From assembly GCF_023923205.1 (NCBI RefSeq), contig NZ_CP099490.1, positions 1,116,001 to 1,180,000 of the forward strand: a stretch of 64,000 nt of DNA. Reading direction: 5' to 3'. Within the stretch, counting starts at the first letter, position 1, and each line of letters starts with the position of its first letter. The notes beneath the pieces were generated by a model, which was not told where the DNA came from, made no database searches, and saw only the letters and a list, made by a program, of their open reading frames with translations. The position numbers were made by a program, and so were the translations under genes. Source of the DNA: Ornithinimicrobium cryptoxanthini. Lineage in GTDB: Bacteria; Actinomycetota; Actinomycetes; Actinomycetales; Dermatophilaceae. Below are positions 1-64,000 of the stretch, piece after piece.

Positions 1-240
1 CACCGCCAGATCTGTGCCGAGCTTGTGCCGCAGCCGGGTCAGGTAGGTGCGCAGGGTCGCCTCGGCCTTCGGACCCGCCTGCTCGCCGAAGACTGCCTCC
101 ACCAGGCGATCGACGCTGACCGGGCGGTTGCGCGTCACCAGCAACGTGACGAGCAACCGACGCAACCGGTCACCGGCCAGGTCGACAGGCTCGCCGTCTG
201 ACGTCACCTCGAGTGGCCCTAGGACTGCGTACTCGATCAT
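1..240 (-). CDS. SARP/AfsR-type (BTAD family) transcriptional regulator, N-terminus only
   Basis: The gene runs leftward and leaves the window, so only its first 80 residues are visible. It begins MIEYAVLGPLEV and continues with a typical OmpR-type winged-helix segment in which charged residues precede LVEAVFG and LRTYLTRLRHKLG, the pattern of the DNA-binding domain of SARP/BTAD regulators. The ATG at 240 follows a GGTGAGG ribosome site. SARP proteins bind direct heptamer repeats with 11-bp periodicity, and two such pairs lie in the 250-bp gap upstream, one facing this gene and one facing the lipoprotein gene. It is therefore probably autoregulated. Whether a longer AfsR-like ATPase part follows cannot be seen. 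Confidence 0.8.
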   Translation of the reverse strand, partial: MIEYAVLGPLEVTSDGEPVDLAGDRLRRLLVTLLVTRNRPVSVDRLVEAVFGEQAGPKAEATLRTYLTRLRHKLGTDLAV

Positions 241-262
241 CTGACCTCACCCTCCGCCGCGC

Positions 263-297
263 ACGCTACGGGAGGGCTGTTGCATCTGCGTTGCACC
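263..297 (-). promoter_or_regulatory. Candidate SARP operator and -10 box for the regulator gene
   Basis: Read on the minus strand, GGTGCAA (297-291) is followed 11 bp later by GATGCAA (286-280), and TAGCGT, a good -10 box, lies at 268-263. Direct 7-mers with 11-bp periodicity just upstream of a -10 box are the known SARP architecture. Inference from sequence only. Confidence 0.55.
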
Positions 298-421
298 GGG
301 TCCAGCCACCTGCCAGGCGTCCTCTGTCACGAGAATCCGCAGGTCAACGGGCGGGGAGGGGCCACCTGGTTCGGCGGGGTGCGGTGTCGCTGACGAGTGC
401 CACCAAGGGGTGGGCGGCAGG

Positions 422-439
422 GGTGCAACCCCGGTGCAA
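422..439 (+). promoter_or_regulatory. Candidate SARP operator for the repeat lipoprotein gene
   Basis: GGTGCAA occurs at 422-428 and again at 433-439, an exact direct repeat with 11-bp periodicity, 54 bp before the lipoprotein start codon. The same heptamer in the opposite orientation precedes the divergent SARP gene. The downstream -10 box is not obvious. Confidence 0.55.
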
Positions 440-492
440 ACCGTGCCCCGGATGGTGATGGAACGCACCACCGCTACCGAAGGAGCACTGAC

Positions 493-1020
493 ATGAACAC
501 GAAGCCAGCCACCAAGACCGCGGGACGCATGACCGTCCATGGCGCCACGATACTCTCGCGTCTGCCGTTGAGAGCCTCGCTTGTCGCGATGCTCGCCGCG
601 GGATGCGTCAGTGGTGGATACGAGGTCGCCCCTGACGGGCCCCCGTTCAGGTTATCCGGCTCAGCAGCTGCAGTCACCGAGGACGCCGAGGATGACACCG
701 GTCGCTACCTCCAGCCCATGCGTCCCATGACGTGGGAGCAGTCCGAGGACCACCGCCGGCAGCTGCGGCACGCCGAGGCACTCCGGGACCGCGAGGCCAC
801 CGATGAGGCTAACCAGCCGCAGGCGATGACGTGGGCAGAGTCGGAGGACCACCGCCGCCTGCTGCAGCACGCCCAGGTGCTGCGCCAGCGCGAGCGGGCG
901 ACCACCGAGGCCGGCGACCAGCCGCAGGCGATGACGTGGGAGCAGTCGGAGGACCACCGCCGACTTGTGCAGCACGCGCAGCGTCAAGAACACCAGGCAA
1001 ACGAGAGTTCCGTGAGGTAG
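493..1020 (+). CDS. Putative lipoprotein with three tandem MTWxxSEDHRR repeats
   Basis: The 175-residue product starts at the ATG behind an AAGGAG ribosome site at 479-484. A basic region (RLPLR) is followed by a short hydrophobic stretch and the lipobox-like LAAGC with Cys38, so it is probably a secreted lipoprotein anchored outside the membrane. After an acidic linker it carries three imperfect tandem units of 33-35 residues, each beginning MTW(E/A)(Q/E)SEDHRR followed by an L-x-x-HA-rich helix. I do not recognise the family. The gene is divergent from a SARP-type regulator and shares its putative operator motif, so that regulator probably controls it. Its 3' end overlaps the convergent SDR gene by 37 bp. 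The function is unknown. Confidence 0.7.
   Translation: MNTKPATKTAGRMTVHGATILSRLPLRASLVAMLAAGCVSGGYEVAPDGPPFRLSGSAAAVTEDAEDDTGRYLQPMRPMTWEQSEDHRRQLRHAEALRDREATDEANQPQAMTWAESEDHRRLLQHAQVLRQRERATTEAGDQPQAMTWEQSEDHRRLVQHAQRQEHQANESSVR
727..993 (+). repeat. Three in-frame tandem repeats inside the lipoprotein gene
   Basis: Units begin with ATG-ACG-TGG at 727, 826 and 931, giving periods of 99 and 105 bp; the third unit is shortened. The conserved core encodes MTWxxSEDHRR then a Q/L-rich amphipathic segment ending in HA. The repeats are protein-coding and diverged at synonymous sites, so they were selected at the protein level. Confidence 0.85.
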
Positions 1021-1700
1021 CCGCCGCCAGGGTGCTGGACCGCGTCAGCGATCAGTCTGGCGGCGGTCGCCGGGCTCACGCTGCGCTCCGGCTCGAAAGG
1101 CTGCCCCCGGTCCTCGCGGACCTGCCTCAGGAGCTCGGTGGCCACCGCTCCTGGGAACACGGACGTCACCCTGAGTCCCTGGTCACACTCCTCGGCACGC
1201 AACGAGTTGGCCAGGTGTTCCAAGGCAGCCTTGCTGCCCAGGTAGCCCGACCATCCCGGCACTCCGCTCATCCCCCTGGAGCTGTGGATGAAGACCACGT
1301 GGCCGCGCGCTCGCCTCAGCGCACGCAACAGCGAGGCAGTGAGCACCGTCGCCGACGTCAGGTTCACCGACAGGATGTCCGCCACCGACTCCGCGGAGGT
1401 GTCTTCCACGCTCGTCAGCGGGGCCACCCCGGCATTGTGGACGAGGACGTCGACCTGCTCGAGCTCCGCGAGCGCACGTGGCACGGTCCTGTCCCTCTGG
1501 TCCCAGTGCACGAAGGCACCGCGGTCTGGGGGGAGGACGTCGGTCAGTGACGCGGGACTGCGGCCCACCGCCACGACCCAGTACCCACGCTCGATGAGCT
1601 CCGTCACGAGGGCACGACCGATCCCTCCCGTCGCCCCTGTCACCACCGCCACTGCGCTGTTTCCCGACACAACCACGAGTCTCACACGGCATCGCATCAC
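984..1700 (-). CDS. Short-chain dehydrogenase/reductase (SDR)
   Basis: A 238-residue classical SDR, a cytosolic NAD(P)-dependent oxidoreductase. The cofactor motif TGATGGIG is at about residues 21-28, NAG at 89-91, the catalytic serine near 140 (FIHSSRG) and YLGSK supplies Tyr153 and Lys157. The start is uncertain: GTG at 1700, ATG three bases inside, or a later GTG that removes about eleven residues. It lies 12 bp behind the CDGSH-globin gene on the same strand and is probably cotranscribed with it. Its 3' end overlaps the convergent lipoprotein gene by 37 bp. The substrate cannot be inferred. Confidence 0.85.
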   Translation of the reverse strand: MMRCRVRLVVVSGNSAVAVVTGATGGIGRALVTELIERGYWVVAVGRSPASLTDVLPPDRGAFVHWDQRDRTVPRALAELEQVDVLVHNAGVAPLTSVEDTSAESVADILSVNLTSATVLTASLLRALRRARGHVVFIHSSRGMSGVPGWSGYLGSKAALEHLANSLRAEECDQGLRVTSVFPGAVATELLRQVREDRGQPFEPERSVSPATAARLIADAVQHPGGGYLTELSFAWCS

Positions 1701-1712
1701 CCTGCGTCGGCA

Positions 1713-3518
1713 CTATCCGGGCAACCCGGCCTCCATCCAGCGGCGGAAGACGTCGATCTCGGCCGGAGACCAGGAGCGGTCGCACGGCATCGAGCCGTCC
1801 TCCACGCGTGCCAGGATGGCGTCTGCGTGGCGTCGCACGTCCTCGAAGGACCACAGGTCGAAGGCGAAGAGCATCGTCGACCGGTCCATCTCCCGGAACA
1901 GGCTCCGCACGTCCGCGAAGGTGACCGGCTCACCCGGTGCGGGCAGCTGCGCGGCGGGAGCGTCGACATACGCCACCTCGGCCTCGGCGCTGCCTGAGTG
2001 AGGAGCGACGTCGCACGGCCAGCCCCAGCGCGGCACGGCCCGGTCCTCAGCCGGGCCGGACTCGCTCTGGGCGGCCTCGAGCGCCAGGCGCGACTCCCAC
2101 TCCAGGTAGGACACGAAGGCGGACCGGAACGCCGCGTCCGCCGGCAGGACCGCCTCGTCCGCCGCAGCCACCAGGGCGGCGACCCAGCGGGCACGCTGCT
2201 CCTCGGTGACCACGTTGGCCAGGTGCGTGCCGGCGTCGTCGAACGTCTCGGTGTAGAGCTCAGGGCCGCCGAAGACCTCGCTGAGCCACGACGCGAGACG
2301 CACCGGCAGCTTGGGTGGCATCTGCGCAAACAACGGCGCCAGGACGGGGTCCTGCGGGACGTGCTTCTCCCAGAAGAAGGTCGAGGTGCGCAGGAGCGCC
2401 GGATAGCCACCGGCCCACTCGAAGAGCGACGGGGACGGGGGAGCCGCGGGGTCGGTGAAGTTGGCATACCAGTGCATGCCGGAGCAGAACGGCTTGTTCT
2501 GGGAGTGGCCGCAGCGGCACAGCGCATAGTGCTCCAGCGAGGCACCCCGCAGCCGGGCCACCGGCTCGCCGGCATCGTCGAGGAGCGGCACGGACCCGAC
2601 GACGACATAGGGGCCGTCGCGGGTGACCCGCACCTGGGCCTTCCGGTCCTGGTCGACGATCTCGCGATCCTCGTGCACCGGACCCCGCAGGCTCAGGCTG
2701 AGGGCCCCGGAGGGACAGCTGCGCACCACGCGGATGATGTCGTCGACCCGGCCCCCGCTCGGTGTGACGAACGGCTGACCGCTGCTGGAGGTGTGGAAGA
2801 CCCCTGGCAGGGTGTCCGTGCAGACGCCGGAGTGGGCGCAGATGCCCCGGTTGTCCAGGACCGTGATGCCCACCCCGACGTAGACGTCGCGGCGGTCGGC
2901 CACCCGCCCCGGGTGCAGCTCGTCGGTGAAGCCGCAGCTGTCGTGGGCGCCATCGCACCACGGCTGGTCCTGTGATCGACCGCACCGGCAGAGCGCCGCC
3001 AGGGGCGGGGTCTCGACCGGCACACCGAGGTGGTCGACGATCGCGGCGCCGTGGATCAGGTAGGGGCCGTTGTGCGCGACCCGGATCGCGGCGCGGCGCA
3101 ACCCCTGGGCGCGGCGCAGCTCGTCCACCCGGTCCTCGATGTCGTCCGGTCCCGCGCCGCGGGAGCGACGCACCCGCAGGTCCAGGTCGAGCAGGCCGGC
3201 GGCAGCCTCGAGCAGGGCCGGTGGTGCAGTCTGCGTGCCCAGCTCGCCGACGGTGGCGCTCACCGACTCGGTCAGCGCAGAGAGGGACTCGTGCCACCCG
3301 TCCGTGGGTTCTGCCGGTATGGCGACCGCACCCGTCGCCTCCCTGCTGTCCGTCGGCCTGTGCTCCAGCCCGAGGAGGGTGCCCAACGGACGGAGCACGC
3401 GGTCGGCCAGCGCTGTCGCGCCCTCGGGCCAGGCGCCGCGCAGCTCCTGGATCTGGGCTATCGCGCTCTGGAGCTGGGCTGCGGTGGCGCCGGGGAGGGG
3501 AGGGTTCACATCAATCAC
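1713..3518 (-). CDS. Multidomain CDGSH iron-sulfur / ferredoxin-like / truncated hemoglobin protein
   Basis: A 601-residue cytosolic protein. After a helical N-terminus comes a first CDGSH 2Fe-2S site (Cys177, Cys179, Cys188, His192 in CRCGRSQDQPWCDGAH), then a divergent mono-cluster ferredoxin-like domain (Cys227, Cys233, Cys268-Pro), then a second CDGSH site (Cys334, Cys336, Cys345, His349). Residues about 365-485 look like a group II truncated hemoglobin, with FGGPELY and a probable proximal His432. The last 70 residues form an uncharacterised domain with SMPCDRSW. The combination suggests redox or NO/O2 chemistry with electrons passing from Fe-S sites to heme. The annotated GTG at 3518 may be wrong: GTG at 3509 sits 8 bases behind GAGG. 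The SDR follows 12 bp downstream. Confidence 0.85.
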   Translation of the reverse strand: MIDVNPPLPGATAAQLQSAIAQIQELRGAWPEGATALADRVLRPLGTLLGLEHRPTDSREATGAVAIPAEPTDGWHESLSALTESVSATVGELGTQTAPPALLEAAAGLLDLDLRVRRSRGAGPDDIEDRVDELRRAQGLRRAAIRVAHNGPYLIHGAAIVDHLGVPVETPPLAALCRCGRSQDQPWCDGAHDSCGFTDELHPGRVADRRDVYVGVGITVLDNRGICAHSGVCTDTLPGVFHTSSSGQPFVTPSGGRVDDIIRVVRSCPSGALSLSLRGPVHEDREIVDQDRKAQVRVTRDGPYVVVGSVPLLDDAGEPVARLRGASLEHYALCRCGHSQNKPFCSGMHWYANFTDPAAPPSPSLFEWAGGYPALLRTSTFFWEKHVPQDPVLAPLFAQMPPKLPVRLASWLSEVFGGPELYTETFDDAGTHLANVVTEEQRARWVAALVAAADEAVLPADAAFRSAFVSYLEWESRLALEAAQSESGPAEDRAVPRWGWPCDVAPHSGSAEAEVAYVDAPAAQLPAPGEPVTFADVRSLFREMDRSTMLFAFDLWSFEDVRRHADAILARVEDGSMPCDRSWSPAEIDVFRRWMEAGLPG

Positions 3519-3768
3519 CTCGGGAGCGGTCTGTCGCTGGGGGACCTGAGGCGACCGGGCTCGAAGGAGCGGGGGTCGTCGATGGGGACGTGGAGCTGGC
3601 CTGGAGCGTCACGGGAGGCGCTGCCTGACGAATCTAGCAGCGGGCGCGCCGGTGGGACAGGGCGTGCGGCAGCCAAACAACCCACCAGGGCCCAGGTCTT
3701 GCCCCGGCCGGAGTGACGCGGTTGACTCGACAAGGTTGGTGCCCACCACCCCCATCAAGGAGGCTCCG

Positions 3769-4425
3769 ATGGCCGAAGAACTCGACACCTGGCGCGAGCG
3801 CGCGCTGGCGGTCGGCTGCGCGTCACTCGTCGACGCGATGATGCGCACCCACGGACACCGGGCCACCCTGCCCGCGCTCGCCAGCCCGACCCCGGAGCGA
3901 GCGCTCTTCGGCCCCGTGGTGACGATGCAGTTCCTGCCGACGAGGGACGACCTGCCAGCAAAGGACGGGGCGCCGGTCAAGGACCGTGGCTTCGGTGACG
4001 TCTTCGCCGAGGCGGTGCACGACGCGCCGCCGGGCACGGTGCTGGTGATCAGCAGCGGGGGCTATCCCGACGTCTCGCACGCCGGTGGGGTCAAGCTCTC
4101 CCGGGCGCAGCGCCACCAGCTCGCGGGCGTGCTGGCCGACGGTCAGCTGCGCGACTTCGCCGAGCTCGCGTCGATGGACTTCGCGACGTGGTGCCGTGGC
4201 GAGGCGGTGCGCTGGGGCGGGGACAGCGTGATGCCGGCTGCTGCAAACGTCACGGTCGAGGTAGCCGGCGTGACCATCGTTCCCGGTGACTATGTCTATG
4301 TGGACTCGGCCGGTGGCGTGGTCATCCCCGCGGCCAGCCTCGAGACGGTGCTCACCGAGGCTGAGACGATCGTGCGGGACGACGAGGGCTATCAGCGCAA
4401 GATCGAGTCAGGAGACATGACCTAG
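3769..4425 (+). CDS. RraA-like protein (HMG/CHA aldolase or demethylmenaquinone methyltransferase-like family)
   Basis: The 218-residue protein has the RraA fold signature: an ISSGGYPDVSHAGGV loop near residue 95-107 and LADGQLRD at 122-129, where the Arg and Asp correspond to the substrate- and metal-binding pair of class II aldolases of this family. Members include 4-hydroxy-4-methyl-2-oxoglutarate/oxaloacetate aldolases and the RNase E inhibitor RraA, so the exact activity is open. The start at 3769 is fixed by a perfect AAGGAGG at 3758-3764. It is transcribed divergently from the CDGSH-globin gene and appears monocistronic. Confidence 0.8.
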   Translation: MAEELDTWRERALAVGCASLVDAMMRTHGHRATLPALASPTPERALFGPVVTMQFLPTRDDLPAKDGAPVKDRGFGDVFAEAVHDAPPGTVLVISSGGYPDVSHAGGVKLSRAQRHQLAGVLADGQLRDFAELASMDFATWCRGEAVRWGGDSVMPAAANVTVEVAGVTIVPGDYVYVDSAGGVVIPAASLETVLTEAETIVRDDEGYQRKIESGDMT

Positions 4426-4703
4426 TCCCAGGACATCTGCTGACCGGGGTCAATGTGCGCGCGGCATGTCATCGATAGATCTCGGTTGTCGGCCATCAGT
4501 CGCGCAGCGTGGCGAGGATCTCTTCCCTGCCCAGGAGCTACATCCCGTCAGCCGCCAACATCTAGCCTTGGCTTCCCCGCTGACGCGACGGGGGCACACT
4601 CGGTGCTGTGACGAGGGCGTCGACGTCAACGAGCCCGCTCCCGACGTGGTTCCACTACAGAAGCGCAGGGACGGCCTGGCGAGGGGCGCTGGTGCTTGGC
4701 TTC

Positions 4704-5000
4704 TCAGTCTCCGACTCCAGTGATGCGGCGCAACTCGGCGAGGTGTGAGTGCAGTGCAGCCCGCCCGGTGTCGGTCAGGCTCAGCCACGTCCGCGCCCGT
4801 CCATGCTCCTTCTCCTTGTGGGTACGAACGTAGGCGGCGTCCACCAGGACCTTGAGGTGCTTGCTGACGACGTAGTCGCTGACACCGAGGGTCTCTTGCA
4901 CGGTGGCGAAGTCGACGGAGTCCACCTCTGCCAGCAGCGCACAGATGTGCAGCCTGTTGCGGGCATGGATGACCTCATCGAACCTGGGAGCGTCGCTCAC
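4704..5000 (-). CDS. Winged-helix (MarR/ArsR-like) transcriptional regulator
   Basis: A 98-residue one-domain regulator. FDEVIHARNRLHICALL, then TVQETLGVSDYVVSKHLKVL, form the helix-turn-helix, and the wing carries KEKEHGRARTWLSLT. Short proteins of this type usually repress their own operon. The GTG at 5000 has a strong GGAGGAG site, and the gene starts 2 bp after the stop of the membrane-protein gene, so the two are cotranscribed. The double palindrome upstream of that membrane gene is the likely operator. A tempting longer reading frame upstream overlaps the membrane gene and is rejected. Confidence 0.85.
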   Translation of the reverse strand: MSDAPRFDEVIHARNRLHICALLAEVDSVDFATVQETLGVSDYVVSKHLKVLVDAAYVRTHKEKEHGRARTWLSLTDTGRAALHSHLAELRRITGVGD

Positions 5001-5002
5001 GT

Positions 5003-5521
5003 CTAAGCGCTCCTCCCGAAGGCGGGAAAATCCCCACGAGCGAGGCGCTGGTCGATCCACTGCTCGTAGAGGTAGGTGACGACGAACCCGACTGCGGCAC
5101 CGACCAGCGGCGCCAGGTCGATGTCGGCGAAGACCTGCAGGGATACGCAGGTCACAAGCAAGCCGATCAGTGCCATCGAGGGAACAGTCCAACCGTTCGT
5201 GTATCGGTCGAAGGAGGCGCCCGTGCTGCGCCGCAGGATCTCACGCAAGAACACCGGACCCACGACCGCTGCCAGCACTACCAGGGAAGCTCCGGTGCTG
5301 AAGGAGCCGAAGGAGATGCTCTCGTACGGCATGCCGGCACCGATGAAGAGTGCGGCTACGACAAGGGCGGATACAACCTTGTACCACCACGGCGTGGCCA
5401 GCCGGTTCCCGAACCGGGCTCGGATGTTGTCCAGGTCGCGCAGTGCCCCCCGGGCGTCGTCGGCGTTGCCCTTGTCCCCGTCGGCTTCGACGCCCGCAGA
5501 ATCGAAATCGTGATTTGCCAT
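5003..5521 (-). CDS. Four-helix integral membrane protein paired with a winged-helix regulator
   Basis: The 172-residue protein has an acidic N-terminal tail of about 45 residues and then four hydrophobic segments (about 48-65, 75-95, 115-130 and 137-153) separated by short basic loops such as FLREILRRS. I do not recognise a functional family. The arrangement, membrane protein first and small winged-helix regulator second, is common in actinobacteria and suggests that the pair responds to a membrane or small-molecule signal. The ATG at 5521 lies inside the first operator palindrome, so repressor binding would block both transcription and the initiation region. Confidence 0.75.
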   Translation of the reverse strand: MANHDFDSAGVEADGDKGNADDARGALRDLDNIRARFGNRLATPWWYKVVSALVVAALFIGAGMPYESISFGSFSTGASLVVLAAVVGPVFLREILRRSTGASFDRYTNGWTVPSMALIGLLVTCVSLQVFADIDLAPLVGAAVGFVVTYLYEQWIDQRLARGDFPAFGRSA

Positions 5522-5557
5522 AGTGGCAAGTTAAGGCATAACTTGCCGTCTTGGCAA
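5515..5557. promoter_or_regulatory. Double palindromic operator TTGCC-N5-GGCAA
   Basis: Two copies of TTGCC-N5-GGCAA lie at 5515-5529 and 5543-5557, with centres 28 bp apart. The DNA between them forms a third perfect palindrome, GGCAAGTTA-N5-TAACTTGCC (5525-5547), made of the inner half-sites. The first copy overlaps the ATG of the membrane-protein gene. This is the expected layout of a target for a dimeric winged-helix repressor, most likely the one encoded downstream. Confidence 0.7.
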
Positions 5558-5628
5558 GCCAGGCGGCGGTAGACCAGGCGCGGACACTGAGCCCTGAGTG
5601 ACGTCTGCGCCCCGAGGCCTGCCCGAGC

Positions 5629-6033
5629 TCAGGGGAGCAGCGTGAAGGAGTGCGCATGACGGGGGCGCACCACGGTGAAATGGCGGCGGTCAACCGTCGC
5701 GATCTCGGTGACGCCCAGACGTTCCGCGGTGGCGACTACCGACGCATCAACTGTGCCGAGCGGGAGGTCGCGGTAGCGGGAGACGAGCTCAGCGATGCGG
5801 AGCCAATCTGCAGCGGCCACAGGCGCAACGGTGAAGGCCCCGCCGGCGAGGTCGCCCAGGAAGCGGACCTCCGGCTCGACACCCAGCCGGGTCGAGAGCA
5901 GGTAGGCCACCTCAGTGATGACCAGGCTCGGCACCACCAACTGGCCCGGGTGGGTCTCAAGCAGCTCCAGCGACGCAGCGTGGTGTGCGTCGTCGGCGTC
6001 GACGTAGGCATAGAGCGGCCCTGCGTCGACCAC
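5629..6033 (-). CDS. vapC: PIN-domain ribonuclease, VapC-type toxin
   Basis: The 134-residue protein begins MVDAGPLYAYVDADDAHH, the first acidic strand of the PIN domain. It continues with ITEVAYLL (second acidic residue) and LPLGTVDASVVATAERLGVTEIATVDRRHF, which contains the third and fourth acidic positions. PIN toxins cleave RNA in a Mg-dependent way and are held inactive by the partner antitoxin. The GTG start at 6033 lies 8 bp after the stop of the ribbon-helix-helix gene, the normal VapBC order. The length is normal for the family, and all four acidic positions are present, so the toxin looks functional. Confidence 0.85.
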   Translation of the reverse strand: MVDAGPLYAYVDADDAHHAASLELLETHPGQLVVPSLVITEVAYLLSTRLGVEPEVRFLGDLAGGAFTVAPVAAADWLRIAELVSRYRDLPLGTVDASVVATAERLGVTEIATVDRRHFTVVRPRHAHSFTLLP

Positions 6034-6041
6034 GAGCGCGG

Positions 6042-6269
6042 CTATCGCGGCACCTCAGCAGCGAGGATCTGCTCGATGCGTTCGGAGACGTCGCTGCGCC
6101 CGCTGCGCCCCGCGGCGGCGGCCCCGAGCTCACGGCGCGGCCCTGAGGTCCCCAGGAACGTCTCCAAGGCCTCGCGGGTGAGCTCCGAGATGGTCACACC
6201 CCGACGCTCAGCCTCGTGACGCAGCCGGGCGTCCAAGGCGTCAGGGATCTTCACGGTCGTTCGCTTCAT
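6042..6269 (-). CDS. vapB: Ribbon-helix-helix antitoxin, VapB-type
   Basis: The product begins MKRTTVKIPDALDARLRHEAERRGVTISELTREALETFLG, a ribbon-helix-helix DNA-binding domain, followed by a linker and a C-terminal helix (SERIEQILAAEVPR) suited to wrap the toxin. It would bind DNA as a dimer and neutralise the PIN protein encoded 8 bp downstream. I chose ATG 6269, giving 75 residues; ATG 6281 would add four. A perfect GTATGC-CA-GCATAC palindrome lies directly on these start codons, in keeping with autorepression. A longer upstream frame has no supporting ribosome site. Confidence 0.8.
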   Translation of the reverse strand: MKRTTVKIPDALDARLRHEAERRGVTISELTREALETFLGTSGPRRELGAAAAGRSGRSDVSERIEQILAAEVPR

Positions 6270-6283
6270 GTATGCCAGCATAC
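6270..6283. promoter_or_regulatory. Candidate VapBC autoregulatory operator
   Basis: GTATGC-CA-GCATAC is a perfect 6-2-6 inverted repeat immediately upstream of the antitoxin ATG at 6269. Ribbon-helix-helix antitoxins commonly bind such short palindromes at their own promoter. Confidence 0.5.
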
Positions 6284-6390
6284 CGTTCGAGAGTGGCGAC
6301 ACGCCGAACGTGACACGCGGGTTGCTGAAGACGTTCAGCGCGCTGACCTGCGGCGTCACACCAGCCCCAGAATCGGTCGGGCGAGTCCTA

Positions 6391-6420
6391 TTGCGTCTAG
6401 CGCTAGGTCGTGCCTAGGAT
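6391..6420 (+). promoter_or_regulatory. Predicted promoter of nrdR-nrdJ
   Basis: TTGCGT (6391-6396) and TAGGAT (6415-6420) are separated by 18 bp, a good sigma-70-type match in a high-GC background. The NrdR boxes start directly after the -10 box, so bound NrdR would cover the transcription start. Confidence 0.5.
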
Positions 6421-6466
6421 CCCTATATCTAGTAGTTACAGCAGTGTGGTTCGTCCACATGTTGTG
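6421..6466. promoter_or_regulatory. Tandem NrdR boxes
   Basis: Box 1 has the core CTATATCTAGT (6423-6433) and box 2 the core CCACATGTTGTG (6455-6466). Both fit the established NrdR consensus (C-w-A-t-A-T-a-T-w-G-t), and their cores are 32 bp apart, about three helical turns, the usual cooperative spacing. This predicts repression of the nrdR-nrdJ operon by NrdR. Confidence 0.65.
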
Positions 6467-6563
6467 CACAGAGCGGATGGCGTGACCCACATGTCATCCA
6501 CAGGTAGTCCCCATCGTTACGCACAATCACACGCACATCCCCAACCATCGGAGGAGGTCAGAG

Positions 6564-7052
6564 ATGCACTGTCCGTTCTGTCGTCATACTGACTCTCGCG
6601 TGGTGGACAGCCGCGTCCAGGAGGACGGGACCGTCATCCGGCGCCGTCGCCAGTGCCCGGAGTGCGGGCGTCGGTTCGGCACGGTCGAGTCGGCCACGCT
6701 CGCCGTCACCAAGCGCTCTGGCGCGACCGAGCCCTTCAGCCGGGAGAAGGTGCTGACGGGTGTGCGCAAGGCCTGTCAGGGCCGGCCGGTCAGCGAGGAC
6801 GAGCTGCAGATCCTGGGCCAGCAGGTCGAGGAGACGATCCGGGCACAGGGGCAGGCCGAGATCGACGCCCACGAGGTGGGTCTGGCGATCCTGGCGCCGC
6901 TGCGGTGCCTGGACGAGGTGGCCTACCTGCGGTTCGCGAGCGTCTATCAGGCGTTCGACTCGTTGGAGGATTTTGAGGGGGCGATCACCCTGCTGCGCGC
7001 CGAGCGCGAGGCGACGGGGAGCGAGCCCGACACGGCAGCGAGTATGCCGTAG
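6564..7052 (+). CDS. nrdR: Transcriptional repressor NrdR
   Basis: The 162-residue protein has the full NrdR layout: a zinc ribbon (CPFC near residue 3-6 and CPEC near 31-34), and an ATP-cone domain ([22 protein letters not shown]) that senses ATP/dATP. NrdR oligomerises with bound nucleotides and represses ribonucleotide reductase genes. The start follows GGAGGAGG. The gene is upstream of nrdJ with a 140-bp gap containing a hairpin, and two NrdR boxes lie at its own promoter, so it should be autoregulated. Confidence 0.97.
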
Positions 7053-7073
7053 CGCAAGCACGTTTCCCCAGGT

Positions 7074-7090
7074 CACCGACTCTGTCGGTG
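7074..7090 (+). other. Intercistronic hairpin between nrdR and nrdJ
   Basis: CACCGAC-TCT-GTCGGTG forms a perfect 7-bp stem with a 3-base loop 22 bp after the nrdR stop. There is no T-run. It may partially attenuate or process the transcript before nrdJ. The rest of the gap shows no B12-box, so I do not call a cobalamin riboswitch. Confidence 0.4.
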
Positions 7091-7192
7091 GTGGGTGGGA
7101 CGGTGGGTGGGAACCACCGGAGCAGGACTAGAAGCACCGCACGAGACGTTGAAACAACAGGGTCAGCACACACCAAAGAGGAGTTAAGGATT

Positions 7193-10075
7193 ATGACGGA
7201 GACGAGCGCCGCACGCTCCCGCTCACGACGGGCCGGCAAGGGTCTGAAGATCGAGCGCATCTACACCACGCCGGGGGTGCACCCCTATGACGAGGTGACC
7301 TGGGAGAAGCGTGATGTCGTCCAGCAGAACTGGAAGACGGGCGCGACGATCTTTGACCAGCGCGGCGTGGAGTTCCCGGACTTCTGGTCGGCCAACGCCT
7401 CCACCATCGTGACGACGAAATACTTCCGCGGCGCCCTCGGCACCGAGGCCCGCGAGACCGGCCTCAAGCAGCTCGTCGACCGGGTTGTGCTGACCTATGT
7501 CAAGGCGGGCAAGGAGCACGGCTACTTCGCGACCGATGAGGACGCGGAGATCTTTGAGCACGAGCTGACCTATGCGCTCATCCACCAGATCTTCAGCTTC
7601 AACTCCCCGGTGTGGTTCAACGTCGGCACCGCCAGCCCCCAGCAGGTCTCGGCGTGCTTCATCCTCTCCGTGGACGACTCGATGGACTCGATCCTCAACT
7701 GGTACAAGGAGGAGGGCTTCATCTTCAAGGGCGGCTCCGGTGCCGGCCTGAACCTCTCGCGCATCCGCTCCTCCAAGGAGCTGCTCTCCTCCGGTGGCAC
7801 CGCCTCCGGCCCGGTCTCCTTCATGCGTGGGGCCGACGCCTCCGCCGGCACCATCAAGTCCGGTGGCGCGACCCGCCGTGCGGCCAAGATGGTCGTCCTC
7901 GACGTGGACCACCCGGACATCGAGGAGTTCATCGAGACCAAGGCCCAGGAGGAGAACAAGATCCGCGCCCTGCGCGACGCGGGCTTCGACATGGACCTCG
8001 GCGGCAAGGACATCGTGTCCGTGCAATACCAGAACGCCAACAACTCGGTCCGTGTCTCCGACGAGTTCATGCGCGCGGTCGAGGAGGGCGATGAGTTCGG
8101 CCTGCGCTCGCGCATGGACGGCTCGGTCATCGAGACCGTCGACGCCCGCGGCCTGTTCGACAAGATGGCCAAGGCCGCATGGGAGTGCGCCGACCCGGGC
8201 ATCCAATATGACGACACGATCAACGACTGGCACACCAACCCCGAGACCGGCCGGATCACCGCCTCCAACCCGTGCTCCGAATACATGTCGCTGGACAACT
8301 CGTCCTGCAACCTGGCCTCGCTCAACCTGCTGAAGTTCCTGCGCGACGACAACACCTTCGACGTGCCGAAATACCAGGCCGTCGCCGAGCTGGTCATCAC
8401 CGCGATGGACATCTCGATCTGCTTCGCCGACTTCCCGACCGACCCGATCGGGGAGACGACCCGCAACTATCGCCAGCTGGGCATCGGCTATGCCAACCTC
8501 GGCGCGCTGCTGATGGCCACCGGCCGCGGCTATGACTCCGAGGGTGGCCGCGCGCTGGCCGCCTCGCTGACCTCGCTGCTGACCGGTGCGGCCTACAAGC
8601 GCTCGGCCGAGCTGGCCGGCGTGGTCGGCCCCTACAACGGCTATGCCCAGAACGCCGACGCGCACAAGCGCGTCATGCGCAAGCACCAGGCTGCCAACGA
8701 CGAGATCCGCACCGTGCACGTGATGGACTCCGACATCCACAAGGCCGCCACCAAGGCCTGGGACGCGGTCGTGAAGGTGGGGGACAAGCAGGGCTATCGC
8801 AACGCCCAGGCCTCCGTCCTGGCGCCGACCGGCACCATCGGCTTCATGATGGACTGCGACACCACCGGCATCGAGCCGGACTTCTCACTGGTCAAGTTCA
8901 AGAAGCTGGTCGGCGGCGGCTCGATGCAGATCGTCAACCAGACCATCCCGCGTGCGCTGAAGATGCTGGGCTATGCCGAGGAGACCATCGAGGCCATCGT
9001 CGAGCACATCGCCGACAAGGGTCACGTCATCGACGCCCCGGGCCTGAAGACCGAGCACTACGAGATCTTCGACACCGCGATGGGTGAGCGCTCCATCAAG
9101 CCGATGGGCCACGTGCGGATGATGGCTGCGGTGCAGCCGTTCCTGTCCGGCGCCATCTCCAAGACGGTCAACCTTCCGGAGGAGGCCACGGTCGAGGAGA
9201 TCGCCGACGTCTACCTGCAGGGCTGGAAGCTCGGTCTGAAGGCTTTGGCCGTTTATAGAGACAACTGCAAGGTCGGCCAGCCGCTGTCCGACGGAGGCTC
9301 CACCGCCAAGGACAAGGCTGCCGGCGCGGCCGAGGCCAAGGTCGAGAAGGTCGTGGAGTACCGCCCGGTCCGCAAGCGCCTGCCCAAGCGCCGCACCAGC
9401 CAGACCACGTCGTTCTCCGTCGGCGGCGCCGAGGGTTATCTGACCGCAGGCACCTATGACGACGAGACCCTCGGCGAGATCTTCCTGAAGTTTGGCAAGC
9501 AGGGCTCGACCCTGGCCGGCGTGATGGACGCCTTCTCGATCGCGGTCTCGATCGGCCTGCAGTATGGCGTGCCGCTGGAGACCTTCGTCGAGAAGTTCAC
9601 CAACCTGCGCTTCGAGCCGGCCGGTCTGACCGACGACCCGGACGTGCGCATGGCGCAGTCGATCATGGACTATGTCTTCCGCCGCCTGGCGCTGGACTAC
9701 CTGGACTTCGAGGCTCGCGACTACATGGGCATCCACTCCGCGGAGGAGCGCACCCGTGAGCTAGAGACCGGCTCCTACCAGACGGGTTCGGACTCGGGTG
9801 ACTCGGACGACGAGGCCCTAGAGGACGAGCTGGAGTCCTACAGCCAGTCCGTGGCCACCTCCACCAAGAAGGCGGAGAAGCCTGAGACCGAGGACAAGGC
9901 TGCTGCCGCCATCCGCCCGGTCGAAGCGCAGATCCACTCCTCGGCCGACCTGATGGACAAGTTCCAGGGCAAGTCGGCCGATGCGCCGATGTGCATGACC
10001 TGCGGCACGAAGATGCAGCGTGCCGGCTCCTGCTATGTCTGCGAGGGCTGCGGCTCCACCAGCGGTTGCAGCTGA
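7193..10075 (+). CDS. nrdJ: Vitamin B12-dependent (class II) ribonucleoside-diphosphate reductase
   Basis: The 960-residue enzyme reduces ribonucleotides to deoxyribonucleotides using adenosylcobalamin to make the thiyl radical. FNSPVWFNVGT and QVSACFILSVDDSMDSI supply the first active-site cysteine region, and NPCSEYMSLDNSSCNLASLNL (about residues 357-377) the active-site loop. APTGTIGFMMDCDTTGIEPDF follows, and the C-terminus ends in a cysteine-rich tail (CMTCGTKM, CYVCEGCGSTSGCS) that re-reduces the site. The length fits the large actinobacterial NrdJ class. ATG 7193 has AGGAG upstream; an in-frame extension to 7088 lacks a ribosome site. nrdR precedes it and a strong terminator follows. 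Confidence 0.97.
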   Translation: MTETSAARSRSRRAGKGLKIERIYTTPGVHPYDEVTWEKRDVVQQNWKTGATIFDQRGVEFPDFWSANASTIVTTKYFRGALGTEARETGLKQLVDRVVLTYVKAGKEHGYFATDEDAEIFEHELTYALIHQIFSFNSPVWFNVGTASPQQVSACFILSVDDSMDSILNWYKEEGFIFKGGSGAGLNLSRIRSSKELLSSGGTASGPVSFMRGADASAGTIKSGGATRRAAKMVVLDVDHPDIEEFIETKAQEENKIRALRDAGFDMDLGGKDIVSVQYQNANNSVRVSDEFMRAVEEGDEFGLRSRMDGSVIETVDARGLFDKMAKAAWECADPGIQYDDTINDWHTNPETGRITASNPCSEYMSLDNSSCNLASLNLLKFLRDDNTFDVPKYQAVAELVITAMDISICFADFPTDPIGETTRNYRQLGIGYANLGALLMATGRGYDSEGGRALAASLTSLLTGAAYKRSAELAGVVGPYNGYAQNADAHKRVMRKHQAANDEIRTVHVMDSDIHKAATKAWDAVVKVGDKQGYRNAQASVLAPTGTIGFMMDCDTTGIEPDFSLVKFKKLVGGGSMQIVNQTIPRALKMLGYAEETIEAIVEHIADKGHVIDAPGLKTEHYEIFDTAMGERSIKPMGHVRMMAAVQPFLSGAISKTVNLPEEATVEEIADVYLQGWKLGLKALAVYRDNCKVGQPLSDGGSTAKDKAAGAAEAKVEKVVEYRPVRKRLPKRRTSQTTSFSVGGAEGYLTAGTYDDETLGEIFLKFGKQGSTLAGVMDAFSIAVSIGLQYGVPLETFVEKFTNLRFEPAGLTDDPDVRMAQSIMDYVFRRLALDYLDFEARDYMGIHSAEERTRELETGSYQTGSDSGDSDDEALEDELESYSQSVATSTKKAEKPETEDKAAAAIRPVEAQIHSSADLMDKFQGKSADAPMCMTCGTKMQRAGSCYVCEGCGSTSGCS

Positions 10076-10096
10076 CAAGCTGACCGCCCACGAGAT

Positions 10097-10142
10097 CCGC
10101 CGTGGTGCGGGGGAGTAACCAACCTCCCCCGCACCACGGCGG
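10097..10142 (+). terminator. Terminator after nrdJ
   Basis: A perfect 19-bp GC-rich stem (10097-10115 with 10124-10142) encloses an 8-base loop, 21 bp after the nrdJ stop. No T-tract follows, as is usual in actinobacteria. It also marks the left border of the accessory island. Confidence 0.75.
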
Positions 10143-10151
10143 CGCCAACTG

Positions 10152-10424
10152 TCAACGACGACGGAGAGTGGCTAGCAGGTCGGCAACCTGGTCCGCCGCC
10201 TCAGAAGGATGGACGTGTTACCAGATACGCAGGCTCACGAAGCCGAGGTCCTCAAGCCTGCGATCTGTGTTTGCGTCCCGAGCCTGATTGGCGGTCAGCG
10301 TCCAGTCCCACCACTCCCGGTTGGTCTGTGGCGTCGCCCAGTGCGTCGGGCAGCCGTGCCAGAAGCAGGCGAATGCAACCGGTCGTCGCAACAGTGGGCT
10401 CTGATTCTGGTACGTGCTGGGCAT
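10152..10424 (-). pseudogene. vsr: Decayed very-short-patch-repair endonuclease (vsr)
   Basis: The frame encodes FACFWHGCPTH, then the RDxxxDRRLEDLGF helix and LRIW, which are the core of Vsr, the endonuclease that repairs T:G mismatches left by deamination of 5-methylcytosine. Three lesions are visible. The N-terminal half of about 60 residues is missing, a few residues are lost before the CFWHG motif, and a TAA at 10218-10220 replaces the glutamate codon expected in the conserved LRIWEH motif. After that stop the same frame continues with HVHPSEAADQVADLL, the expected C-terminus. The truncation point lies just left of the IS debris that separates it from the methyltransferase, so the IS events probably destroyed it. 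Confidence 0.75.
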
Positions 10425-10477
10425 AGATCTCGGCGGGGCTCTTCTAGCCGTGCCGCTTGCGTGGCCGGTCGTTGAGT

Positions 10478-11957
10478 AGCTCTTCGTCTTTGAGGGTGGG
10501 GTATGGCGACGCGCCGTAGGGCGGGGTGAGCTGGGGATGGGGTCGAGGTCCTCGATGATCAGGGGACTTCTACCTCTCCCGATCTCAAGGACCTAGACGT
10601 GTCTGAGCCTACGTCGTGCTGCCGCATTCCTGGCGCGGGCGGCGCGTACTGCGAGAACTGTGACTTGCTCGTCGGCTTGAACGGGCTGCATGTGCTCGAG
10701 GTCGAACGCGTGCCTGATCTGCTTACCGTGACGGTGGAGTCCGAGCCGGTCCCGGTCGTGTGACCTGCGTGCGGGGTGGTGGCCCAGTCCCACGGTCGGC
10801 GGGTCGTGCGCTTGGTCGACGCGCCGTGCTTCGGCACCCCGGTCGTGCTGACCTGGCGCAAGCGCCGCTATCGGTGCCGGGAGACGCTGTGTAGCAGGGG
10901 CACCTTCACCGAGCAGGACCTCGACCTGGCCCGGCCGCGTGGGTTGCTGACCACCCGGGCGGCCCGGTGGGCGATCGGGCAGATCCGCCGGGAGCACGCC
11001 AGAGTGCAGGGCGTGGCCCGCCAGCTCGGCACGGCCTGGCGCACGGTGCGGGCGGCGATCAAGCCGATCCTGACCGCCGCGGCGGCCGAAGAGACCCGGT
11101 TCGCCGCGGTCGCCACCCTCGGGGTCGATGAGCACATCTGGCACCACGTCTCCACCAGGGCGGTCGCCGACGGCGGCCGCGGACCGAAGGGGCTGACTGG
11201 CATGGTCGACCTGTCCGTCGATGAGAACGGCCAGGTCAGGGCCCGGTTGCTGGACCTGGTCCAGGGCCGGACGAAGGCCGCCTACAGGGACTGGTTGAAC
11301 GCGCGGGGCGAGCACTTCAAGGCCGGTGTCGAAGTGGCCACCCTCGACCCGTTCCAGGGGTACAAGGTGGCGATCGATGAGGAGCTGGCCAAGGCGACCG
11401 CCGTCCTGGACGTCGTCCACGTCGTCGCGCCCGGCACCCAGTGCGTGGACGAAGTGAGGCGCCGGGTGCAGCAGGCCACCACCGGACTCCGCGGTCGCAA
11501 AGGCGACCCCTTGTACGGGATCCAGAACATCCCGCGTGCCAGCGAAGAGAACCTCACCGACAAGCAACGAGGCCGCATCGAGCGAACGTTCGCGGTCCGC
11601 GAGGCCCACGAGGAGGTCGACCTGACCTGGCAGGCCGCCCAGCTGCTCCGCTCGGCCTACAAGGACGCTGACAAGACCGAGGGCAAGAAAATCGCCGAGC
11701 GCATCCTCACCTCGTTCCCGTCCTGCCCGACCCCCGAGATCGCACGACTCGGGCGGTCCCTACGAACGTGGAAGGAGGCGTTTCTGGCCTGCTTCGACAC
11801 CGGCGCCAGCAACGGCGGCACCGAAGCCATCAACGGCCTCATCGAGCTCCACCACCGCCTCGCCCGCGGCCTGACCAACTTCGAGAACTACCGCCTACGC
11901 ATGCTCCTCATCGGCGGAGGCCTGAACCTATGACCCCACCCTCAAAGACGAAAAGCC
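10478..11957 (+). mobile_element. ISL3-family insertion sequence, 1480 bp, with 8-bp target duplication
   Basis: Terminal inverted repeats of about 25 bp (10478-10502 and 11933-11957) match at all but two positions and contain TCGTCTTTGAGGGTGGGG. Direct repeats CGTTGAGT flank it at 10470-10477 and 11958-11965; 8-bp duplications are the ISL3 hallmark. It carries one transposase gene with an in-frame stop. The intact duplication shows that the insertion is recent relative to the surrounding remnant. Confidence 0.85.
10599..11933 (+). pseudogene. ISL3-family transposase with premature stop
   Basis: From GTG 10599 the frame encodes 54 residues including C-x-N-C and VPDLLTVTVESEPVPVV, then TGA at 10761-10763 occurs where a zinc-finger cysteine codon TGC is expected (V-stop-PACGVV). 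The frame then stays open for 389 codons to 11933 with the DDE transposase core: GVDEHIWHH, LDPFQGYKVAID, and SNGGTEAING with the last acidic residue. A restart at GTG 10776 could give 385 residues lacking the N-terminal zinc finger, so activity is doubtful. A sequencing error at one base would restore the gene. Confidence 0.75.
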
Positions 11958-12295
11958 CGTTGAGTCGGTCCTGCACGGCATGATCGCCGCCTACCGGGCC
12001 CCCGACCGCGCCGGCGGCCGCACGCAGATGAGGTCCGTGATCGCCGCACTCGCCGAGGGTGTGCCCCGCCCCGCTGGTCGAGCTGCGCAATTTGGGCCGC
12101 ACCCTCGTCCGCCGCGCCTGCGACGTCCTGGCCTACTTCGACCGGCCTCGCACCAATGGACCACCGAAGCCGGGAACGGTCGCCTTGAGCACCTCCACGG
12201 ACTGGCCCTCGGCTTCCGCAACCTCACCCACTACATCGCCCGAGCACTCCTGGAAGCCGGCGGATTCAGACCCCAAACTACACCCTGGAATGTGA
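11958..12295 (+). pseudogene. C-terminal fragment of a second ISL3-family transposase
   Basis: In shifting frames the DNA encodes MIAAYRAPDRAGGRTQM, then LVELRNLGRTLVRRACDVLAYFDRP, then RLEHLHGLALGFRNLTHYIARALLEAGGF. These are the consecutive C-terminal blocks of an ISL3 transposase different from the younger one beside it. At least two frameshifts are needed. A related decayed copy lies at 15071-15252 on the other side of the restriction genes. Confidence 0.7.
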
Positions 12296-12413
12296 AGAGC
12301 CCCTTAGATCAAGCGGCTCACCCATCAACCACACCCTGTCGGCAGGACAGCCAGACGATGCGCGAGGTCAGTCCGTTGGACACTGAAGTTCCCGCGACTA
12401 AGACCTACAACCG

Positions 12414-13499
12414 TCAGGCAACTCCTGCACCGCGGCTACCGATCCTAGGCTGGGCTGCTGAGAGACCTGCAAACGCGCTGCCGACGGTCGCACAGGGGCG
12501 CAGTAGGAAGCCATCCTGGCTCCCCGGTGTCCCGTGGGACGGGAATGGGCGGCCCAACGGTGGTTCATCAGGATACTGCCGACCGATTACAAACAAGCGT
12601 CTGCGCAACTGGGGAACGCCGTAGTCGGTTGCATGCAGGACATGGTGTTCAGTTGCGTAGCCAATGGAGGCAGCCTCCTGTTTGATGAACTTGAGAGCCC
12701 CACCTTTAGCGTTCGAAACCAGTCCTGGAACATTCTCCAGCACGAAATACTTGGGCCGGAGTTCAGCTGCTATTCGCAAATACTCTCGCACTAACATTCC
12801 GCGCGGGTCGTCGACCCCCCGCTGCTTTCCTGCTGCGCTGAAGGGTTGGCATGGAGGTCCGCCAAATAGCACATCGATATGTCCACGACGAGCTAGGTCG
12901 CGCCCACTGATATCGGTGATGCTCGCATTAATCACGTCGGTTGTAGGGAAGTTGTTGCGCAGAGTTTCAGCGAATGTTGGAACATACTCGTTTGCGCTCA
13001 CGATCGTGAAGTAGTCTTTGAAGCCCAAGTCCATTCCGCCAGCTCCAGAGAAAAGGCTCACTGCATTGAGCTCCCTACGGGGCGCGTGTCGCCGGAGCCG
13101 TTGTTGCACCAATGCTGCCACAGCCCTGGCGAGACCAACAGGAACCGCGTTACCAATCTGAAGTTGGACGTTTGTGATGGTGCCGGCAAATGAGTGACTG
13201 TCGGGGAACTGTTGAAGACGTGCTGCCTCCCGCGGGGTAATGTACCGATCCTCGCTGGGGTGTGCAAACTTGTTGAAGATATAGGCAGTAATGGTGTTAG
13301 ACGGCAGTGCAGGATCGAGTCTGAGGAGACGGAGATTGGGGCCACCAGTCTTCTTTTCGCCGATCCTAATGTACGAATCATGCCAGAGGTGTCTCGGTAT
13401 ATCTTTCATGCGCCCGCCGACCGGAAGATGGCGGATTCGCTCCACGACTAGCGGTGAGTTAGTGCTGTATGTGTGGAGGCTGTCAATTGCCGAATGCAT
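12414..13499 (-). CDS. Circularly permuted DNA (cytosine-5-)-methyltransferase
   Basis: The 361-residue protein contains all the C5-methyltransferase blocks but in rotated order. The N-terminal third holds the end of the target-recognition domain and motifs IX-X (REAARLQQFPDSHSF, VQLQIGNAVPVGLARAVA). Only then come motif I (AVSLFSGAGGMDLGF, near residue 145), motif IV with the catalytic cysteine (GGPPCQPFSAAGK), motif VI (ENVPGL) and motif VIII (QLRRRLFVIG). The protein ends where a target-recognition domain would normally begin. Circular permutation is known for M.BssHII. The start overlaps the end of the nuclease gene by 17 bp. Its GC content is lower than the surroundings. A decayed vsr lies beyond the IS debris downstream. 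Confidence 0.85.
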   Translation of the reverse strand: MHSAIDSLHTYSTNSPLVVERIRHLPVGGRMKDIPRHLWHDSYIRIGEKKTGGPNLRLLRLDPALPSNTITAYIFNKFAHPSEDRYITPREAARLQQFPDSHSFAGTITNVQLQIGNAVPVGLARAVAALVQQRLRRHAPRRELNAVSLFSGAGGMDLGFKDYFTIVSANEYVPTFAETLRNNFPTTDVINASITDISGRDLARRGHIDVLFGGPPCQPFSAAGKQRGVDDPRGMLVREYLRIAAELRPKYFVLENVPGLVSNAKGGALKFIKQEAASIGYATEHHVLHATDYGVPQLRRRLFVIGRQYPDEPPLGRPFPSHGTPGSQDGFLLRPCATVGSAFAGLSAAQPRIGSRGAGVA

Positions 13500-14730
13500 A
13501 AATTTCCTCGAGGGTACGGTTCCGAAAATGTGACCTTGTAAAACAAATCAAAGCGTCGAAGAGGTTATAGAGGTGAGGGGTCTCGATAACTGTCTCGGCT
13601 TCGTTCCTCGCGATCACGTAACTGCGAGTCTGGCCGTCAAGGGTCCACACTAAATCTTCCAGTTCACCGAGGTAGTCATCATGATGCTTCACGGCGTGAA
13701 TATTGGATACGAGGGCGGCGAAGACGTCTCTTTGGCCACTAGGGAAGAACTCCTTGTAATGAGTAGATATCTTAAGCACCTGGTATATTCCCTTCTTTAC
13801 GTCGTCTGTTCGATCGAGCCCGACGGAACTCTTACCATCGCTGATACTCTCGTAACCTTGCCCCGTGCGGCGAGGCCAGCCTTCCGGCCGCGGGCTGGGG
13901 GTCCCGCACCCGTTAGTCAGCCAGTAGGTTTGGCTGCGGTTCTGGGCGTTAGCGTAACCTTCGAAAGTTCGTCCCCATGAATCGGTAAACAGATGGAAGT
14001 TCTCGATATCGGCGAGCCATTCGAGGATTTCTGAGTAGTGGTCTTGTGTTGTGAATCGATGCGGACTCCCGACTGGAATCGTGAGCTGTGGGTCAATTAT
14101 GAGGTGTGCGCTCTGGTCGTTAGGTGTGGTAGCCATAGTGTGGGGCGGCTTCGGAACAACCTCACCGATATCGTCATCTAGGACGGTCAGCCTTGTCGTC
14201 GGGATAACAATCGGGAAGGGCATTAGCGGCGCTGACTTGATCTCGAAGAGTCCAAGTATTTGCGGCCCCAGGAGCACGGCGTCGACCATGCCATTATCAG
14301 AAAGGGTCCGGACCTCGTAGCTGGCGCCCTTTGCGTACTTGGCTTGCCGATCGAGAAATGCCGATATTATCGTACTAGTCGCTTTGCCAATGCTGGCTGA
14401 TTGAGGCTTTCCGGCACGCAGGTGAATGAAGGAGCCGTTAAGGGTGCACGTCGGGCACGCATTCACGAATGGATATACCAAGTACGGGTCGCTCCCGGCG
14501 TCACAGTAGTACCAAGAGTCGGTTGGGACGCGTTCCAGGTACAGCGCCGTTACTGCCAGATCGAAGAGCGCTGCAAGTGCAAGTCCGATCGGTTTGTCAC
14601 GTGTTACATGCATCCTGGCAACATCGTACGCATCGCGGACAAAAGCTGCGGGGAAGGTGCTGTAGTCTATTTCGGAGGTCTTGTCTAGCAAGTCTCTTAT
14701 GTTGCTAAACTCCTCAACGGGTTCGGTCAT
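13483..14730 (-). CDS. Putative type II restriction endonuclease
   Basis: A 415-residue protein with no name I recognise. It contains GMVDAVLLGPQILGLFEIKSAPL near residues 147-169, which fits a PD-(D/E)XK nuclease core (Asp, then Glu-Ile-Lys), and a CPTC pair near residue 92. Its gene overlaps the C5-methyltransferase gene by 17 bp in the same direction, the typical arrangement of a type II restriction-modification pair. The lower GC content and IS remnants on both sides indicate transfer. It should cut the sequence protected by the neighbouring methyltransferase; the specificity is unknown. Confidence 0.65.
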   Translation of the reverse strand: MTEPVEEFSNIRDLLDKTSEIDYSTFPAAFVRDAYDVARMHVTRDKPIGLALAALFDLAVTALYLERVPTDSWYYCDAGSDPYLVYPFVNACPTCTLNGSFIHLRAGKPQSASIGKATSTIISAFLDRQAKYAKGASYEVRTLSDNGMVDAVLLGPQILGLFEIKSAPLMPFPIVIPTTRLTVLDDDIGEVVPKPPHTMATTPNDQSAHLIIDPQLTIPVGSPHRFTTQDHYSEILEWLADIENFHLFTDSWGRTFEGYANAQNRSQTYWLTNGCGTPSPRPEGWPRRTGQGYESISDGKSSVGLDRTDDVKKGIYQVLKISTHYKEFFPSGQRDVFAALVSNIHAVKHHDDYLGELEDLVWTLDGQTRSYVIARNEAETVIETPHLYNLFDALICFTRSHFRNRTLEEIYAFGN

Positions 14731-15070
14731 GGGTTGCCCTTCTGTGTCTGAGGCATGCTAGCCCGCGTCAGGGACAGGGCACGAGTGGCGTGCCGGCGTG
14801 GCCCAAGTTCGCAACCGGTCGGGCCAGGGAGATGCTGCGCAGCGCAGTTCATACGCCCCGCGGCGCCGCTACGTGAGGCCCGCGAGCCAGCGGGCTGAAT
14901 CTCTTGCGTTCGCACGCTGCTTCCTGGCGGAGCCGACCTGGGTGTGTGGCGCAGTGACCGGAGCCGGCACGTGCGTACGGAGCGGCGTACTACGGGCACC
15001 CCCTAATCGCCGCCGCCGCCCGTACCGTAGCCGATGTGTCGGTCACCGTTCGGCGGAACGATAACAGCGG
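14731..15070. other. Non-coding stretch right of the restriction genes
   Basis: About 340 bp with no reading frame I can support. It returns to high GC and carries no repeat shared with other parts of the window. It presumably holds the promoter of the restriction operon near 14740-14800, but I see no convincing -35/-10 pair. Confidence 0.4.
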
Positions 15071-15252
15071 GTGGATCGCCAACGGATAATTGCTGCCTAC
15101 CGCGACCCGACCGCGTGCGGCGCCCGGACGCAGATCAGGTCCGTGATCGACGCCCTGACCGAGGGCATGCTCAGGCCACTGGTCGAGTTGCGCAACCTGG
15201 GGCCGGACCCTGGCTCGACGCGCCTGCGACGTCTTGGACTCGATCCACCGAT
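15071..15252 (+). pseudogene. Decayed ISL3-family transposase fragment
   Basis: RQRIIAAYRDPTACGARTQI, then MLRPLVELRNLG, then after a frameshift near 15203 LARRACDVLDSIHR and a stop. These align block by block with the fragment at 11958-12295. The two copies bracket the methyltransferase and nuclease genes in the same orientation. Confidence 0.7.
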
Positions 15253-15356
15253 GATCTTGGAGCGGGAGCGTGCCGTAACAGATGAATGCCCTGCCGTGCT
15301 GGGAGATTGGGCCTTACGACGGTTTCAAACTTCCACACGCGGGAGGGCGTGCCTGG

Positions 15357-15520
15357 GTTGAAACTCTCTCACCCGTTCTGGACCGACTCCGAGCTCTTGG
15401 ACGACCCGAACCTGGTGTCGACCGCGGCGGGGCTGGTCCCAGTGATGTCACTTGGCTGATCGCAGTGGTTGGGTGCGTTGGCCCAGGAGCATCTGTTCTA
15501 ACTTGCACAGTACTGGCAGC
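15357..15520 (+). pseudogene. N-terminal fragment of an IS1380-like transposase
   Basis: From TTG 15358 the frame encodes LKLSHPFWTDSELLDDPNLV then STAAGLVPVMSL, and after a one-base shift ADRSGW, resembling the start of IS1380-type transposases (DDPNLVS-x-AGLVPVM-x-LA). Nothing of the catalytic domain remains. The family assignment is from memory of the motif. Confidence 0.45.
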
Positions 15521-15730
15521 CAGGGGACCGGGTCTGTGACCTGGGGCTTGCCGGGACGGTGGGCGGGCGCGGCTCCTCTCCTCGCCGCCGGCGACGATTC
15601 TCCCAGGACCGACGGCGCACTCCCTTGCTTCGTCGAGTTTCTGGTGCGGGCGCCGTTGACACCGATTTGGCAGCTGACTGCTCCTTCGGGGCTCTATCGG
15701 AAGGGGCTTGATCTGCGGGAGGATGAGCAG

Positions 15731-16678
15731 ATGCCATTCCCCGCTGTGGAACCACTCGCCTCGGGGCTGCTCGATCTCGATGACGGCACGCAGCTCTACT
15801 GGGAGGAGTCGGGCAACCCAGCCGGCAAGCCGATGATCTGGCTGCATGGCGGTCCGGGCAGCGGTCTGGGCGGTGGCGGCTATCGCCGGCGACCCGACCC
15901 GGCGGTGTGGCGGATCATCGGCATCGACCAGCGCGGGTGCGGCCGAAGCCGGCCGGTGGTGGGCGCACCCGGGTTTGACCTGACAGCTCTGACCACCGAG
16001 CGGCTCATCCGCGACATCGAGGCTGTGCGGGAACATCTTGGCATCGAGCAGTGGCTCGTGGCCGGAGGTTCGTGGGGCTCGACCCTCGCACTTGCCTACG
16101 CGCTGGCCCATCCCGACCGGGTGAGCGCGATCGTGCTGATCGCGGTGACGACCACCAGCCGCGCCGAGGTGAGCTGGATCAGCGAGTCAGTTGGGCGGAT
16201 CTTCCCGAGGGAGTGGGAGGCGTTCGAGCTGGCCTCGGGCCGGCGTCCGGGACAGCGGGTGGTCGATGCGTATGTCGAGCGGCTCGCCGACCCCGACCTG
16301 ACGGTTCGGGAGGCAGCCGCCCTTGCCTGGTGCACGTGGGAGGACGTCCACATGTCGCTGGTCGCGGGTCCGCTCTCGCCGCTGCGGGAGGAGGATCCGG
16401 CATTCCGTCTGACCTTCGCCACGCAGGTCACCTGGTTCTGGTCGCACTCCGGATTCCTCGGCGAGCGCGGCATCCTGGACCGGATCGGTGAGATCGCACA
16501 CCTACCGGCGGTGCTCATCCATGGGCGGCTGGATGTCAGCGGCCCCCTGGCGACAGCGTGGGAGCTGCACCGCGCCTGGCCGGGAAGCCAGCTCATCGTG
16601 ATCGAAGGGGAGGGGCACGGTGGGGACTCGATGGCCGAGGAGCAGGAACGCGCCTACGCCTCGTTTGCACGGTCCTGA
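15731..16678 (+). CDS. pip: Alpha/beta hydrolase, proline iminopeptidase family
   Basis: The 315-residue protein matches the S33 family that removes N-terminal proline from peptides. It has the oxyanion motif HGGPGSG (about 39-45), DQRGCGRS, the nucleophile GGSWGS, the catalytic Asp in HGRLDVSGP and His in GEGHGG. The start at 15731 has GGGAGGA at 15717-15723. An upstream in-frame extension to 15452 is IS debris and not part of the gene. It is a monocistron at the right border of the IS-rich island and converges with the GAF-ANTAR gene. Confidence 0.88.
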   Translation: MPFPAVEPLASGLLDLDDGTQLYWEESGNPAGKPMIWLHGGPGSGLGGGGYRRRPDPAVWRIIGIDQRGCGRSRPVVGAPGFDLTALTTERLIRDIEAVREHLGIEQWLVAGGSWGSTLALAYALAHPDRVSAIVLIAVTTTSRAEVSWISESVGRIFPREWEAFELASGRRPGQRVVDAYVERLADPDLTVREAAALAWCTWEDVHMSLVAGPLSPLREEDPAFRLTFATQVTWFWSHSGFLGERGILDRIGEIAHLPAVLIHGRLDVSGPLATAWELHRAWPGSQLIVIEGEGHGGDSMAEEQERAYASFARS

Positions 16679-16784
16679 ATGGCGCTACTGCTCGGCGCGT
16701 TGTCAGGGCAGATGAGTCCTGACTCTGCCGGTCATCGGGACGTACGGGCTAGCGGTGCTCGGCCTCAGGCAAGAACGTTCAGCA

Positions 16785-17512
16785 TCACGAGGATTGCTGC
16801 TCGTGATCGCTTCCCTTGGTGTCTGAGCTGGAGGGGATCTTGCGGGTGGCGACTAGTTGGCTGGCGACGCGGTGCAGTTTGATGTTCTGGTGGGTGGAGA
16901 ACCGGATGAGGACCTGGAACGCGTCCTTGGCGGACAGGTCGAAGCGCTCCATGAGGATGCCCTGCGCTTGCCCGATCACGGTCCGACTCGCCAGCGCGAC
17001 GTGGAGTCGCTGGTCGTTCTGCTCCTCAGCGACCGCGACGGCAACGTGTGCGGCGAGGGCTAGTCCGTTGTCGATGTCCTCAGTGGCGAAGGCGTGGGGG
17101 GTGCGTGAGAACAAGTTGAGTGCGCCCAACGTGTCGCTGGTGGTGAACAGTCGGTAGCTCACGACGCTGCGCACACCCAGTTCCTGGACACCCGCGGTCC
17201 CCACCGGGGCCACCGCTGGTCGGTGCTCAGGTCGGGGCAGTAGACGGTCTCGTGATCGCGTAGCGTCTGGACGTCGGGGCCCTCTCCTAACTGGTACTGC
17301 AGTTCGTGCATCGCCAGCACGGCGTCGTCAGTGGCGGCGCGGGTGCGCACTTCGTCGCGGCGGGCGATGGAGACCCCGGCCAGGTCGCAGGCGTCGATGA
17401 TGTGAGTGGCTGCCGAGACCGCCAGTTCCAGTGTCCCCTGGGTGCCCTGCTCATGTTCCAGAGACCTGGCCATCTCAGCCAGCTGGTCTAAGAACCCCTG
17501 CGTTTCTGGCAT
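16785..17512 (-). pseudogene. GAF-ANTAR regulator split by a frameshift
   Basis: Two overlapping frames together form one GAF-ANTAR protein. The first frame gives the N-terminus and most of the GAF domain up to DQRWPRWGPRV; the second continues with QELGVRSVVSYRLF, the rest of GAF, and a complete ANTAR domain (VIGQAQGILMERFDLSAKDAF to LHRVASQLV). A single missing base near 17187 explains it. ANTAR domains bind two-hairpin RNA antiterminators. Either the gene is dead or this is a sequencing error, because the remaining sequence shows no other damage. ATG 17512 is the assumed start; upstream GTG/TTG codons are possible. Confidence 0.75.
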
Positions 17513-17813
17513 GGCGAGATAATCACACGCGACCACCTCTTGGAACAACCCTTGGGGGCTATTGCACGTCCGCAGGACCGGTGTCGTCTGAGAAGGACCG
17601 TCGGTGGCGTAGCACGTACCGTCAGTAAGAGGCAGACCTCCCGTGGGCCCAGGGCAGTCAGCTCAGGTCTGCTGAGTCCACAACAGGGCTCAGCGGGCCG
17701 CTCGCGGGTGGCTTGGATCAGAGGGGGCACACCCTAGACCCGGAGGCCCGGGGCCACTACGGTCGAGGCACCACGTCTCCGTCAGGGGGATGTCGAGCGT
17801 GAGGGGTTCCACC

Positions 17814-18842
17814 ATGGCCGTCGACCCAGCCTTCGCCGTTCCACCCGGGTGGGTCGGGGGCTTCGCACAGTCCGACCCGGCCTTCGCCTACCCAGACCCC
17901 GACCTGTCCTCGTTGCCGATGCTGGGCAACATGGACAACATCGACAAGCTCCAGCGCCAGCAGAAGGTCCTGTGGCCGGAGTTCAGCTGGGAGACGGTGC
18001 CAGGGGATGCGGCGTCGAGGTGCTTCCAGATGTTCGCACCCGACATCTCACGAATCGGCTACGACGACGAGGGCCGGGTCTACTCGATCATCTGCCCGCA
18101 GCAGGGGACGTGCTCGGCTTCCCTGGGCTGCCTCAACGTGGAGGTCTCCGTCACCGGCCAGCGGGGCTGGGTCGACGAACCGGAGCGGACCCTGGCTGCG
18201 GACATGACGGTGGCCGGCAAGATCTGGTTCACGCCGAGCGCCAAGGCCAACCCGCTCGTGAAGTTCCTCTGGGCCCTGTTCGCCGACAACGGCCTGCCCT
18301 TTCCCGCAGACAAGGCGCGCGCCATACAGGTGTCAACGCACCGTCGAGAGGACCCCAGCCAACCGGTCTTCCCGGTGCGCAAGGGGCAGACCGAGCTGTT
18401 CGAGAGTCCAGCGTTCGCCCTGCACGACCACGAGGCCTGGACCGTGGGCAACGTGGAGGTGGAGATCGGTCCCATCGCCAGGACCGGCGACGAGGTGGTC
18501 GATGGCTTCAACCAGCTCGTCATGGACGTCTTCAACATCTCCTCGGGCAACCTGCTGCTGCCGGGCAACCTGCTGACCTGGAACGTCTGGTTCACCGAAC
18601 CCAGCCTCGTGGATCAGCAGGAGTGGCGCGGCCACGCCGAGAAGTGGCGCAAGTCGATCGAGGCCGACCACGGCAGCCCGGAGGGTGAGGGCACGCCACC
18701 CCGCTACTTCGACGGCACGCCGTTCACGCCGTCAGCTGAACGCCTGGAGCGCGAGACCGATGCGCTGACCGCCTACCTGACCGAGCACCTGGAGCCGCTG
18801 TCGGCGCCCCGACTCACCCGGATGGCCAATCTGGGGTCCTGA
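17814..18842 (+). CDS. Conserved-looking hypothetical protein, 342 residues
   Basis: I do not recognise the family. The start at 17814 follows GAGGGG at 17801-17806. The protein is soluble, with no signal peptide or membrane helix, rich in Trp and Pro, and has only a few cysteines (CFQMF, CPQQGTC, CLNVEV near residues 70-110). The codon use is like the neighbours, so it is a real gene. It stands alone, convergent with the LuxR gene that follows. No function is proposed. Confidence 0.7.
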   Translation: MAVDPAFAVPPGWVGGFAQSDPAFAYPDPDLSSLPMLGNMDNIDKLQRQQKVLWPEFSWETVPGDAASRCFQMFAPDISRIGYDDEGRVYSIICPQQGTCSASLGCLNVEVSVTGQRGWVDEPERTLAADMTVAGKIWFTPSAKANPLVKFLWALFADNGLPFPADKARAIQVSTHRREDPSQPVFPVRKGQTELFESPAFALHDHEAWTVGNVEVEIGPIARTGDEVVDGFNQLVMDVFNISSGNLLLPGNLLTWNVWFTEPSLVDQQEWRGHAEKWRKSIEADHGSPEGEGTPPRYFDGTPFTPSAERLERETDALTAYLTEHLEPLSAPRLTRMANLGS

Positions 18843-18870
18843 GCTCTGGACCGGGCTGTCGCGGGCGCGC

Positions 18871-21267
18871 TCAGGCTCGGTTGCCCCTCGCGTGCTCGTC
18901 GCCTTGACCCAGCTCGTCCTGGTGCCGCAGCACCCAGGAGATCGCCTCGGACCGGCCGCGGACGCCGAGCTTGCGATAGATGCTCGAGGTGTGGTGCATG
19001 ACGGTCTTGGCGCTGATGCCCAGCTGGACCGACAGCTCCTTGTTGGAGGCACCCGAGGGCAGGTTGCCGAGCACCTCACGCTCGCGGTCGGTGAGCTCCT
19101 CGGGGCGCGGGAGCAGGCCGGTGGTGTCCTCCAGCGGCGCGACCAGCCGGATCGCGGGCGCTGCGGCCAGGGACCGTGCGTAGCTCAGGGCGTCCTCGCC
19201 TGCCACCTGCAGCAGGGCCAACGCTTCCTCGGCGGTCGGCGGCAGCGCGAGGTCGGGCTGCGGCCCAAAGATGCTGTCGCCATAGTCCCGGACCACCCAC
19301 GGGGGAAGGGCCGGCGCCAGCACCTGCCGGAACGGGCTCAGGGCTCCCTGCAGCCGCGCGGAGACATGGTCGTCTCCGCGTTCGTGCGCCAACAGGGTCG
19401 TGGTCAGGGTCGGCACGAGATAGCGACGTGGGTTGCCCGAGGCGCGCGCACGCCGCAGCGCCTCCACAGCCAGGGTCGCCGCGGTGTCGAGGTCACCGTC
19501 CACGAGCGCCGACATCGTCGCGCTCGGCAGGATCCAGGCCAGGGAGCGGTTGTCCTGGACCCGCCGGGCAGAGTCCAGCAGCTCCGCAAAGCTGGGCACG
19601 TCGTCGCCGATCGGTGTGCCTGACGGCAGGGTCCGCAGTAGGGCCGCCGGCAGCAGCATGACCCTCGGGTTGCCGAGGCGCTGCGCCCGCTCAAAGGCGG
19701 CGCGGGCGCAGCGCAGTGCCTCGTCGATGTCGCCGCGCTGGTGCGCCAACATGCCCGCCCAGGCCTCGAAGGACGTCATGGCAGCGACGTCGCCCAGCTG
19801 CCCGGCCACCTCAAGGCCTCGCCGACACAGCGGCTCCAGGGCGCTCCGGTCACCCATCACCCGCCCCGCCAGCACCGACAGCATCAGCACCCGGGTCAGC
19901 AGCTGTCCGCCGATCGGCTCCGCCAGGTCCCGGGCCTGCTGCAGGTCCGGCAGGGCAGCGGCCACCCCCGCAGCTTCTGTCGCCAGCTCGACACCGACCA
20001 GGCCTCGCCAGGCCAGCAGCATCGCCAGCAGCTCCTGGTCAGTCTCGTGCTCCTCGACGAGGGCCAGGACCCGGTCGATCCAGCCCTTCTCGGACTCAGT
20101 CACGGCCTGGCTGAACCAGCACGGCACGATGCCCAGCAGCAGCTGGGCAGCCGCCTCGACATCGCCATTGTCGACCGAGCGCTGCAGAGCGGCCATGATC
20201 TCCGGCTCCAGCTCTGCGGCGAGCCACAGGGCATCGGTCGTCATGCCAGAGACGGTCAGCTTGCCGGACTCGTGGGCGACCCCCAACGCCCAGTGCGTAT
20301 GCCGTGCGCGCAGTTCGGCGGCACGCTCCGGCCTGCGCGACAACAGTGTGGCGGCGTGCTCACGCACCAGCGGGGACAGGCGATAGACACTGCCGGTGTC
20401 GTAGTGGACCGGTTGCGCGAGGTGCGAGTCCACCAGCACCGCCAGTGGGTTGACCAGGTCGTCCTGGGCGATGACCTCCACGATCGCCTCGAGCGGCACA
20501 GCGGAGGCGAAGACGGCCAGGTCGGCCAGCAGCTCCCGAGCACTCCCGTCCAGCAGGGACTCGCTCCAGGCGATCGCGGTGAAGAGGTCATGCCCATGAG
20601 CGGCGGACTGGTGAGCGATGACGGTCGACGGCGGAGCGTCAGCCAGCAGGGACCGCAAGGTCGCCGGGGTCAGAGTGGGGGTGCGCGCGGCTGCGAGGAC
20701 GATGGCCTGGGGCAGCCCGCCCAGCGCGGTGCAGATGGCGGCGACGTCCTGCAGCGTCTCCCGGTCAGGGGTGAGGGTGGCTCCGCTGCGCTCGGCGGAG
20801 TCGAGGAAGAGCCGGACCGCCGGCTGCACGGCATACGTCTCGGGGTCGTCAGACAGGTCGGGCTCGGGCAGCGGCGGCACTCGGACCACTGCCTCACCGG
20901 GCAGGCGGAGGGGGGCTCCGGCCGTCACCACCAGTCGCGCGTCAGGCTGTGTGTCGAAGACCCGCGTCAGCTCAGCTGCCGCACTCGGGGCGAGGTCGGC
21001 GTCGTCGACGACGATGAGGTCGAAGACCGCTGCGGCGTCCAGCACGGTTCGGGCGAGGGCGCCGGGCTCGGTCGCGCGACGGGCGTCGATGAAGGGCACG
21101 GGCAGCTGTTGAGGCGCACCACCGGCGACGAGCGCCCGGGCCAGGCTGGTCCTGCCCACGCCCGGCAGGCCGGTCAGCGTCAGGACGCGCGTGCTGTCCT
21201 GGGCCAGCAGCCGCCGCGCCGTCCTGAGCAGATCCTCCCGCGCGTGGAGCGTTCTGCGCCACGGCAT
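18871..21267 (-). CDS. LuxR-family regulator with AAA/STAND ATPase domain
   Basis: A 798-residue regulator. The N-terminus has a P-loop-like motif GLPGVGRTS (33-41), in which the usual lysine is replaced by arginine, and a Walker B-like FDLIVVDDADL. The middle is a helical repeat region of about 450 residues. The C-terminal LuxR helix-turn-helix (ELTDREREVLGNLPSGASNKELSVQLGISAKTVMHH) is complete. Such proteins sense ligands or partners and activate nearby genes. The altered P-loop may reduce ATP hydrolysis. It is one of three large LuxR-ATPases in this window. The target is unknown. Confidence 0.88.
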   Translation of the reverse strand: MPWRRTLHAREDLLRTARRLLAQDSTRVLTLTGLPGVGRTSLARALVAGGAPQQLPVPFIDARRATEPGALARTVLDAAAVFDLIVVDDADLAPSAAAELTRVFDTQPDARLVVTAGAPLRLPGEAVVRVPPLPEPDLSDDPETYAVQPAVRLFLDSAERSGATLTPDRETLQDVAAICTALGGLPQAIVLAAARTPTLTPATLRSLLADAPPSTVIAHQSAAHGHDLFTAIAWSESLLDGSARELLADLAVFASAVPLEAIVEVIAQDDLVNPLAVLVDSHLAQPVHYDTGSVYRLSPLVREHAATLLSRRPERAAELRARHTHWALGVAHESGKLTVSGMTTDALWLAAELEPEIMAALQRSVDNGDVEAAAQLLLGIVPCWFSQAVTESEKGWIDRVLALVEEHETDQELLAMLLAWRGLVGVELATEAAGVAAALPDLQQARDLAEPIGGQLLTRVLMLSVLAGRVMGDRSALEPLCRRGLEVAGQLGDVAAMTSFEAWAGMLAHQRGDIDEALRCARAAFERAQRLGNPRVMLLPAALLRTLPSGTPIGDDVPSFAELLDSARRVQDNRSLAWILPSATMSALVDGDLDTAATLAVEALRRARASGNPRRYLVPTLTTTLLAHERGDDHVSARLQGALSPFRQVLAPALPPWVVRDYGDSIFGPQPDLALPPTAEEALALLQVAGEDALSYARSLAAAPAIRLVAPLEDTTGLLPRPEELTDREREVLGNLPSGASNKELSVQLGISAKTVMHHTSSIYRKLGVRGRSEAISWVLRHQDELGQGDEHARGNRA

Positions 21268-21314
21268 GTCGACAGTATGCCAGTGACCCTAGGGGCCGGT
21301 GGGGCAACGCGCGG

Positions 21315-22172
21315 TCAGTCCGGGCCCACGTCGTGTCCCTGCTCCCACACCAGCTCCGTCAGGTCGGCACCGAGGGCGCGGGCGAAGTCTGAGATGTCCT
21401 GGCCGGTGCGCTCCTGCCAGATGTTGGTCGCGCCGGGGCGCCGCAGCATCGGCTGGTCGGGACGGGGCGGCTCGAGGTAGCCGTCGCGCAGGAGGACGAC
21501 CTTGTTGCGCCGGGTCGACCCGTCATAACAGGTGATGCGAGTGCGGCTGCCGTCGTCGTCGGGGACGACCCGGACGGTGAGCACCCCCCGATCGAGGAAG
21601 TCGCTGAAACTCTCCATCGACCCGCCGCCGAGGACCAGGGCGGCGCTCAGCTCTCGGGGCTTGGCGTTGACGTCCAGCTCGGCTGCCCCAAGCGCCTCCG
21701 CCCAGTGGTATTCGTTGCCGAGGTAGTCGTCGACGATGAGCAGCGACGGCACCCGGTCGGCGAGTGCCTTATCGAGTTTCTCGGGGGCGCGGGAGCCGCC
21801 AAGGACGCGCAGATCCAGCACCCGCAGGCGGTCATCGATCCAGGTGTCGTGCGCCCTCGTCTCCAGCAGTGCGCGTGGCGGCAGGCCCAGCCCGCCGGCA
21901 CCGACCGCCAACCAGAGCTCCTCCGTCGTCACGGCGCGCGAGGCGATCACCACCGAGAAGCCCTCGCCGGCAGCCCACGCGGCCATCCGCGCCAGGATCT
22001 GCAGCCGCAGGCTCTGCGGACCGTGCACGGCCGTCGTCTCGGCGATCGGGATGCCCTCGGTGACCACGTCGAGCGCAGGCCAGCCGGTGCCGATGCGGGG
22101 CCGGGACCGGGTGAACCAGGCGCGCAGCTCAGAGATGCTCGGGACCGGCTCTGGCTCGTGCGGGATCGACAT
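21315..22172 (-). CDS. Hypothetical protein with a RecA/DnaB-like fold signature
   Basis: The 285-residue protein has IGTGWPALDVVTEGIP near residue 27-42, reminiscent of the opening of RecA/KaiC/DnaB-type domains, and SLLIVDDYLGN as a Walker B-like strand. A classical Walker A is missing (the corresponding loop reads AVHGPQSLRLQI). It may be a degenerate ATPase or a nucleic-acid-binding homologue. It lies between the LuxR and LysR genes on the same strand, 48 bp upstream of the LuxR gene. The function is unknown. Confidence 0.6.
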   Translation of the reverse strand: MSIPHEPEPVPSISELRAWFTRSRPRIGTGWPALDVVTEGIPIAETTAVHGPQSLRLQILARMAAWAAGEGFSVVIASRAVTTEELWLAVGAGGLGLPPRALLETRAHDTWIDDRLRVLDLRVLGGSRAPEKLDKALADRVPSLLIVDDYLGNEYHWAEALGAAELDVNAKPRELSAALVLGGGSMESFSDFLDRGVLTVRVVPDDDGSRTRITCYDGSTRRNKVVLLRDGYLEPPRPDQPMLRRPGATNIWQERTGQDISDFARALGADLTELVWEQGHDVGPD

Positions 22173-22211
22173 CGACTCAGTGTGGCAGCCGCGTCTGACA
22201 GTGACCCTCGT

Positions 22212-23132
22212 TCACCAGGCCCTGGAGTTTGTGTAGTAGTTCTGCGAGGCGCGCTCGAGCACGTGCTGGTGGAAGAGTCGCGCGGCGGGCAGCATCTGGC
22301 GCTCGTCGGACCAGGCGAGCCCGATCTCGCGGACGGCGAGGCGGTCGGCGAGCCGGAGGTAGCGGAGCTGGGCGGGGGAGGCGTCGGTCCTGGAGGTCGG
22401 CCCCGGCGGGAGGATGCAGACGCCGAGCCCGGCGGCGACAAACGCCCGCGCGGTGGCGAGGTCCTCGCACGCGAACGCCGGCTGCGGCGTGAAGCCGGCG
22501 CGGCTGGCTAGCTCGTCGGTCCGCTCACGCAGCGCCGAGCCCGGCCGGAACAGCACGAACGGCTCGTCCGCTGCGTCCGTCAGGTCGAGCGGTTCGTCGT
22601 GGTCGGTGAGCGGGTGTCCGGCGGGCACGGCCAGGAGCAGGGGCTCGACCGCCAACCGCGCCCAGCGGGCCGCCCCGGGGTGCGGTCGCATGGTGGACAG
22701 CTCGAGGTCGATGCCGCTCCTGGCCCCGACGCTGGTGTCCGCCGCCTCCGCCTGCGGACTCAGCAGGAAGCGCACCTCCGGGTGGTCGGCGCGGAAGCTG
22801 CTGACCAGATCCGGCACCAGCCAGGTGCCGAGCGAGGAGTGGAAGGCCAGCGTCACCGTGCCGGTCTCGGGGTCGACCAGCTGGTGCACGGCGGCCAGGC
22901 CGTCGTCCAGTTCGTGGAGCAGCGTGTCCACGTGACGTTTGAAGGCGGCCCCGGCATGCGTCATACGCAGGGTGCGGCCGGAGCGGTGCAGCAGGGCGGT
23001 GCCGACCTCCTGCTCCAGCCGCGCCAGCGCCCGGGAAACCCCCGGCTGGGTGGTGCCCTCCACCTCGCTCAGCTCGGTCAGGGTGATGCCGTCGGCCACC
23101 TGCTGGAACCACCGCAGATCTCTCGTCTCCAT
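22212..23132 (-). CDS. LysR-family transcriptional regulator
   Basis: A 306-residue LysR-type regulator. The N-terminal helix-turn-helix is METRDLRWFQQVADGITLTE to SRALARLEQEVGTALLHRSGR, followed by a standard effector-binding domain of about 220 residues. LysR proteins usually bind a T-N11-A palindrome in the divergent promoter. Exactly such a site lies at 23134-23156, directly upstream of its ATG. The only divergent frame is a 47-codon ORF at 23211, so the regulated gene is unclear. Confidence 0.93.
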   Translation of the reverse strand: METRDLRWFQQVADGITLTELSEVEGTTQPGVSRALARLEQEVGTALLHRSGRTLRMTHAGAAFKRHVDTLLHELDDGLAAVHQLVDPETGTVTLAFHSSLGTWLVPDLVSSFRADHPEVRFLLSPQAEAADTSVGARSGIDLELSTMRPHPGAARWARLAVEPLLLAVPAGHPLTDHDEPLDLTDAADEPFVLFRPGSALRERTDELASRAGFTPQPAFACEDLATARAFVAAGLGVCILPPGPTSRTDASPAQLRYLRLADRLAVREIGLAWSDERQMLPAARLFHQHVLERASQNYYTNSRAW

Positions 23133-23133
23133 A

Positions 23134-23156
23134 ACACATGACTATCGCGCATGTGT
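23134..23156. promoter_or_regulatory. LysR-type operator ACACATG-N9-CATGTGT
   Basis: A perfect 7-9-7 palindrome with an embedded T-N11-A core (T23139, A23151), 2 bp upstream of the LysR start codon. The position predicts autorepression and control of the divergent direction. Confidence 0.65.
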
Positions 23157-23210
23157 GTGATGATCTGCAATCATTGGACGCATGACCCCAGGTCACGAGA
23201 GACTTGAGAC

Positions 23211-23354
23211 ATGAAGAAAACGACCCGAACTATGCCTGTGCCCACCGACACCTCTCGCCACCCGAAGTCGCCTGGCGCCTTCCGGAGGTTCGCCGCCAGC
23301 CTCGACCTGCACGAGGTGGGGCCGACCGTGCCCTACCGCCACTCCACCCGCTGA
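23211..23354 (+). CDS. Possible small protein divergent from the LysR gene
   Basis: A 47-codon ORF beginning MKKTTRTMPVPTDTSRH and ending with PYRHSTR. It starts 55 bp from the LysR palindrome and would be its divergent target, with only a weak GAGAG ribosome site. The composition is Pro/Arg-rich and I do not recognise it. In a second frame the DNA just beyond encodes ADCQRTFELDYREKRFSG, so it could also be the front of a frameshifted longer gene. Confidence 0.3.
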   Translation: MKKTTRTMPVPTDTSRHPKSPGAFRRFAASLDLHEVGPTVPYRHSTR

Positions 23355-23378
23355 CTGTCAGCGCACCTTCGAGCTCGA

Positions 23379-24329
23379 CTATCGCGAGAAGCGGTTCTCT
23401 GGCTGAGCGCGAGCACCTCGGATCCCGCGCACCGGCCTCGGCCGCGCGTCGACCACCGAGAGGAGGAGCAGCGTGCCGCCGCTCACCAGCGTGACGGTGA
23501 CCGCCTCGCCCAGCAGCAGCACGGCCAGCACCGTCGCGGTCAGCGGCTCGAGCAGCGCCACCACGGTCGCCACGGCTGGACCGGCGTGCGCCAGGCCGCC
23601 GAAATAGAGCGTCCAGGCCAGCGCGGTCGGGAAGATCGCGAAGAACGCCACCAGGGCTAGGTTGCGGGCGGTTGGCTCAAAGGTCAACGGCGCGAACGGC
23701 ACGGTGCACGCGGCCAGCAGCAACCCACCGAACAGGAACCCGTAGCCGGTCACCATCGGCGCGTCCGTGCCCCGGTGCGGGCGGCCCGCGACCATCGACA
23801 GGAACGCGAAGGACGCCCCTGCGCACAGTGCCAGCAGTATGCCGAGCAGCGCCTCCCCGGGATCTGTCCCGGGGGCGGCCGGGCCACCGACCAGCAGCCC
23901 CAACCCGGCCACCCCCAGGGCGAGCGGGCGCACCTGGGTGACTGTCGGCATACGGCGTCGTCGCAGGGACTGCACGAGGACGACGATCATCGGGGCCGAC
24001 CCGATCGTGACCAGCGTGGCGATGCTGACCGAGGCCAGGGCCACGCCCCCGAAGTAGGTCGCCTGGAAGAGTGCCACAAGCACCCCGGTCACGGCGATGC
24101 GGCGCAGCGCGTGACGGTCGCGGGGCAGCCACCGGCGCCGGGCGAGCAGGACGAGGACCAGGAGCCCACCGCCCAGGGCGAGGCGGAAGGTGGCAACCGC
24201 CGGTGCGCTCAGTCCCGAGCTCTCCGCCAGCGCCGCACCGCTGACGCCGCCGGTGCCCCAGAGCAGGCCGGCGACCACGAGCAGCCCGAAACCGCTGGGG
24301 GCAGGGACAGGCTCGGTCCGGGCGGTCAC
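23379..24329 (-). CDS. EamA/DMT-family transporter
   Basis: A 316-residue integral membrane protein with about ten hydrophobic segments and two EamA repeats. The first starts GLLVVAGLLWGTGGVSG, and the second includes LLEPLTATVLAVLLLGEAVT, a strongly conserved EamA block. Members export amino acids and other metabolites. The GTG start at 24329 gives VTARTEPVPAPSGFG before the first helix. There is no clear ribosome site, so initiation may be leaderless or coupled. The first 15 codons recur, detached, at 32671-32713. Confidence 0.88.
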   Translation of the reverse strand: MTARTEPVPAPSGFGLLVVAGLLWGTGGVSGAALAESSGLSAPAVATFRLALGGGLLVLVLLARRRWLPRDRHALRRIAVTGVLVALFQATYFGGVALASVSIATLVTIGSAPMIVVLVQSLRRRRMPTVTQVRPLALGVAGLGLLVGGPAAPGTDPGEALLGILLALCAGASFAFLSMVAGRPHRGTDAPMVTGYGFLFGGLLLAACTVPFAPLTFEPTARNLALVAFFAIFPTALAWTLYFGGLAHAGPAVATVVALLEPLTATVLAVLLLGEAVTVTLVSGGTLLLLSVVDARPRPVRGIRGARAQPENRFSR

Positions 24330-24378
24330 GGGGACAGCGTGGCACGGGCGACTCTGAGGTCGGGCGGCCGGCAACCCG

Positions 24379-25233
24379 TCACGGCGAGGAGCCCTCCGCG
24401 ATGAACTCCCGCAGCAGCTGGGCGAAGCGGTCCGGGTCCTCAAGGTGAGGGAAGTGACCGGCGCGCTCGAACACCTCCACCCGGCAGTCGGGGATCGCGC
24501 GCTGGGCGCTCAGGGCGTGCCACGCGGGGATGATGCGGTCATGGGTCCCCCACACCACCAGGGTGGGGACCGCGTGGTCGTCGTCCAGGCGGCCGACGGC
24601 GGTGATGCTCTGTCCGCCCACGTCGATGACCGCGCGCGTCGTGGCGAGGAATGCGCGCCTGCTCTCGCTGTCGGCGAGGGCGGTGAAGCCGCGCCAGATC
24701 GCGTTGATGTCCGAGCCCGGCCGCCAGCCCACCCTGCTCATCCCCTTGCTCAGCGCCATGGCCCGCGAGGTCACGGCCGTCGATGCCGCGATCCGCAGGA
24801 CCGGGTCGGCACCAGGCAGGGTGGCGGAGCGAAGCAGGGGGTTCACCTCGCGCCCGAGGCCACCGCTGGCGATGAGCACCACGCGGTCCACGCGCTCGGG
24901 GAAGAGGTAGTGGAACTGCATCGTGATGCCACCGCCGAGCGAGTGCCCGACGAGCGTGACCCGCTCGATCTCAAGGTGGTCGAGCAGGTCGCGCAGCGTC
25001 GCGGCGTGCGCGCCGAGGGAGTAGTCGCCCATCGGCTTGGCCGACTCGCCGTGGCCGAACAGGTCGGGGACGATCACCCGCTGCGTGTCATCGATCTTGT
25101 CGATCAGCCGGCGCCACTGCCGCTGGGTGCCCAGGATGCCGTGGATGAAGAGCACCGGGGGGCCGGTCCCGCTGTCGGTGTAGGACAGCTCATGGCCGTG
25201 CAGCGCGACCTTCTGCGCAGCGGTGTGCGGCAT
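24379..25233 (-). CDS. Alpha/beta fold hydrolase
   Basis: The 284-residue hydrolase has HGILGTQ at the oxyanion position, nucleophile GHSLGG, catalytic Asp in VWGTHDRIIP and His in AGHFPH, in the normal order and spacing. The ATG at 25233 has GGAGGA upstream. It lies 87 bp downstream of an SDR gene and is probably cotranscribed with it from the promoter carrying the palindrome at 26106. Hydrolase/SDR pairs often act on esters, lactones or lipid-derived substrates, but nothing here fixes the substrate. Confidence 0.85.
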   Translation of the reverse strand: MPHTAAQKVALHGHELSYTDSGTGPPVLFIHGILGTQRQWRRLIDKIDDTQRVIVPDLFGHGESAKPMGDYSLGAHAATLRDLLDHLEIERVTLVGHSLGGGITMQFHYLFPERVDRVVLIASGGLGREVNPLLRSATLPGADPVLRIAASTAVTSRAMALSKGMSRVGWRPGSDINAIWRGFTALADSESRRAFLATTRAVIDVGGQSITAVGRLDDDHAVPTLVVWGTHDRIIPAWHALSAQRAIPDCRVEVFERAGHFPHLEDPDRFAQLLREFIAEGSSP

Positions 25234-25320
25234 GCGTCCGTCCTCCAGTTGTCGGTGATGTGCACGCGCCGTGGCGCGCGACACTGTGGCCCCGCCGGAC
25301 GAAGAGCCCGGCTGGTCAGC

Positions 25321-26067
25321 TCATCGTGACAGGTAGCCACCGTCGACCGGGATGTAGGCCCCGTTGGTGAAGGACCACGTGTCCGCCGAGACTGCCGCAA
25401 CGACCTCACCGATCTCGGCCGGCTGCCCGAGACGTCCGACGGGGTGCAGCGCCACCAGGCCGGCGCGTCCCTCATCGTCGAGATTCTTGAGGATGTCGGT
25501 CTCGACGAACCCGGGGCCGATCGCAACCGTGCGGATGCCCGCAGAGGCATACTCCAGCGCGGCCTGCCTGGTCAGCCCGACCACCGCGTGCTTGGCGGCG
25601 ACATACGGGGCGGCGCCCGGGAAGGCCACCTGTCCCAGGATCGAGGCGATGTTGACGATCACACCGCCACCGGTCTCGAGCATCGCCCTGATCTGCGCGC
25701 GCATGCCATAGAAGACGCCGTCGAGGTTGATCGCGATGATCCGCCGCCACTCGTCGTCGTCGAACTCCGCCAGGGACAGCGGCGCCGGACCCACGCCAGC
25801 GTTGTTGCAGGCCAGGTCGAGCTTGCCGAAGGTCTGCTTCGCGTGGGCGACGAGGGCGTCGTTCTGCTCGGCCGAGCTGGTGTCGCAGTGGAAGTAGGTC
25901 GCCTCGCCGCCGGTCTTGGTGATCAGGTCGACCGTCTCCTGGCCGCGGGTGTCGTCGATGTCGGAGACGACCACCTTGGCTCCCGCGCTCGCGTAGGCCA
26001 GGGTGACTGCTCGGCCGATGCCGGTGGCGGCGCCTGTGACGAGGGCGACCTTGCCGTCGAGTGTCAT
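25321..26067 (-). CDS. Short-chain dehydrogenase/reductase
   Basis: A 248-residue classical SDR: TGAATGIG at 11-18, NNAG, the serine in IASILG, YVAAKHA with the Tyr/Lys pair, and a C-terminus ending PVDGGYLS as in FabG-like enzymes. It reduces or oxidises carbonyl/hydroxyl groups with NAD(P). The ATG at 26067 follows AAGGAG. A TACTAC-N5-GTAGTA palindrome lies 39 bp upstream and probably controls this gene and the hydrolase behind it. Confidence 0.92.
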   Translation of the reverse strand: MTLDGKVALVTGAATGIGRAVTLAYASAGAKVVVSDIDDTRGQETVDLITKTGGEATYFHCDTSSAEQNDALVAHAKQTFGKLDLACNNAGVGPAPLSLAEFDDDEWRRIIAINLDGVFYGMRAQIRAMLETGGGVIVNIASILGQVAFPGAAPYVAAKHAVVGLTRQAALEYASAGIRTVAIGPGFVETDILKNLDDEGRAGLVALHPVGRLGQPAEIGEVVAAVSADTWSFTNGAYIPVDGGYLSR

Positions 26068-26105
26068 CTGAGTGCTCCTTCTGGGGGGGGGTACTGACAC
26101 TGCAA

Positions 26106-26122
26106 TACTACCGCGCGTAGTA
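26106..26122. promoter_or_regulatory. Palindromic operator TACTAC-CGCGC-GTAGTA
   Basis: A perfect 6-5-6 inverted repeat, extended by AAT/AAT flanks, upstream of the SDR-hydrolase pair. Its size and symmetry fit a TetR-family site. No TetR gene lies in the window, so the regulator must be encoded elsewhere. Confidence 0.55.
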
Positions 26123-26186
26123 ATGCCGTCCGGCGGCGGCCCCCCGCCGAGACCGTGCAGGCCGCCACCGGCGCATCCGTCGTCCG

Positions 26187-26678
26187 TCAGAGCGACGCGA
26201 GAGCAACTGCCGAGGCATACAGACCCAGGCCGTATGCCGTGTGGCTGGCGACGTTCCGCAGCCTGGCGGCCCCGGGTCGGGGTGTCCGCGACGCGGCGAT
26301 GCCCGCGCCCATGCCGGGCTGCAGGATCAGCCACGGCGCCAGGACGGTGACCCATCCCACGAGCAGTGCCGGCCAGAGCGTGGGGGTGTCGGTCCACTGA
26401 CGTCCGTGGACGAGGAGGAGCAGGAACGCGAAGGCGACCCCGATCGAATAGTGCCCGACCCACCCCAGTGCCCGCTCACCCGTGACCGGCGTGGCCGAGG
26501 CGATGCTCGCGTGGGAGAAGCGGCCGCGGGGGAGGTGACCGATCCAGCGCCCCAGGAGGGCGTAGTCCAGGCCCTTGACGCGAAAGGCACGACGCGCCAC
26601 CCAGCCCCACACGTCCATCAGGGCGGACCCACCGACGCCGATGAGGGCGCCACGCAGCACCAGGTCGAGGGTGTCCAT
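26187..26678 (-). CDS. DUF2938-family membrane protein
   Basis: The 163-residue membrane protein has the DUF2938 pattern: GALIGVGGSALMDVWGW, then GRWIGHLPRGRFSH, PVTGERALGWVGHYSIGVAF, PTLWPALLVGWVT, PWLILQPGMGAGIAAS and a final HTAYGLGLY block. Four or five hydrophobic segments are visible. The start at 26678 overlaps the stop of the preceding gene by one base (TGATG) behind GGAGG. It is the last gene of a four-gene operon of membrane proteins. The function of the family is unknown. Confidence 0.85.
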   Translation of the reverse strand: MDTLDLVLRGALIGVGGSALMDVWGWVARRAFRVKGLDYALLGRWIGHLPRGRFSHASIASATPVTGERALGWVGHYSIGVAFAFLLLLVHGRQWTDTPTLWPALLVGWVTVLAPWLILQPGMGAGIAASRTPRPGAARLRNVASHTAYGLGLYASAVALASL

Positions 26679-27133
26679 CACACGCGCCTCCACGGTGTCC
26701 CCGACGCCCTGACGTAGTGCCGCCAGACGTGGTCCCAGGGCGTCACAGCGAGGATGATCACAACCAGCCACACGCTGGCCAGCACGCTGCTCAGCTGAGC
26801 GTCATGATCGCCCGCGACGAGGTAGGGCAGCCCGACGGCGGCGAGCCAGATCAGCTTCCAGAGCGACTCGAAGACCAGCACGGGCAGCATCGCCATGGGG
26901 TGCCTCAGGCCCAGGAGGGCGAGGAGGGACATGGCGGTCAGGAGCGTCGCGACGACGCCCTCGTAGACGGGCAGTGATGCGATGCCACCGTCACGGAAGA
27001 AGAGGGGCCACTTGACCAGAGCCAGTCCGACGACCATCAGGAGGTAGCCAACCCGCATGAGGTTCACGCGGTAGGCCGGCAGCGGCGCGTCGGCCTGCGT
27101 GGTGACCTGTGTGTCCGCCCGGGTGGTGGTCAT
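26678..27133 (-). CDS. Integral membrane protein in the DUF4386/DUF2938 operon
   Basis: The 151-residue protein has a polar N-terminus then four hydrophobic segments (about 28-46, 56-80, 84-104, 112-132), with WPLFFRDGGIASLPVYEG between the first two and FESLWKLIWLAAVGLPYLVAG in the third. The family is not named by me. The start overlaps the stop of the DUF4386 gene (ATGA), and its stop overlaps the DUF2938 start, so the four genes are translationally coupled. Confidence 0.75.
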   Translation of the reverse strand: MTTTRADTQVTTQADAPLPAYRVNLMRVGYLLMVVGLALVKWPLFFRDGGIASLPVYEGVVATLLTAMSLLALLGLRHPMAMLPVLVFESLWKLIWLAAVGLPYLVAGDHDAQLSSVLASVWLVVIILAVTPWDHVWRHYVRASGTPWRRV

Positions 27134-27921
27134 GACGTCCGCCCACCCTCCGCGGCGTGCAGGCCGGGCCACGGACTGCCGGGGGCGGCCGGGACCGTGT
27201 CGAGGCGGGCCACGGCGTCGGGTCGGAATCCCTTGACCACCAGGTAGACACCGAGCGAGAACTCCCAGGTCGCGATCGGCAGCACGGCCACCAGCGCCAG
27301 GACCTCGGCGAGGTCACCAGAGAACCCGAGCAGGGTGGCGGTGTTGTAGGTGAGCAGCGTGGCGGCGCCGACGAAGCCGAGCACGGGAAGGCCCCGGGGG
27401 ACCAGTCGTGACTGGAAGAGCAGGGAGCCGAGGAGCAGGGCGTTGAGAGTCGGGATGAAGCCCTGACTGACGAGGAAAACCCGGTCGTAGAACGTCGCCA
27501 GGGTCTGGCCCATCAGCGCGGCATCGGCACCCGCTCCGTCCTGCCGCAGGCTCACGATCGTCCAGAGGCTCGCCACGCCCACGAAGATGAGCGTTCCCTC
27601 CAGGATCCGTGCTCCGACAAAACCCATCGCCCGCGTCTCGCTCTGGCGTCGCACGACGGGGTAGAGCGCGATCGCTGTGCCGATGCAGGCAAGCCCGACG
27701 ATGAGCTCGAGGGCTCCACCGAGGAAGACGCCGGTGTCCGAGCCGGTGCCGGTCAGGAAGCCGGCTTCCTTCACGGGTCCATAGAGAGCGAGGGTCGGGA
27801 TCGAGACGAAGGTGAGGAGATACATGGCGCCCGACCACAGGGACGCTCTCCTCATCCGATCGGGCGGCGCTGCCGCCCTCGTCGTGTTCGTGCTGGTCCT
27901 GGTGTTCGCGGTGGTGATCAT
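27130..27921 (-). CDS. DUF4386-family membrane protein
   Basis: The 263-residue protein has a 30-residue Thr/Ala-rich N-terminus, then about six hydrophobic segments. GPVKEAGFLTGTGSDTGVFLGGALELIVGLACIG, YPVVRRQSETRAMGFVGARILEG and the later VFLVSQGF and LLGSLLFQSRLVPRGLPVLGF blocks are characteristic of DUF4386. The ATG at 27921 follows AAGAAGGG and overlaps the stop of the small upstream gene by ATGA. The function of the family is unknown. Confidence 0.85.
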   Translation of the reverse strand: MITTANTRTSTNTTRAAAPPDRMRRASLWSGAMYLLTFVSIPTLALYGPVKEAGFLTGTGSDTGVFLGGALELIVGLACIGTAIALYPVVRRQSETRAMGFVGARILEGTLIFVGVASLWTIVSLRQDGAGADAALMGQTLATFYDRVFLVSQGFIPTLNALLLGSLLFQSRLVPRGLPVLGFVGAATLLTYNTATLLGFSGDLAEVLALVAVLPIATWEFSLGVYLVVKGFRPDAVARLDTVPAAPGSPWPGLHAAEGGRTS

Positions 27922-28175
27922 GGCTGGTTGCCCTTCTTGATGGCCTGCGGTGGTGGGACTGGGACAGCTGCGACCGAGACGAGTGGGAGTCCCAGGTCGC
28001 GGAGCCTGGCCAGGAGCCCGTGCAGGGCTGCCTGGTCGGCGACGTGGCCGCGCAGGAGCGTGCTGCCGTCGGCCTGTGGCTCGATGGTCATGCCGTCGAA
28101 CCATGAGGCCCACCGTTGGTCGAGGTGCTGCTGGAGGCGGATCTCGAACCATTCCGGTTCGTGCGCGGTGTTCAT
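27918..28175 (-). CDS. Small conserved-looking protein heading the membrane operon
   Basis: The 85-residue soluble protein contains RWASWFDGMTIEPQADGSTLLRGHV then DQAALHGLLARLRDLGLPLVSV. This pattern recurs in small actinobacterial proteins next to DUF4386 genes as far as I recall, but it has no assigned function. ATG 28175 is preferred over GTG 28184. It overlaps the DUF4386 start (ATGA) and lies 75 bp after the large LuxR gene, which may regulate or be cotranscribed with it. Confidence 0.65.
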   Translation of the reverse strand: MNTAHEPEWFEIRLQQHLDQRWASWFDGMTIEPQADGSTLLRGHVADQAALHGLLARLRDLGLPLVSVAAVPVPPPQAIKKGNQP

Positions 28176-28249
28176 GTCTCGCACGCTAGGAGCGGCCCTG
28201 GTGAGCCGTCGTCACCACATGTGGTGATCCGGGTGGTGATCTCGCCGGC

Positions 28250-30970
28250 TCAGCGGCCAGCGCCGCGCGTCAACAGCCCCAGCTGGTGCGCCCTGCTGAC
28301 AGCCGCGCGACGGTTGGTGACACCGAGTTTGGTGTAGATGTGCCGGGTGTGTGTCCGCACCGTGTTGAGGGACACGAAGAGCTCGCGGGCGATGGCGGGT
28401 CCTGCGAGGTCGGAGCCGAGAAGGCGCAGCACGTCGAGCTCGCGGTCACTCAGCGGGTCCGGCAGCGCTGCGACAGACTCCGTCGCAGCGCGTGCTGGGA
28501 GCAGGTCACCCGCCCGACGTGCCAGCAGGTGCTGCACGAATGATGGGTCAGACCGGCGGGAGGCCAGCGCGCCCAGCAGCTCGCCCATGCCAGGACCTGA
28601 GTCGAGGAACAACCGGACCCAGCCCTGCGGCTCCGCCAGGTCCACCGCGTGCCCGAGCGCGTCCAGTGCCAGCTTCTCGGCTCCCGCCGCGTGGTGCGCC
28701 AGGGCACGCAGGGCCTCGAGCTCGATCAGCGCGCCACCGCGAGCGCCGGCCCGCGCCGCGACCAGCAGCCGGTCTAGCAGCGCCGCCGCCTCGTGCAGCG
28801 ACCGGCCCGCACCGGTGGCGTGGTGCTCCGCGAGCAGGACCCGGGCCAGCGTGACGTGCTCGTACTCGTGCAGGTAGCTCAGCTCGTCAGACGTCCCGAT
28901 CCCGTGCTCACGGGCCCAGGCGCGCGCACCGGCGACATCGCCAGAGGTGGCCAGCACTCGAGCCCGGGTGGCGTGGATGGGGTGGACGGGTGGCGCGAAG
29001 TCCCCGACATAGACCCGCTCTGCGTCGTCGAGGAGCTCCAGGGCGGCACGCCAGTCGCGCTCCGCCGCGCGGAGCCGCGCCATGGCCACGCGCCACCGGT
29101 AGGGGTTCTGCGGTAGGCCGGCCGACTCGCCGAGACCCTCGGCCTCGCGCAGCAACCGCGCGGCCGCGGGCAGGTCGCCGCGGTGCCAGGCCGTGCGGCT
29201 CAGGGCGACGAGCATGTCGGCCGTGCCCCGCAGGGTCGGGCCGCTCCCGCTGTGGCGCCGCGCGAGATCCAGGGCCCCGCGCAGGGTCCGGTCGGCGTCG
29301 AGCAGCCGCCCGAGCGCGAGCTCCATGTCCGCGATGGTCAGCGAGCAGCCGAGCACGTCGGTGAGGTAACCGGCAGGTTCGAGACCACGCGCGCACACGA
29401 CATACGACTCGTGCGCCGCGAGGATGTCGCCGGTCGCCCAGAAGGCGAGACCCGCCAGCCCCGACGCCGACGCCACCGTCAGGTCGTCACCGGGCGGGGC
29501 GGTGGCGATGGCGCGGCCCGCCGAGCTGATGGCGGCGGCCGAGTCGCCCGCTGCGACCGCCAGGCCGGCGCGGTAGAGCTCGACGCGAGCCGGCACGGAG
29601 CGACGTTCGGCAGGGTCCACGACGACCAGCTCCGCCTCCGGCCTGGCCAGCATCTGCTCCACCTGCCTCAGCCGGTCCTCGACGCCCGCGAGGTCGTTGC
29701 TGGCCATGAGGCCGCCCACCAGGCCCAGGGCAAGCACCGGCCGGTTGCCCAGCACCTCGCCGGGCAGCGCATCGGCCCAGCGGCGTATGACGTCCTCTCG
29801 CCGGGTGCGCTGCAGGTCCGGCAACGCCCTCTCGACGAGGTCGGCCGCCTGCGCGGAGTCACCCGCGGCGAGGGCATGCCGCACCGCGTCCTCGACGGCA
29901 CCCGACTCGGCGAACCAGCGGCTCGCGCGGCGGTGGAGCTCGGCCACGTCGCTGGGGCGTTCGCGGTGCAGGTGGGCGCGCAGCACGTCGGCGAACAGGT
30001 GGTGGTAGCGGTACCACCGGCGGTGCTCGTCCAACCGGACCAGGAAGAGGTTCTCGCGGTCCAGCCGCTCGAGCATCGTGTGGGCGCGGCCAGGCTCGCC
30101 GATGAGCGCCTCGCACAGTGGTGCGCTCAGCCGCTCGAGGACCGAGGTGTCGAGCAGGAAGCGGCGGACGTCGTCGGGCTGCCGCCCCAGGACCTCGTCG
30201 GCGAGGTAGTCGACGACGAACCGGTCGTCGCCCGTGAACCGGTCGATGAACTGCGACACGTCGCCCCGCTCCCGCAGCGAGAGCATCGCGAGCTGGAGCG
30301 CGGCGACCCAGCCCTCGGTGCGGGTCTCGAGTGCCGACACGGCGTGGGCGGGCAGCCCGAGGTCGTGGAGGTCGTTGAGGTAGGCCGCGACCTCGTCGGT
30401 GTCGAACCGCAGGTCCGCGGCTCGGATCTCGGCGAGCTCACCGCGCGCCCGCAGGCGGGACAGCGGCAGCGCCGGGTCGGCCCGCGTGGTCAGGACCAGG
30501 TGGAGCTGTGGTGGCAGGTGGTCGACGAGGAAGGTCATCGCTCGGGCGACGTCGGGGCTGTCGGCCAGGTGGTAGTCGTCCAGGGCCAGGGTGAGTTCAC
30601 CGTCATACACGCTCAGCTCGTTCACGACCCCGGTGAGCACGGTCTCGACCGGCTCGCGACTGGACGTCGCCAGGGTCAGGGCGGCACTCATGGAGCCCGG
30701 CACGACCTGCTCGAGAGCGGTGAGGGCGTAGGGCAGGAACCGGCTCAGGTCGCGGTCGCTGCCGTCGAGGGACACCCACGCGACCGGCCGATGGATGCCG
30801 CGGAGCCAGGTCTCGACGACGGTCGTCTTGCCGAACCCCGCAGGGGCCGAGACCAGCGTGACCGGACTCTGGGTGGCCCGGTCGAGCACCTCGGCGAGGC
30901 GCGTCCGGGGGACGACATCGGGGCGCAGCCGAGGACGGAGCAGCTTGGTCGCGAGCAGCGCGGTGTCCAT
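28250..30970 (-). CDS. MalT-like LuxR-family ATP-dependent regulator
   Basis: The 906-residue protein opens with LLATKLLRPRLRPDVVPRTRL and Walker A SAPAGFGKTT (41-50), the signature of MalT-type activators. LALDDYHLADSPDVARAMTFL is the Walker B region and LVLTTRADPALPLSRLRARGEL sensor I. A long helical-repeat domain leads to a complete C-terminal LuxR helix-turn-helix (PLSDRELDVLRLLGSDLAGPAIARELFVSLNTVRTH). MalT-type proteins activate promoters when bound to an inducer and ATP. The membrane-protein operon starts 75 bp downstream on the same strand and is the nearest candidate target. Confidence 0.93.
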   Translation of the reverse strand: MDTALLATKLLRPRLRPDVVPRTRLAEVLDRATQSPVTLVSAPAGFGKTTVVETWLRGIHRPVAWVSLDGSDRDLSRFLPYALTALEQVVPGSMSAALTLATSSREPVETVLTGVVNELSVYDGELTLALDDYHLADSPDVARAMTFLVDHLPPQLHLVLTTRADPALPLSRLRARGELAEIRAADLRFDTDEVAAYLNDLHDLGLPAHAVSALETRTEGWVAALQLAMLSLRERGDVSQFIDRFTGDDRFVVDYLADEVLGRQPDDVRRFLLDTSVLERLSAPLCEALIGEPGRAHTMLERLDRENLFLVRLDEHRRWYRYHHLFADVLRAHLHRERPSDVAELHRRASRWFAESGAVEDAVRHALAAGDSAQAADLVERALPDLQRTRREDVIRRWADALPGEVLGNRPVLALGLVGGLMASNDLAGVEDRLRQVEQMLARPEAELVVVDPAERRSVPARVELYRAGLAVAAGDSAAAISSAGRAIATAPPGDDLTVASASGLAGLAFWATGDILAAHESYVVCARGLEPAGYLTDVLGCSLTIADMELALGRLLDADRTLRGALDLARRHSGSGPTLRGTADMLVALSRTAWHRGDLPAAARLLREAEGLGESAGLPQNPYRWRVAMARLRAAERDWRAALELLDDAERVYVGDFAPPVHPIHATRARVLATSGDVAGARAWAREHGIGTSDELSYLHEYEHVTLARVLLAEHHATGAGRSLHEAAALLDRLLVAARAGARGGALIELEALRALAHHAAGAEKLALDALGHAVDLAEPQGWVRLFLDSGPGMGELLGALASRRSDPSFVQHLLARRAGDLLPARAATESVAALPDPLSDRELDVLRLLGSDLAGPAIARELFVSLNTVRTHTRHIYTKLGVTNRRAAVSRAHQLGLLTRGAGR

Positions 30971-31100
30971 GCGTGCCTCTCCGTGTCACCACGCCGCCCC
31001 GGTGCAGCGCTAAGGACCATGGTGCCACCGTGGGTGGGTCGGAGTGAGGCAGGCGTTGCGGGTGGTGCGGTCGGACTGCGGGGTCGTCGGGGCCCTCGCG

Positions 31101-31571
31101 TCAGCTGGTGAAGGGGGCGACCTCGCGGATCTTCTTGCCGGTAGCCTGTGCCTTCTTCTTCGCTGCCCAGCCGATGCCCTGGGTGAGCAGAGTCAGCCCG
31201 GCACCGACGAGCCAGACATCCTTGGCCAGCCCGGTGCCCTCCGGGCTCGGACGGATGCCGTCGGCCTGGGTCATGGCAGGGTTGGTGAAGTACGTCCCCA
31301 TCAGGCTCGCACCGAAACCGGTCAGTGCCGCGCCGGCCACGGTCGCGGGCACCATCGGGACAAGCAGGACGACGCCCACGCCGATCTCGCCATAGGCCAG
31401 GAGCGTGGCAAACGTCTTGGGCTCCATGTCCTTGAAGACGGCCGGGTAGGTGCCGGCGGCGGCGCCGTGCAGGAAGGTGGCGGTGTCCTCGTCGGCGCCG
31501 AGCTTGCTGAGGCCGGAGTTGAGGATGAACGCACCGGTCGCGAGACGCAGCGGCAGGTGGGTCGGGTGCAT
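31101..31571 (-). CDS. DoxX-family membrane protein
   Basis: The 156-residue protein has four hydrophobic segments, starting LPLRLATGAFILNSGLSKLGAD, the conserved first helix of DoxX-like proteins, and then FATLLAYGEIGVGVVLLVPMVP. A lysine-rich tail follows the last helix. DoxX-like proteins sit in the inner membrane, often associated with redox stress. The ATG at 31571 has GAGGAG six bases upstream. It precedes the MalT-like gene by 130 bp. Confidence 0.8.
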   Translation of the reverse strand: MHPTHLPLRLATGAFILNSGLSKLGADEDTATFLHGAAAGTYPAVFKDMEPKTFATLLAYGEIGVGVVLLVPMVPATVAGAALTGFGASLMGTYFTNPAMTQADGIRPSPEGTGLAKDVWLVGAGLTLLTQGIGWAAKKKAQATGKKIREVAPFTS

Positions 31572-31675
31572 GAGGGACTCCTCGGTTGGTGACGAACACT
31601 GCCCCTGCAGCGTATGCCCGCTCCGCGGTTGATGCCGGGTGAGGAGGCATCGGGCCTGAGGCGCCAGGCATCTGT

Positions 31676-32590
31676 CTATCGCTGGACCGTGTCGTCCGGT
31701 CCCTCGTCCGGCCCGTCGTCCACCGTGTCGGCGGACTGCCCCGAGCCGCTCGACTGCTGGCCCTGGTGCGGATCCGCCTGCCTCGCCTGGGAGAACAGGA
31801 GCCACGCGCCGATCAGCTCGAACACGCCGACCCCCAGGAACAGCCAGGTGAGCACCGCGCTCTCGCCGGCGGAGAGGCGCATCAGGCCGATCGCGGTGAA
31901 GATCACCCCGAGGAGGACGTAGAACCAGCCCCGACGCCGCAGGGCCGCGGGGTTGCGTCGCTGCTCCAGGAGCTGCTGACGGCGCTCCTGGATGAGCCGG
32001 GCGCGCTCCGCCCGAGGATCCAGGGGGCCGTCCTGGTCCCCGTCGTCCACGACCTGGCCCTCGAGCGCGGAGGCGGTCGCTGCGTCGGTGGGCCTCATCT
32101 CCCCGTCGATGTGGCTGGGGGCCTCCTCCGCCCAGAGGTCGTCCTGGTCGGGGACCCGGGACAGCGACGCCTGACCGGCCTCGTCGTCAAAGCTGCCGTC
32201 GAAGGTGGACCCCACCTGCGGGTCGTAGGCCTCGTAGCCGGTCTCGGCGGCGACGATCTCCACCGCCTGACGGACTAGGTCGTGCACCGCAGCCCCCGGC
32301 CCGCCGTAGGGCGCGGAGACCAAGGCAGACCGGTCGTAGAGGTCCACCCGCAGTCTGCTGTCCTTCGTCTGGAGCTCGCCGAGGACATCCCCGTCGAGCT
32401 CCTCGGCGACCCAGGTCCGCACCGGCTCGGTGAGCTGCTCGCGCAGGCGGGCCTCGATGCGGCGGAACCTGGCGACACCCTGGTTGAGGGTGGCCAGGTC
32501 CATCTCCGGGCCGTCGACCTCGTCGGCTTCGAGGACCTCGACCCAGTCCTGCCCGGGCGTGCGTGGATAGAGGAGGATCTCATAACTCAT
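31676..32590 (-). CDS. Hypothetical protein with two C-terminal membrane helices
   Basis: The 304-residue protein starts MSYEILLYPRTPGQDWVEVLE. A soluble domain of about 120 residues is followed by an acidic linker, a basic coiled segment (RARLIQERRQQLLEQRR) and two membrane helices (about 224-241 and 247-265), then an acidic tail. I do not recognise it. It appears monocistronic, with codon use like its neighbours. Confidence 0.65.
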   Translation of the reverse strand: MSYEILLYPRTPGQDWVEVLEADEVDGPEMDLATLNQGVARFRRIEARLREQLTEPVRTWVAEELDGDVLGELQTKDSRLRVDLYDRSALVSAPYGGPGAAVHDLVRQAVEIVAAETGYEAYDPQVGSTFDGSFDDEAGQASLSRVPDQDDLWAEEAPSHIDGEMRPTDAATASALEGQVVDDGDQDGPLDPRAERARLIQERRQQLLEQRRNPAALRRRGWFYVLLGVIFTAIGLMRLSAGESAVLTWLFLGVGVFELIGAWLLFSQARQADPHQGQQSSGSGQSADTVDDGPDEGPDDTVQR

Positions 32591-32670
32591 GACCGCATCC
32601 TGTCAAGCATTTGCGTCGGCACCGTGATCACCACGGTGCCGACCTTCCGACCGGCCACCGGCCCCACCGC

Positions 32671-32713
32671 CGAAGCCGCTCGGGGCAGGCACAGGCTCGG
32701 TCCGGGCGGTCAC
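32671..32713 (-). repeat. Detached copy of the first codons of the EamA transporter gene
   Basis: On the minus strand this 43-bp stretch reads VTARTEPVPAPSGFG, the same 15 residues as the start of the EamA gene at 24329, with only a few base differences from 24287-24329. It lies between two genes on the same strand and has no transporter behind it, so it is a duplicated or left-over fragment. Confidence 0.7.
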
Positions 32714-32727
32714 GAGGCCATCGTGGC

Positions 32728-34308
32728 CTACGGCGTAGCCAGGACGATCCGCGGTTTGGTCTCGCGTGATCCGACGAGGATGCCTCCGCTCGACTTGTCG
32801 GGTTTTGAGATCCCGGTCTTCTGATACTTGATCTGGGTCCTCACTCCAGCGCCCATGCTGTTCCCCTCGTGGTCCTGGAGCGCCCACTCGACGGAGCCGC
32901 CAAAGACGGTGATGCGGTGGTCCGGGCCCAGCTTCAAATCATCGATGCCGTCCGCGCCGGCGTGCACGACGCGCACCAAGAGTGCGAGGGTGCCGGGCGT
33001 GCTCAGGAGGGCTCCGAAGCAGGCCTTGTCGAACAGCCGCTCGCCCGCACTGTCCGCAGCCCCCAGTGACTCGATGAACTCAAGCCCTGCAGCGTGGACC
33101 GCGTCGAGGTCGCTGACCCGCTGGTCCGTCTGCGCCTTCTCCTGGCTGACTGTTGCCTCTTCGTCTGCAAGCTGTGCCGCCTCGTTGTCCAGGGCCTGGA
33201 CCTGCTCGAGGAGCTCTGCTGCGCCCATCTCGCCAGTCCCGCTGGCGATCGCCTCGAGGACTGTCTCGATGCGTTTCTTGACGACGGCGAGAGCCTGGCT
33301 GAAGCGCTTGGTCTGCTTGCTGTCCGGCTCGCCCCCGGCAATCGCCTCCTCGAGCGAGTCGACCAGATCGAGGTCCTCGGACAGGCCGGCGGAGCTCGCG
33401 GACTTGCCGACCTTGTCCTTCCAGGCGGTGTGCAGCTCATCGGCTCGCGTGCGCAACTGAGCTCGGCGTGCTGAAAGTTGGTCAACTTTGGCCTTCGCGA
33501 CGGCAGCATCGCCGTGTGCACCGACTCGCCTCCTCGCGAGTCGCCCGTCGAGGACGAGAGCGAGCTGCAGAGTGCGAGCTTCTAGATCGGCATCGCGCGC
33601 TGGCTGAAGTCGGCGAACGAGGACCCGCGTCTCGGGGCGTGCGGCGACGCGGGAGAGCAGAGACCCGGCGGCGTGCAGGTCAACCCCTGCGGCGTTGGTG
33701 CTGGTGTAGGAGGAGGTGACGTATTGATGGGCGAACAGGCGGGTGGCCATGGTGATCGCCCCAGGAAGGGCGCCGAGCGCTGCGGTGATCGCCGGCGCGA
33801 CAATGTTGTGTTGGTCGGGAGCGCCCGGGACGGCCGCTGTGTCGGGACAGAGGCTGCTGATGGCGCTGTGCAAGCGCATCAGGCGGGCATCCACATCGCG
33901 ATAGGCGGCCACGTCGTCCCTGTGGCTGGGTGTGGTGGTGACGAAGAAGGTGGCTGGAGGCGGCGAACCGCCAGTAGCCAGCGATGCGTTCACCGCCTCC
34001 ATCACGTCGTCCGCGATGTCGTCCACCACGTTGAAGAGCGCACCCTGGATGAGGCACTCGGCCACCGCTGACGTCTGCTCAGAAGCTGTCAATGTGTCCT
34101 TTTCGACGGTGACGGTGCTGAAGTCCGGAAGCATCCCGTTGACTAGTTTGGCGCGCTCGGCCTGGTCGACGAGTCCGAGCCGGGCTTCCTCTTTTTCCAC
34201 CTTGGCGAGTTCGAGCTTCAGCCTCGCCGCGATCAGAGTGGGGTCATCATCGACTCCGGGACTCTTTGGCTTCTCGCCGGAGGGTTCTTCGGTTTTTGTT
34301 GTGCTCAC
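32728..34308 (-). CDS. Hypothetical coiled-coil protein, 526 residues
   Basis: No family is recognised. The N-terminus is polar with a helix LIAARLKLELAKVEKEEARLG. A central Ala-rich domain (90-240) is followed by a long predicted coiled coil (about 280-440: AKAKVDQLSARRAQLRTRAD through DNEAAQLADEEATVSQEKA). A compact C-terminal domain ends VGSRETKPRIVLATP. There is no signal peptide or membrane helix. The GTG at 34308 has GGAG upstream. The protein could be structural or a filament-forming component, but that is a guess. Confidence 0.65.
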   Translation of the reverse strand: MSTTKTEEPSGEKPKSPGVDDDPTLIAARLKLELAKVEKEEARLGLVDQAERAKLVNGMLPDFSTVTVEKDTLTASEQTSAVAECLIQGALFNVVDDIADDVMEAVNASLATGGSPPPATFFVTTTPSHRDDVAAYRDVDARLMRLHSAISSLCPDTAAVPGAPDQHNIVAPAITAALGALPGAITMATRLFAHQYVTSSYTSTNAAGVDLHAAGSLLSRVAARPETRVLVRRLQPARDADLEARTLQLALVLDGRLARRRVGAHGDAAVAKAKVDQLSARRAQLRTRADELHTAWKDKVGKSASSAGLSEDLDLVDSLEEAIAGGEPDSKQTKRFSQALAVVKKRIETVLEAIASGTGEMGAAELLEQVQALDNEAAQLADEEATVSQEKAQTDQRVSDLDAVHAAGLEFIESLGAADSAGERLFDKACFGALLSTPGTLALLVRVVHAGADGIDDLKLGPDHRITVFGGSVEWALQDHEGNSMGAGVRTQIKYQKTGISKPDKSSGGILVGSRETKPRIVLATP

Positions 34309-34503
34309 GGGACGACTCCGTTCGTATGCCGGACCGCACCTTGTCGACAACTTCCCGAAGGACGATCTGGCTCACTCGCATTCAGGTGGCGGGGCCGTGG
34401 GTCGGAGGCTTTCCCGACCGAGACTTCAGACCGAACAGTTCACTCAGGAGCAGACTATGACCGAACGTTGTTGCTGGCAATGGGTTCTTTCTCTGCTCGG
34501 CGC

Positions 34504-35223
34504 TCATCTGGTGGTCGCCGCCACCGCTGCCGCCACGGCGGTCGCGGTGCGGGTCACTGCGGTCGCGACCGCGTCGGGACCCCAGCTGCCGCTCGTGAGC
34601 TCCTGGGCCCGGGCCACCGTCGTCGAGGTCCAGGGCAGCGCTGGACGCAGCGACGGCATGGCCCCGCTGGCAAACAGCAGTCCGATGGTCGCCGCGGTGC
34701 GAGCATCGGGGGCCGCGCCGTCCTCCAGCACCTGGCGGATCCTCTCCCGCAGCTGGGCCTCGTGCGAGTCCCCGGTCGCCGGCCACCTCGTGGTGCGGAA
34801 GATGCCGAGGACTCGGGACTCTTCACGCCGGACCAGACCGCGGCCTGCGAGCCGGTCGAACATCACGGACCCCAGATCAGCGCCGATGGCGATGAGCAGG
34901 GGCTGGACCCGCTGGGTCTTGGCCGCGACGATGTCATAGGCCGACTGAAGAAGAGGGTCGGGCAGCGGGCCTTCTCCGGCAGGAGTGACGCGCGGACCGT
35001 TCAGGACTCCGCTGTCGTCGACCTCGACCCGACCGAGCAGGGCGAGCTCGGTCAGCACTGCGCCGCCGAGGGTGTAGTAGAGCGTCCCCGCGGCCTGGAC
35101 GGAGCCACCGTCGTCGTCCAGCAGGAGCAACATGAGGTCGTCCGCGATGAGAACGTCGTCTCGCCCCGGGCTCGCTCCTCCCTCGGGTCGCTCGACGGCA
35201 TGCCCGTCTGACTGGCGGTTCAT
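34504..35223 (-). CDS. GPP34/GOLPH3-domain protein
   Basis: The 239-residue protein carries LIADDLMLLLLDDDGG near residues 25-40 and LYYTLGGAVLTELALLGRVEV, the hallmark blocks of the GPP34 (Golgi phosphoprotein 3) family. In eukaryotes the domain binds phosphoinositides; bacterial members are widespread in actinobacteria without a known role. The C-terminus is Ala/Thr-rich. The start overlaps the stop of the gutted hydrolase gene upstream (ATGA). Confidence 0.85.
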   Translation of the reverse strand: MNRQSDGHAVERPEGGASPGRDDVLIADDLMLLLLDDDGGSVQAAGTLYYTLGGAVLTELALLGRVEVDDSGVLNGPRVTPAGEGPLPDPLLQSAYDIVAAKTQRVQPLLIAIGADLGSVMFDRLAGRGLVRREESRVLGIFRTTRWPATGDSHEAQLRERIRQVLEDGAAPDARTAATIGLLFASGAMPSLRPALPWTSTTVARAQELTSGSWGPDAVATAVTRTATAVAAAVAATTR

Positions 35224-35558
35224 GCTGCGTAGGCCGCGACGGGGGCGCTGGAGGTCGCCACGTTCCAGCTGCTGGTCACTGCCTCCTGGCCGATCCGCCG
35301 ACCAAGGGTGTCGTCGAGGCTGTAGAAGTCGGTGAAGAACTGTGTGAACCAGGCAAACCGGTCGGCCCTGGCGGCCACCTCGATCTGGTCGAAGACCGCC
35401 TGCGGGACACCCTCGGGATTGTCGTCCCGGGCGACGAGATAGGGCTCCAGAGAGGTGAGGAACGCCAGACCAGTGACCCGTTGGTGACCGTAGCCGTGGT
35501 CCTCGTAGTAGAGCTCGATCGGGGTGCCGTTCTCGGTCCCGACGGTGGTGTGTCCCAT
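35220..35558 (-). pseudogene. Chloroperoxidase-like alpha/beta hydrolase with large internal deletion
   Basis: The 112-codon frame begins like non-heme chloroperoxidase/arylesterase-type hydrolases (TENGTPIELYYEDHG). It then jumps to AFLTSLEPYLVARDDNPEGVP, a block that normally lies about 90 residues later, after the nucleophile. It ends at AVTSSWNVATSSAPVAAYAA, before the Asp and His of the triad. So the oxyanion loop, the nucleophile and the whole C-terminus are gone. The frame stays open and its stop overlaps the GPP34 start, so it may still serve as a translated leader, but it cannot be an active hydrolase. Confidence 0.7.
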
Positions 35559-35597
35559 GATTGTGTCCTTGGTGAGTTGAGTTGAGGGTGCTGGCGC

Positions 35598-36317
35598 TCA
35601 GCGCCGTGGTTCCCAGCGGAACAGCCGGGCGGCCAGTGCCACGGCGACCACGACCCAGACGAGGGTGGGGAGCAGCAGCATCAGCGAGTCGGAGGTGAGG
35701 GCGCCACCGTTCCAGGCCTGGATGACCAGCTCGGTCGCCGAGCCTCCGGGGAGTGCTCGCTTGACCACGGTGAGGCTCTCGGTGCCGGTGATGCCGACCC
35801 AGGTAGCCACGGCGATGGTGCCCAGGCTGACGGGGAGCGTGGTGATCTGGGCACGCTCGGAGGAGCTCGTCAGCCCAGCTGTCGCCAGACCCAGGGCAAG
35901 CATCATGACGAAGGTGGCGACGATCGCCAGTGCCAGCAGCGGGATGTTGGCCGGCGCGCCGCTGACGACGGCGAAGGCGACCAGGATGAGACCGACCTGA
36001 GTCATGGAGATCACGGTGACCGGCAGCACCAGCCCCGTGAGGATGGCGGGGTCGGAGGCTGCCGTCGAGCGCAACCGCTTGAGGAAAAGGTTCTGCCGGC
36101 GGGCGGCCAGGGTGGTGACTACGGTGGTGTAGAGGCTGAACGCCGCGATGGTCAGGACGAGCACGGCCGCGAGGTAGCCGAGGCTGGTGAACCTCTCGAG
36201 CACGTCTCGGTAGTAGATGAAGAAGGCCGCTGCGGCCAGGGGCATGAAGAAGCTGGTGACGAGCGTGCTGCGGTCGCGGAGGATCTGGGTCAGCTCGCTG
36301 TGAGCGATGGTGAACAT
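35598..36317 (-). CDS. ABC-2 type transporter permease
   Basis: The 239-residue permease has six hydrophobic segments. SELTQILRDRSTLVTSFFMPLAAAAFF starts it, then a basic cytoplasmic loop (AARRQNLFLKRLRSTAASDPAILTGL), a conserved ABC-2 block, precedes the later helices. The start at 36317 follows AAGGAC. It is 38 bp behind the ATPase gene and forms an exporter with it, probably for a drug, lipid or peptide. Confidence 0.85.
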   Translation of the reverse strand: MFTIAHSELTQILRDRSTLVTSFFMPLAAAAFFIYYRDVLERFTSLGYLAAVLVLTIAAFSLYTTVVTTLAARRQNLFLKRLRSTAASDPAILTGLVLPVTVISMTQVGLILVAFAVVSGAPANIPLLALAIVATFVMMLALGLATAGLTSSSERAQITTLPVSLGTIAVATWVGITGTESLTVVKRALPGGSATELVIQAWNGGALTSDSLMLLLPTLVWVVVAVALAARLFRWEPRR

Positions 36318-36355
36318 GTCGGGGTCCTTGTCGGGGTATGACGCGTGGTTGAGGT

Positions 36356-37312
36356 TTAGGAGCGCGCCGGGTCGGTGTCGATGGCGCGGAAGACGTCGTC
36401 CAGGCGGGTGGGGGCGGCGGTCAGGTCGATCAGCTCGACGTCGCGGTCCGCGGCCCAGCCGAGCAGGCCGGTGAGGTCGCGCTGCAGCTCGAAGGTCTCG
36501 ATCTGGAAGCGACCGTCGACATCTCTGGTGGCCGGCACAGGTGGCGTCGGTGTGCCGGGCGGCAGCGTGAACTGGATCGACGCGGGCAGGGTGCGGGTCA
36601 GGTCGGCCACCGTGCCCTGGTGGCGGAAGACGCCCTGGTGCATCACGCCGACGCGGTCGGCCCGTTGCTGGGCCTCTTCCAGGTAGTGGGTGGTCAGGAC
36701 GATGGTGGACCCGTCCTCCCGGAGCTTCTCGACGGCTGCCCACAGCGCGTCCCGGGACTGGATGTCCAGCCCGGTGGTGGGCTCGTCCAGGATGATGAGC
36801 TCGGGCCGCCCATAGATCGCGGTGGCGAAGTCAAGACGTCGCTTCTCGCCGCCGGACAGCTGCGACACACGGGTGCCGGCCTTGCGGGTCAGGTCCACGA
36901 CGCCGAGGATCCGTGCGACGGTGTCGGACCGACCGCTGAGCCGGCCGATGAGCCGGATCGACTCAGCGACGGTCAGGTCGGCGGCAAAGCCGCTCTCCTG
37001 GAGCATGATGCCCATCCGTGGACGCACGGCGGCCCGGTCGGTCGGGCTGTGGCCGAAGACGCGGACCCTGCCCGACGATGCTCTGCGGTGACCCTCGATC
37101 ACCTCCAACGCCGAGGTCTTGCCCGCCCCGTTGGTGCCGAGCAGGGCATAGAGTTCTCCGCGCTGCACCTGGAACGAGAGGCCCTTCACGGCCGTGAAGT
37201 CGCCGTAGGCCACGTCGAGCGACTCGACCTCGATGACCGGTCCGAAGCGACCGGCCTCGTGGGGCAGCCCCCGGTCCCGTGTGGCGACCGCCAGATCTGT
37301 GTGTTGTTCCAT
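36356..37312 (-). CDS. ABC transporter ATP-binding protein (drug/antibiotic exporter type)
   Basis: The 318-residue ATPase has Walker A GTNGAGKT (59-66), signature LSGGEKRRLDFA, Walker B LIILDEPTTGLD, and the switch histidine in VLTTHYLEEAQ. A C-terminal extension of about 90 residues is typical of DrrA/CcmA-type exporters. The ATG at 37312 has GGAGG. It is divergent from the LuxR regulator at 37516 and cotranscribed with the permease, so the LuxR protein is the likely regulator. Confidence 0.93.
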   Translation of the reverse strand: MEQHTDLAVATRDRGLPHEAGRFGPVIEVESLDVAYGDFTAVKGLSFQVQRGELYALLGTNGAGKTSALEVIEGHRRASSGRVRVFGHSPTDRAAVRPRMGIMLQESGFAADLTVAESIRLIGRLSGRSDTVARILGVVDLTRKAGTRVSQLSGGEKRRLDFATAIYGRPELIILDEPTTGLDIQSRDALWAAVEKLREDGSTIVLTTHYLEEAQQRADRVGVMHQGVFRHQGTVADLTRTLPASIQFTLPPGTPTPPVPATRDVDGRFQIETFELQRDLTGLLGWAADRDVELIDLTAAPTRLDDVFRAIDTDPARS

Positions 37313-37515
37313 GCTGAAACCTCCGCTTTCGTGGTGGGTGTCTCCCACCCATCCAGGCTCGCGACAACGGGGGCTCGTTCGCGTCGGTGAAGACCCCTGA
37401 TCGCGCGTCGGCCCCCCGCCCGTCCACACGGTGAGGACCGTTGCTTCGCGCGTTCGCATCGGTGACAATGACCTAGTCTGGTGCGGACCCCCCGACCTGG
37501 ACTCGGACGGAGACT

Positions 37516-40254
37516 GTGGCAGGCATCGTCGGCCGTCGCGCCGAGCGCGAGGCGATCGAGCACCTGCTCGCCCAGGCAGAGCTGGGGCGCAGTGGGGTTC
37601 TCGTGCTGCGCGGGGAAGCAGGGATCGGCAAGACCGAGCTGCTGGAGCATGCTCGCACCACTGCTACCGAGTCAGGCTTCCGGGTCGAGACCACGGTCGG
37701 CATGGAGTCCGAGGCTCAGTTCGCGTTCGCCGGCGTGCACCAGCTGTGTGCCCCGCTGCTCGGGCGCATCGGTGTCCTGCCCGACCCGCAGCAGACCGCC
37801 CTCGGTGTCGCGTTCGGACAACGAGCCGGTCCTGCTCCGGACCCGTTCCTGGTCGGGTTGGCGACGCTCAACCTGCTGGCCGAGGCCGCGGACGAGTCGC
37901 CGCTGCTGTGCCTCTTTGACGACGCGCAGTGGCTGGACCAGGCGTCGGCGCAGGTGCTGGCGTTCGTGGCTCGTCGGGTGGGCGCGGAGCACCTGGCGAT
38001 GGTGTTTGCCCTCCGCGAGTCGACCGACCGGGGTGGTGAGCTCTTCACCGGCCTGCCCGAGGTGCGCCTGGCCGGCCTGGACGACGCTGAGGCCCACGCG
38101 CTGCTGGCCGCGGTGGTCCGCGGTCCGCTGGATGACCAGGTGCGCGATCGGATCCTCGCCGAGGCGCGCGGCAATCCGCTGGCACTGCTCGAGCTGCCTC
38201 GCAGCGGACAGGCAGAGCAGCTGGCCGGCGGCTTCCAGCTGCCCGGCGCCCTGGCTGTCCCGCATCGCATCGAGGACGCGTTCCGGCAGCGCTCGGCGAC
38301 CTTGCCGGCCCAGACCCAGTCGTTGCTGCTGGTGGCCGCTGCCGACCCGACCGGCGACGTGGCGTTGCTCTGGCGCGCTGCCGAGCACCTGGGGATCGCC
38401 CCTGAGGCGGCCGCACCCGCTGAGTCCGCGGGCTTGTTGGAGATCAACAGCAGAGTGCGCTTCCGACATCCACTGGTGCGCTCGGCGATCTATCAGGCGG
38501 CCGCGTCGCCGGAGCACCGCCGCACTCACGGGGCTCTGGCCGCAGCCACAGATCCTGGCCTTGACCCCGAGCGGCGGGCCTGGCACCGCGCACAGGCCGT
38601 GCTGGGGACCGACGCGGAGGCCGCCGCCGAGCTGGAGCAGATGGCTGACCGGGCACGAGACCGTGGTGGGCTGGCCGCCGCGGCCGCGTTCCTGCAGCGC
38701 GCGGCCGAGCTGTCTCCTGACCCTGCCTCCCGCGCGCGACGCGCATTGGAGGGAGCGCACGCGATGCACGCGGCCGGTGCCACCGATGCGGCGACGGCGC
38801 TGCTGGCCGTCGCGGGGACTGGGCCGTTGGACAGCGTCCAGCGCGCCCAGCTGCAACTGCTGCGCGCCCAGATCGCCTTTCACCTGACGCGTGAGAGCAA
38901 TGCACCGAGCATGCTCCTGGAGGCGGCTCAGATGCTGGCGCCCTTGGACGCTGCCCTGTCCCGCGAGACTTATCTGCATGCTCTGGACGCGGCGGTCCTC
39001 AATGGTCACGATGCGGTCCGCATCGCCGGAGCGGTCCGATCAGCGCCCCCGGCAGAGACGCCGGAGCGAGTGGTGGACCTGCTTCTCGAGGGCCTGGCGA
39101 CGGCGTTGACACAGGGATACGCGGCGGGCGCGCCAGCACTTCAGCACGCCCTCAGGTCCACTGGTGACACCCTCTGCGCGGACACGGGCGAGGAGCGCGA
39201 CAACGAGGACTGGCTGTGGCTGGCCGGCCGCACCGCGATAGCGCTCTTCGACGACGAGCTGGTCTATGCGATAGCCAACCGCAACGTCCGACGGGCTCGC
39301 GAAACGGGCGCTCTCGCAGTCCTCCCCGCTGCCCTGAACCTGTTGGCCATCACCTCGGTGCTCATGGGCAAGCTCGGCAGAGCGGGTGAGCTCGCCGCCG
39401 AGGCAACCGCGATCACGCAGGACACCGGCGGCGTGCACCTGCCACACGCGCACGTGATCCTGGCAGCCTGGCGAGGTGACCAGGAGACGACTGCCGCACA
39501 CCTCGACGCCACCGCCGCTGATGCCGCCTATCCCGATGGCAGCGCGGACGCGGCCCAGGCTCTGTATGCGCAGGCGGTCCTGCACAACGGGTTGGGCAAC
39601 TATGCCGACGCCCAGGAGGCAGCTGCGCGCGCGTGCGACGCCTCCGAGCTGGCGCTCAGCAGTTCCAGCCTTCCCGAGCTCGTCGAGGCCAGCGTCCGGC
39701 TCGGCGACGTGGACCAGGCCACGTCCGCGCTTGAGCAGTTCACCTCTCGGACCCGCGCCAGCGGCACCCAGTGGGCTCTCGGGCTTGAGGCCTACGCACG
39801 AGGGCTGACGAGCACCGGGTCCGCCGCTGAAGAGCAATATCGGGAGGCGATCGCACGCCTCAGCGACTGCCGGATGGCCCCGTATGCCGCCCGCGCCCAC
39901 CTCGCCTTCGGGGAGTGGCTGCGCCGCGAACGTCGCCGTCAGGACGCCCGCGAGCAGCTCCGCACGGCCCACGAGCTGCTGATGGAGATGGGCGTGGAGG
40001 CGTTCGCAGCACGCGCCGCCCGCGAGCTGCGCGCCACGGGCGAGCATCCGCGCAAGCGGACCGCCCAGCCGACCGACGCACTCACCGCACACGAACTGCA
40101 CATCGCGCGGTTGGTCGCGACGGGGGCCACCTCCCGCGAGGTCGGCACCCAGCTCTTCCTCAGCCCTCGGACCATCGAGGCCCATCTGCGCAGCATCTTC
40201 GCCAAGCTCGGCATCAGCTCGCGCCGGCAGCTCAGTGAGATGCAGTTGTCCTGA
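37516..40254 (+). CDS. Large LuxR-family (LAL-type) ATP-dependent regulator
   Basis: The 912-residue protein starts with GIVGRRAEREAIEHLL and Walker A RGEAGIGKTE (32-41), has Walker B PLLCLFDDAQWLD, a helical-repeat middle, and a C-terminal LuxR helix-turn-helix (LTAHELHIARLVATGATSREVGTQLFLSPRTIEAHLRSIF). This is the LAL architecture common in actinobacteria. The GTG start at 37516 lies 203 bp from the divergent ABC exporter operon, its probable target. It converges with the dap operon, and the ends are 21 bp apart. Confidence 0.93.
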   Translation: MAGIVGRRAEREAIEHLLAQAELGRSGVLVLRGEAGIGKTELLEHARTTATESGFRVETTVGMESEAQFAFAGVHQLCAPLLGRIGVLPDPQQTALGVAFGQRAGPAPDPFLVGLATLNLLAEAADESPLLCLFDDAQWLDQASAQVLAFVARRVGAEHLAMVFALRESTDRGGELFTGLPEVRLAGLDDAEAHALLAAVVRGPLDDQVRDRILAEARGNPLALLELPRSGQAEQLAGGFQLPGALAVPHRIEDAFRQRSATLPAQTQSLLLVAAADPTGDVALLWRAAEHLGIAPEAAAPAESAGLLEINSRVRFRHPLVRSAIYQAAASPEHRRTHGALAAATDPGLDPERRAWHRAQAVLGTDAEAAAELEQMADRARDRGGLAAAAAFLQRAAELSPDPASRARRALEGAHAMHAAGATDAATALLAVAGTGPLDSVQRAQLQLLRAQIAFHLTRESNAPSMLLEAAQMLAPLDAALSRETYLHALDAAVLNGHDAVRIAGAVRSAPPAETPERVVDLLLEGLATALTQGYAAGAPALQHALRSTGDTLCADTGEERDNEDWLWLAGRTAIALFDDELVYAIANRNVRRARETGALAVLPAALNLLAITSVLMGKLGRAGELAAEATAITQDTGGVHLPHAHVILAAWRGDQETTAAHLDATAADAAYPDGSADAAQALYAQAVLHNGLGNYADAQEAAARACDASELALSSSSLPELVEASVRLGDVDQATSALEQFTSRTRASGTQWALGLEAYARGLTSTGSAAEEQYREAIARLSDCRMAPYAARAHLAFGEWLRRERRRQDAREQLRTAHELLMEMGVEAFAARAARELRATGEHPRKRTAQPTDALTAHELHIARLVATGATSREVGTQLFLSPRTIEAHLRSIFAKLGISSRRQLSEMQLS

Positions 40255-40288
40255 TCGCGCCGCGGGAGGCCGCCGTCACGGCGTGATC
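40253..40288. terminator. Possible bidirectional terminator
   Basis: GATCGCGCCG (40253-40262) can pair with CGGCGTGATC (40279-40288), ten pairs with one G-U, around a 16-base loop. It spans the end of the LuxR gene and the end of the convergent decarboxylase gene. Confidence 0.45.
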
Positions 40289-41601
40289 GAACCGCCCAAC
40301 CACACCTGCTCGGGCGCGGGGTGGCTCAGGAAGTTCGTCATCGCCTGCGTGAAGCCATAGGCCCCCGCCTGCCCGAAGATCACCAGGTCACCAGGCTCCA
40401 GCGGCTCGAGCTCGGCCGTGCCGACCCGGTCCAGCGAGGTGCACAACGGACCCGCCAGGGTGTATGCCGTGCGCTCGCGGTCGTCCTCCGCCGGACCGCT
40501 CGCGTCGGTCCAGTCGGTGGTGGCCGGCTCCTGGCGTGGCGTCACCGCCCGGACCGGGAACGACTGCCCGGTCATGAGCGGGCGCAGCAGGTGGTTGATC
40601 CCGCCCTCGAGCACCGCAAACGTCGTGCCCCGGCTCTGCTTCACCCGCACCACCCGGGTCAGGTAGACCCCGGTCGGTCCAGACAGCCACCGGCCGGGCT
40701 CGAGCACCACGTGGCCGGTGAACCACGCGTTCTCCTCCAGCAGGTCACCCAGCCCAGCGCCGAGGGCGACGATGTCCAGGTCCGGTGAGCCCACGGCATA
40801 CGGGATGCCGAGGCCGCCGCCGAGGTCGATGAGGTCCAGGTCATGCCTGAGCATCGCCTGCAGACGTTGGCCGATGCCCATCGCCGTGCGGTGGTTGGCG
40901 AGCAGGGTCGCGGCATCGAGTTCGTTGCTGGCGGAGAAGACCTGCAGGCCGGAGAGCCGCACCTGTGGGTAGGCCTGGCACCCGGCGACGAACTGCGCGA
41001 GCTCCTCCTCGTCGACGCCGAACGCCGACGGCCCCGAGCCACCGATGATCGAGGCGGTCTCGCTGATCCCGGTGAGCGGGTGGACCCGCACGTTGACCGG
41101 CAGGGGGTCGGGCCCGGTGTGCCACTGCGCCAGCCGCTCGACGTCCTCGATGCCGTCGACCTGGATCCGGGCTCCTGCTGCCAGCGCGGCCCGCAGGTCG
41201 GCCTCGGACTTGGCCGGTCCGGCAAAGACCATCCGACCCCGCGTCGCAGGCTGCTGCGACGTCGGCGCGGGCGCGCTCGCACGCGCGGTCTGCACCGCTG
41301 CCACCTCACCCGCCGACGCACAGTCGAACCAGGCGCCGAGACCGGCCAGCTCAGCCAGCAGGGGGGGACCGGGGTTGGACTTGACGGCATAGGCCAGGTG
41401 GACCTGCTCGGGCAGGGTCATGCGCAGATCCACGAACCGCTGCCGCGCCACATCCAGCCGGTAGGCGAAGCACGGCGTCGTCCCGGTCTCGGCGACGAGC
41501 ACGGCAGCGGCGTCCGACAACGCGAAGAGGTGGCCGTCGTCCGATGCCTGCGCGGCGGTGGCTGACTGCGCGGCGGTGGTCATGCTGACGATGTCAGTCA
41601 T
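40276..41601 (-). CDS. Type III PLP-dependent decarboxylase (LysA/BtrK/SbnH-like)
   Basis: The 441-residue protein has the fold III features of the diaminopimelate decarboxylase family: the PLP lysine in LAYAVKSNPG (near residue 74), DLGGGLGIPY, EPGRWLSGPTG and the dimer-partner cysteine in AGPLCTSLDRVG. The GPLC-T-S-LD form and the HPLTGISE loop are closer to specialised decarboxylases (siderophore or carrier-protein-linked types) than to housekeeping LysA, in my reading. Pro/Ala- and acid-rich insertions (APAPTSQQPATRG, and near residue 365) are unusual. It is the last gene of the dap operon and overlaps the aminotransferase by ATGA. It may decarboxylate DAP or a succinylated DAP. Confidence 0.75.
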   Translation of the reverse strand: MTDIVSMTTAAQSATAAQASDDGHLFALSDAAAVLVAETGTTPCFAYRLDVARQRFVDLRMTLPEQVHLAYAVKSNPGPPLLAELAGLGAWFDCASAGEVAAVQTARASAPAPTSQQPATRGRMVFAGPAKSEADLRAALAAGARIQVDGIEDVERLAQWHTGPDPLPVNVRVHPLTGISETASIIGGSGPSAFGVDEEELAQFVAGCQAYPQVRLSGLQVFSASNELDAATLLANHRTAMGIGQRLQAMLRHDLDLIDLGGGLGIPYAVGSPDLDIVALGAGLGDLLEENAWFTGHVVLEPGRWLSGPTGVYLTRVVRVKQSRGTTFAVLEGGINHLLRPLMTGQSFPVRAVTPRQEPATTDWTDASGPAEDDRERTAYTLAGPLCTSLDRVGTAELEPLEPGDLVIFGQAGAYGFTQAMTNFLSHPAPEQVWLGGSITP

Positions 41602-42809
41602 GGCGCCTCCCAGAACGGAGCCATCCGCGCCAGCCCCTGGGCCAGGGCCTTGGGGTCGCCGCCGCAGGAGACGCGCACGTGGTCGGCCCCGCCTGCGCCG
41701 AACGCACTGCCCGGCACGACGATGACCTGACCCTCGTCGCGCAGCCGCAGGCAGAACCCCATCGGGTCACGGACCGCCCACTGCGGCAACGGGATCCAGG
41801 CATAGAAGCCTCCGGCCGGCGTCGCCACCGGACGCACCGCCGCAGGGCCGGTCTGGGCGATCGACCAGCGTGCGATCAGCTCGCGCCGCGTGTCCCGCAG
41901 CACCGACTCCGAGGCCCGCAGCAGCGCCGTCGCCGCCAGCTGGCTGGGGCGTGCCGCACACGTCGTCATCGCGTTGTGCACCAGCCGCGCCGGGTGCAGC
42001 AGCGCTGGGTCACCGACCGCCCAGCCGACCCGCAGCCCGGGCGCCGCCCAGCCCTTGCTCACCGAGGTGACGACGACGCCGGTGTCGGTCACGTCGTGCA
42101 GCGAGGCGGGCCGCGGGCCGAGGTGGACCTCGCGATAGACCTCGTCAGACACCAGCAGCGCCCCGGCCGCCCGCGCAGCGGAGGCGACCGCAGCGAGAGC
42201 CTCAGGGGTGGCGCCACCGCCGGTCGGGTTGCCCGGGTGGTTGATCACGGCCAGTGCCACGTCGCCGGAGTCGAGCGCCGCCGAGAACTGCGCGGGGTCG
42301 AGATCTCCGCGCGGGCCGAGTCGATAGGGCACCGGCACGGCACCGGCCAACCGCGCCAGGGTGGCGTATGCCGGGAAGCCGGGGTCCGGGACCAGGACCA
42401 GTTGGCCGGGGGAGACGTGGCTGAGGAAGAGGGCGGTCAGCGCCGCCTGGCTGCCCGCGGTGACCATAATCCGGTCCGCGACGTCCCCGGCCACGGGGCG
42501 GGTGTCCGTCTCGTGGTGAGAGGCGGATGTCTGGAGACGTGACACTGGTGCGCCGGAGCCCACCAATGTCACGTCCCCAAGGTGGTGGTGGTCGGCGATC
42601 GCCGAAACCAGCTCGGGGATGCCGGTGTTTGGACCGTAGCCCAGCGGCTCCGGCCGGGCAGCGCACTCCTCCAGTGCCCGTCGGGCCGGCTCGGGCAGGA
42701 CCCACCCAGGCACGCCTAGGCCCAGGTCGATCGCCTGAGGTGGTGCACCGACGGCCATGGCCCGGATCAGGGACGGCGACAATGACGTGACACGAGTCGC
42801 CGTGCTCAC
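41598..42809 (-). CDS. PLP aminotransferase, DapC-like, carrying a 30-codon insertion
   Basis: The 403-residue fold I aminotransferase has the PLP lysine in SVSKGWAAPGLRVGW, NHPGNPTGG and SDEVYREVHLG. In this operon it should transaminate N-succinyl-2-amino-6-oxopimelate with glutamate to N-succinyl-DAP. Between HHLGDV and ADRIMVTAGSQAAL there is an extra 30-residue piece containing VSRLQTSASHHETDTRP. At the DNA level this piece is exactly 90 bp bounded by ACGTCCCC repeats; removing it restores the usual spacing. GTG 42809 overlaps the dapD stop (GTGA). Confidence 0.8.
   Translation of the reverse strand: MSTATRVTSLSPSLIRAMAVGAPPQAIDLGLGVPGWVLPEPARRALEECAARPEPLGYGPNTGIPELVSAIADHHHLGDVTLVGSGAPVSRLQTSASHHETDTRPVAGDVADRIMVTAGSQAALTALFLSHVSPGQLVLVPDPGFPAYATLARLAGAVPVPYRLGPRGDLDPAQFSAALDSGDVALAVINHPGNPTGGGATPEALAAVASAARAAGALLVSDEVYREVHLGPRPASLHDVTDTGVVVTSVSKGWAAPGLRVGWAVGDPALLHPARLVHNAMTTCAARPSQLAATALLRASESVLRDTRRELIARWSIAQTGPAAVRPVATPAGGFYAWIPLPQWAVRDPMGFCLRLRDEGQVIVVPGSAFGAGGADHVRVSCGGDPKALAQGLARMAPFWEAP
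42489..42578 (-). repeat. 90-bp in-frame palindromic insertion element
   Basis: ACGTCCCC occurs at 42481-42488 and 42571-42578, exactly 90 bp apart, like an 8-bp target duplication. One end of the insert is a hairpin: GACGTGACACTGGTG (42536-42550) pairs with CACCAATGTCACGTC (42561-42575), 14 of 15 positions. The insert is in frame and adds 30 codons to the aminotransferase. No second copy was seen in the window. Confidence 0.75.
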
Positions 42810-43642
42810 CGCAGCACCTCTTCGAGGACTGTGGAGGCGTCGGTCGAGTCGTCCCGGAACTTCACGATGACCGGGGCATAGACCGACAGGCCCAGGCGCT
42901 CGGCATACTCCCCGCGAGCGGGACGTGAACCGGGGACGACCACGGCCCCGGCCGGCACCTCGCCCCGCAGGTCACGGCCGTTGACCAGGTCGTGAATCGT
43001 CGTGCGTGAGGTGAGCACGACGCCGGGGGCCAGGACGGCGCGGTGGCGCACGAGGACTCCTTCATACAGACCGCACTGAGCCCCGATGAAGGCGTCGTCC
43101 TCGACGATCACCGGGCGCGCGCCGATCGGCTCCAGGACACCGCCCAGCTGGACCGCCGCCGACAGGTGCACGCGCTGCCCGACCTGTGCGCACGACCCGA
43201 CCAGGACGTGGCTGTCGACCATCGACCCGGCGCCGACGAAGGAGCCGGTGTTGGCATAGCTCGGCGGCATGACAACGACGCCCGGTGCAAGATGGGCGCC
43301 GCGGCGGACCGAGGTGCCGCCAGGCACGACCCGCACGCCGTCCGCAGCGGTCAGTTGCCGGGGCGGGACGAGCGACTTGTCGACCGCGCCGCCGGGCCAG
43401 CCGGGCAGGTCGATGGTCTCGCTGAGTGCGAACGCCGCCAGGATCCCGGTCTTGACCCAGGCGTTGGCGTGCCAGTCGCCACGGGCGTCCTGCTCGGCTG
43501 CCCGGATCTGGCCGGCCTCGAGTGCGTGGAGGAGCTCATCGATGCGCTCGGGCGTCTGCGGGTCCTCGCGCAGGTCGGCGACCGGCGCGCTGAAGAAGGT
43601 CGAGAGTTCTGTTGTCGCAGTGGTGGTCAGGGCGGTCGTCAT
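42806..43642 (-). CDS. dapD: Tetrahydrodipicolinate N-succinyltransferase (DapD), hexapeptide-repeat type
   Basis: The 278-residue enzyme transfers succinyl from succinyl-CoA to tetrahydrodipicolinate. An alpha-helical N-terminus is followed by left-handed beta-helix repeats. PGGTSVRRGAHLAPGVVVMPP, ANTGSFVGAGSMVDSHVLVGSCAQVG, HLSAAVQLGGVLEPIGARPVIVEDDAFIGAQ and DLRGEVPAGAVVVPGSRPA align in order with the E. coli-type DapD. Most actinobacteria use a different DapD class, so this suggests an acquired gene. Start and stop overlap the neighbouring genes (ATGA, GTGA). Confidence 0.85.
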   Translation of the reverse strand: MTTALTTTATTELSTFFSAPVADLREDPQTPERIDELLHALEAGQIRAAEQDARGDWHANAWVKTGILAAFALSETIDLPGWPGGAVDKSLVPPRQLTAADGVRVVPGGTSVRRGAHLAPGVVVMPPSYANTGSFVGAGSMVDSHVLVGSCAQVGQRVHLSAAVQLGGVLEPIGARPVIVEDDAFIGAQCGLYEGVLVRHRAVLAPGVVLTSRTTIHDLVNGRDLRGEVPAGAVVVPGSRPARGEYAERLGLSVYAPVIVKFRDDSTDASTVLEEVLR

Positions 43643-44625
43643 GACGCCACCCCGAGCCGGGTGGTCGCTGCCGGGGTGGAGGCGGTGGCGCCGAGGCCCA
43701 GGCCAGACAGGGCCGACTGGATGTGCGCCCAGGTGTCGGGCGCGGCCGGGGCCAGGGGAGCGCGGACCATGCCGGTCGCCAGGCCCAGGCAGGCCAGGGC
43801 GGCCTTCAGCGGCACCGGGTTGCTCTCGGAGAACAGTGCCCGCATCAGCGGTGCGAGCTGCGCGAACTGCTCGCGGGCAGCGGTCAGGTCGCCCTCGAGG
43901 GCGGCGGACACGAGCGCAGCAGTCTGGGCGGGGGCGACGTTGCCGCACACCGAGACCAGCCCGCGCGCGCCGACGGCTATCGCGGCCAGCGCCAGGTCGT
44001 CGTCACCGGCCAGCACGACTCGGCCGGGGGGCGCCTCCTGGCAGATCTGCGCGATCTGGCGCAGGTCACCGCAGGACTCCTTGACGGCGACGACCTCGGG
44101 GATCGCCCACAGGTCGCGCAGCGTCTCCGGGGTCAGGTTGGACCCGGTGCGCCCCGGCACGTTGTAGGCGATGACCGGCACGCCCGGCAGCTCCTCGGCG
44201 ATGGTCTGGAAGTGCGCCACGATCCCGGTGGGCTGGGGCTTGTTGTAGTAGGGGGTGACGACCAACAGCCCATCCGCCCCACAGGTGACGGCCGCGCGGG
44301 CCAGCTGCACGGCATACTCCGTGTCGTTGTGCCCGGTGCCCACGACTAGGGGGACGCCCGGTGCTGCCTCGCGTGCCGTCCTGACCAGGGTCGCGCGCTC
44401 CTCGGGGGTGACCGTCGCGGCCTCACCCGTGGACCCGAGGACCACCAGGAAGTCGGCGCCGCCTGCCACGACGTGCTGGACCAGGGACCGGAAGGCCGTG
44501 AGATCCACGGCCGGCCGCTTGCGGGAGGAACCTCCGCCGGGGGCCGGCTTGCCGGTCGCCTCCGCGCCAGTGGTGAACGGCGTCGCGAGCGCGACGCCGA
44601 GGCCGGTGAACTGTGCACCGCTCAT
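43639..44625 (-). CDS. dapA: 4-hydroxy-tetrahydrodipicolinate synthase (DapA)
   Basis: The 328-residue TIM-barrel lyase condenses pyruvate with aspartate semialdehyde. GSTGEAATVTPEER holds the carboxylate-binding Thr pair, YNVPGRTGSN the Tyr and Arg, and VAVKESCGDL the Schiff-base lysine. Near residues 20-38 there is an extra Gly/Pro/Lys segment (EATGKPAPGGGSSRKRP) absent from usual DapA proteins. The ATG at 44625 follows AAGGAGG. It lies 11 bp behind dapB. Confidence 0.92.
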   Translation of the reverse strand: MSGAQFTGLGVALATPFTTGAEATGKPAPGGGSSRKRPAVDLTAFRSLVQHVVAGGADFLVVLGSTGEAATVTPEERATLVRTAREAAPGVPLVVGTGHNDTEYAVQLARAAVTCGADGLLVVTPYYNKPQPTGIVAHFQTIAEELPGVPVIAYNVPGRTGSNLTPETLRDLWAIPEVVAVKESCGDLRQIAQICQEAPPGRVVLAGDDDLALAAIAVGARGLVSVCGNVAPAQTAALVSAALEGDLTAAREQFAQLAPLMRALFSESNPVPLKAALACLGLATGMVRAPLAPAAPDTWAHIQSALSGLGLGATASTPAATTRLGVAS

Positions 44626-44636
44626 GGTTCCTCCTT

Positions 44637-45374
44637 CTAGGTGGTGGTGGATGAGAACAGGGGGTCGATGACGTCGTCGGCGAGGTCGTCGAAGGTGAAG
44701 GTGCCGCGGCGGCCGTGGATCCAGCGGGCCGCGGTCAGGGCGCCGAGGGCGAAGACGTCGCGGGTGTGTGCCTCGTGCGTCAGGGTGATCGACTCGTGGG
44801 CGCCGGTCAGGTGCACGTCGTGGCGGCCGACGACCTCGCCGAGGCGCAGGCTGGTGGTCTGTATGCCGTGGGCCGGGCGGGCGGTGGCCTCGGCGAGGGC
44901 GTCGCGCAGCAGGACCGCGGTGCCGCTGGGGGCGTCGACCTTGCGGGTGTGGTGCACCTCGCTGACGGCCACGTCGAGGTGCTCGGGGGAGGCTGCGGCA
45001 TAACGGCCGAGGGTGAGGGTCAGCCGGCGCAGCAGGGCCACGGTCAGCGAGAAGTTCGGGGCGGTCAGGATGCCGATCGCAGGGTGTTGGGCGTCTGTGC
45101 CGACCTCCTGGCAGCGGCTGCTGGTCGCGAGGAGGGCCGGGTCCCAGCCGGTCGCGCCGATCACCAGGTCGGTGCCGGTGGCGCGGGCCCACGTCAGGTG
45201 GTCGTCGACGCCGTCGGCGTGACTGACATCGAGAGCCACGTCGACGGGGGAGAGGTGCTCGGTGGCCTCGTGGCCGACCAGCCAGGCGACCTCGAGGTCG
45301 TTGGTCTGGTCTGCGGCAGCGGCGATCGCGGAGCCTAGGCGGCCCCGACCGAAGATCCCGATCTGCAGTGGCAT
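44637..45374 (-). CDS. dapB: 4-hydroxy-tetrahydrodipicolinate reductase (DapB)
   Basis: The 245-residue enzyme reduces the DapA product with NAD(P)H. GIFGRGRLGSAI is the nucleotide site, LTAPNFSLTV the conserved PNFS, and SEVHHTRKVDAPSGTA the catalytic His and Lys with the DAPSGTA substrate loop. It is the first gene of the operon dapB-dapA-dapD-aminotransferase-decarboxylase. A promoter places the transcription start at the ATG, so translation is probably leaderless. Confidence 0.93.
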   Translation of the reverse strand: MPLQIGIFGRGRLGSAIAAAADQTNDLEVAWLVGHEATEHLSPVDVALDVSHADGVDDHLTWARATGTDLVIGATGWDPALLATSSRCQEVGTDAQHPAIGILTAPNFSLTVALLRRLTLTLGRYAAASPEHLDVAVSEVHHTRKVDAPSGTAVLLRDALAEATARPAHGIQTTSLRLGEVVGRHDVHLTGAHESITLTHEAHTRDVFALGALTAARWIHGRRGTFTFDDLADDVIDPLFSSTTT

Positions 45375-45381
45375 GCAGACG

Positions 45382-45409
45382 AGTATGAACGGTTCTCGGC
45401 CCCTGTCAG
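45382..45409 (-). promoter_or_regulatory. Promoter of the dap operon, apparently leaderless
   Basis: On the minus strand CTGACA (45409-45404) and CATACT (45387-45382) are 16 bp apart. The -10 box ends 7 bp before the dapB ATG at 45374, so transcription should begin at or next to the start codon. No ribosome site is visible. No lysine riboswitch structure fits in this space. Confidence 0.6.
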
Positions 45410-45510
45410 ACCACTAAAACTGCAGGTCAGGAAGGGTTTCCGGTCGTGGGTCCCGGCGGCCGGAAAATCTCCGGCGGACGCGCCGGTTTGCTCCGTTCGT
45501 TGCTCCAGGA

Positions 45511-46860
45511 TCACGCAAAGTTCGGACCAGTCTCGGCCCGGAACACCTCCCACGTGCCGGGCACGCCGGCCAGCACGTGGGTCCCATGGGGATGCAGCGC
45601 CTTGCCCGAGCCGAGCACGAGGGCCTGCACGGTGCCGCTGACGAGCACGTCACCGGCGCCGCCCAGTGCTGCGACCCGGGCGGCTACGTGGACGGCCACG
45701 CCGCGCACCGCGCCGCCCGCGCGCACCACCTCGCCGGTGTGCAGCCCGGCACGGATCTCGATCCCGTGATGATGCAGGTGCTCGCTGATCGCGACGGCGC
45801 AGGTGATGGCCCGGCTCGGCAGGTCGAACGTCGCGAGGAACCCGTCCCCCGCGGTGTCGATCTCGACGCCCCCGTGGCGGGCCAGCAGTCGGCGGACCTC
45901 CTGGTGGTGCCAGTCCAGCAGCTCACGCCACCGTCGGTCGCCCAGCGTGGCGGCCTGGGACGTCGACCCGACGACGTCGGTGACCAGGAGGGTGGCGACC
46001 ACGCGGTCCTCGTCGGCGCCCGTGCGGGTGCCGGCGACGAACTCCTCGACCTCGTCCATCAGCGCGTCCGTGTCGCCGAAAAAGGCCGCGAGCTCATCGC
46101 CGGGGACCTCGGCATACCGCGCATCGGGTAGGTGCTCGGCCAGCCAGCGCACCGCGGTGGGGGGGACGAAGTCGTTGTCACGCCGGTGCAGGACCAGCAC
46201 GGGGGCCTGGACCTGGTCCAGCACGCCTCGCACGTCCACGTCCAGCAGCAGCCGCAGCATCGCGGCAGCGGCGTTTGGCGTGGCAGACATGCGCTCCCAC
46301 CGGCGCCACCACGCGAGCACGCGCGGCTCCTGGCTCACCCCCGGTGCGATCCACGGCAACAGATAGCCGGTGCCCCACGCACCCTGCTCGACGGACTCCG
46401 CGAGCCTCTCGACGGCAGCCGGCTCAAGCCCCGTGGGGTGCCCCTCCCGCGATCTCGTCGAGGCCATCGCCTCGCCCAGCACGAGGGCCTCCACCCGGTC
46501 GGGGTGCCGTGCGGCCAGGGCGAGGGCGACCGCGGCCTTGTCGAGCCAACCCACGATGACCGCGCGCTGGCTGCCGGTGGCGTCCAGCACCGCCAGCAGG
46601 TCGGGGACCAGGTCGTCGACCGATGGTGCCTCCGTGGGGCGGTCCGACATGCCGGTGCCGCGGGCGTCATAGATGATCAGCCGGCCCAGCGCGCTGAGAC
46701 GCTCCAGGAAGTGGACCGTCTCGGGCAGCTCCCAGAGCAGCTCCAGGTGCGAGACCCAGCCGATGCCGACCACGATGTCGCGAGTGCCGCTGCCCAGGCT
46801 CTGATAGGCGATGTCCACCGTGCCCGACCGGGCATAACGGGTCTCGCCGGACGTCAGCAC
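45511..46860 (-). CDS. Alpha/beta hydrolase-like domain fused to class III adenylate/guanylate cyclase
   Basis: The 449-residue protein has an N-terminal alpha/beta-hydrolase fold (about 15-265) and a C-terminal cyclase domain (about 280-440). The cyclase part has VTDVVGS with the first metal Asp, DTAGDGFLATF with the second, and GLHTGEVV and VHVAARVAAL, so it may be active. In the hydrolase part the nucleophile elbow reads VGWLDKA: the expected serine is Leu106, so this half is probably a sensor rather than an enzyme. It starts with GTG 46860. It stands alone upstream of the dap operon on the same strand. Confidence 0.85.
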   Translation of the reverse strand: MLTSGETRYARSGTVDIAYQSLGSGTRDIVVGIGWVSHLELLWELPETVHFLERLSALGRLIIYDARGTGMSDRPTEAPSVDDLVPDLLAVLDATGSQRAVIVGWLDKAAVALALAARHPDRVEALVLGEAMASTRSREGHPTGLEPAAVERLAESVEQGAWGTGYLLPWIAPGVSQEPRVLAWWRRWERMSATPNAAAAMLRLLLDVDVRGVLDQVQAPVLVLHRRDNDFVPPTAVRWLAEHLPDARYAEVPGDELAAFFGDTDALMDEVEEFVAGTRTGADEDRVVATLLVTDVVGSTSQAATLGDRRWRELLDWHHQEVRRLLARHGGVEIDTAGDGFLATFDLPSRAITCAVAISEHLHHHGIEIRAGLHTGEVVRAGGAVRGVAVHVAARVAALGGAGDVLVSGTVQALVLGSGKALHPHGTHVLAGVPGTWEVFRAETGPNFA

Positions 46861-47086
46861 GGCGTGACTGCCGGGGACGATGCCGTGTCCATGGGATCAG
46901 ATTGCCAGAAATGTTGCTCCTTGAGCACCCCCGAATACTGGTGGTTCAGCGCCGCGTGGACATGGGGCGGCGGCGCACCTGTTCCGTTCGCCGGAGGCAT
47001 GCCTTGCGCGGCAGGTCATCGCCGATCCACGCACCGCGTTTCCGCAGGTCAGGGCTTTGTCGGTGGTGTGTGGTTGAGTGTTTGGT

Positions 47087-48493
47087 ATGGCGATCACGGG
47101 GACGGGGGTGGGAGTCGGGGAAGCGCTCTCCGGCTCGGGTTCCGTGACGCCTGAGATGGTCGAGTTGATGTTCGCGCAGTGGGAGCGGGAGCAGGCCAGC
47201 GAGGACTGGGAGGCCGCGCTGGACGCGGCTCAGTGGCGCGCGATAGATGTGGCCCTGGCCCAGGAGCAGGTGTCGGGGTGTGCGGCTGAGGAGCTGGCGG
47301 GAGGGTTGGCTGCTGCGGGGCGGGGTCTGGACCGGGCGGGGGTCGACGCGGAGGAGCTGGTGCGGGTCTTTGACGCCTCGATGAGCGAGGGCCTGGAGGC
47401 GGTGGGCCGGTTGGAGGCCCAGCTGGCCGGGGTGCGGTTCTCGTTGGCGTTTGAGGCCGCGTCGCGGGGGTTGCACACCGCGGTCGGGCTGTCATTGGTG
47501 GACTGGTTGCGGGTGCGGTGCCCGATGCTCTCGAAGCAGGAGGCGTGCCAGGTCCAGGACGTGGTCCGCGCGGCCGGTCACCATTGGGGTGCGCCGTTGG
47601 CTGAGGCGGTCCGCACGGGGACCGGGGCGGTGCACCGGGTGGCGAAGGTGGCCCGCACGATGCGCCGACTGGCGTCCTCGTTGGATGTGGATCAGCAGCA
47701 GGACTACGCCAGGATCGCCACCGGTGCGGCGACCAACCCGGGCATCAGCGATCAGGACCTGGATGTGGTGTGCCAGAAGTTGTTGATCGACCTGTTGGAT
47801 GAGAAGCCGCGCGAGGAGGCCAAGGCCACCGCCCAGGAGCTGCGGCGGGTGACGTCGCGGCCGTTGGGTCGGGGGATGACCCGGTTCACGGTGGACGCCC
47901 CGGAAGGGGATGCGGGGCTCATCGACGGGGTGCTGTGCGGTCCGTTGGCCGCGCCAACACCAGCTGAGGATGGGACACCGGATGGGCGGATGCCGGGGCA
48001 GCGGAAGTATGACGCGTTCTGGTTGACGTTTAACCGTGGCGTCTCTAATCCTGGTGCCCCACCGTCGTCGGGCCGGGCGTCGGTGATCGTGACGGTCAAG
48101 GCGGACCCGGCGACCGGGCGGCCTGAGGGGGCGGCGGTCAGCAGCACCGGTGCGGTGCTGGACGCCGCCCAGGCGGGACGGTTGGCGTGTGTGGGGGATG
48201 TGACCCCGATCGTCCTGGGTGAGCACGGTCAACCCCTCGCGCTGGGGCGCACGGTGCGGTTAGCGACACCGGGGCAGTTCAAGGCGCTGATGGTCCGTGA
48301 CGGGCAGTGCACGTATCCGGGGTGTTCGGTGCCCGGGACGTGGTGCGATTCGCATCACCTGATCTGGTGGTGTCGTGGTGGCGGCACCGATCTCGAACTG
48401 CTGGTCTTGTTGTGTCCGAGGCATCACACGTTGGTCCACGACCAAGACCTGATGGCCACCATCACCGGCTCCGTCGTGACCTGGCACGTGTGA
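47087..48493 (+). CDS. 13E12-repeat family protein (DUF222 with HNH nuclease domain)
   Basis: The 468-residue protein has the DUF222 helical region (about 30-330) and a C-terminal HNH domain with CTYPGCSVPGTWCDSHHLIWWCRGGGTDLELLVLLCPRHH, complete with two zinc-binding cysteine pairs and the histidines. These are multi-copy genes of actinobacteria, often regarded as selfish or recombination-prone. The base composition shows runs of G-rich codons unlike the flanks. ATG 47087 is chosen; GTG 47078 is possible. No terminal repeats were seen. Confidence 0.9.
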   Translation: MAITGTGVGVGEALSGSGSVTPEMVELMFAQWEREQASEDWEAALDAAQWRAIDVALAQEQVSGCAAEELAGGLAAAGRGLDRAGVDAEELVRVFDASMSEGLEAVGRLEAQLAGVRFSLAFEAASRGLHTAVGLSLVDWLRVRCPMLSKQEACQVQDVVRAAGHHWGAPLAEAVRTGTGAVHRVAKVARTMRRLASSLDVDQQQDYARIATGAATNPGISDQDLDVVCQKLLIDLLDEKPREEAKATAQELRRVTSRPLGRGMTRFTVDAPEGDAGLIDGVLCGPLAAPTPAEDGTPDGRMPGQRKYDAFWLTFNRGVSNPGAPPSSGRASVIVTVKADPATGRPEGAAVSSTGAVLDAAQAGRLACVGDVTPIVLGEHGQPLALGRTVRLATPGQFKALMVRDGQCTYPGCSVPGTWCDSHHLIWWCRGGGTDLELLVLLCPRHHTLVHDQDLMATITGSVVTWHV

Positions 48494-48710
48494 ACACCAC
48501 GCCCAACAGCCCGGCCCCACGGCCGGGCCGACAGGCATGTCCGGCCTCGGTCCAGGGCGCGCTTTCGGGCGCCGTCGCGGTCCAGGTTGGCCTTTGGCAC
48601 AGTCGCGGTCCAGGCCTGGCAGCCGACAGCCGCGAGGACCAGTCGTGTGACACCTCGCACAGTCGGTGTCAGCGGGGAACATTGTTGAACATTCATCTAT
48701 TGACTGAGGC

Positions 48711-49256
48711 ATGACTTCACCCAAGATCGGCATCATCGTCAGCAGCTCGCGCCCCAGCCGGATCGGCCACAAGGTCGCCCAGTGGGTCTCAGAGCTGGCT
48801 CCCTACGGCACCGAGGTCGAGATCGTCGACCTGGCCGCGATCGACCTGCCCTTCCTGGCCGAGCCTGAGCTGCCGGCCACCGGCAACTACACGATGGACA
48901 GCACCGTCGCGTGGTCGGAGAAGGTTCGCGAGTTCGACGGTCTGATCCTCACGGTGCCCGAATACAACGCCGGCTACCCCGCCGTTCTCAAGAACGCCAT
49001 CGACACCATCCACGCCGAGTGGAGCGAGCTGCCGATCGGCGTCATCGGCTATGGCTGGGGCGGCGCTGCCAGCGCCACTAACCAGCTGGGCGAGGTCCTC
49101 GACCGCGTCAAGGCTGCCCGTCTCGACGGCCCCGGTCTGAAGTTCGGCCAGGACCTGACTCCGGAGGGCGAGCTCCTCGACGGTGCACCGGAGGAGGACG
49201 TCCGTGGTCTCTATGACCAGGTCGTCGCTGCGGTCAGCGAGCTGTCTGCTGCCTGA
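48711..49256 (+). CDS. NADPH-dependent FMN reductase
   Basis: The 181-residue flavodoxin-fold protein starts KIGIIVSSSRPSRIGHKVAQWV, has the phosphate-binding S-x-R-P-S-R loop, and the LTVPEYNAGYPAVLKNAID block that binds FMN. It reduces FMN or quinones with NADPH. An imperfect palindrome (TGTTGAACA within 48683-48697) lies just upstream and may be a repressor site. The hydrolase gene follows 27 bp downstream and is probably cotranscribed. Confidence 0.92.
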   Translation: MTSPKIGIIVSSSRPSRIGHKVAQWVSELAPYGTEVEIVDLAAIDLPFLAEPELPATGNYTMDSTVAWSEKVREFDGLILTVPEYNAGYPAVLKNAIDTIHAEWSELPIGVIGYGWGGAASATNQLGEVLDRVKAARLDGPGLKFGQDLTPEGELLDGAPEEDVRGLYDQVVAAVSELSAA

Positions 49257-49283
49257 CCCGGCCCCGCGGCATACGCTCGTGCC

Positions 49284-49934
49284 GTGACTGACTCGCCCGA
49301 CCCGACCCCGCTCGTCCTCCTCCACGGACTTGGCCAGGCGCCGATGGCGTGGGAGGACGTGATCGTGCCGCTCTATCCGTCGCGTCGTCTGCTCACCCCG
49401 TGGGTGCCCGGACTGAAGCCGACGGACAAGGAGCGGGTCACGGTGGCCGACGCCGCCGCGAAGCTGGACACCGACCTGATGCTCGAGGGCATGCAGGCGG
49501 TGGACCTGGGCGGCCAGTCCTATGGCGCCGTCGTGGCGACCCGGCTGGCCGCAGACTTCCCGGAGCGGGTGCGCCGGCTGGTGCTGATCGCCGGCCTGGT
49601 GCGCCCGCCGCGAGCGCTGATGAAGATGCAGCTGCGGATGCTGAAGATGATGCCCGCCTCGCGCCTGGCCGACTCCAGCGTCTCCAAGGAGCGGCTGCTG
49701 CACACGCTGGACATCGTGCGCAACATCGACCTCACCGACGCGCTGCCGAAGATCACGGCGCCAACGCTCGTGCTCATCGGGTCCAAGGACGTGGCGAACC
49801 GGTCGTCGGCCCAGGCGCTGGCGAGCGGGATCCCCGGGGCCCAGCTGCGCGAGGTCCCCGGCGCCGGCCACCAGGTCAACCTCGAGCAGCCCACGGCGCT
49901 CGTGGAGATCCTGCGGGAGTTCCTGGACGACTAG
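49284..49934 (+). CDS. Alpha/beta fold hydrolase
   Basis: The 216-residue hydrolase is short for its family. It has LLHGLGQ at the oxyanion position, nucleophile GGQSYGA, Asp in LIGSKD, and His in GAGHQVN, so the triad is complete; a lid domain is minimal. The GTG start at 49284 gives MTDSPDPTPLVLLHG. It lies 27 bp behind the FMN reductase gene and is followed by a bidirectional terminator. The substrate is unknown. Confidence 0.85.
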   Translation: MTDSPDPTPLVLLHGLGQAPMAWEDVIVPLYPSRRLLTPWVPGLKPTDKERVTVADAAAKLDTDLMLEGMQAVDLGGQSYGAVVATRLAADFPERVRRLVLIAGLVRPPRALMKMQLRMLKMMPASRLADSSVSKERLLHTLDIVRNIDLTDALPKITAPTLVLIGSKDVANRSSAQALASGIPGAQLREVPGAGHQVNLEQPTALVEILREFLDD

Positions 49935-49960
49935 AGCGCGCGGGACGGTGCACGCAAAGT

Positions 49961-49999
49961 GCCCCCGAGCCAGGCGGAAGAACCGACGGACTCGGGGGC
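49961..49999. terminator. Bidirectional terminator between convergent genes
   Basis: GCCCCCGAG (49961-49969) pairs perfectly with CTCGGGGGC (49991-49999) over a 21-base loop, between the end of the hydrolase gene and the end of the convergent FAD monooxygenase gene. Confidence 0.6.
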
Positions 50000-50010
50000 C
50001 CTCCTGCGTC

Positions 50011-51909
50011 CTAGGCGTCGACGACGATCGACTCACTCGCCTGCTGCACGAGCATGCTGTTCGCGAAGAACTCGGTGATCTCCTCGCGAGCGGTGAGGGG
50101 CAGGACGTGCGCGACATACATGTCGGGCCGCACGATCACCAGGGCTCCAGACTGTCGGTCGATCTGGCGGATGTTGAAGATGTCCGAGTCGGGGAGTGCC
50201 GCGTAGACCTTCTCGTAGTCCGTCAGACGAAGGGGCCCGACATCGGGCAGGAAGTACCTCGAGACCTGCCCCAGGTCGATCTCCTGGTAGGGCTGCTGAT
50301 AGATGACCTTGGCGTCAAACACGCCGTCGATGTCTGCGCCCTCCGGAGTGAACTTCGTCACCGGTGACTGGGGTGAGTGCTCGAGCCAGTTCGCGAGGTC
50401 AGCCACTGCGGTTCCGTCGGTGTCGGCGAAGGCATACAGCCGCCAGCGCCCATCCGCGCGGAAGTGATGCCCCAGGTGCCGTGGGGTCGTGTCCGCGACA
50501 CGTGACACCTCGGCTGACTTGAACCGCTTGCCGATCGGGAAGTCGGCCGCCAACTCCTGATGAGTGGCTTCACCGGTCAGGGTGGAGGGCTGGTACTCGG
50601 TTGAGAAGCCGTTGGGGAACTCGGCTGAATCGACATAAAAGTCGCCTATCTCCTGCGGACTGGAGAACTCCTCTGGGCGCTTGGACATCATGGCGGACCA
50701 TTCCTTGTCGAAGGCGATCAGATCCTCGGCTATGACGAGCCGTTCGGCCGCGTAGGTCGACAGAAGCGACGGTGCACTCCGGCCTTCGAGAACCTGTCCC
50801 AGCTTCCATGCCAGGTTCCATCCGTCCTGCATCGACACGTTCATGCCCTGACCTGCCTTGGCGCTGTGGGTGTGACACGCGTCCCCCGCGATGAATACTC
50901 GCGGTCCGGCGTCAGAGGCCGGTGCGGTCCGGGCATCGTCAAACTGCTGTGCGATCCGGTGACGCACCTCATAGACGCTGTACCACGCCACTTCCCGCAC
51001 ATCGAGGGAGTAGGGGTTGAGGATGCGCTTGGCGCGCTCGATGGCCTCCTCGACGGTCGTCGCCCGGACCTGGGCGCGATTCGCGTCGTCGACATCCCCG
51101 AGCGAGACGTAGAAGCGCACGAGAAAGCCACCCTCGCGAGGAATCAGCAGGACCGTCCCGTCCTTGTCTGACTGGATGCCGCACTTTGTGCGGAAGTCGG
51201 GGAAGTCGGTGACGGCAAGGATGTCCATCACTGCCCAGGCGTGGGCAGCTTGATCCGCGATGACCTCGATCCCGGCGCTATCACGGACCAGGCTTCGGGC
51301 GCCGTCGCAGCCCACCAGATACTTCGTGCGCACCTGCCTCTCCTGTCCGTCGGGGTCACGCAGGCGAACCTGGACGGGAAACTCGTCCGAGTCATCCCTG
51401 GAGTAGTCAACGAACTCGTAGCCATAGTCCGGTTCGATCTTGGCCGGCCCGTTGGCGGCGTACTCAGCGAAGTAGTCGATCACACGGGCCTGGTTCACCA
51501 CGATGGGCGGGAACTCAGAGATGTGAGCAGGCGGGTCGGCAGCGCGAACGCCACGCGCGATCACGGCGGGATTCGCCGGGTGGGGGCCCCAGAAGTTCAT
51601 CTCTCGCAGGTGCATTGCCTCCTCGGCGATGCGGTCCCGGAACTCGAACGCCTGGAACGTTTCGCTGCTGCGCGGCCAGAGTCCGTCCGCCCTGCCAATC
51701 TCGAGACGGTGAGGTCGGCTCTCGATGATGCGGGTGGTCACGCTCGGGTAGTTCGTGAGCTGGGCGGCCTGGATGATGCCGGCTGGGCCGGCGCCGACAA
51801 TGAGCACATCCATGGTGTCTGGGAGCTCGGCCGGGCGGTCGATGCCCGTGCCAGCGGGCTCCTTGATGCGTGGATCATGTTTGACGTATCCGTGGTGGTG
51901 GAACTGCAC
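50011..51909 (-). CDS. FAD-dependent aromatic monooxygenase (phenol / 3-hydroxybenzoate hydroxylase type)
   Basis: The 632-residue class A flavoprotein hydroxylates an aromatic ring using NAD(P)H and O2. LIVGAGPAGIIQAAQL (36-51) is the FAD Rossmann motif, YLVGCDGARSLVR the DG motif, and FIAGDACHTHSAKAGQGMNVSMQDGWNL the second FAD motif. The C-terminal thioredoxin-like domain matches phenol 2-monooxygenase and 3-hydroxybenzoate 4-monooxygenase, whose length it shares. GTG 51909 follows AAGGAAG. It is monocistronic and divergent from the urate operon; a direct role in purine breakdown is unlikely. Confidence 0.9.
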   Translation of the reverse strand: MQFHHHGYVKHDPRIKEPAGTGIDRPAELPDTMDVLIVGAGPAGIIQAAQLTNYPSVTTRIIESRPHRLEIGRADGLWPRSSETFQAFEFRDRIAEEAMHLREMNFWGPHPANPAVIARGVRAADPPAHISEFPPIVVNQARVIDYFAEYAANGPAKIEPDYGYEFVDYSRDDSDEFPVQVRLRDPDGQERQVRTKYLVGCDGARSLVRDSAGIEVIADQAAHAWAVMDILAVTDFPDFRTKCGIQSDKDGTVLLIPREGGFLVRFYVSLGDVDDANRAQVRATTVEEAIERAKRILNPYSLDVREVAWYSVYEVRHRIAQQFDDARTAPASDAGPRVFIAGDACHTHSAKAGQGMNVSMQDGWNLAWKLGQVLEGRSAPSLLSTYAAERLVIAEDLIAFDKEWSAMMSKRPEEFSSPQEIGDFYVDSAEFPNGFSTEYQPSTLTGEATHQELAADFPIGKRFKSAEVSRVADTTPRHLGHHFRADGRWRLYAFADTDGTAVADLANWLEHSPQSPVTKFTPEGADIDGVFDAKVIYQQPYQEIDLGQVSRYFLPDVGPLRLTDYEKVYAALPDSDIFNIRQIDRQSGALVIVRPDMYVAHVLPLTAREEITEFFANSMLVQQASESIVVDA

Positions 51910-52126
51910 TGTTCTACTTCCTTTGCGTCACGATCGCCGAGCTGATCTTCGGTGGGTGATGTGGGCCACATCGGTGTGGGTGGCTCCAGAGTCGTAGCCA
52001 CAGCCGTCTCGTAGTCCTGAGATTCACGTTGGTCGAACAAACTCCACCGGCTGGACCGGACTTTTCTGCTAGGCCGAAAGGTCGGCGCGGGGGGCGTGGG
52101 CGGAGCAACGGAGACAGGCTGGCTCC

Positions 52127-52180
52127 ATGATCTGGGTCTGCGAGACGTGCGCCGTGGAGACCGCCGACGGGGACGCGGTG
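52127..52180 (+). pseudogene. Remnant of an MBL-fold hydrolase start codon region
   Basis: MIWVCETCAVETADGDA is the characteristic N-terminal zinc-ribbon opening of a group of actinobacterial metallo-beta-lactamase-fold proteins. The resemblance ends after about 17 codons, and the frame runs into the uraD promoter and then uraD. The rest of the gene was probably deleted when the operon arrived or rearranged. Confidence 0.35.
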
Positions 52181-52189
52181 GTTGGGCTC

Positions 52190-52218
52190 TTGACAGGCTC
52201 CTGCGGGTCCCCTAGCGT
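52190..52218 (+). promoter_or_regulatory. Promoter of the urate-degradation operon
   Basis: TTGACA (52190-52195) and TAGCGT (52213-52218) are 17 bp apart, the best sigma-70-type match in the window. Transcription would start near 52225, leaving a leader of about 115 bases before uraD. Confidence 0.65.
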
Positions 52219-52339
52219 CACCGGTCCAGACTCGTCGCAGGTGGAAGGGACGCTCCGAGGTGTTCGCCTCGCGGCAACCGACTCCGGTGGACGGTGGTTC
52301 CTGGCGAGTCGGACGTCCCCGTGGGGTCCGGGAAGAGGA

Positions 52340-52840
52340 ATGGCCGTGGCGCTGGAGGAGTTCAACACCGCACCGTCGCAGGAGGCCGCCGCCCTGGTGC
52401 GGGCCTGCGCGGACGTGGACCGCTGGGTCTGGGCCATCGTGGCGGGCCGGCCCTACGCGAGCGTCGACGACGTGACCAGCGCGGCCGAGGTGGTGGCCGT
52501 GCCGTGGACGGACGCAGAGATTGACGCCGCGCTCGCGCGTCACCCCCGCATCGGCGATCGTCCCCTCGGCGCCGGGGCCGACGCCGAGATGTCCCGTCGC
52601 GAGCAGGCAGACGTGGCCTCCGATGCCCAGACCCAGGCCGAGCTGGCGGCGGGCAACGCCGCCTATGAGGCCAGGTTCGGCCACGTCTTCCTGATCCGCG
52701 CCGCCGGTCGCACCGCGCCGGAGATCCTCGCCGTTCTCCAGCAACGGCTCGGCAACACTCCCGAGGACGAACGCCAGACCGCCGCCCGGGAGCTCCGCGA
52801 GATCGCCGCGCTCCGGTTGAGAGGAGCCCTGACCCGATGA
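52340..52840 (+). CDS. uraD: OHCU decarboxylase (UraD)
   Basis: The 166-residue protein converts 2-oxo-4-hydroxy-4-carboxy-5-ureidoimidazoline to S-allantoin. EEFNTAPSQEAAALV opens it, ARHPRIGDRPLG carries the catalytic His and the conserved arginine, and NAAYEARFGHVFLIRAAGR and LQQRLGNTPEDE match the family C-terminus. ATG 52340 is close to the ribosome site, so GTG 52346, seven bases behind GAAGAGG, may be the true start. A long in-frame extension to 52127 is MBL debris plus the promoter. It overlaps uraH by ATGA. Confidence 0.9.
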   Translation: MAVALEEFNTAPSQEAAALVRACADVDRWVWAIVAGRPYASVDDVTSAAEVVAVPWTDAEIDAALARHPRIGDRPLGAGADAEMSRREQADVASDAQTQAELAAGNAAYEARFGHVFLIRAAGRTAPEILAVLQQRLGNTPEDERQTAARELREIAALRLRGALTR

Positions 52841-53172
52841 CCTCCCACCTGAGCACCCACGTCCTGGACGCGACGGCTGGGGGACCGGCGATCGGCATCG
52901 ACGTCGTCCTTGAGCGCAGGCAGGAGGCCGGGTGGGTCCAGGTGGCCTCCGGCACCACGGATGCCGACGGCCGGATCGGCGACCTGGGCCCCGGTCAGCT
53001 CCCTCCGGACACCTACCGCCTGACTTTTGCGGTGGCCAGCTACTTCGCTGCGCGGGAGACCGCCTCGTTCTATCCGGAGATCACGGTGACCTTCGAGGTC
53101 GAGGGGGCGGACCACTACCACGTGCCGCTGCTGCTCAGTCCCTATGCCTACTCCACCTACCGCGGCACCTGA
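52837..53172 (+). CDS. uraH: 5-hydroxyisourate hydrolase
   Basis: The 111-residue transthyretin-like enzyme hydrolyses 5-hydroxyisourate to OHCU. LSTHVLDATAGGPA provides the first catalytic His, and the protein ends YAYSTYRGT, a variant of the diagnostic YRGS tail. HYHVPLLLSPY contains the other active-site histidines. It overlaps uraD by 4 bp, and the uricase gene starts 11 bp later. Confidence 0.94.
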   Translation: MTSHLSTHVLDATAGGPAIGIDVVLERRQEAGWVQVASGTTDADGRIGDLGPGQLPPDTYRLTFAVASYFAARETASFYPEITVTFEVEGADHYHVPLLLSPYAYSTYRGT

Positions 53173-53182
53173 AGGGAACGAT

Positions 53183-54115
53183 GTGAGCACCGTCGACACC
53201 ACCCCGCGAGAGCTGCCCAGCGAGCACGCGCAGCTGCGCACCGCCTCCCACGGCAAGGCCGAGGTCCACCTCGTCCGCGTCGAGCGCGAGGGCCCGGTCC
53301 ACCACATCAGCGACTACACCGTCTCCTCGGCCATCCGCGGTGACCTGGACCGGATCTACACCCACGGCGACAACGCCACCTGTGTGCCCACCGACACCCA
53401 GAAGAACCTCACCTTCTCCCTCGCCCGCGACGGCGTGGGCACGCCGGAGGAGTTCGGGCTCAAGTTCGGCCGGTTCATGGCCGCGGAGTGGCCGCAGATC
53501 GTCACCGGAGGACGCTGGCAGGTGATGAAGGTCGAGTGGGACCGCATCGTCGGTGACCAGGGTCCCCACGACTTCTCCTTCGTGCGCCGCGGCAAGGAGG
53601 AGCGCCACGCCGTCGTGCAGGCCGACGGCGGGGACCTGCGCGTGGTGGCGGGGCTCAAGGAGCTCACCGTCCTGAAGTCCTCTGGCTCGGCCTTCGTGGG
53701 CTATCCCAAGGGCACCTACACGACCCTGCCCGAGACCACGGACCGCATCATGTCCACGGACGTGTCTGCGTGGTGGGAGTACAACACCCTCGAGGCAGAC
53801 TGGGACGGGATCTTCGCCTCGGTGCGGCACATCATCCTCGCCGAGTTCGCCGAACGGTTCTCGATGGCTCTGCAGAACACGATGTGGGCGATCAGCTCGC
53901 GCATCATCGACACCCACCCCGAGATCAACACGGTCCGGATGCAGTGTCCGAACAACCACCACTTCGTCGTCGACCTCGAGCCCTTCGGCCAGGACAACCC
54001 CAACGTCGTCTTCTATGCGGCCGACCGCCCGTTCGGTGACATCACCGCCGAGGTGGTGCGCACCGGCACGACCCCCAGCGACCTGGCGTGGGGCACCATC
54101 CCGTCGTTTAGCTGA
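53183..54115 (+). CDS. uox: Urate oxidase (uricase)
   Basis: The 310-residue cofactor-free enzyme oxidises urate to 5-hydroxyisourate with O2. THGDNATCVPTDTQKN contains the catalytic Thr and the neighbouring conserved Lys, and the two T-fold halves are recognisable, the second with SMALQNTMWAISSRII and NNHHFVVDLEPFGQDNPN. GTG 53183 follows AAGGGAA; an overlapping frame from 53144 has no ribosome site. It is the third gene of the operon. Confidence 0.94.
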   Translation: MSTVDTTPRELPSEHAQLRTASHGKAEVHLVRVEREGPVHHISDYTVSSAIRGDLDRIYTHGDNATCVPTDTQKNLTFSLARDGVGTPEEFGLKFGRFMAAEWPQIVTGGRWQVMKVEWDRIVGDQGPHDFSFVRRGKEERHAVVQADGGDLRVVAGLKELTVLKSSGSAFVGYPKGTYTTLPETTDRIMSTDVSAWWEYNTLEADWDGIFASVRHIILAEFAERFSMALQNTMWAISSRIIDTHPEINTVRMQCPNNHHFVVDLEPFGQDNPNVVFYAADRPFGDITAEVVRTGTTPSDLAWGTIPSFS

Positions 54116-54138
54116 CAGACTCCACGAGAGGAGAGGTG

Positions 54139-55398
54139 ATGGGTGCGCTCGATGAGGTCCGCAATCGGATAGAGGTGCTGCTGGCCGCGGCCGACTCCCG
54201 CACGGCGGCGCACTACCCCGGGGACGCGGGCGGGCGCCAACCGGTGCACTCGGTCTACGTCCCTGCCGACCGGGTCGACGCCGACCTGCCGACCCGCTGG
54301 GGCAGTGCGGCGCTGACCGCCCTGGAGGAGGCCGGGGGGGTCCAGCACCTCATCGCGGTGCACGGCCTGGTCAAGGACCCTGCCGAGGCCGAGCGGATCG
54401 GCGAGCAGGTGCTGGACAAGCTGTCCCGCGAGCCGATCGAGGATCTGAGGATTGACTTCGAGGACGGCTACGGCGACCACGGAGACGCCACCGAGGACGC
54501 TGCGGTGACCGCGGCGGTCGAGTCGATCCGCGCCGCTGAGGCGGCCGGCTCGCTGCCGCCGTTTGTCGGGATCCGGTTCAAGTGCCTGGAGCCGGCCACC
54601 CGGGCCCGGGGCCTGCGCACGCTGGAGTCCTTCGTCAGCGAGCTCGCCGCGGACGGGTTGCCCGACGGGCTGGTCCTGACGCTGCCCAAGGTCACCACGG
54701 TGCAACAGGTGCAGGCCATGGTGCTCGCGCTGGAGGCGCTGGAGGGCTCCCTGGGACTGCCGGAGGGTCGGCTCCGGTTCGAGATCCAGGTGGAGACACC
54801 GCAGGCGGTCCTGGGGCCGGACGGCTCCTCCCTGATCGGGCCGATGATCGCCGCAGGGCGGGGGCGCGTGAGCGGCCTGCCGTACGGCACCTACGACTAC
54901 AGCGCCTCGCTGGGCATCGCCGCAGCTGACCAGTCGATGGACCACCCGGCCGCCGACTTCGCCAAGGCGATGATGCAGGTGGCCACCGCCGGCACCGGTG
55001 TGCGGCTGTCCGACGGGTCCACCAACGTGCTGCCGGTCGGCTCGAGGGAGGCCGTGGACGCGGCCTGGGCACTGCACGGCAGGCTGGTGATGCGCTCGCT
55101 GCGGCGTGGCTTCTATCAGGGGTGGGACCTGCACCCGGCGCAGCTGCCCAGCCGGTATGCCGCGACGTACGCCTTCTTCCGGGCTGGTCTGCCCGAGGTG
55201 CTGGGTCGGTTGGACACCTACCTCGGGCGACGCTCCGGCCCCGTGCTGGACGAGCCAGCCACCGCCAAGGCGATGGCCGGCTTCCTGCTGCGCGGTCTGG
55301 ACTGCGGTGCCGTGCGGGCGGAGGAGGTGCCGTTCCAGGTGACGGCGCTGCGCCAGCTCGTCCACGGGACTGGCGCCGTCGCCAGCGATCAGCTGTGA
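54139..55398 (+). CDS. DUF6986-family CitE/HpcH-like protein
   Basis: The 419-residue protein is a TIM-barrel lyase/synthase relative of the citrate lyase beta/HpcH aldolase superfamily. LRIDFEDGYGDHGD near residue 103 supplies the acidic metal-binding residues, FVGIRFKCLEP the conserved Arg, and FEIQVETPQAVLG the second metal ligand. The family is known to me only as DUF6986. Its place between uricase and allantoinase, with GTGA overlap to allB, points to a step using glyoxylate or a ureido intermediate. ATG 54139 has AGGAGAGG upstream. Confidence 0.75.
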   Translation: MGALDEVRNRIEVLLAAADSRTAAHYPGDAGGRQPVHSVYVPADRVDADLPTRWGSAALTALEEAGGVQHLIAVHGLVKDPAEAERIGEQVLDKLSREPIEDLRIDFEDGYGDHGDATEDAAVTAAVESIRAAEAAGSLPPFVGIRFKCLEPATRARGLRTLESFVSELAADGLPDGLVLTLPKVTTVQQVQAMVLALEALEGSLGLPEGRLRFEIQVETPQAVLGPDGSSLIGPMIAAGRGRVSGLPYGTYDYSASLGIAAADQSMDHPAADFAKAMMQVATAGTGVRLSDGSTNVLPVGSREAVDAAWALHGRLVMRSLRRGFYQGWDLHPAQLPSRYAATYAFFRAGLPEVLGRLDTYLGRRSGPVLDEPATAKAMAGFLLRGLDCGAVRAEEVPFQVTALRQLVHGTGAVASDQL

Positions 55399-56747
55399 GC
55401 GGGCCTGGCCCCTCGGCATACGACCTGGTGATCCGGGGCGAGCGGGTCTGCACGACGGCAGGTGTGCAGCCCCGGGAGGTCGCGATCATCGCAGGCGTGA
55501 TCGAGGCGGTCGTCCCGCTGGGCCAGGACCTGACCTCCGACACGGTGATCGACCTGGCGGCCGACGAGGTGCTGCTGCCTGGACTGGTGGACACGCACGT
55601 CCACGTCAACGAGCCGGGACGCGCGGAATGGGAGGGGTTCGACACCGCAACCCGGGCCGCCGCACGGGGCGGGGTGACCACGCTGATCGACATGCCGCTG
55701 AACTCCGTCCCCGCCACCGTCGACGTGGCCGCTCTCGCGGAGAAGGTCGCCGCGACGCAGGGCAAGAGACACGTCGACGTCGGGTTCTGGGGCGGGGCCG
55801 TGCCGGGCAACACCGGTGGGCTGCGCGCCCTGCACGATGCCGGAGTGTTCGGCTTCAAGTGCTTCCTGCTGCACTCCGGGGTGGAGGAGTTCGCGCCCTT
55901 GGACCCCGAGGAGCTCGAGCAGGACCTGCGCGAACTGGCGACCTTCGACGCCCTGATGATCGTGCACGCCGAGGACTCCCGTGCCATCGACCGGGCACCG
56001 CACGCCGAGGGCGACCAGTATGAGCGGTTCCTGCGCTCGCGGCCCCGCGGGGCGGAGAACCTGGCGATCGCCGAGGTGATCGAGCGCGCCCGGTGGACCG
56101 GGGCGAGGGTGCACATCCTGCACCTGTCATCCTCGGACGCGCTGCCGATGATCGCCAGCGCCAGACGTGAGGGCGTGCAGGTCACGGCGGAGACCTGCCC
56201 CCACTACCTGACACTGTCGGCCGAGGACATCCCGGCCGGCAACACGGCGTTCAAGTGCTGCCCGCCGATCCGCGAGGCCAGCAACCGGGACCTGCTCTGG
56301 CGGGGCCTGCAGGACGGCGTCATCGACTGCATCGTCACCGACCACTCGCCCTGCACCCCAGACCTCAAAGGACTGGACACCGGCGACTTCGGCACGGCCT
56401 GGGGTGGCATCGCCTCCCTCCAGGTGAGCCTGCCGGTCGTGTGGACCGAGGCCCGGGCGCGTGGCATCACCCTCGAGCAGGTGGTCGAGTGGATGGCAGC
56501 CACACCGGCCGCGCTGGCCGGCCTGCGCACCAAGGGGGCGATCGCCGTCGGCTACGCCGCCGACCTGTCGATCTTTGCGCCGGACGAGTCCTTCGTGGTG
56601 CGTGCCGAGGAGCTCGAGCACCGCAACCCGATCACCCCCTACGACCAGCGCACCCTCTCCGGGGTGGTGCGGCGCACGTTCCTGGCCGGCGCGGAGATCG
56701 ACTTCGACCGCCCCGCCGGCGCACTGCTCTGGAGAGGAAAGGCATGA
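55395..56747 (+). CDS. allB: Allantoinase
   Basis: The 450-residue amidohydrolase opens allantoin to allantoate. DTHVHVNEPG binds the first metal, GFKCFLLHSG has the carbamylated lysine, MIVHAED and HILHLSS give the two His ligands, and VTDHSPC the catalytic Asp. GTG 55395 overlaps the DUF6986 stop (GTGA). Longer frames running into the upstream gene are artefacts. Confidence 0.94.
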   Translation: MSGPGPSAYDLVIRGERVCTTAGVQPREVAIIAGVIEAVVPLGQDLTSDTVIDLAADEVLLPGLVDTHVHVNEPGRAEWEGFDTATRAAARGGVTTLIDMPLNSVPATVDVAALAEKVAATQGKRHVDVGFWGGAVPGNTGGLRALHDAGVFGFKCFLLHSGVEEFAPLDPEELEQDLRELATFDALMIVHAEDSRAIDRAPHAEGDQYERFLRSRPRGAENLAIAEVIERARWTGARVHILHLSSSDALPMIASARREGVQVTAETCPHYLTLSAEDIPAGNTAFKCCPPIREASNRDLLWRGLQDGVIDCIVTDHSPCTPDLKGLDTGDFGTAWGGIASLQVSLPVVWTEARARGITLEQVVEWMAATPAALAGLRTKGAIAVGYAADLSIFAPDESFVVRAEELEHRNPITPYDQRTLSGVVRRTFLAGAEIDFDRPAGALLWRGKA

Positions 56748-57559
56748 CCTACCACGTCCCCCGAGGCGGACTCCCGCCTCAGACAGCGCTGACCACCGAC
56801 CGGGCGGTGTTCACCGGGTCCTACGCGGTGCTGCCGGCGCGGACGATGAGCGACATCACCGCGAGCCTGCTGCCGCACTGGAAGGGCACGCGACTGTGGG
56901 TGCTGGCCCGCCCGCTGAGCGGGTTCGCCGAGACGTTCGCGCAGTACCTGATGGAGGTGGCCCCCGGCGGGGGCAGCGACGCCCCCGAGCCGGACGCCGG
57001 CGCCGAGGGGGTGCTGTTCGTGGTGGGCGGGCAGGTCGAGCTGACCCTGGGTGGGACGGTGCACACCCTGACCTCCGGGGGCTACGCCTACCTCGCTGCG
57101 GGCACCACCTGGTCGCTGCACAACCGCACCGGCGAGAAGGCCAGCTTCCACTGGATCCGCAAGGCCTACCAACGGGCTGACGGCGTGGGCCTGCCCGACT
57201 CGTTCGTCACCCACGCCCGGGACGTCGCGGGTGTCACCATGACCGACACCGGTGGCGCGTGGAGCACCCAGCGGTTCGTCGACCCGAGCGACCTGCGCCA
57301 CGACATGCACGTCAACATCGTGACGCTGCAGCCCGGGGCCTCGATCCCCTTCCCCGAGACCCACGTCATGGAGCACGGGCTGTTCGTCCTGCAGGGCAAG
57401 GCGCTCTATCTGCTCAACACCGACTGGGTCGAGGTGGAGGCCGGCGACTTCATGTGGCTGCGGGCGTTCTGCCCCCAGGCGTGCTACGCGGGTGGTCCCG
57501 GGCCGTTCAGCTACCTGCTCTACAAGGACGTCAACCGGCACGTGCGGCTGACCCTGTAG
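56744..57559 (+). CDS. allE: (S)-ureidoglycine aminohydrolase
   Basis: The 271-residue bicupin releases ammonia from ureidoglycine to give ureidoglycolate. It starts TYHVPRGGLPPQTALTTDRAVFT, and the C-terminal cupin has PFPETHVMEHGLFVLQGKALYLL with the His and Glu metal ligands and FCPQACYAGG. ATG 56744 overlaps the allantoinase stop. It is the last gene of the operon. No allantoate amidohydrolase is present here, so that step must be encoded elsewhere. Confidence 0.93.
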   Translation: MTYHVPRGGLPPQTALTTDRAVFTGSYAVLPARTMSDITASLLPHWKGTRLWVLARPLSGFAETFAQYLMEVAPGGGSDAPEPDAGAEGVLFVVGGQVELTLGGTVHTLTSGGYAYLAAGTTWSLHNRTGEKASFHWIRKAYQRADGVGLPDSFVTHARDVAGVTMTDTGGAWSTQRFVDPSDLRHDMHVNIVTLQPGASIPFPETHVMEHGLFVLQGKALYLLNTDWVEVEAGDFMWLRAFCPQACYAGGPGPFSYLLYKDVNRHVRLTL

Positions 57560-57589
57560 CCGTGGCCAGGAGGGTCCGCGCCACGAGGG

Positions 57590-58636
57590 TCACCGCGCGT
57601 CGGCGGCAGGCGAACTTCCGGCCACCTGCTCCCCGGCCCGGATGCAGTATGACGTGTGGTCCGGGCCGAGCTCGTGACCTGGTGGGAGCCCCTCGGCGCA
57701 CTCGGGGATCGCCAGGGGACAGCGTGTGCGGAAGACGCAACCGGACGGTGGGTCGATCGGGGACGGGATGTCTCCCTCGAGGATGATGCGCCGCCGCTCG
57801 CGCTCGACCACCGGGTCCTCGAGCGGGATCGCCGAGATGAGCGCCTGCGTGTAGGGGTGGCCGGGGGACACATAAAGGCTTTCGCGCGGTGACCGCTCCA
57901 TGATCCGGCCCAGATAGAGGACCAGCACCCGGTCGCTCATGTGCTCCACCGACGCGAGGTCGTGGCTGATGAACAGGTAGGACAGGCCCATCTCGTCCTG
58001 CAGCTGGCGCAGCAGGTTCATGATCTGGGACTGGACGGAGACGTCCAACGAAGCGGTGGCCTCATCGAGGATCAGCAGCTCGGGGTCGGCCGCGAGCGCC
58101 CGGGCGATGCAGACCCGCTGGCGCTGCCCACCGGAGAGCTCGTGCGGATAGCGATCCAGGAACCGTTGGGGCAGGCCGACCAGGTCCATCAGCTCGGTCA
58201 CCCTCGCTCGACGCCCGCCGGTGGGCTTGATCCGGTGGATCTTGAGGGGCTCGGCGACGGAGTCGGCCACCGTGGAGCGTGGGTCGAGCGCCGCCAGCGG
58301 GTCCTGGAAGACCATCGCCATCCTCCTGCGGACGTCAGTGATCGTCTTGCCGCGGGCGGTGAGCACGTCGGTGTCGCCGAGCCGGATGCTGCCGCCGTGC
58401 ACGGGGACGAGCCGCAGGAGCGCGTTGCCGATGGTGGACTTGCCCGAGCCGGACTCACCCACCAGCCCGAGGGTCTCCCCACGACCGATCGTGAACGACA
58501 CGTCCTGCACGGCACGCAGCCACTGCCGTCGACCGGGACCGCGCACCGGGAACCGGACGTGCAGGTCCTCGACGGTCAGCAGCGGCTCGCCTCGACGGTC
58601 GGTCACCGTCTGGGCAGCTTGCGCCACGGCACTCAT
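57590..58636 (-). CDS. Oligopeptide/dipeptide ABC transporter ATP-binding protein (OppF-like)
   Basis: The 348-residue ATPase has Walker A GESGSGKST, signature LSGGQRQRVCIARAL, Walker B LLILDEATASLD and switch histidine FISHDLA. The C-terminus carries the Cys-rich oligopeptide-type tail (PPSGCVFRTRCPLAIPECAE) that may bind an Fe-S cluster. It is the last gene of a five-gene operon and overlaps the OppD gene by ATGA. It lies 30 bp from the convergent allE gene. Confidence 0.93.
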   Translation of the reverse strand: MSAVAQAAQTVTDRRGEPLLTVEDLHVRFPVRGPGRRQWLRAVQDVSFTIGRGETLGLVGESGSGKSTIGNALLRLVPVHGGSIRLGDTDVLTARGKTITDVRRRMAMVFQDPLAALDPRSTVADSVAEPLKIHRIKPTGGRRARVTELMDLVGLPQRFLDRYPHELSGGQRQRVCIARALAADPELLILDEATASLDVSVQSQIMNLLRQLQDEMGLSYLFISHDLASVEHMSDRVLVLYLGRIMERSPRESLYVSPGHPYTQALISAIPLEDPVVERERRRIILEGDIPSPIDPPSGCVFRTRCPLAIPECAEGLPPGHELGPDHTSYCIRAGEQVAGSSPAADAR

Positions 58637-59610
58637 GCGTCCTCCGGAAGATAGAACGAGCGCACCCAGTGCCCGTCGCCCAGGTCGACCAGCTCCGGGT
58701 GCTCGCCCCGACAGCGCTCGTCGCCGCGCACCGAGCAACGGTCCCAGAAGACACAGCCGGGAGGTATGGCGCGCGGGTCCGGTGGTGCGCCGGGGATGCT
58801 CAACAGCTGGTCCGTGCGCCGCCCCAGGTGGGGGCGCGACTCGAACAGGCCACGGGTGTAGGGGTGCTTGGTGTGCTGGAACAGGTCGACGGTCTCGGCC
58901 CGCTCGAGGACCTCGCCGCCATACATCACGACCACCTCGTCCGCGATGCCGCCGACGACGGCCAGGTCGTGGCTGATCCAGACGGTCGCGGTGCCGAGCC
59001 GCTCCTGCAGGTCCCGGATCGCCTCGATGATCTGGGCCTGGATCGTCACGTCCAGTGCCGTGGTCGCCTCGTCGGCGATGATGACCTCAGGGTCACAGGC
59101 CAGCGCGACGGCGATCATCACGCGCTGGCGCATGCCACCGCTGAGCTCGTGCGGATAGGACTTCAGCCGCCGGGCCGGGTCGGGGATGCCGACCAGCTCC
59201 AGCAGCTCCAGCGCCCGCCCGCGCGCCTGCTTCGGGGTCATCGACAGGTGCACCTCCGGCCCCTCCGTCAGCTGCCGCTCCACGGTGAGCATCGGGTTCA
59301 GCGACGTCGCCGGGTCCTGGAAGATGAAGCCGATGCGCCGCCCACGGATCCGGCGCAGGGCGTTGCCGCTCATCGTGAGCAGGTCGTGCTGGTCGCCGCC
59401 GTCGGGGTCGGTCAGAACCACAGACCCGCTGATCCTGGCGGTGCCCGGGCCGAGCCCGGCGGCCGACAGCACCGACAGCGACTTGCCCGAGCCGGACTCG
59501 CCCACGATCCCGAGGGTCTGCCCGTGCTCGACCGACCAGCTGACATCCCGGACGATGCGGGCCTGGCCGATCGTCACGGACAGTGACTGCACATCTAGGG
59601 CGGTGCTCAC
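58633..59610 (-). CDS. Oligopeptide/dipeptide ABC transporter ATP-binding protein (OppD-like)
   Basis: The 325-residue ATPase has Walker A GESGSGKSL, signature LSGGMRQRVMIAVAL, Walker B VIIADEATTALD and WISHDLA. The C-terminal tail PPGCVFWDRCSVRGDERC is the oligopeptide-type cysteine cluster. GTG 59610 overlaps the permease stop (GTGA), and the stop overlaps the next ATPase start. It pairs with the OppF-like subunit to power the two permeases. Confidence 0.93.
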   Translation of the reverse strand: MSTALDVQSLSVTIGQARIVRDVSWSVEHGQTLGIVGESGSGKSLSVLSAAGLGPGTARISGSVVLTDPDGGDQHDLLTMSGNALRRIRGRRIGFIFQDPATSLNPMLTVERQLTEGPEVHLSMTPKQARGRALELLELVGIPDPARRLKSYPHELSGGMRQRVMIAVALACDPEVIIADEATTALDVTIQAQIIEAIRDLQERLGTATVWISHDLAVVGGIADEVVVMYGGEVLERAETVDLFQHTKHPYTRGLFESRPHLGRRTDQLLSIPGAPPDPRAIPPGCVFWDRCSVRGDERCRGEHPELVDLGDGHWVRSFYLPEDA

Positions 59611-60548
59611 CGGGTGCCTCCTCGCGCCGTGGCGGCCGAGCGGACGTCGAGGACGTCGCGCAGGATGTCCCCGAGCAGGTTGCAGGCCAGCACCGTGACG
59701 AAGACCGCCAGCCCGGGGAAGACGCTCATCCACCAGGCGTCCTGGAAGAAGGCCCTCGAGTCAAACAGCATCCGCCCCCATGACGGCTCGGGCGGCTGCA
59801 CGCCCAGTCCCAGGAACGACAGGCTGGCCTCGGACAGGATCGCGAACGACAGCGACAGGGAGGTCTGCACGATGATCGGGGCCGAGATGTTGGGCAGCAC
59901 GTGGCTCGTCATCTGCCGCCAGGGGCCGGCGCCGAGTGACTTCGAGGCGCGCACATAGGTCTCGGTGCGCACCGACAGCGTGCTGGCCCGGGTGACCCGC
60001 GCAAACACCGGGATATAGACGACGCCGATGGCGATGGTGGCCGTCGTCACGCCCGGTCCCAGGATGGCCACGATGGCCATCGCCAGCAGGATCTCGGGAA
60101 AGGCGAACAGCACGTCCTGGGTGCGCATGATCAGCGCGTCCAGCCACCCACCGAAGAAGCCCGCGAGCAGGCCCACGGTCACGCCGACCACGAGGGCGAT
60201 CGACACGGCGATCAACGACACCCGCACCGACACCGCCGCAGAGGCGATCACGCGGGACAGGATGTCGCGGCCCAGCTCGTCGGTGCCGAACCAGAAGTCC
60301 GCGCTCGGTGGCTGCAGCCGGGCGGAGAGGTTGACCTCGTTGACCCCATAGGGCGCGACCAGGTCACCGAAGAGCGCCAGCGCGAGCACGCCCAGCAGGA
60401 CCAGCATCGACACCACCGCGACCGGCCGCCGCAGCAGCTCCAGCGCGGTGCGTCGCCAGCCGCGCGGCCCCTCGTCGGGGACCAGCACGACCTGGTCGTA
60501 TGCCGTGCCCTCCGGTTGAGGGGGCACGTCCCGCTCCGCGGTGCTCAC
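59607..60548 (-). CDS. Peptide ABC transporter permease (OppC/DppC-like)
   Basis: The 313-residue permease has a cytoplasmic N-terminus of about 30 residues, then six hydrophobic segments. RLQPPSADFWFGTDELGRDILSRVI is the diagnostic OppC block, and the coupling motif near the end of the membrane domain reads TYVRASKSLGAGPWRQMTSHVLPN. GTG 60548 overlaps the OppB stop (GTGA), and its own stop overlaps the OppD start. Confidence 0.93.
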   Translation of the reverse strand: MSTAERDVPPQPEGTAYDQVVLVPDEGPRGWRRTALELLRRPVAVVSMLVLLGVLALALFGDLVAPYGVNEVNLSARLQPPSADFWFGTDELGRDILSRVIASAAVSVRVSLIAVSIALVVGVTVGLLAGFFGGWLDALIMRTQDVLFAFPEILLAMAIVAILGPGVTTATIAIGVVYIPVFARVTRASTLSVRTETYVRASKSLGAGPWRQMTSHVLPNISAPIIVQTSLSLSFAILSEASLSFLGLGVQPPEPSWGRMLFDSRAFFQDAWWMSVFPGLAVFVTVLACNLLGDILRDVLDVRSAATARGGTR

Positions 60549-61495
60549 TGCTCACCTCCCAGCTGGATCCGGGGGTCGACCTTGGCATAGAGCAGGTCGA
60601 CGACCAGGTTGACCAGCAGGAAGATCACGGCGATCAGCAGCACCGCGCCCTGCAGGAGGGGATAGTCCCGGGCCCGCACCGCGTCATACACCAGCAGTCC
60701 GAGACCCGGCCAGGCGAAGACCACCTCGACGACGATCACCCCGCCCAGGATCGCGGCGATCTGCGTGCCCGTCACCGTGATGACCGGCACGAGGGCGTTG
60801 CGGACGACGTGGCGCATCAGCACCAGCCGGGCAGGCAGGCCCTTGGAGTTGGCGGTGCGCACGTGGTCCATCGAGAGGGTCTCCAGCACCGAGGAGCGCA
60901 CATAGCGGGTCAGGATCGAGCCGGCGACCACCCCGACCGTGATCCCCGGCATGATCACCCGCTTCGCCCACTCGAGGGGGTCCTCGGTGATCGGGGTGTA
61001 TCCCGACGGTGGCAGCCAGCCGAGGGTCGAGGAGAACAGCAGGATCAGCAGCATCCCCAACCAGAAGTTGGGGAGCGAGACGCCGAGCTGGCTCACCGCG
61101 CGGACGACCGAGTCGACCGCGCCCCCGTTCTTGACGGCCGAGATGATGCCCAGCGGGAAGGAGACCAGCAGCGCGATCAGGATCCCGACCGCCGCCAGCG
61201 AGACGGTCGCCGGCAGCCGCGCCGTGAGCAGGTGGGTCACGGGCTGACCGGAGCGGAAGCTGACCCCGAGGTCGCCGGTCGCGGCCTTGCCGACGTAGGT
61301 GAGGTACTGCTCCACCGGCGGCCGGTCCAGTCCCGACGCCCTGCGCAGCGCGTCATACACCTCGGGGTCGAACCGGGTCCCCATCCCGATCCGGATCGGG
61401 TCGCCCGGCACCAGGTGCACGATGAGGAAGACCACGATGGTCACGCCGAAGAGCACCACCACCGACTGGAGCAGTCGGTGCAGGACGTAGGCCAT
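60545..61495 (-). CDS. Peptide ABC transporter permease (OppB/DppB-like)
   Basis: The 316-residue permease begins MAYVLHRLLQSVVVLFGVTIVVFLIVHLVPGDP, the canonical OppB/DppB start, and has the EAA-type coupling loop DHVRTANSKGLPARLVLMRHVVRNALVPV. Six hydrophobic segments are present. It follows the binding-protein gene by 60 bp and overlaps the OppC gene. Confidence 0.93.
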   Translation of the reverse strand: MAYVLHRLLQSVVVLFGVTIVVFLIVHLVPGDPIRIGMGTRFDPEVYDALRRASGLDRPPVEQYLTYVGKAATGDLGVSFRSGQPVTHLLTARLPATVSLAAVGILIALLVSFPLGIISAVKNGGAVDSVVRAVSQLGVSLPNFWLGMLLILLFSSTLGWLPPSGYTPITEDPLEWAKRVIMPGITVGVVAGSILTRYVRSSVLETLSMDHVRTANSKGLPARLVLMRHVVRNALVPVITVTGTQIAAILGGVIVVEVVFAWPGLGLLVYDAVRARDYPLLQGAVLLIAVIFLLVNLVVDLLYAKVDPRIQLGGEQ

Positions 61496-61555
61496 GGGGA
61501 CTCCAGAACTGTCGGGGGAGGGTGCCGCGCCCGGGCTGGCGCGCGGCCCCGCAGG

Positions 61556-63139
61556 TCAGTTGAGGGTGACGTCGCGGAACCGGATGGCCCGGTTGGGCAT
61601 CACCTCGTAGCCCTGCACGTCGCTGGACCAGGCCTGCACGACGTCGGGGTTGTAGAGGTAGATGTAACTGGCGTCGTCGGCGACCGTGGTCGCCACCTGG
61701 TCGTAGATCTCCTTGCGGGCAGCCTCGTCGGTCTCGGTCCGGCCCTGGTCGAGCAGTTCGTCGACCTCGGGGTTGGCGTAGCCCTGGTAGTTGTTCGCAC
61801 CGTCGCTGTGATGCTGGCTGTAGTAGAAGTCGTCGGGGTCGATGTTGCCCAGCCAGCCCATCATGAGCATGTCGTAGTTGCCCTGCCCCTGCTCGTCCAG
61901 CCAGGCGCCGAAGTCGAGCGACTTGATCTCGGAGTTGATCCCGATGTCGGACAGCTGGCTGGAGATGATCTGCGCGGCCTGCACCGTCTCCGGGTAGTCG
62001 GTCGAGACCATGATCTCCATCTCGATGTCGGCCGGGTCCACGCCGGCACCCTCCAACAGACTGGTCGCCTGGTCCGGGTCGTAGGAGTACGTGTCGTAGG
62101 GGGTGTACCACGAGCTCGACTCCGGGATCGCCGTCTGGTTGACGGTGGCGTTGCCAAACATGGTGGCGTCGGTGATGCCCTCGCGGTCGATCGCGTAGGC
62201 GATCGCCTGGCGCACCTCCACCTGGTCGAACGGCTCATGCTCCTGGTTCAGCGCGAGATACCAGTAGTCGTTGGAGCCGACCTGCCCGAGCTCCAGCCCG
62301 TCCTCGCCGTCCAGGGAGGCGACCTGCTGGGGCGGGACGTTGTCGGTCCAGTCGACGTCACCGGACTGGAGCGAGGCCAGGGCGGTGGTCGGTTCGGAGA
62401 TGAAGCGGAACTCCACCCCGCTGACCTCTGGTGCTCCGCCGTAGTAGTCCGGGTTGGCCTCCAGCGTGATCGACGAGCCCGGCGTGTAGTTGGTCAGGCT
62501 GAACGGTCCGGTGCCGATGGGGGCGGTGGTCACGTCACCGGACTCGACGTTGTCCTGCTGCACGATCGCCACCCCCTTGTAGCCGCCGAGGTTGGCCAGG
62601 AGGTTGGGTGAGGGTCCGCTGACGACGATCTCGACAGTCTGGTCGTCGACCGCGGTGACCGACTCGACACTGGAGAAGCGCCAGGACGGGGAGAGCTCCT
62701 CGTCCATGATGCGGTTGTAGGAGTAGACGACGTCATCGGCCGTGAAGTCACTGCCGTCGTGCCAGGTCACGCCCTCGCGCAGGTGGAACGTCCAGGTCAG
62801 CTGGTCCTCGGAGGTCTCCCAGGACTCGGCCAGCGCGGGCTGCATCTCCAGGTTGACGTCGGGCTCGATGAGCGTGTCGTAGACGTTCTCCAGCACCTGG
62901 AAGGAGAAGTAGGCGGTGGTCACGTGCGGGTCCAGCTGGTCCGGCTCACCCGCGATGGCTGCGGCGAGGGTGCCACCGGAGGCTGCCTGCTCGCCGCCGT
63001 CGCCCGCGGCCTCGCTCGGGGCCTCGTTGTCGTTGCCGTCGCCGTTGACGTCGACGGCGTCCCCGCCACCCGAGCAGGCGGCGAGGGTGAGGGCGAGGGT
63101 GAGACCGGCAGCTAACCGGGTCGTCATGGAACGGGACAT
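61556..63139 (-). CDS. Peptide/solute-binding lipoprotein of the ABC transporter (family 5)
   Basis: The 527-residue protein has a signal peptide with lipobox LTLAAC (Cys near residue 22), an acidic Gly/Asp-rich linker of about 35 residues, and the SBP_bac_5 domain: EPDQLDPHVTTAYFSFQVLENVYDTL, LREGVTWHDGSDFTADDVVYSYNRI and the late VRQAIAYAIDREGI block. It captures the substrate outside the membrane for the permeases encoded downstream. Such proteins bind peptides, but also nickel, opines or nucleoside-like compounds, so purine-derived substrates are possible given the neighbours. Confidence 0.92.
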   Translation of the reverse strand: MSRSMTTRLAAGLTLALTLAACSGGGDAVDVNGDGNDNEAPSEAAGDGGEQAASGGTLAAAIAGEPDQLDPHVTTAYFSFQVLENVYDTLIEPDVNLEMQPALAESWETSEDQLTWTFHLREGVTWHDGSDFTADDVVYSYNRIMDEELSPSWRFSSVESVTAVDDQTVEIVVSGPSPNLLANLGGYKGVAIVQQDNVESGDVTTAPIGTGPFSLTNYTPGSSITLEANPDYYGGAPEVSGVEFRFISEPTTALASLQSGDVDWTDNVPPQQVASLDGEDGLELGQVGSNDYWYLALNQEHEPFDQVEVRQAIAYAIDREGITDATMFGNATVNQTAIPESSSWYTPYDTYSYDPDQATSLLEGAGVDPADIEMEIMVSTDYPETVQAAQIISSQLSDIGINSEIKSLDFGAWLDEQGQGNYDMLMMGWLGNIDPDDFYYSQHHSDGANNYQGYANPEVDELLDQGRTETDEAARKEIYDQVATTVADDASYIYLYNPDVVQAWSSDVQGYEVMPNRAIRFRDVTLN

Positions 63140-63179
63140 GGTGACTGCTCCTCTGATGGCGCGTGCCTGGGCATTAGAG

Positions 63180-63193
63180 TGAAGATTTCTTCA
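63180..63193. promoter_or_regulatory. Palindrome in the divergent transporter/DUF1028 promoter
   Basis: TGAAGA-TT-TCTTCA is a perfect 6-2-6 inverted repeat; a wider GTGAA/TTCAC pair surrounds it (63179-63212). It lies 41 bp upstream of the binding-protein start and about 110 bp from the DUF1028 start, and could control both. Confidence 0.45.
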
Positions 63194-63301
63194 TCATGCT
63201 GTAGATTTCACGGGCTGGCAACACCTGCCCGGACAGTGGTGGGCAAGCGTCACCAAAACGTGACCGGTCGCCGGGCCGGCTCCAGATGACGAGGAGACGT
63301 C

Positions 63302-63988
63302 GTGACCTATTCGGTGGTGGCCCTGTCGGGGGACGGCGCACGCCTGGGCGTGGCAACTGCCTCGAGGTCCCTGGCCGTCGGTGCGGCAGTGCCGGCGCTG
63401 GCCCCGCAGGTCGGTGCGCTGGTGACGCAGGCCTACACCAACCAGCGGTTCCGCTCCCTGGGGCTGCAGCTGCTGCGCGATGGGCTCGACCCGCAGCAGG
63501 TGATCAACCGACTGGCCCGGGAGGACGACGACTTCGACCGTCGCCAGGTCGGGATCGTCGACGCTGCCGGACACACGGCGGTCTGGACGGGGGCGGGCTG
63601 CACGCCCTGGGCCGGCGCCGTCCAGGGACCCGGTTTCGTGGTGCTGGGCAATCTCCTGGCCGGGCCCGCCGTGCTGGACGAGATGCACCGGGTGCTCACC
63701 GACACCTCTGAGGAGACGTTCAGTGCTCGGTTGCTCGTGGCGCTCGAGGCGGCCCAGGCGGCGGGGGGAGACGCGCGGGGGCAGCAGAGCGCGGCGCTGC
63801 GGGTGGTCAACAACGCCTTCGAGGACGTGTCTCCCTCCCTGACCGAGGTCGATCTGCGCGTCGACGATGACCAGCAGCCCCTTCGCCTGCTCCGCCGGAT
63901 GTTGGCGACGCTCCCCACGGCCGCCGACGACGCGAGCGCGGAGCTCACCGACCCGGCACGGTCCACGCCTACGATGGGCGGACCATGA
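63302..63988 (+). CDS. DUF1028-family protein
   Basis: The 228-residue protein starts VTYSVVALSGDGARLGVATASRSLAVGAAVPAL, the recognisable opening of DUF1028, an Ntn-hydrolase-like fold, and has VGIVDAAGHTAVWTGAGCTPWAGAVQGPGF in the middle. The activity of the family is not established; such genes are often found beside peptide-type transporters, as here. GTG 63302 has GGAG about 8 bases upstream. Its stop overlaps a following ATG (ATGA). Confidence 0.85.
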   Translation: MTYSVVALSGDGARLGVATASRSLAVGAAVPALAPQVGALVTQAYTNQRFRSLGLQLLRDGLDPQQVINRLAREDDDFDRRQVGIVDAAGHTAVWTGAGCTPWAGAVQGPGFVVLGNLLAGPAVLDEMHRVLTDTSEETFSARLLVALEAAQAAGGDARGQQSAALRVVNNAFEDVSPSLTEVDLRVDDDQQPLRLLRRMLATLPTAADDASAELTDPARSTPTMGGP

Positions 63989-64000
63989 CGCCACCTGCCC
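63985..64000 (+). CDS. Start of a further gene, cut by the window end
   Basis: An ATG at 63985 overlaps the DUF1028 stop as ATGA and opens MTPPA before the window ends. The overlap style is the same as elsewhere in the window, so it is probably the next gene of the same operon. Confidence 0.4.

What the first reader, a model, noticed from the sequence alone, without database searches (positions are those of the whole stretch)
42481..42578. 90-bp palindromic element inserted in frame in an aminotransferase gene
ACGTCCCC repeats exactly 90 bp apart bound a segment with a 15-bp hairpin arm; deleting it restores the expected protein sequence (HHLGDV-ADRIMV). It adds VSRLQTSASHHETDTRP and neighbours without breaking the frame. 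It resembles coding-compatible palindromic elements such as Rickettsia RPEs, which I do not know to be described for this group.
Basis: seen in the sequence. Interest (0 to 1): 0.7.

Follow-up and report, generated by a model that had tools for sequence, protein, structure and literature searches.

The report
Hairpin DNA repeat inside enzyme gene
A 46-letter hairpin repeat that usually sits just behind genes in one group of actinobacteria has also landed inside an enzyme gene without breaking its reading frame, and longer versions of it appear to form repeat tails on another protein.

Summary
The window lies in an Ornithinimicrobium-group genome. The finding is real but its borders are wrong. 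The repeated unit is a 46-bp palindrome at 42533-42578; the other 44 bp are unique in the genome and do not fold significantly. The outer ACGTCCCC is best read as gene codons, not a proven target duplication.

The palindrome belongs to a dispersed family: five near-identical copies plus one decayed array in this genome, and 31 hand-accepted copies in 8 of 31 genus genomes. Of the 24 intergenic copies, 17 lie within 60 bp behind a stop codon. Larger copies add hairpin modules in 30-bp steps between constant outer arms.

Most orthologues compared lack the insert. Ornithinimicrobium sp. F0845 has the palindrome at the same aminotransferase site, in frame. Another in-frame copy sits in an ABC ATPase linker of F0845, and copies form the C-terminal tails of the next gene's product in four genomes.

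It works like Rickettsia RPEs (in-frame) and pneumococcal BOX (modular) but is neither. No RAYT transposase, flanking duplication or T-run was found. I rate it a new variant of a known kind: a REP/BOX-like passenger tolerated in a disordered loop. How it spreads is not shown.

The parts
42533..42578 (.). 46-bp palindromic repeat (family member): GGAGACGTGACACTGGTGCGCC-GGAG-CCCACCAATGTCACGTCCCC
   Evidence: dispersed copies in the genome, hairpin z -9.3
42489..42532 (.). 44 bp of the 90-bp insert that are not part of the repeat family; linker sequence that brings the total to a multiple of three
   Evidence: no other place below E 0.1; fold z -1.6; absent from G018, which has the palindrome
42481..42488 (.). 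ACGTCCCC, outer member of the 8-bp direct repeat; on the minus strand it is part of the codons for GDV
   Evidence: P0002, without the palindrome, has PDVADRIMV at the same place
41598..42809 (-). PLP-dependent aminotransferase gene, called DapC-like from its neighbours (lysA, dapD, dapA, dapB by my reading), holding the insert at about residues 80-107 of 403
   Evidence: (aminotransferase models match but none reaches its NCBIfam cut-off among the 25 shown of 65); model: blocks 81-90 and 91-100 at pLDDT 53, no helix or strand from 75 to 107

Best explanation
The segment holds one 46-bp copy of a dispersed, modular palindromic repeat known here only from one clade of Ornithinimicrobium-type bacteria. 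Its outer arms GGGGACGTGACA / TGTCACGTCCCC enclose one to five hairpins added in 30-bp steps. Shown: dispersal, hairpin form, different module numbers at one orthologous junction, position behind stop codons, and in-frame copies in three proteins. Inferred: the usual copies act as hairpins at mRNA 3' ends (stabiliser, or terminator without a T-run), or are simply tolerated there. The aminotransferase copy is a neutral passenger, translated as part of a disordered surface loop that also varies in length in relatives; selection kept the frame, with the extra 44 bp making the total divisible by three. How copies are made is unknown. A transposase acting in trans, or copying through a single-stranded hairpin, is the likeliest guess.
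For: Five exact-core copies in the own genome, 0 with the reversed control pattern. 31 hand-accepted copies in 8 of 31 genus genomes (recount). Larger copies of 74, 75, 76, 76, 135, 136, 166, 166 and 166 bp, with spacers 30 bp apart in the five long ones checked. 46 bp in G010 versus 166 bp in G008 at the same junction. 17 of 24 intergenic copies start within 60 bp behind a stop codon, against 14.9% of intergenic 46-mers in the window; by distinct site 12 of 17, p 4e-7. The lgt-end copy is in G000 and in none of 7 relatives examined. In-frame copies: aminotransferase (G000, G018), ABC ATPase linker (G018), C-terminal tails (G006, G008, G018, G019). The aminotransferase insert is a low-confidence loop in an otherwise confident model.
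Against: No flanking duplication: 0 of 31 copies with a shared word of 6 or more, mean 3.2 against 3.3 in random pairs. No RAYT: PF01797 in 0 of 31 genomes. No transposase among 20 of 56 neighbouring proteins scanned, three of which matched no Pfam family. The aminotransferase site is hard to read as one clean insertion: G000 and G018 are not sisters, and the three carriers need at least two changes, with 32 of 500 shuffles as low. Loop length goes with the genome rather than the site (45 bp in four G018 copies, 46 in five of G000). Copies may therefore be old and mostly inherited. No T-run: TTTT within 15 nt in 0 of 31 copies. Whether the peptides are in the mature proteins is not tested.
Confidence: 0.8

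Rival explanations
1. The palindromes are primarily functional 3'-end hairpins (terminators or mRNA stabilisers) of the host, alike through common descent and gene conversion. They are not mobile elements, and the in-gene copies are rare strays.
For: Position behind stop codons and between convergent genes. Behind the binding-protein gene, 5 of 18 genomes have this palindrome, while G010 and G013 have unrelated hairpins at that spot. Loop type goes with the genome. Both sides change in 6 of 20 pairs (11 of 500 shuffles reach this).
Against: The same sequence recurs at unrelated genes and inside three proteins. The lgt copy is in G000 and none of 7 relatives examined. Convergent-gene bias is also what tolerated insertions show (BOX, PMC3049150, passages read). 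TTTT follows 0 of 31 copies.
Confidence: 0.35
2. The aminotransferase copy was present in the common ancestor of the clade and was lost or decayed many times, rather than inserting separately in G000 and in G018/P0011.
For: Same position and same first frame (GDVT) in G000, G018, P0011 and, perhaps decayed, P0017. Long palindromes are prone to deletion (established knowledge).
Against: Needs several losses: G010, G008, G006 and 13 short-looped P rows of 23 lack it. Loop length matches the host genome.
Confidence: 0.5
3. The hairpin is a chance or selected feature of this gene alone.
For: The left 44 bp are unique.
Against: Next genome copy at E 5e-12; looser pattern found in 10 of 31 genus genomes, seven of them with near-consensus copies.
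Confidence: 0.01

Closest known systems
Rickettsia palindromic elements (RPE)
   Same: Short palindromic repeats found both between genes and fused in frame into conserved proteins; one tested enzyme stayed active (PMC2229807, passages read).
   Different: RPEs are 105-146 bp in Rickettsia; this is 46 bp plus 30-bp modules in an actinobacterial clade. No sequence comparison with RPEs was run.
BOX elements of Streptococcus pneumoniae
   Same: Outer modules enclosing a variable number of internal modules; over-represented between convergent genes (PMC3049150, passages read).
   Different: BOX is described from streptococci; sequences were not compared. Here the unit is 30 bp (ten codons) and arrays lie in frame in protein tails. 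The BOX paper too reports reading frames formed by large BOX elements.
GTAG and CGTC REPs
   Same: Small dispersed palindromes, often downstream of genes, some intragenic. CGTC REPs include RPE-4 and RPE-6 and lack a dedicated transposase (PMC3733652; found passages and section 4 part 1 of 4 read).
   Different: One-sided tag, stems of 8-9 bp and CCA-like tails for CGTC; here the stem is 18 pairs with CGTC/GACG inside both arms. No GTAG tag, no RAYT. Its phylum lists for both super-families do not include Actinobacteria, but it mentions REP-like families without a terminal motif in M. tuberculosis, so untagged actinobacterial palindromic repeats are not new as such.
Enterobacterial RU/ERIC mobile sequences carrying reading frames
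   Same: Small repeats reported intragenically (PMC2759123; title and start of abstract in search listing only).
   Different: 103-168 bp by that listing, different hosts.

Membership tests
GTAG REP / REPtron | GTAG tag at one end of the palindrome | tested here: not met
   Consensus of 15 copies has no GTAG at either end
GTAG REP / REPtron | RAYT (Y1_Tnp, PF01797) transposase in the genome | tested here: not met
   0 of 31 genus genomes; the control search rang in 5 of 14 genomes
CGTC REP | one-end CGTC tag, stem 8-9 bp, loop 4-5 bp, unpaired CCA-like tail | tested here: not met
   18 pairs from the first nucleotide, CGTC within both arms, no unpaired tail against PMC3733652
Rickettsia palindromic element | 105-146 bp Rickettsia-specific palindrome | tested here: not met
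   43-166 bp matched stretches in Ornithinimicrobium-type genomes; host and basic size differ; sequences not compared
Rickettsia palindromic element (way of working) | fused in frame into conserved protein genes as well as intergenic | tested here: met
   aminotransferase in two genomes, ABC ATPase linker, four C-terminal tails; 24 of 31 copies intergenic
BOX (way of working) | pairing outer modules with a variable number of internal modules | tested here: met
   46 bp plus 30-bp steps; 46 versus 166 bp at one orthologous junction
MITE | terminal inverted repeats with target-site duplication and a parent IS | tested here: inconclusive
   Inverted repeats yes; a flanking duplication of 6 or more in 0 of 31 copies (the borders of four copies inside arrays are approximate); no systematic search for a parent IS was run
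Intrinsic terminator | GC-rich hairpin followed by a T-run | tested here: not met
   TTTT within 15 nt on either strand in 0 of 31 copies; terminators without T-run not testable here

The most novel reading that the evidence does not exclude
A new class of modular palindromic repeat whose 30-bp hairpin module equals ten codons. It can therefore grow and shrink inside genes without shifting the frame, and it supplies ready-made disordered linkers and repeat tails to host proteins (for example TSRPTGVPGD repeats in G019), in a clade that also carries a second, 32-bp tandem family at gene ends and in the same ATPase linker.
Probability: 0.3. Interest if true: 0.65.

Novelty: new variant of a known kind. 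Interest (0 to 1): 0.5.

Why it matters
In-frame palindromic insertions are best known from Rickettsia (PMC2229807), with intragenic REPs reported in other bacteria (PMC3733652). This gives an independent case in an actinobacterial clade, with carriers, empty sites, different module numbers at one site and protein tails in the same family. It makes two questions testable: how such short palindromes spread without a recognisable transposase, and whether hairpin repeats are a source of new linkers and tails in proteins.

Tried and rejected
Single 90-bp insertion with target duplication: rejected, because the left 44 bp are not in the family, the outer repeat is explained by codons, and no copy shows a duplication. 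RAYT-driven REP: rejected. Virus, plasmid or phage origin: no hit with the strict pattern or with one 46-bp copy, L002, at E 0.01. Known RNA family: only two matches far below their cut-offs, mir-1003 and Proteo-phage-1. The 44 bp as a second hairpin of the family: z -1.6, no other copy.

Wider distribution: in 297 genomes drawn from the order, 7 match at E 1e-4. Two are of this genus (G000, G026) and five lie outside it (G172, G311, G260, G329, G156), the best at 1e-8. G172, G311 and G329 were looked at and judged differently built look-alikes; G260 and G156 were not looked at. The named-genome scan did not return G010, whose copies fit the pattern, so that collection does not hold every carrier.

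Papers: the library holds no paper with both Ornithinimicrobium and palindromic, and 6 with Ornithinimicrobium and repetitive, 5 of them seen in listing only. Searches were for comparison. PMC3733652, PMC2229807 and PMC3049150 were read in passages, the first also in section 4 part 1 of 4; the other papers named were seen in listings only.

Copies were accepted by hand from the listed part, whose list was cut (27 of 31 genomes match at E 1, many of them probably by chance). Fetched but not counted as core: L151, L152, L155, L156 (variants, tallied apart), and L159, L160, L163, L167, L168, L170, L171, L173, L174, L175, L176 (weak, decayed or look-alike). For lgt, 8 of the 15 matches were examined and the 7 of 40-44% identity were left out. 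The gene caller was my own, trained on 22 ORFs of the window; the background rate is from this window alone.

Full report
What is in the sequence. The two ACGTCCCC words at 42481-42488 and 42571-42578 are 90 bp apart. They lie in an aminotransferase gene on the minus strand (41598-42809, 403 aa), next to lysA-, dapD-, dapA- and dapB-like ORFs (names by my reading). Aminotransferase models match it but none of the 25 NCBIfam rows shown reaches its cut-off, so 'DapC-like' rests on the neighbours. The palindrome covers 42533-42578. On the gene strand it folds into 18 uninterrupted pairs plus 2 (-39.5 kcal/mol; 200 shuffles mean -15.6; z -9.3), while the other 44 nt give z -1.6.

It is a repeat. 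Searching the whole genome with 42470-42590 gives further places at 1194078, 1350448, 1827977 and 1343122 (best E 5e-12 to 3e-6) and a weaker one at 238345 (E 0.001), all within query 61-113, the palindrome being 64-109. An exact two-arm pattern finds five copies and none with the reversed control. Over 31 genus genomes a looser pattern hits 10; its reversed control hits once each in G010 and G002. On inspection the hits in G003, G024 and G002 and one in G023 are look-alikes or variants, leaving seven genomes with near-consensus copies. In an alignment of 15 copies the stretches GACGTGACA and TGTCACGT are invariant.

Where it occurs. The own genome may be left out there, and G010, which carries the pattern, was not returned. 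A covariance model over 297 genomes of the order gave five genomes with matches at E 1e-4 outside the genus, the best 1e-8 (G172, G311), of similar build but different arms.

Modules. Larger copies keep the outer arms and add hairpins YTGGTG-loop-CACCAR separated by CCGACCCA-like spacers: 74, 75, 76, 76, 135, 136, 166, 166 and 166 bp. Spacers are 30 bp apart in the five long ones checked. At the junction before the gene starting MSQPQEVPIR, G010 has a 46-bp copy and G008 a 166-bp array. An array near tRNA-Gly(CCC) occurs in G000 (decayed), G010 and G019.

Context. Of 31 core copies in 8 genomes, 7 are inside genes (3 internal, 4 near C-termini). Of the other 24, 17 start within 60 bp behind a stop codon, 4 are further off (62, 69, 88 and 622 bp) and 3 have none. 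In this window 14.9% of intergenic 46-mers meet the 60-bp criterion. By distinct site (my grouping of orthologues) it is 12 of 17, p 4e-7; between convergent genes 9 of 17 against 3.4%, p 1e-9. The background is one 64-kb window and a home-made gene caller, so these are rough. No copy has TTTT within 15 nt, and none has a flanking word of 6 or more in common (0 of 31 each; four borders inside arrays are approximate). Site turnover: the lgt-end copy, whose TGA is the lgt stop codon in G000, was not seen within about 190 nt of the stop in the 7 relatives examined. The copy behind a periplasmic-binding-protein gene is in 5 of 18 genomes, and G010 and G013 have different hairpins there.

Coding copies. 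Aminotransferase: G018 carries a 45-bp version at the same site, without the 44 bp, in frame. G010, G008, G006, G013, G022 and G015 lack it, and G025 has a different, longer loop. In 23 protein rows (P0001-P0020, P0022-P0024), P0001 is the own protein; P0011 reads GDVTLVPPDAPVSRP there; P0017, P0010 and P0004 may be decayed relatives (my reading); P0009 and P0012 have other insertions; P0002, P0019 and P0020 have slightly longer linkers; 13 are short (P0016 equals G006 and P0020 equals G013). On the tree the three carriers G000, G018 and P0011 need at least two changes; 11 of 25 inner branches are open, and the pairing of P0011 with G018 is weak (92/42). G000 and G018 are not sisters (97/98). 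Loop length goes with the genome: 45 bp in the four simple G018 copies, 46 in the five of G000, as gene conversion or separate insertion would give. ABC ATPase: G018 has the palindrome in frame in the linker between its two ABC domains (GGGRDTGAPGAPVSRPP). G006, G008, G010, G019 and G023 do not have it there, but G006, G010, G019 and G023 have another repeat, ACCGAGCGC. For G013, G015 and G022 the linker was not extracted correctly, so nothing is claimed; G000 has no match to this gene at E 1e-80. The next gene's C-terminal tail is made of the element in G006, G008, G018 and G019; in G019 it is ten-residue repeats TSRPTG[AV]P... The G018 protein of that gene matches no NCBIfam family.

Structure. 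AlphaFold2 with 55 sequences gives mean pLDDT 92; residues 81-100 are at 53 and 101-110 at 78, without helix or strand from 75 to 107. This fits a tolerated surface loop; distance from the active site was not measured.

Mechanism. Y1_Tnp/RAYT was found in 0 of 31 genomes, and no transposase among 20 of 56 neighbouring proteins. There was no copy in viral contigs, plasmids or phages at the limits used. Spread is therefore unexplained. My best guess is occasional copying by an enzyme in trans or through hairpin intermediates, with retention behind genes where it does least harm or helps mRNA 3' ends, and rare survival in permissive loops.

Compared with the known. It works like RPEs (PMC2229807) and BOX (PMC3049150) and resembles REPs (PMC3733652), but the tested defining features of GTAG and CGTC REPs are not met. 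PMC3733652 also mentions untagged REP-like families in M. tuberculosis, so such repeats in actinobacteria are not new as such. I call it a new variant of a known kind.

Noticed in passing
G010 L189, L190; G008 L191; G019 L192, L193 and others: A second repeat family: 32-bp tandem units beginning CGACCGAGCGC, in several loci starting soon after what looks like a stop codon. The pattern CGACCGAGCGCRYGG gives 52, 60, 37 and 23 hits in G010, G023, G019 and G008 with 0 in the reversed control, but 1 in the own genome (control 2).
   Followed up: partly
L179, L181, L185, L186 (ECF-type ATPase genes of G006, G023, G010, G019): The linker between the two ABC domains looks like an insertion hot spot: this palindrome in G018, ACCGAGCGC-type repeats in these four, all in frame.
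   Followed up: partly
L004:1506-1551 (G000:1827982-1828027): The palindrome's TGA serves as the stop codon of lgt in this genome; the 7 other relatives examined have different C-terminal ends.
   Followed up: partly
L169 (G000:238345 onward), L165, L158: A long hairpin array near tRNA-Gly(CCC) and a gene containing VLLSDRDILA or its end RSFQNFHR (dCTP deaminase by recall) is present in three genomes, decayed in the own one.
   Followed up: no
L174, L175 (G172, G311, another family of the order): 45-bp palindromes of similar build (GAGACGTGAGACTGATT...) found by the model at E about 1e-8; they may be a related family elsewhere.
   Followed up: no
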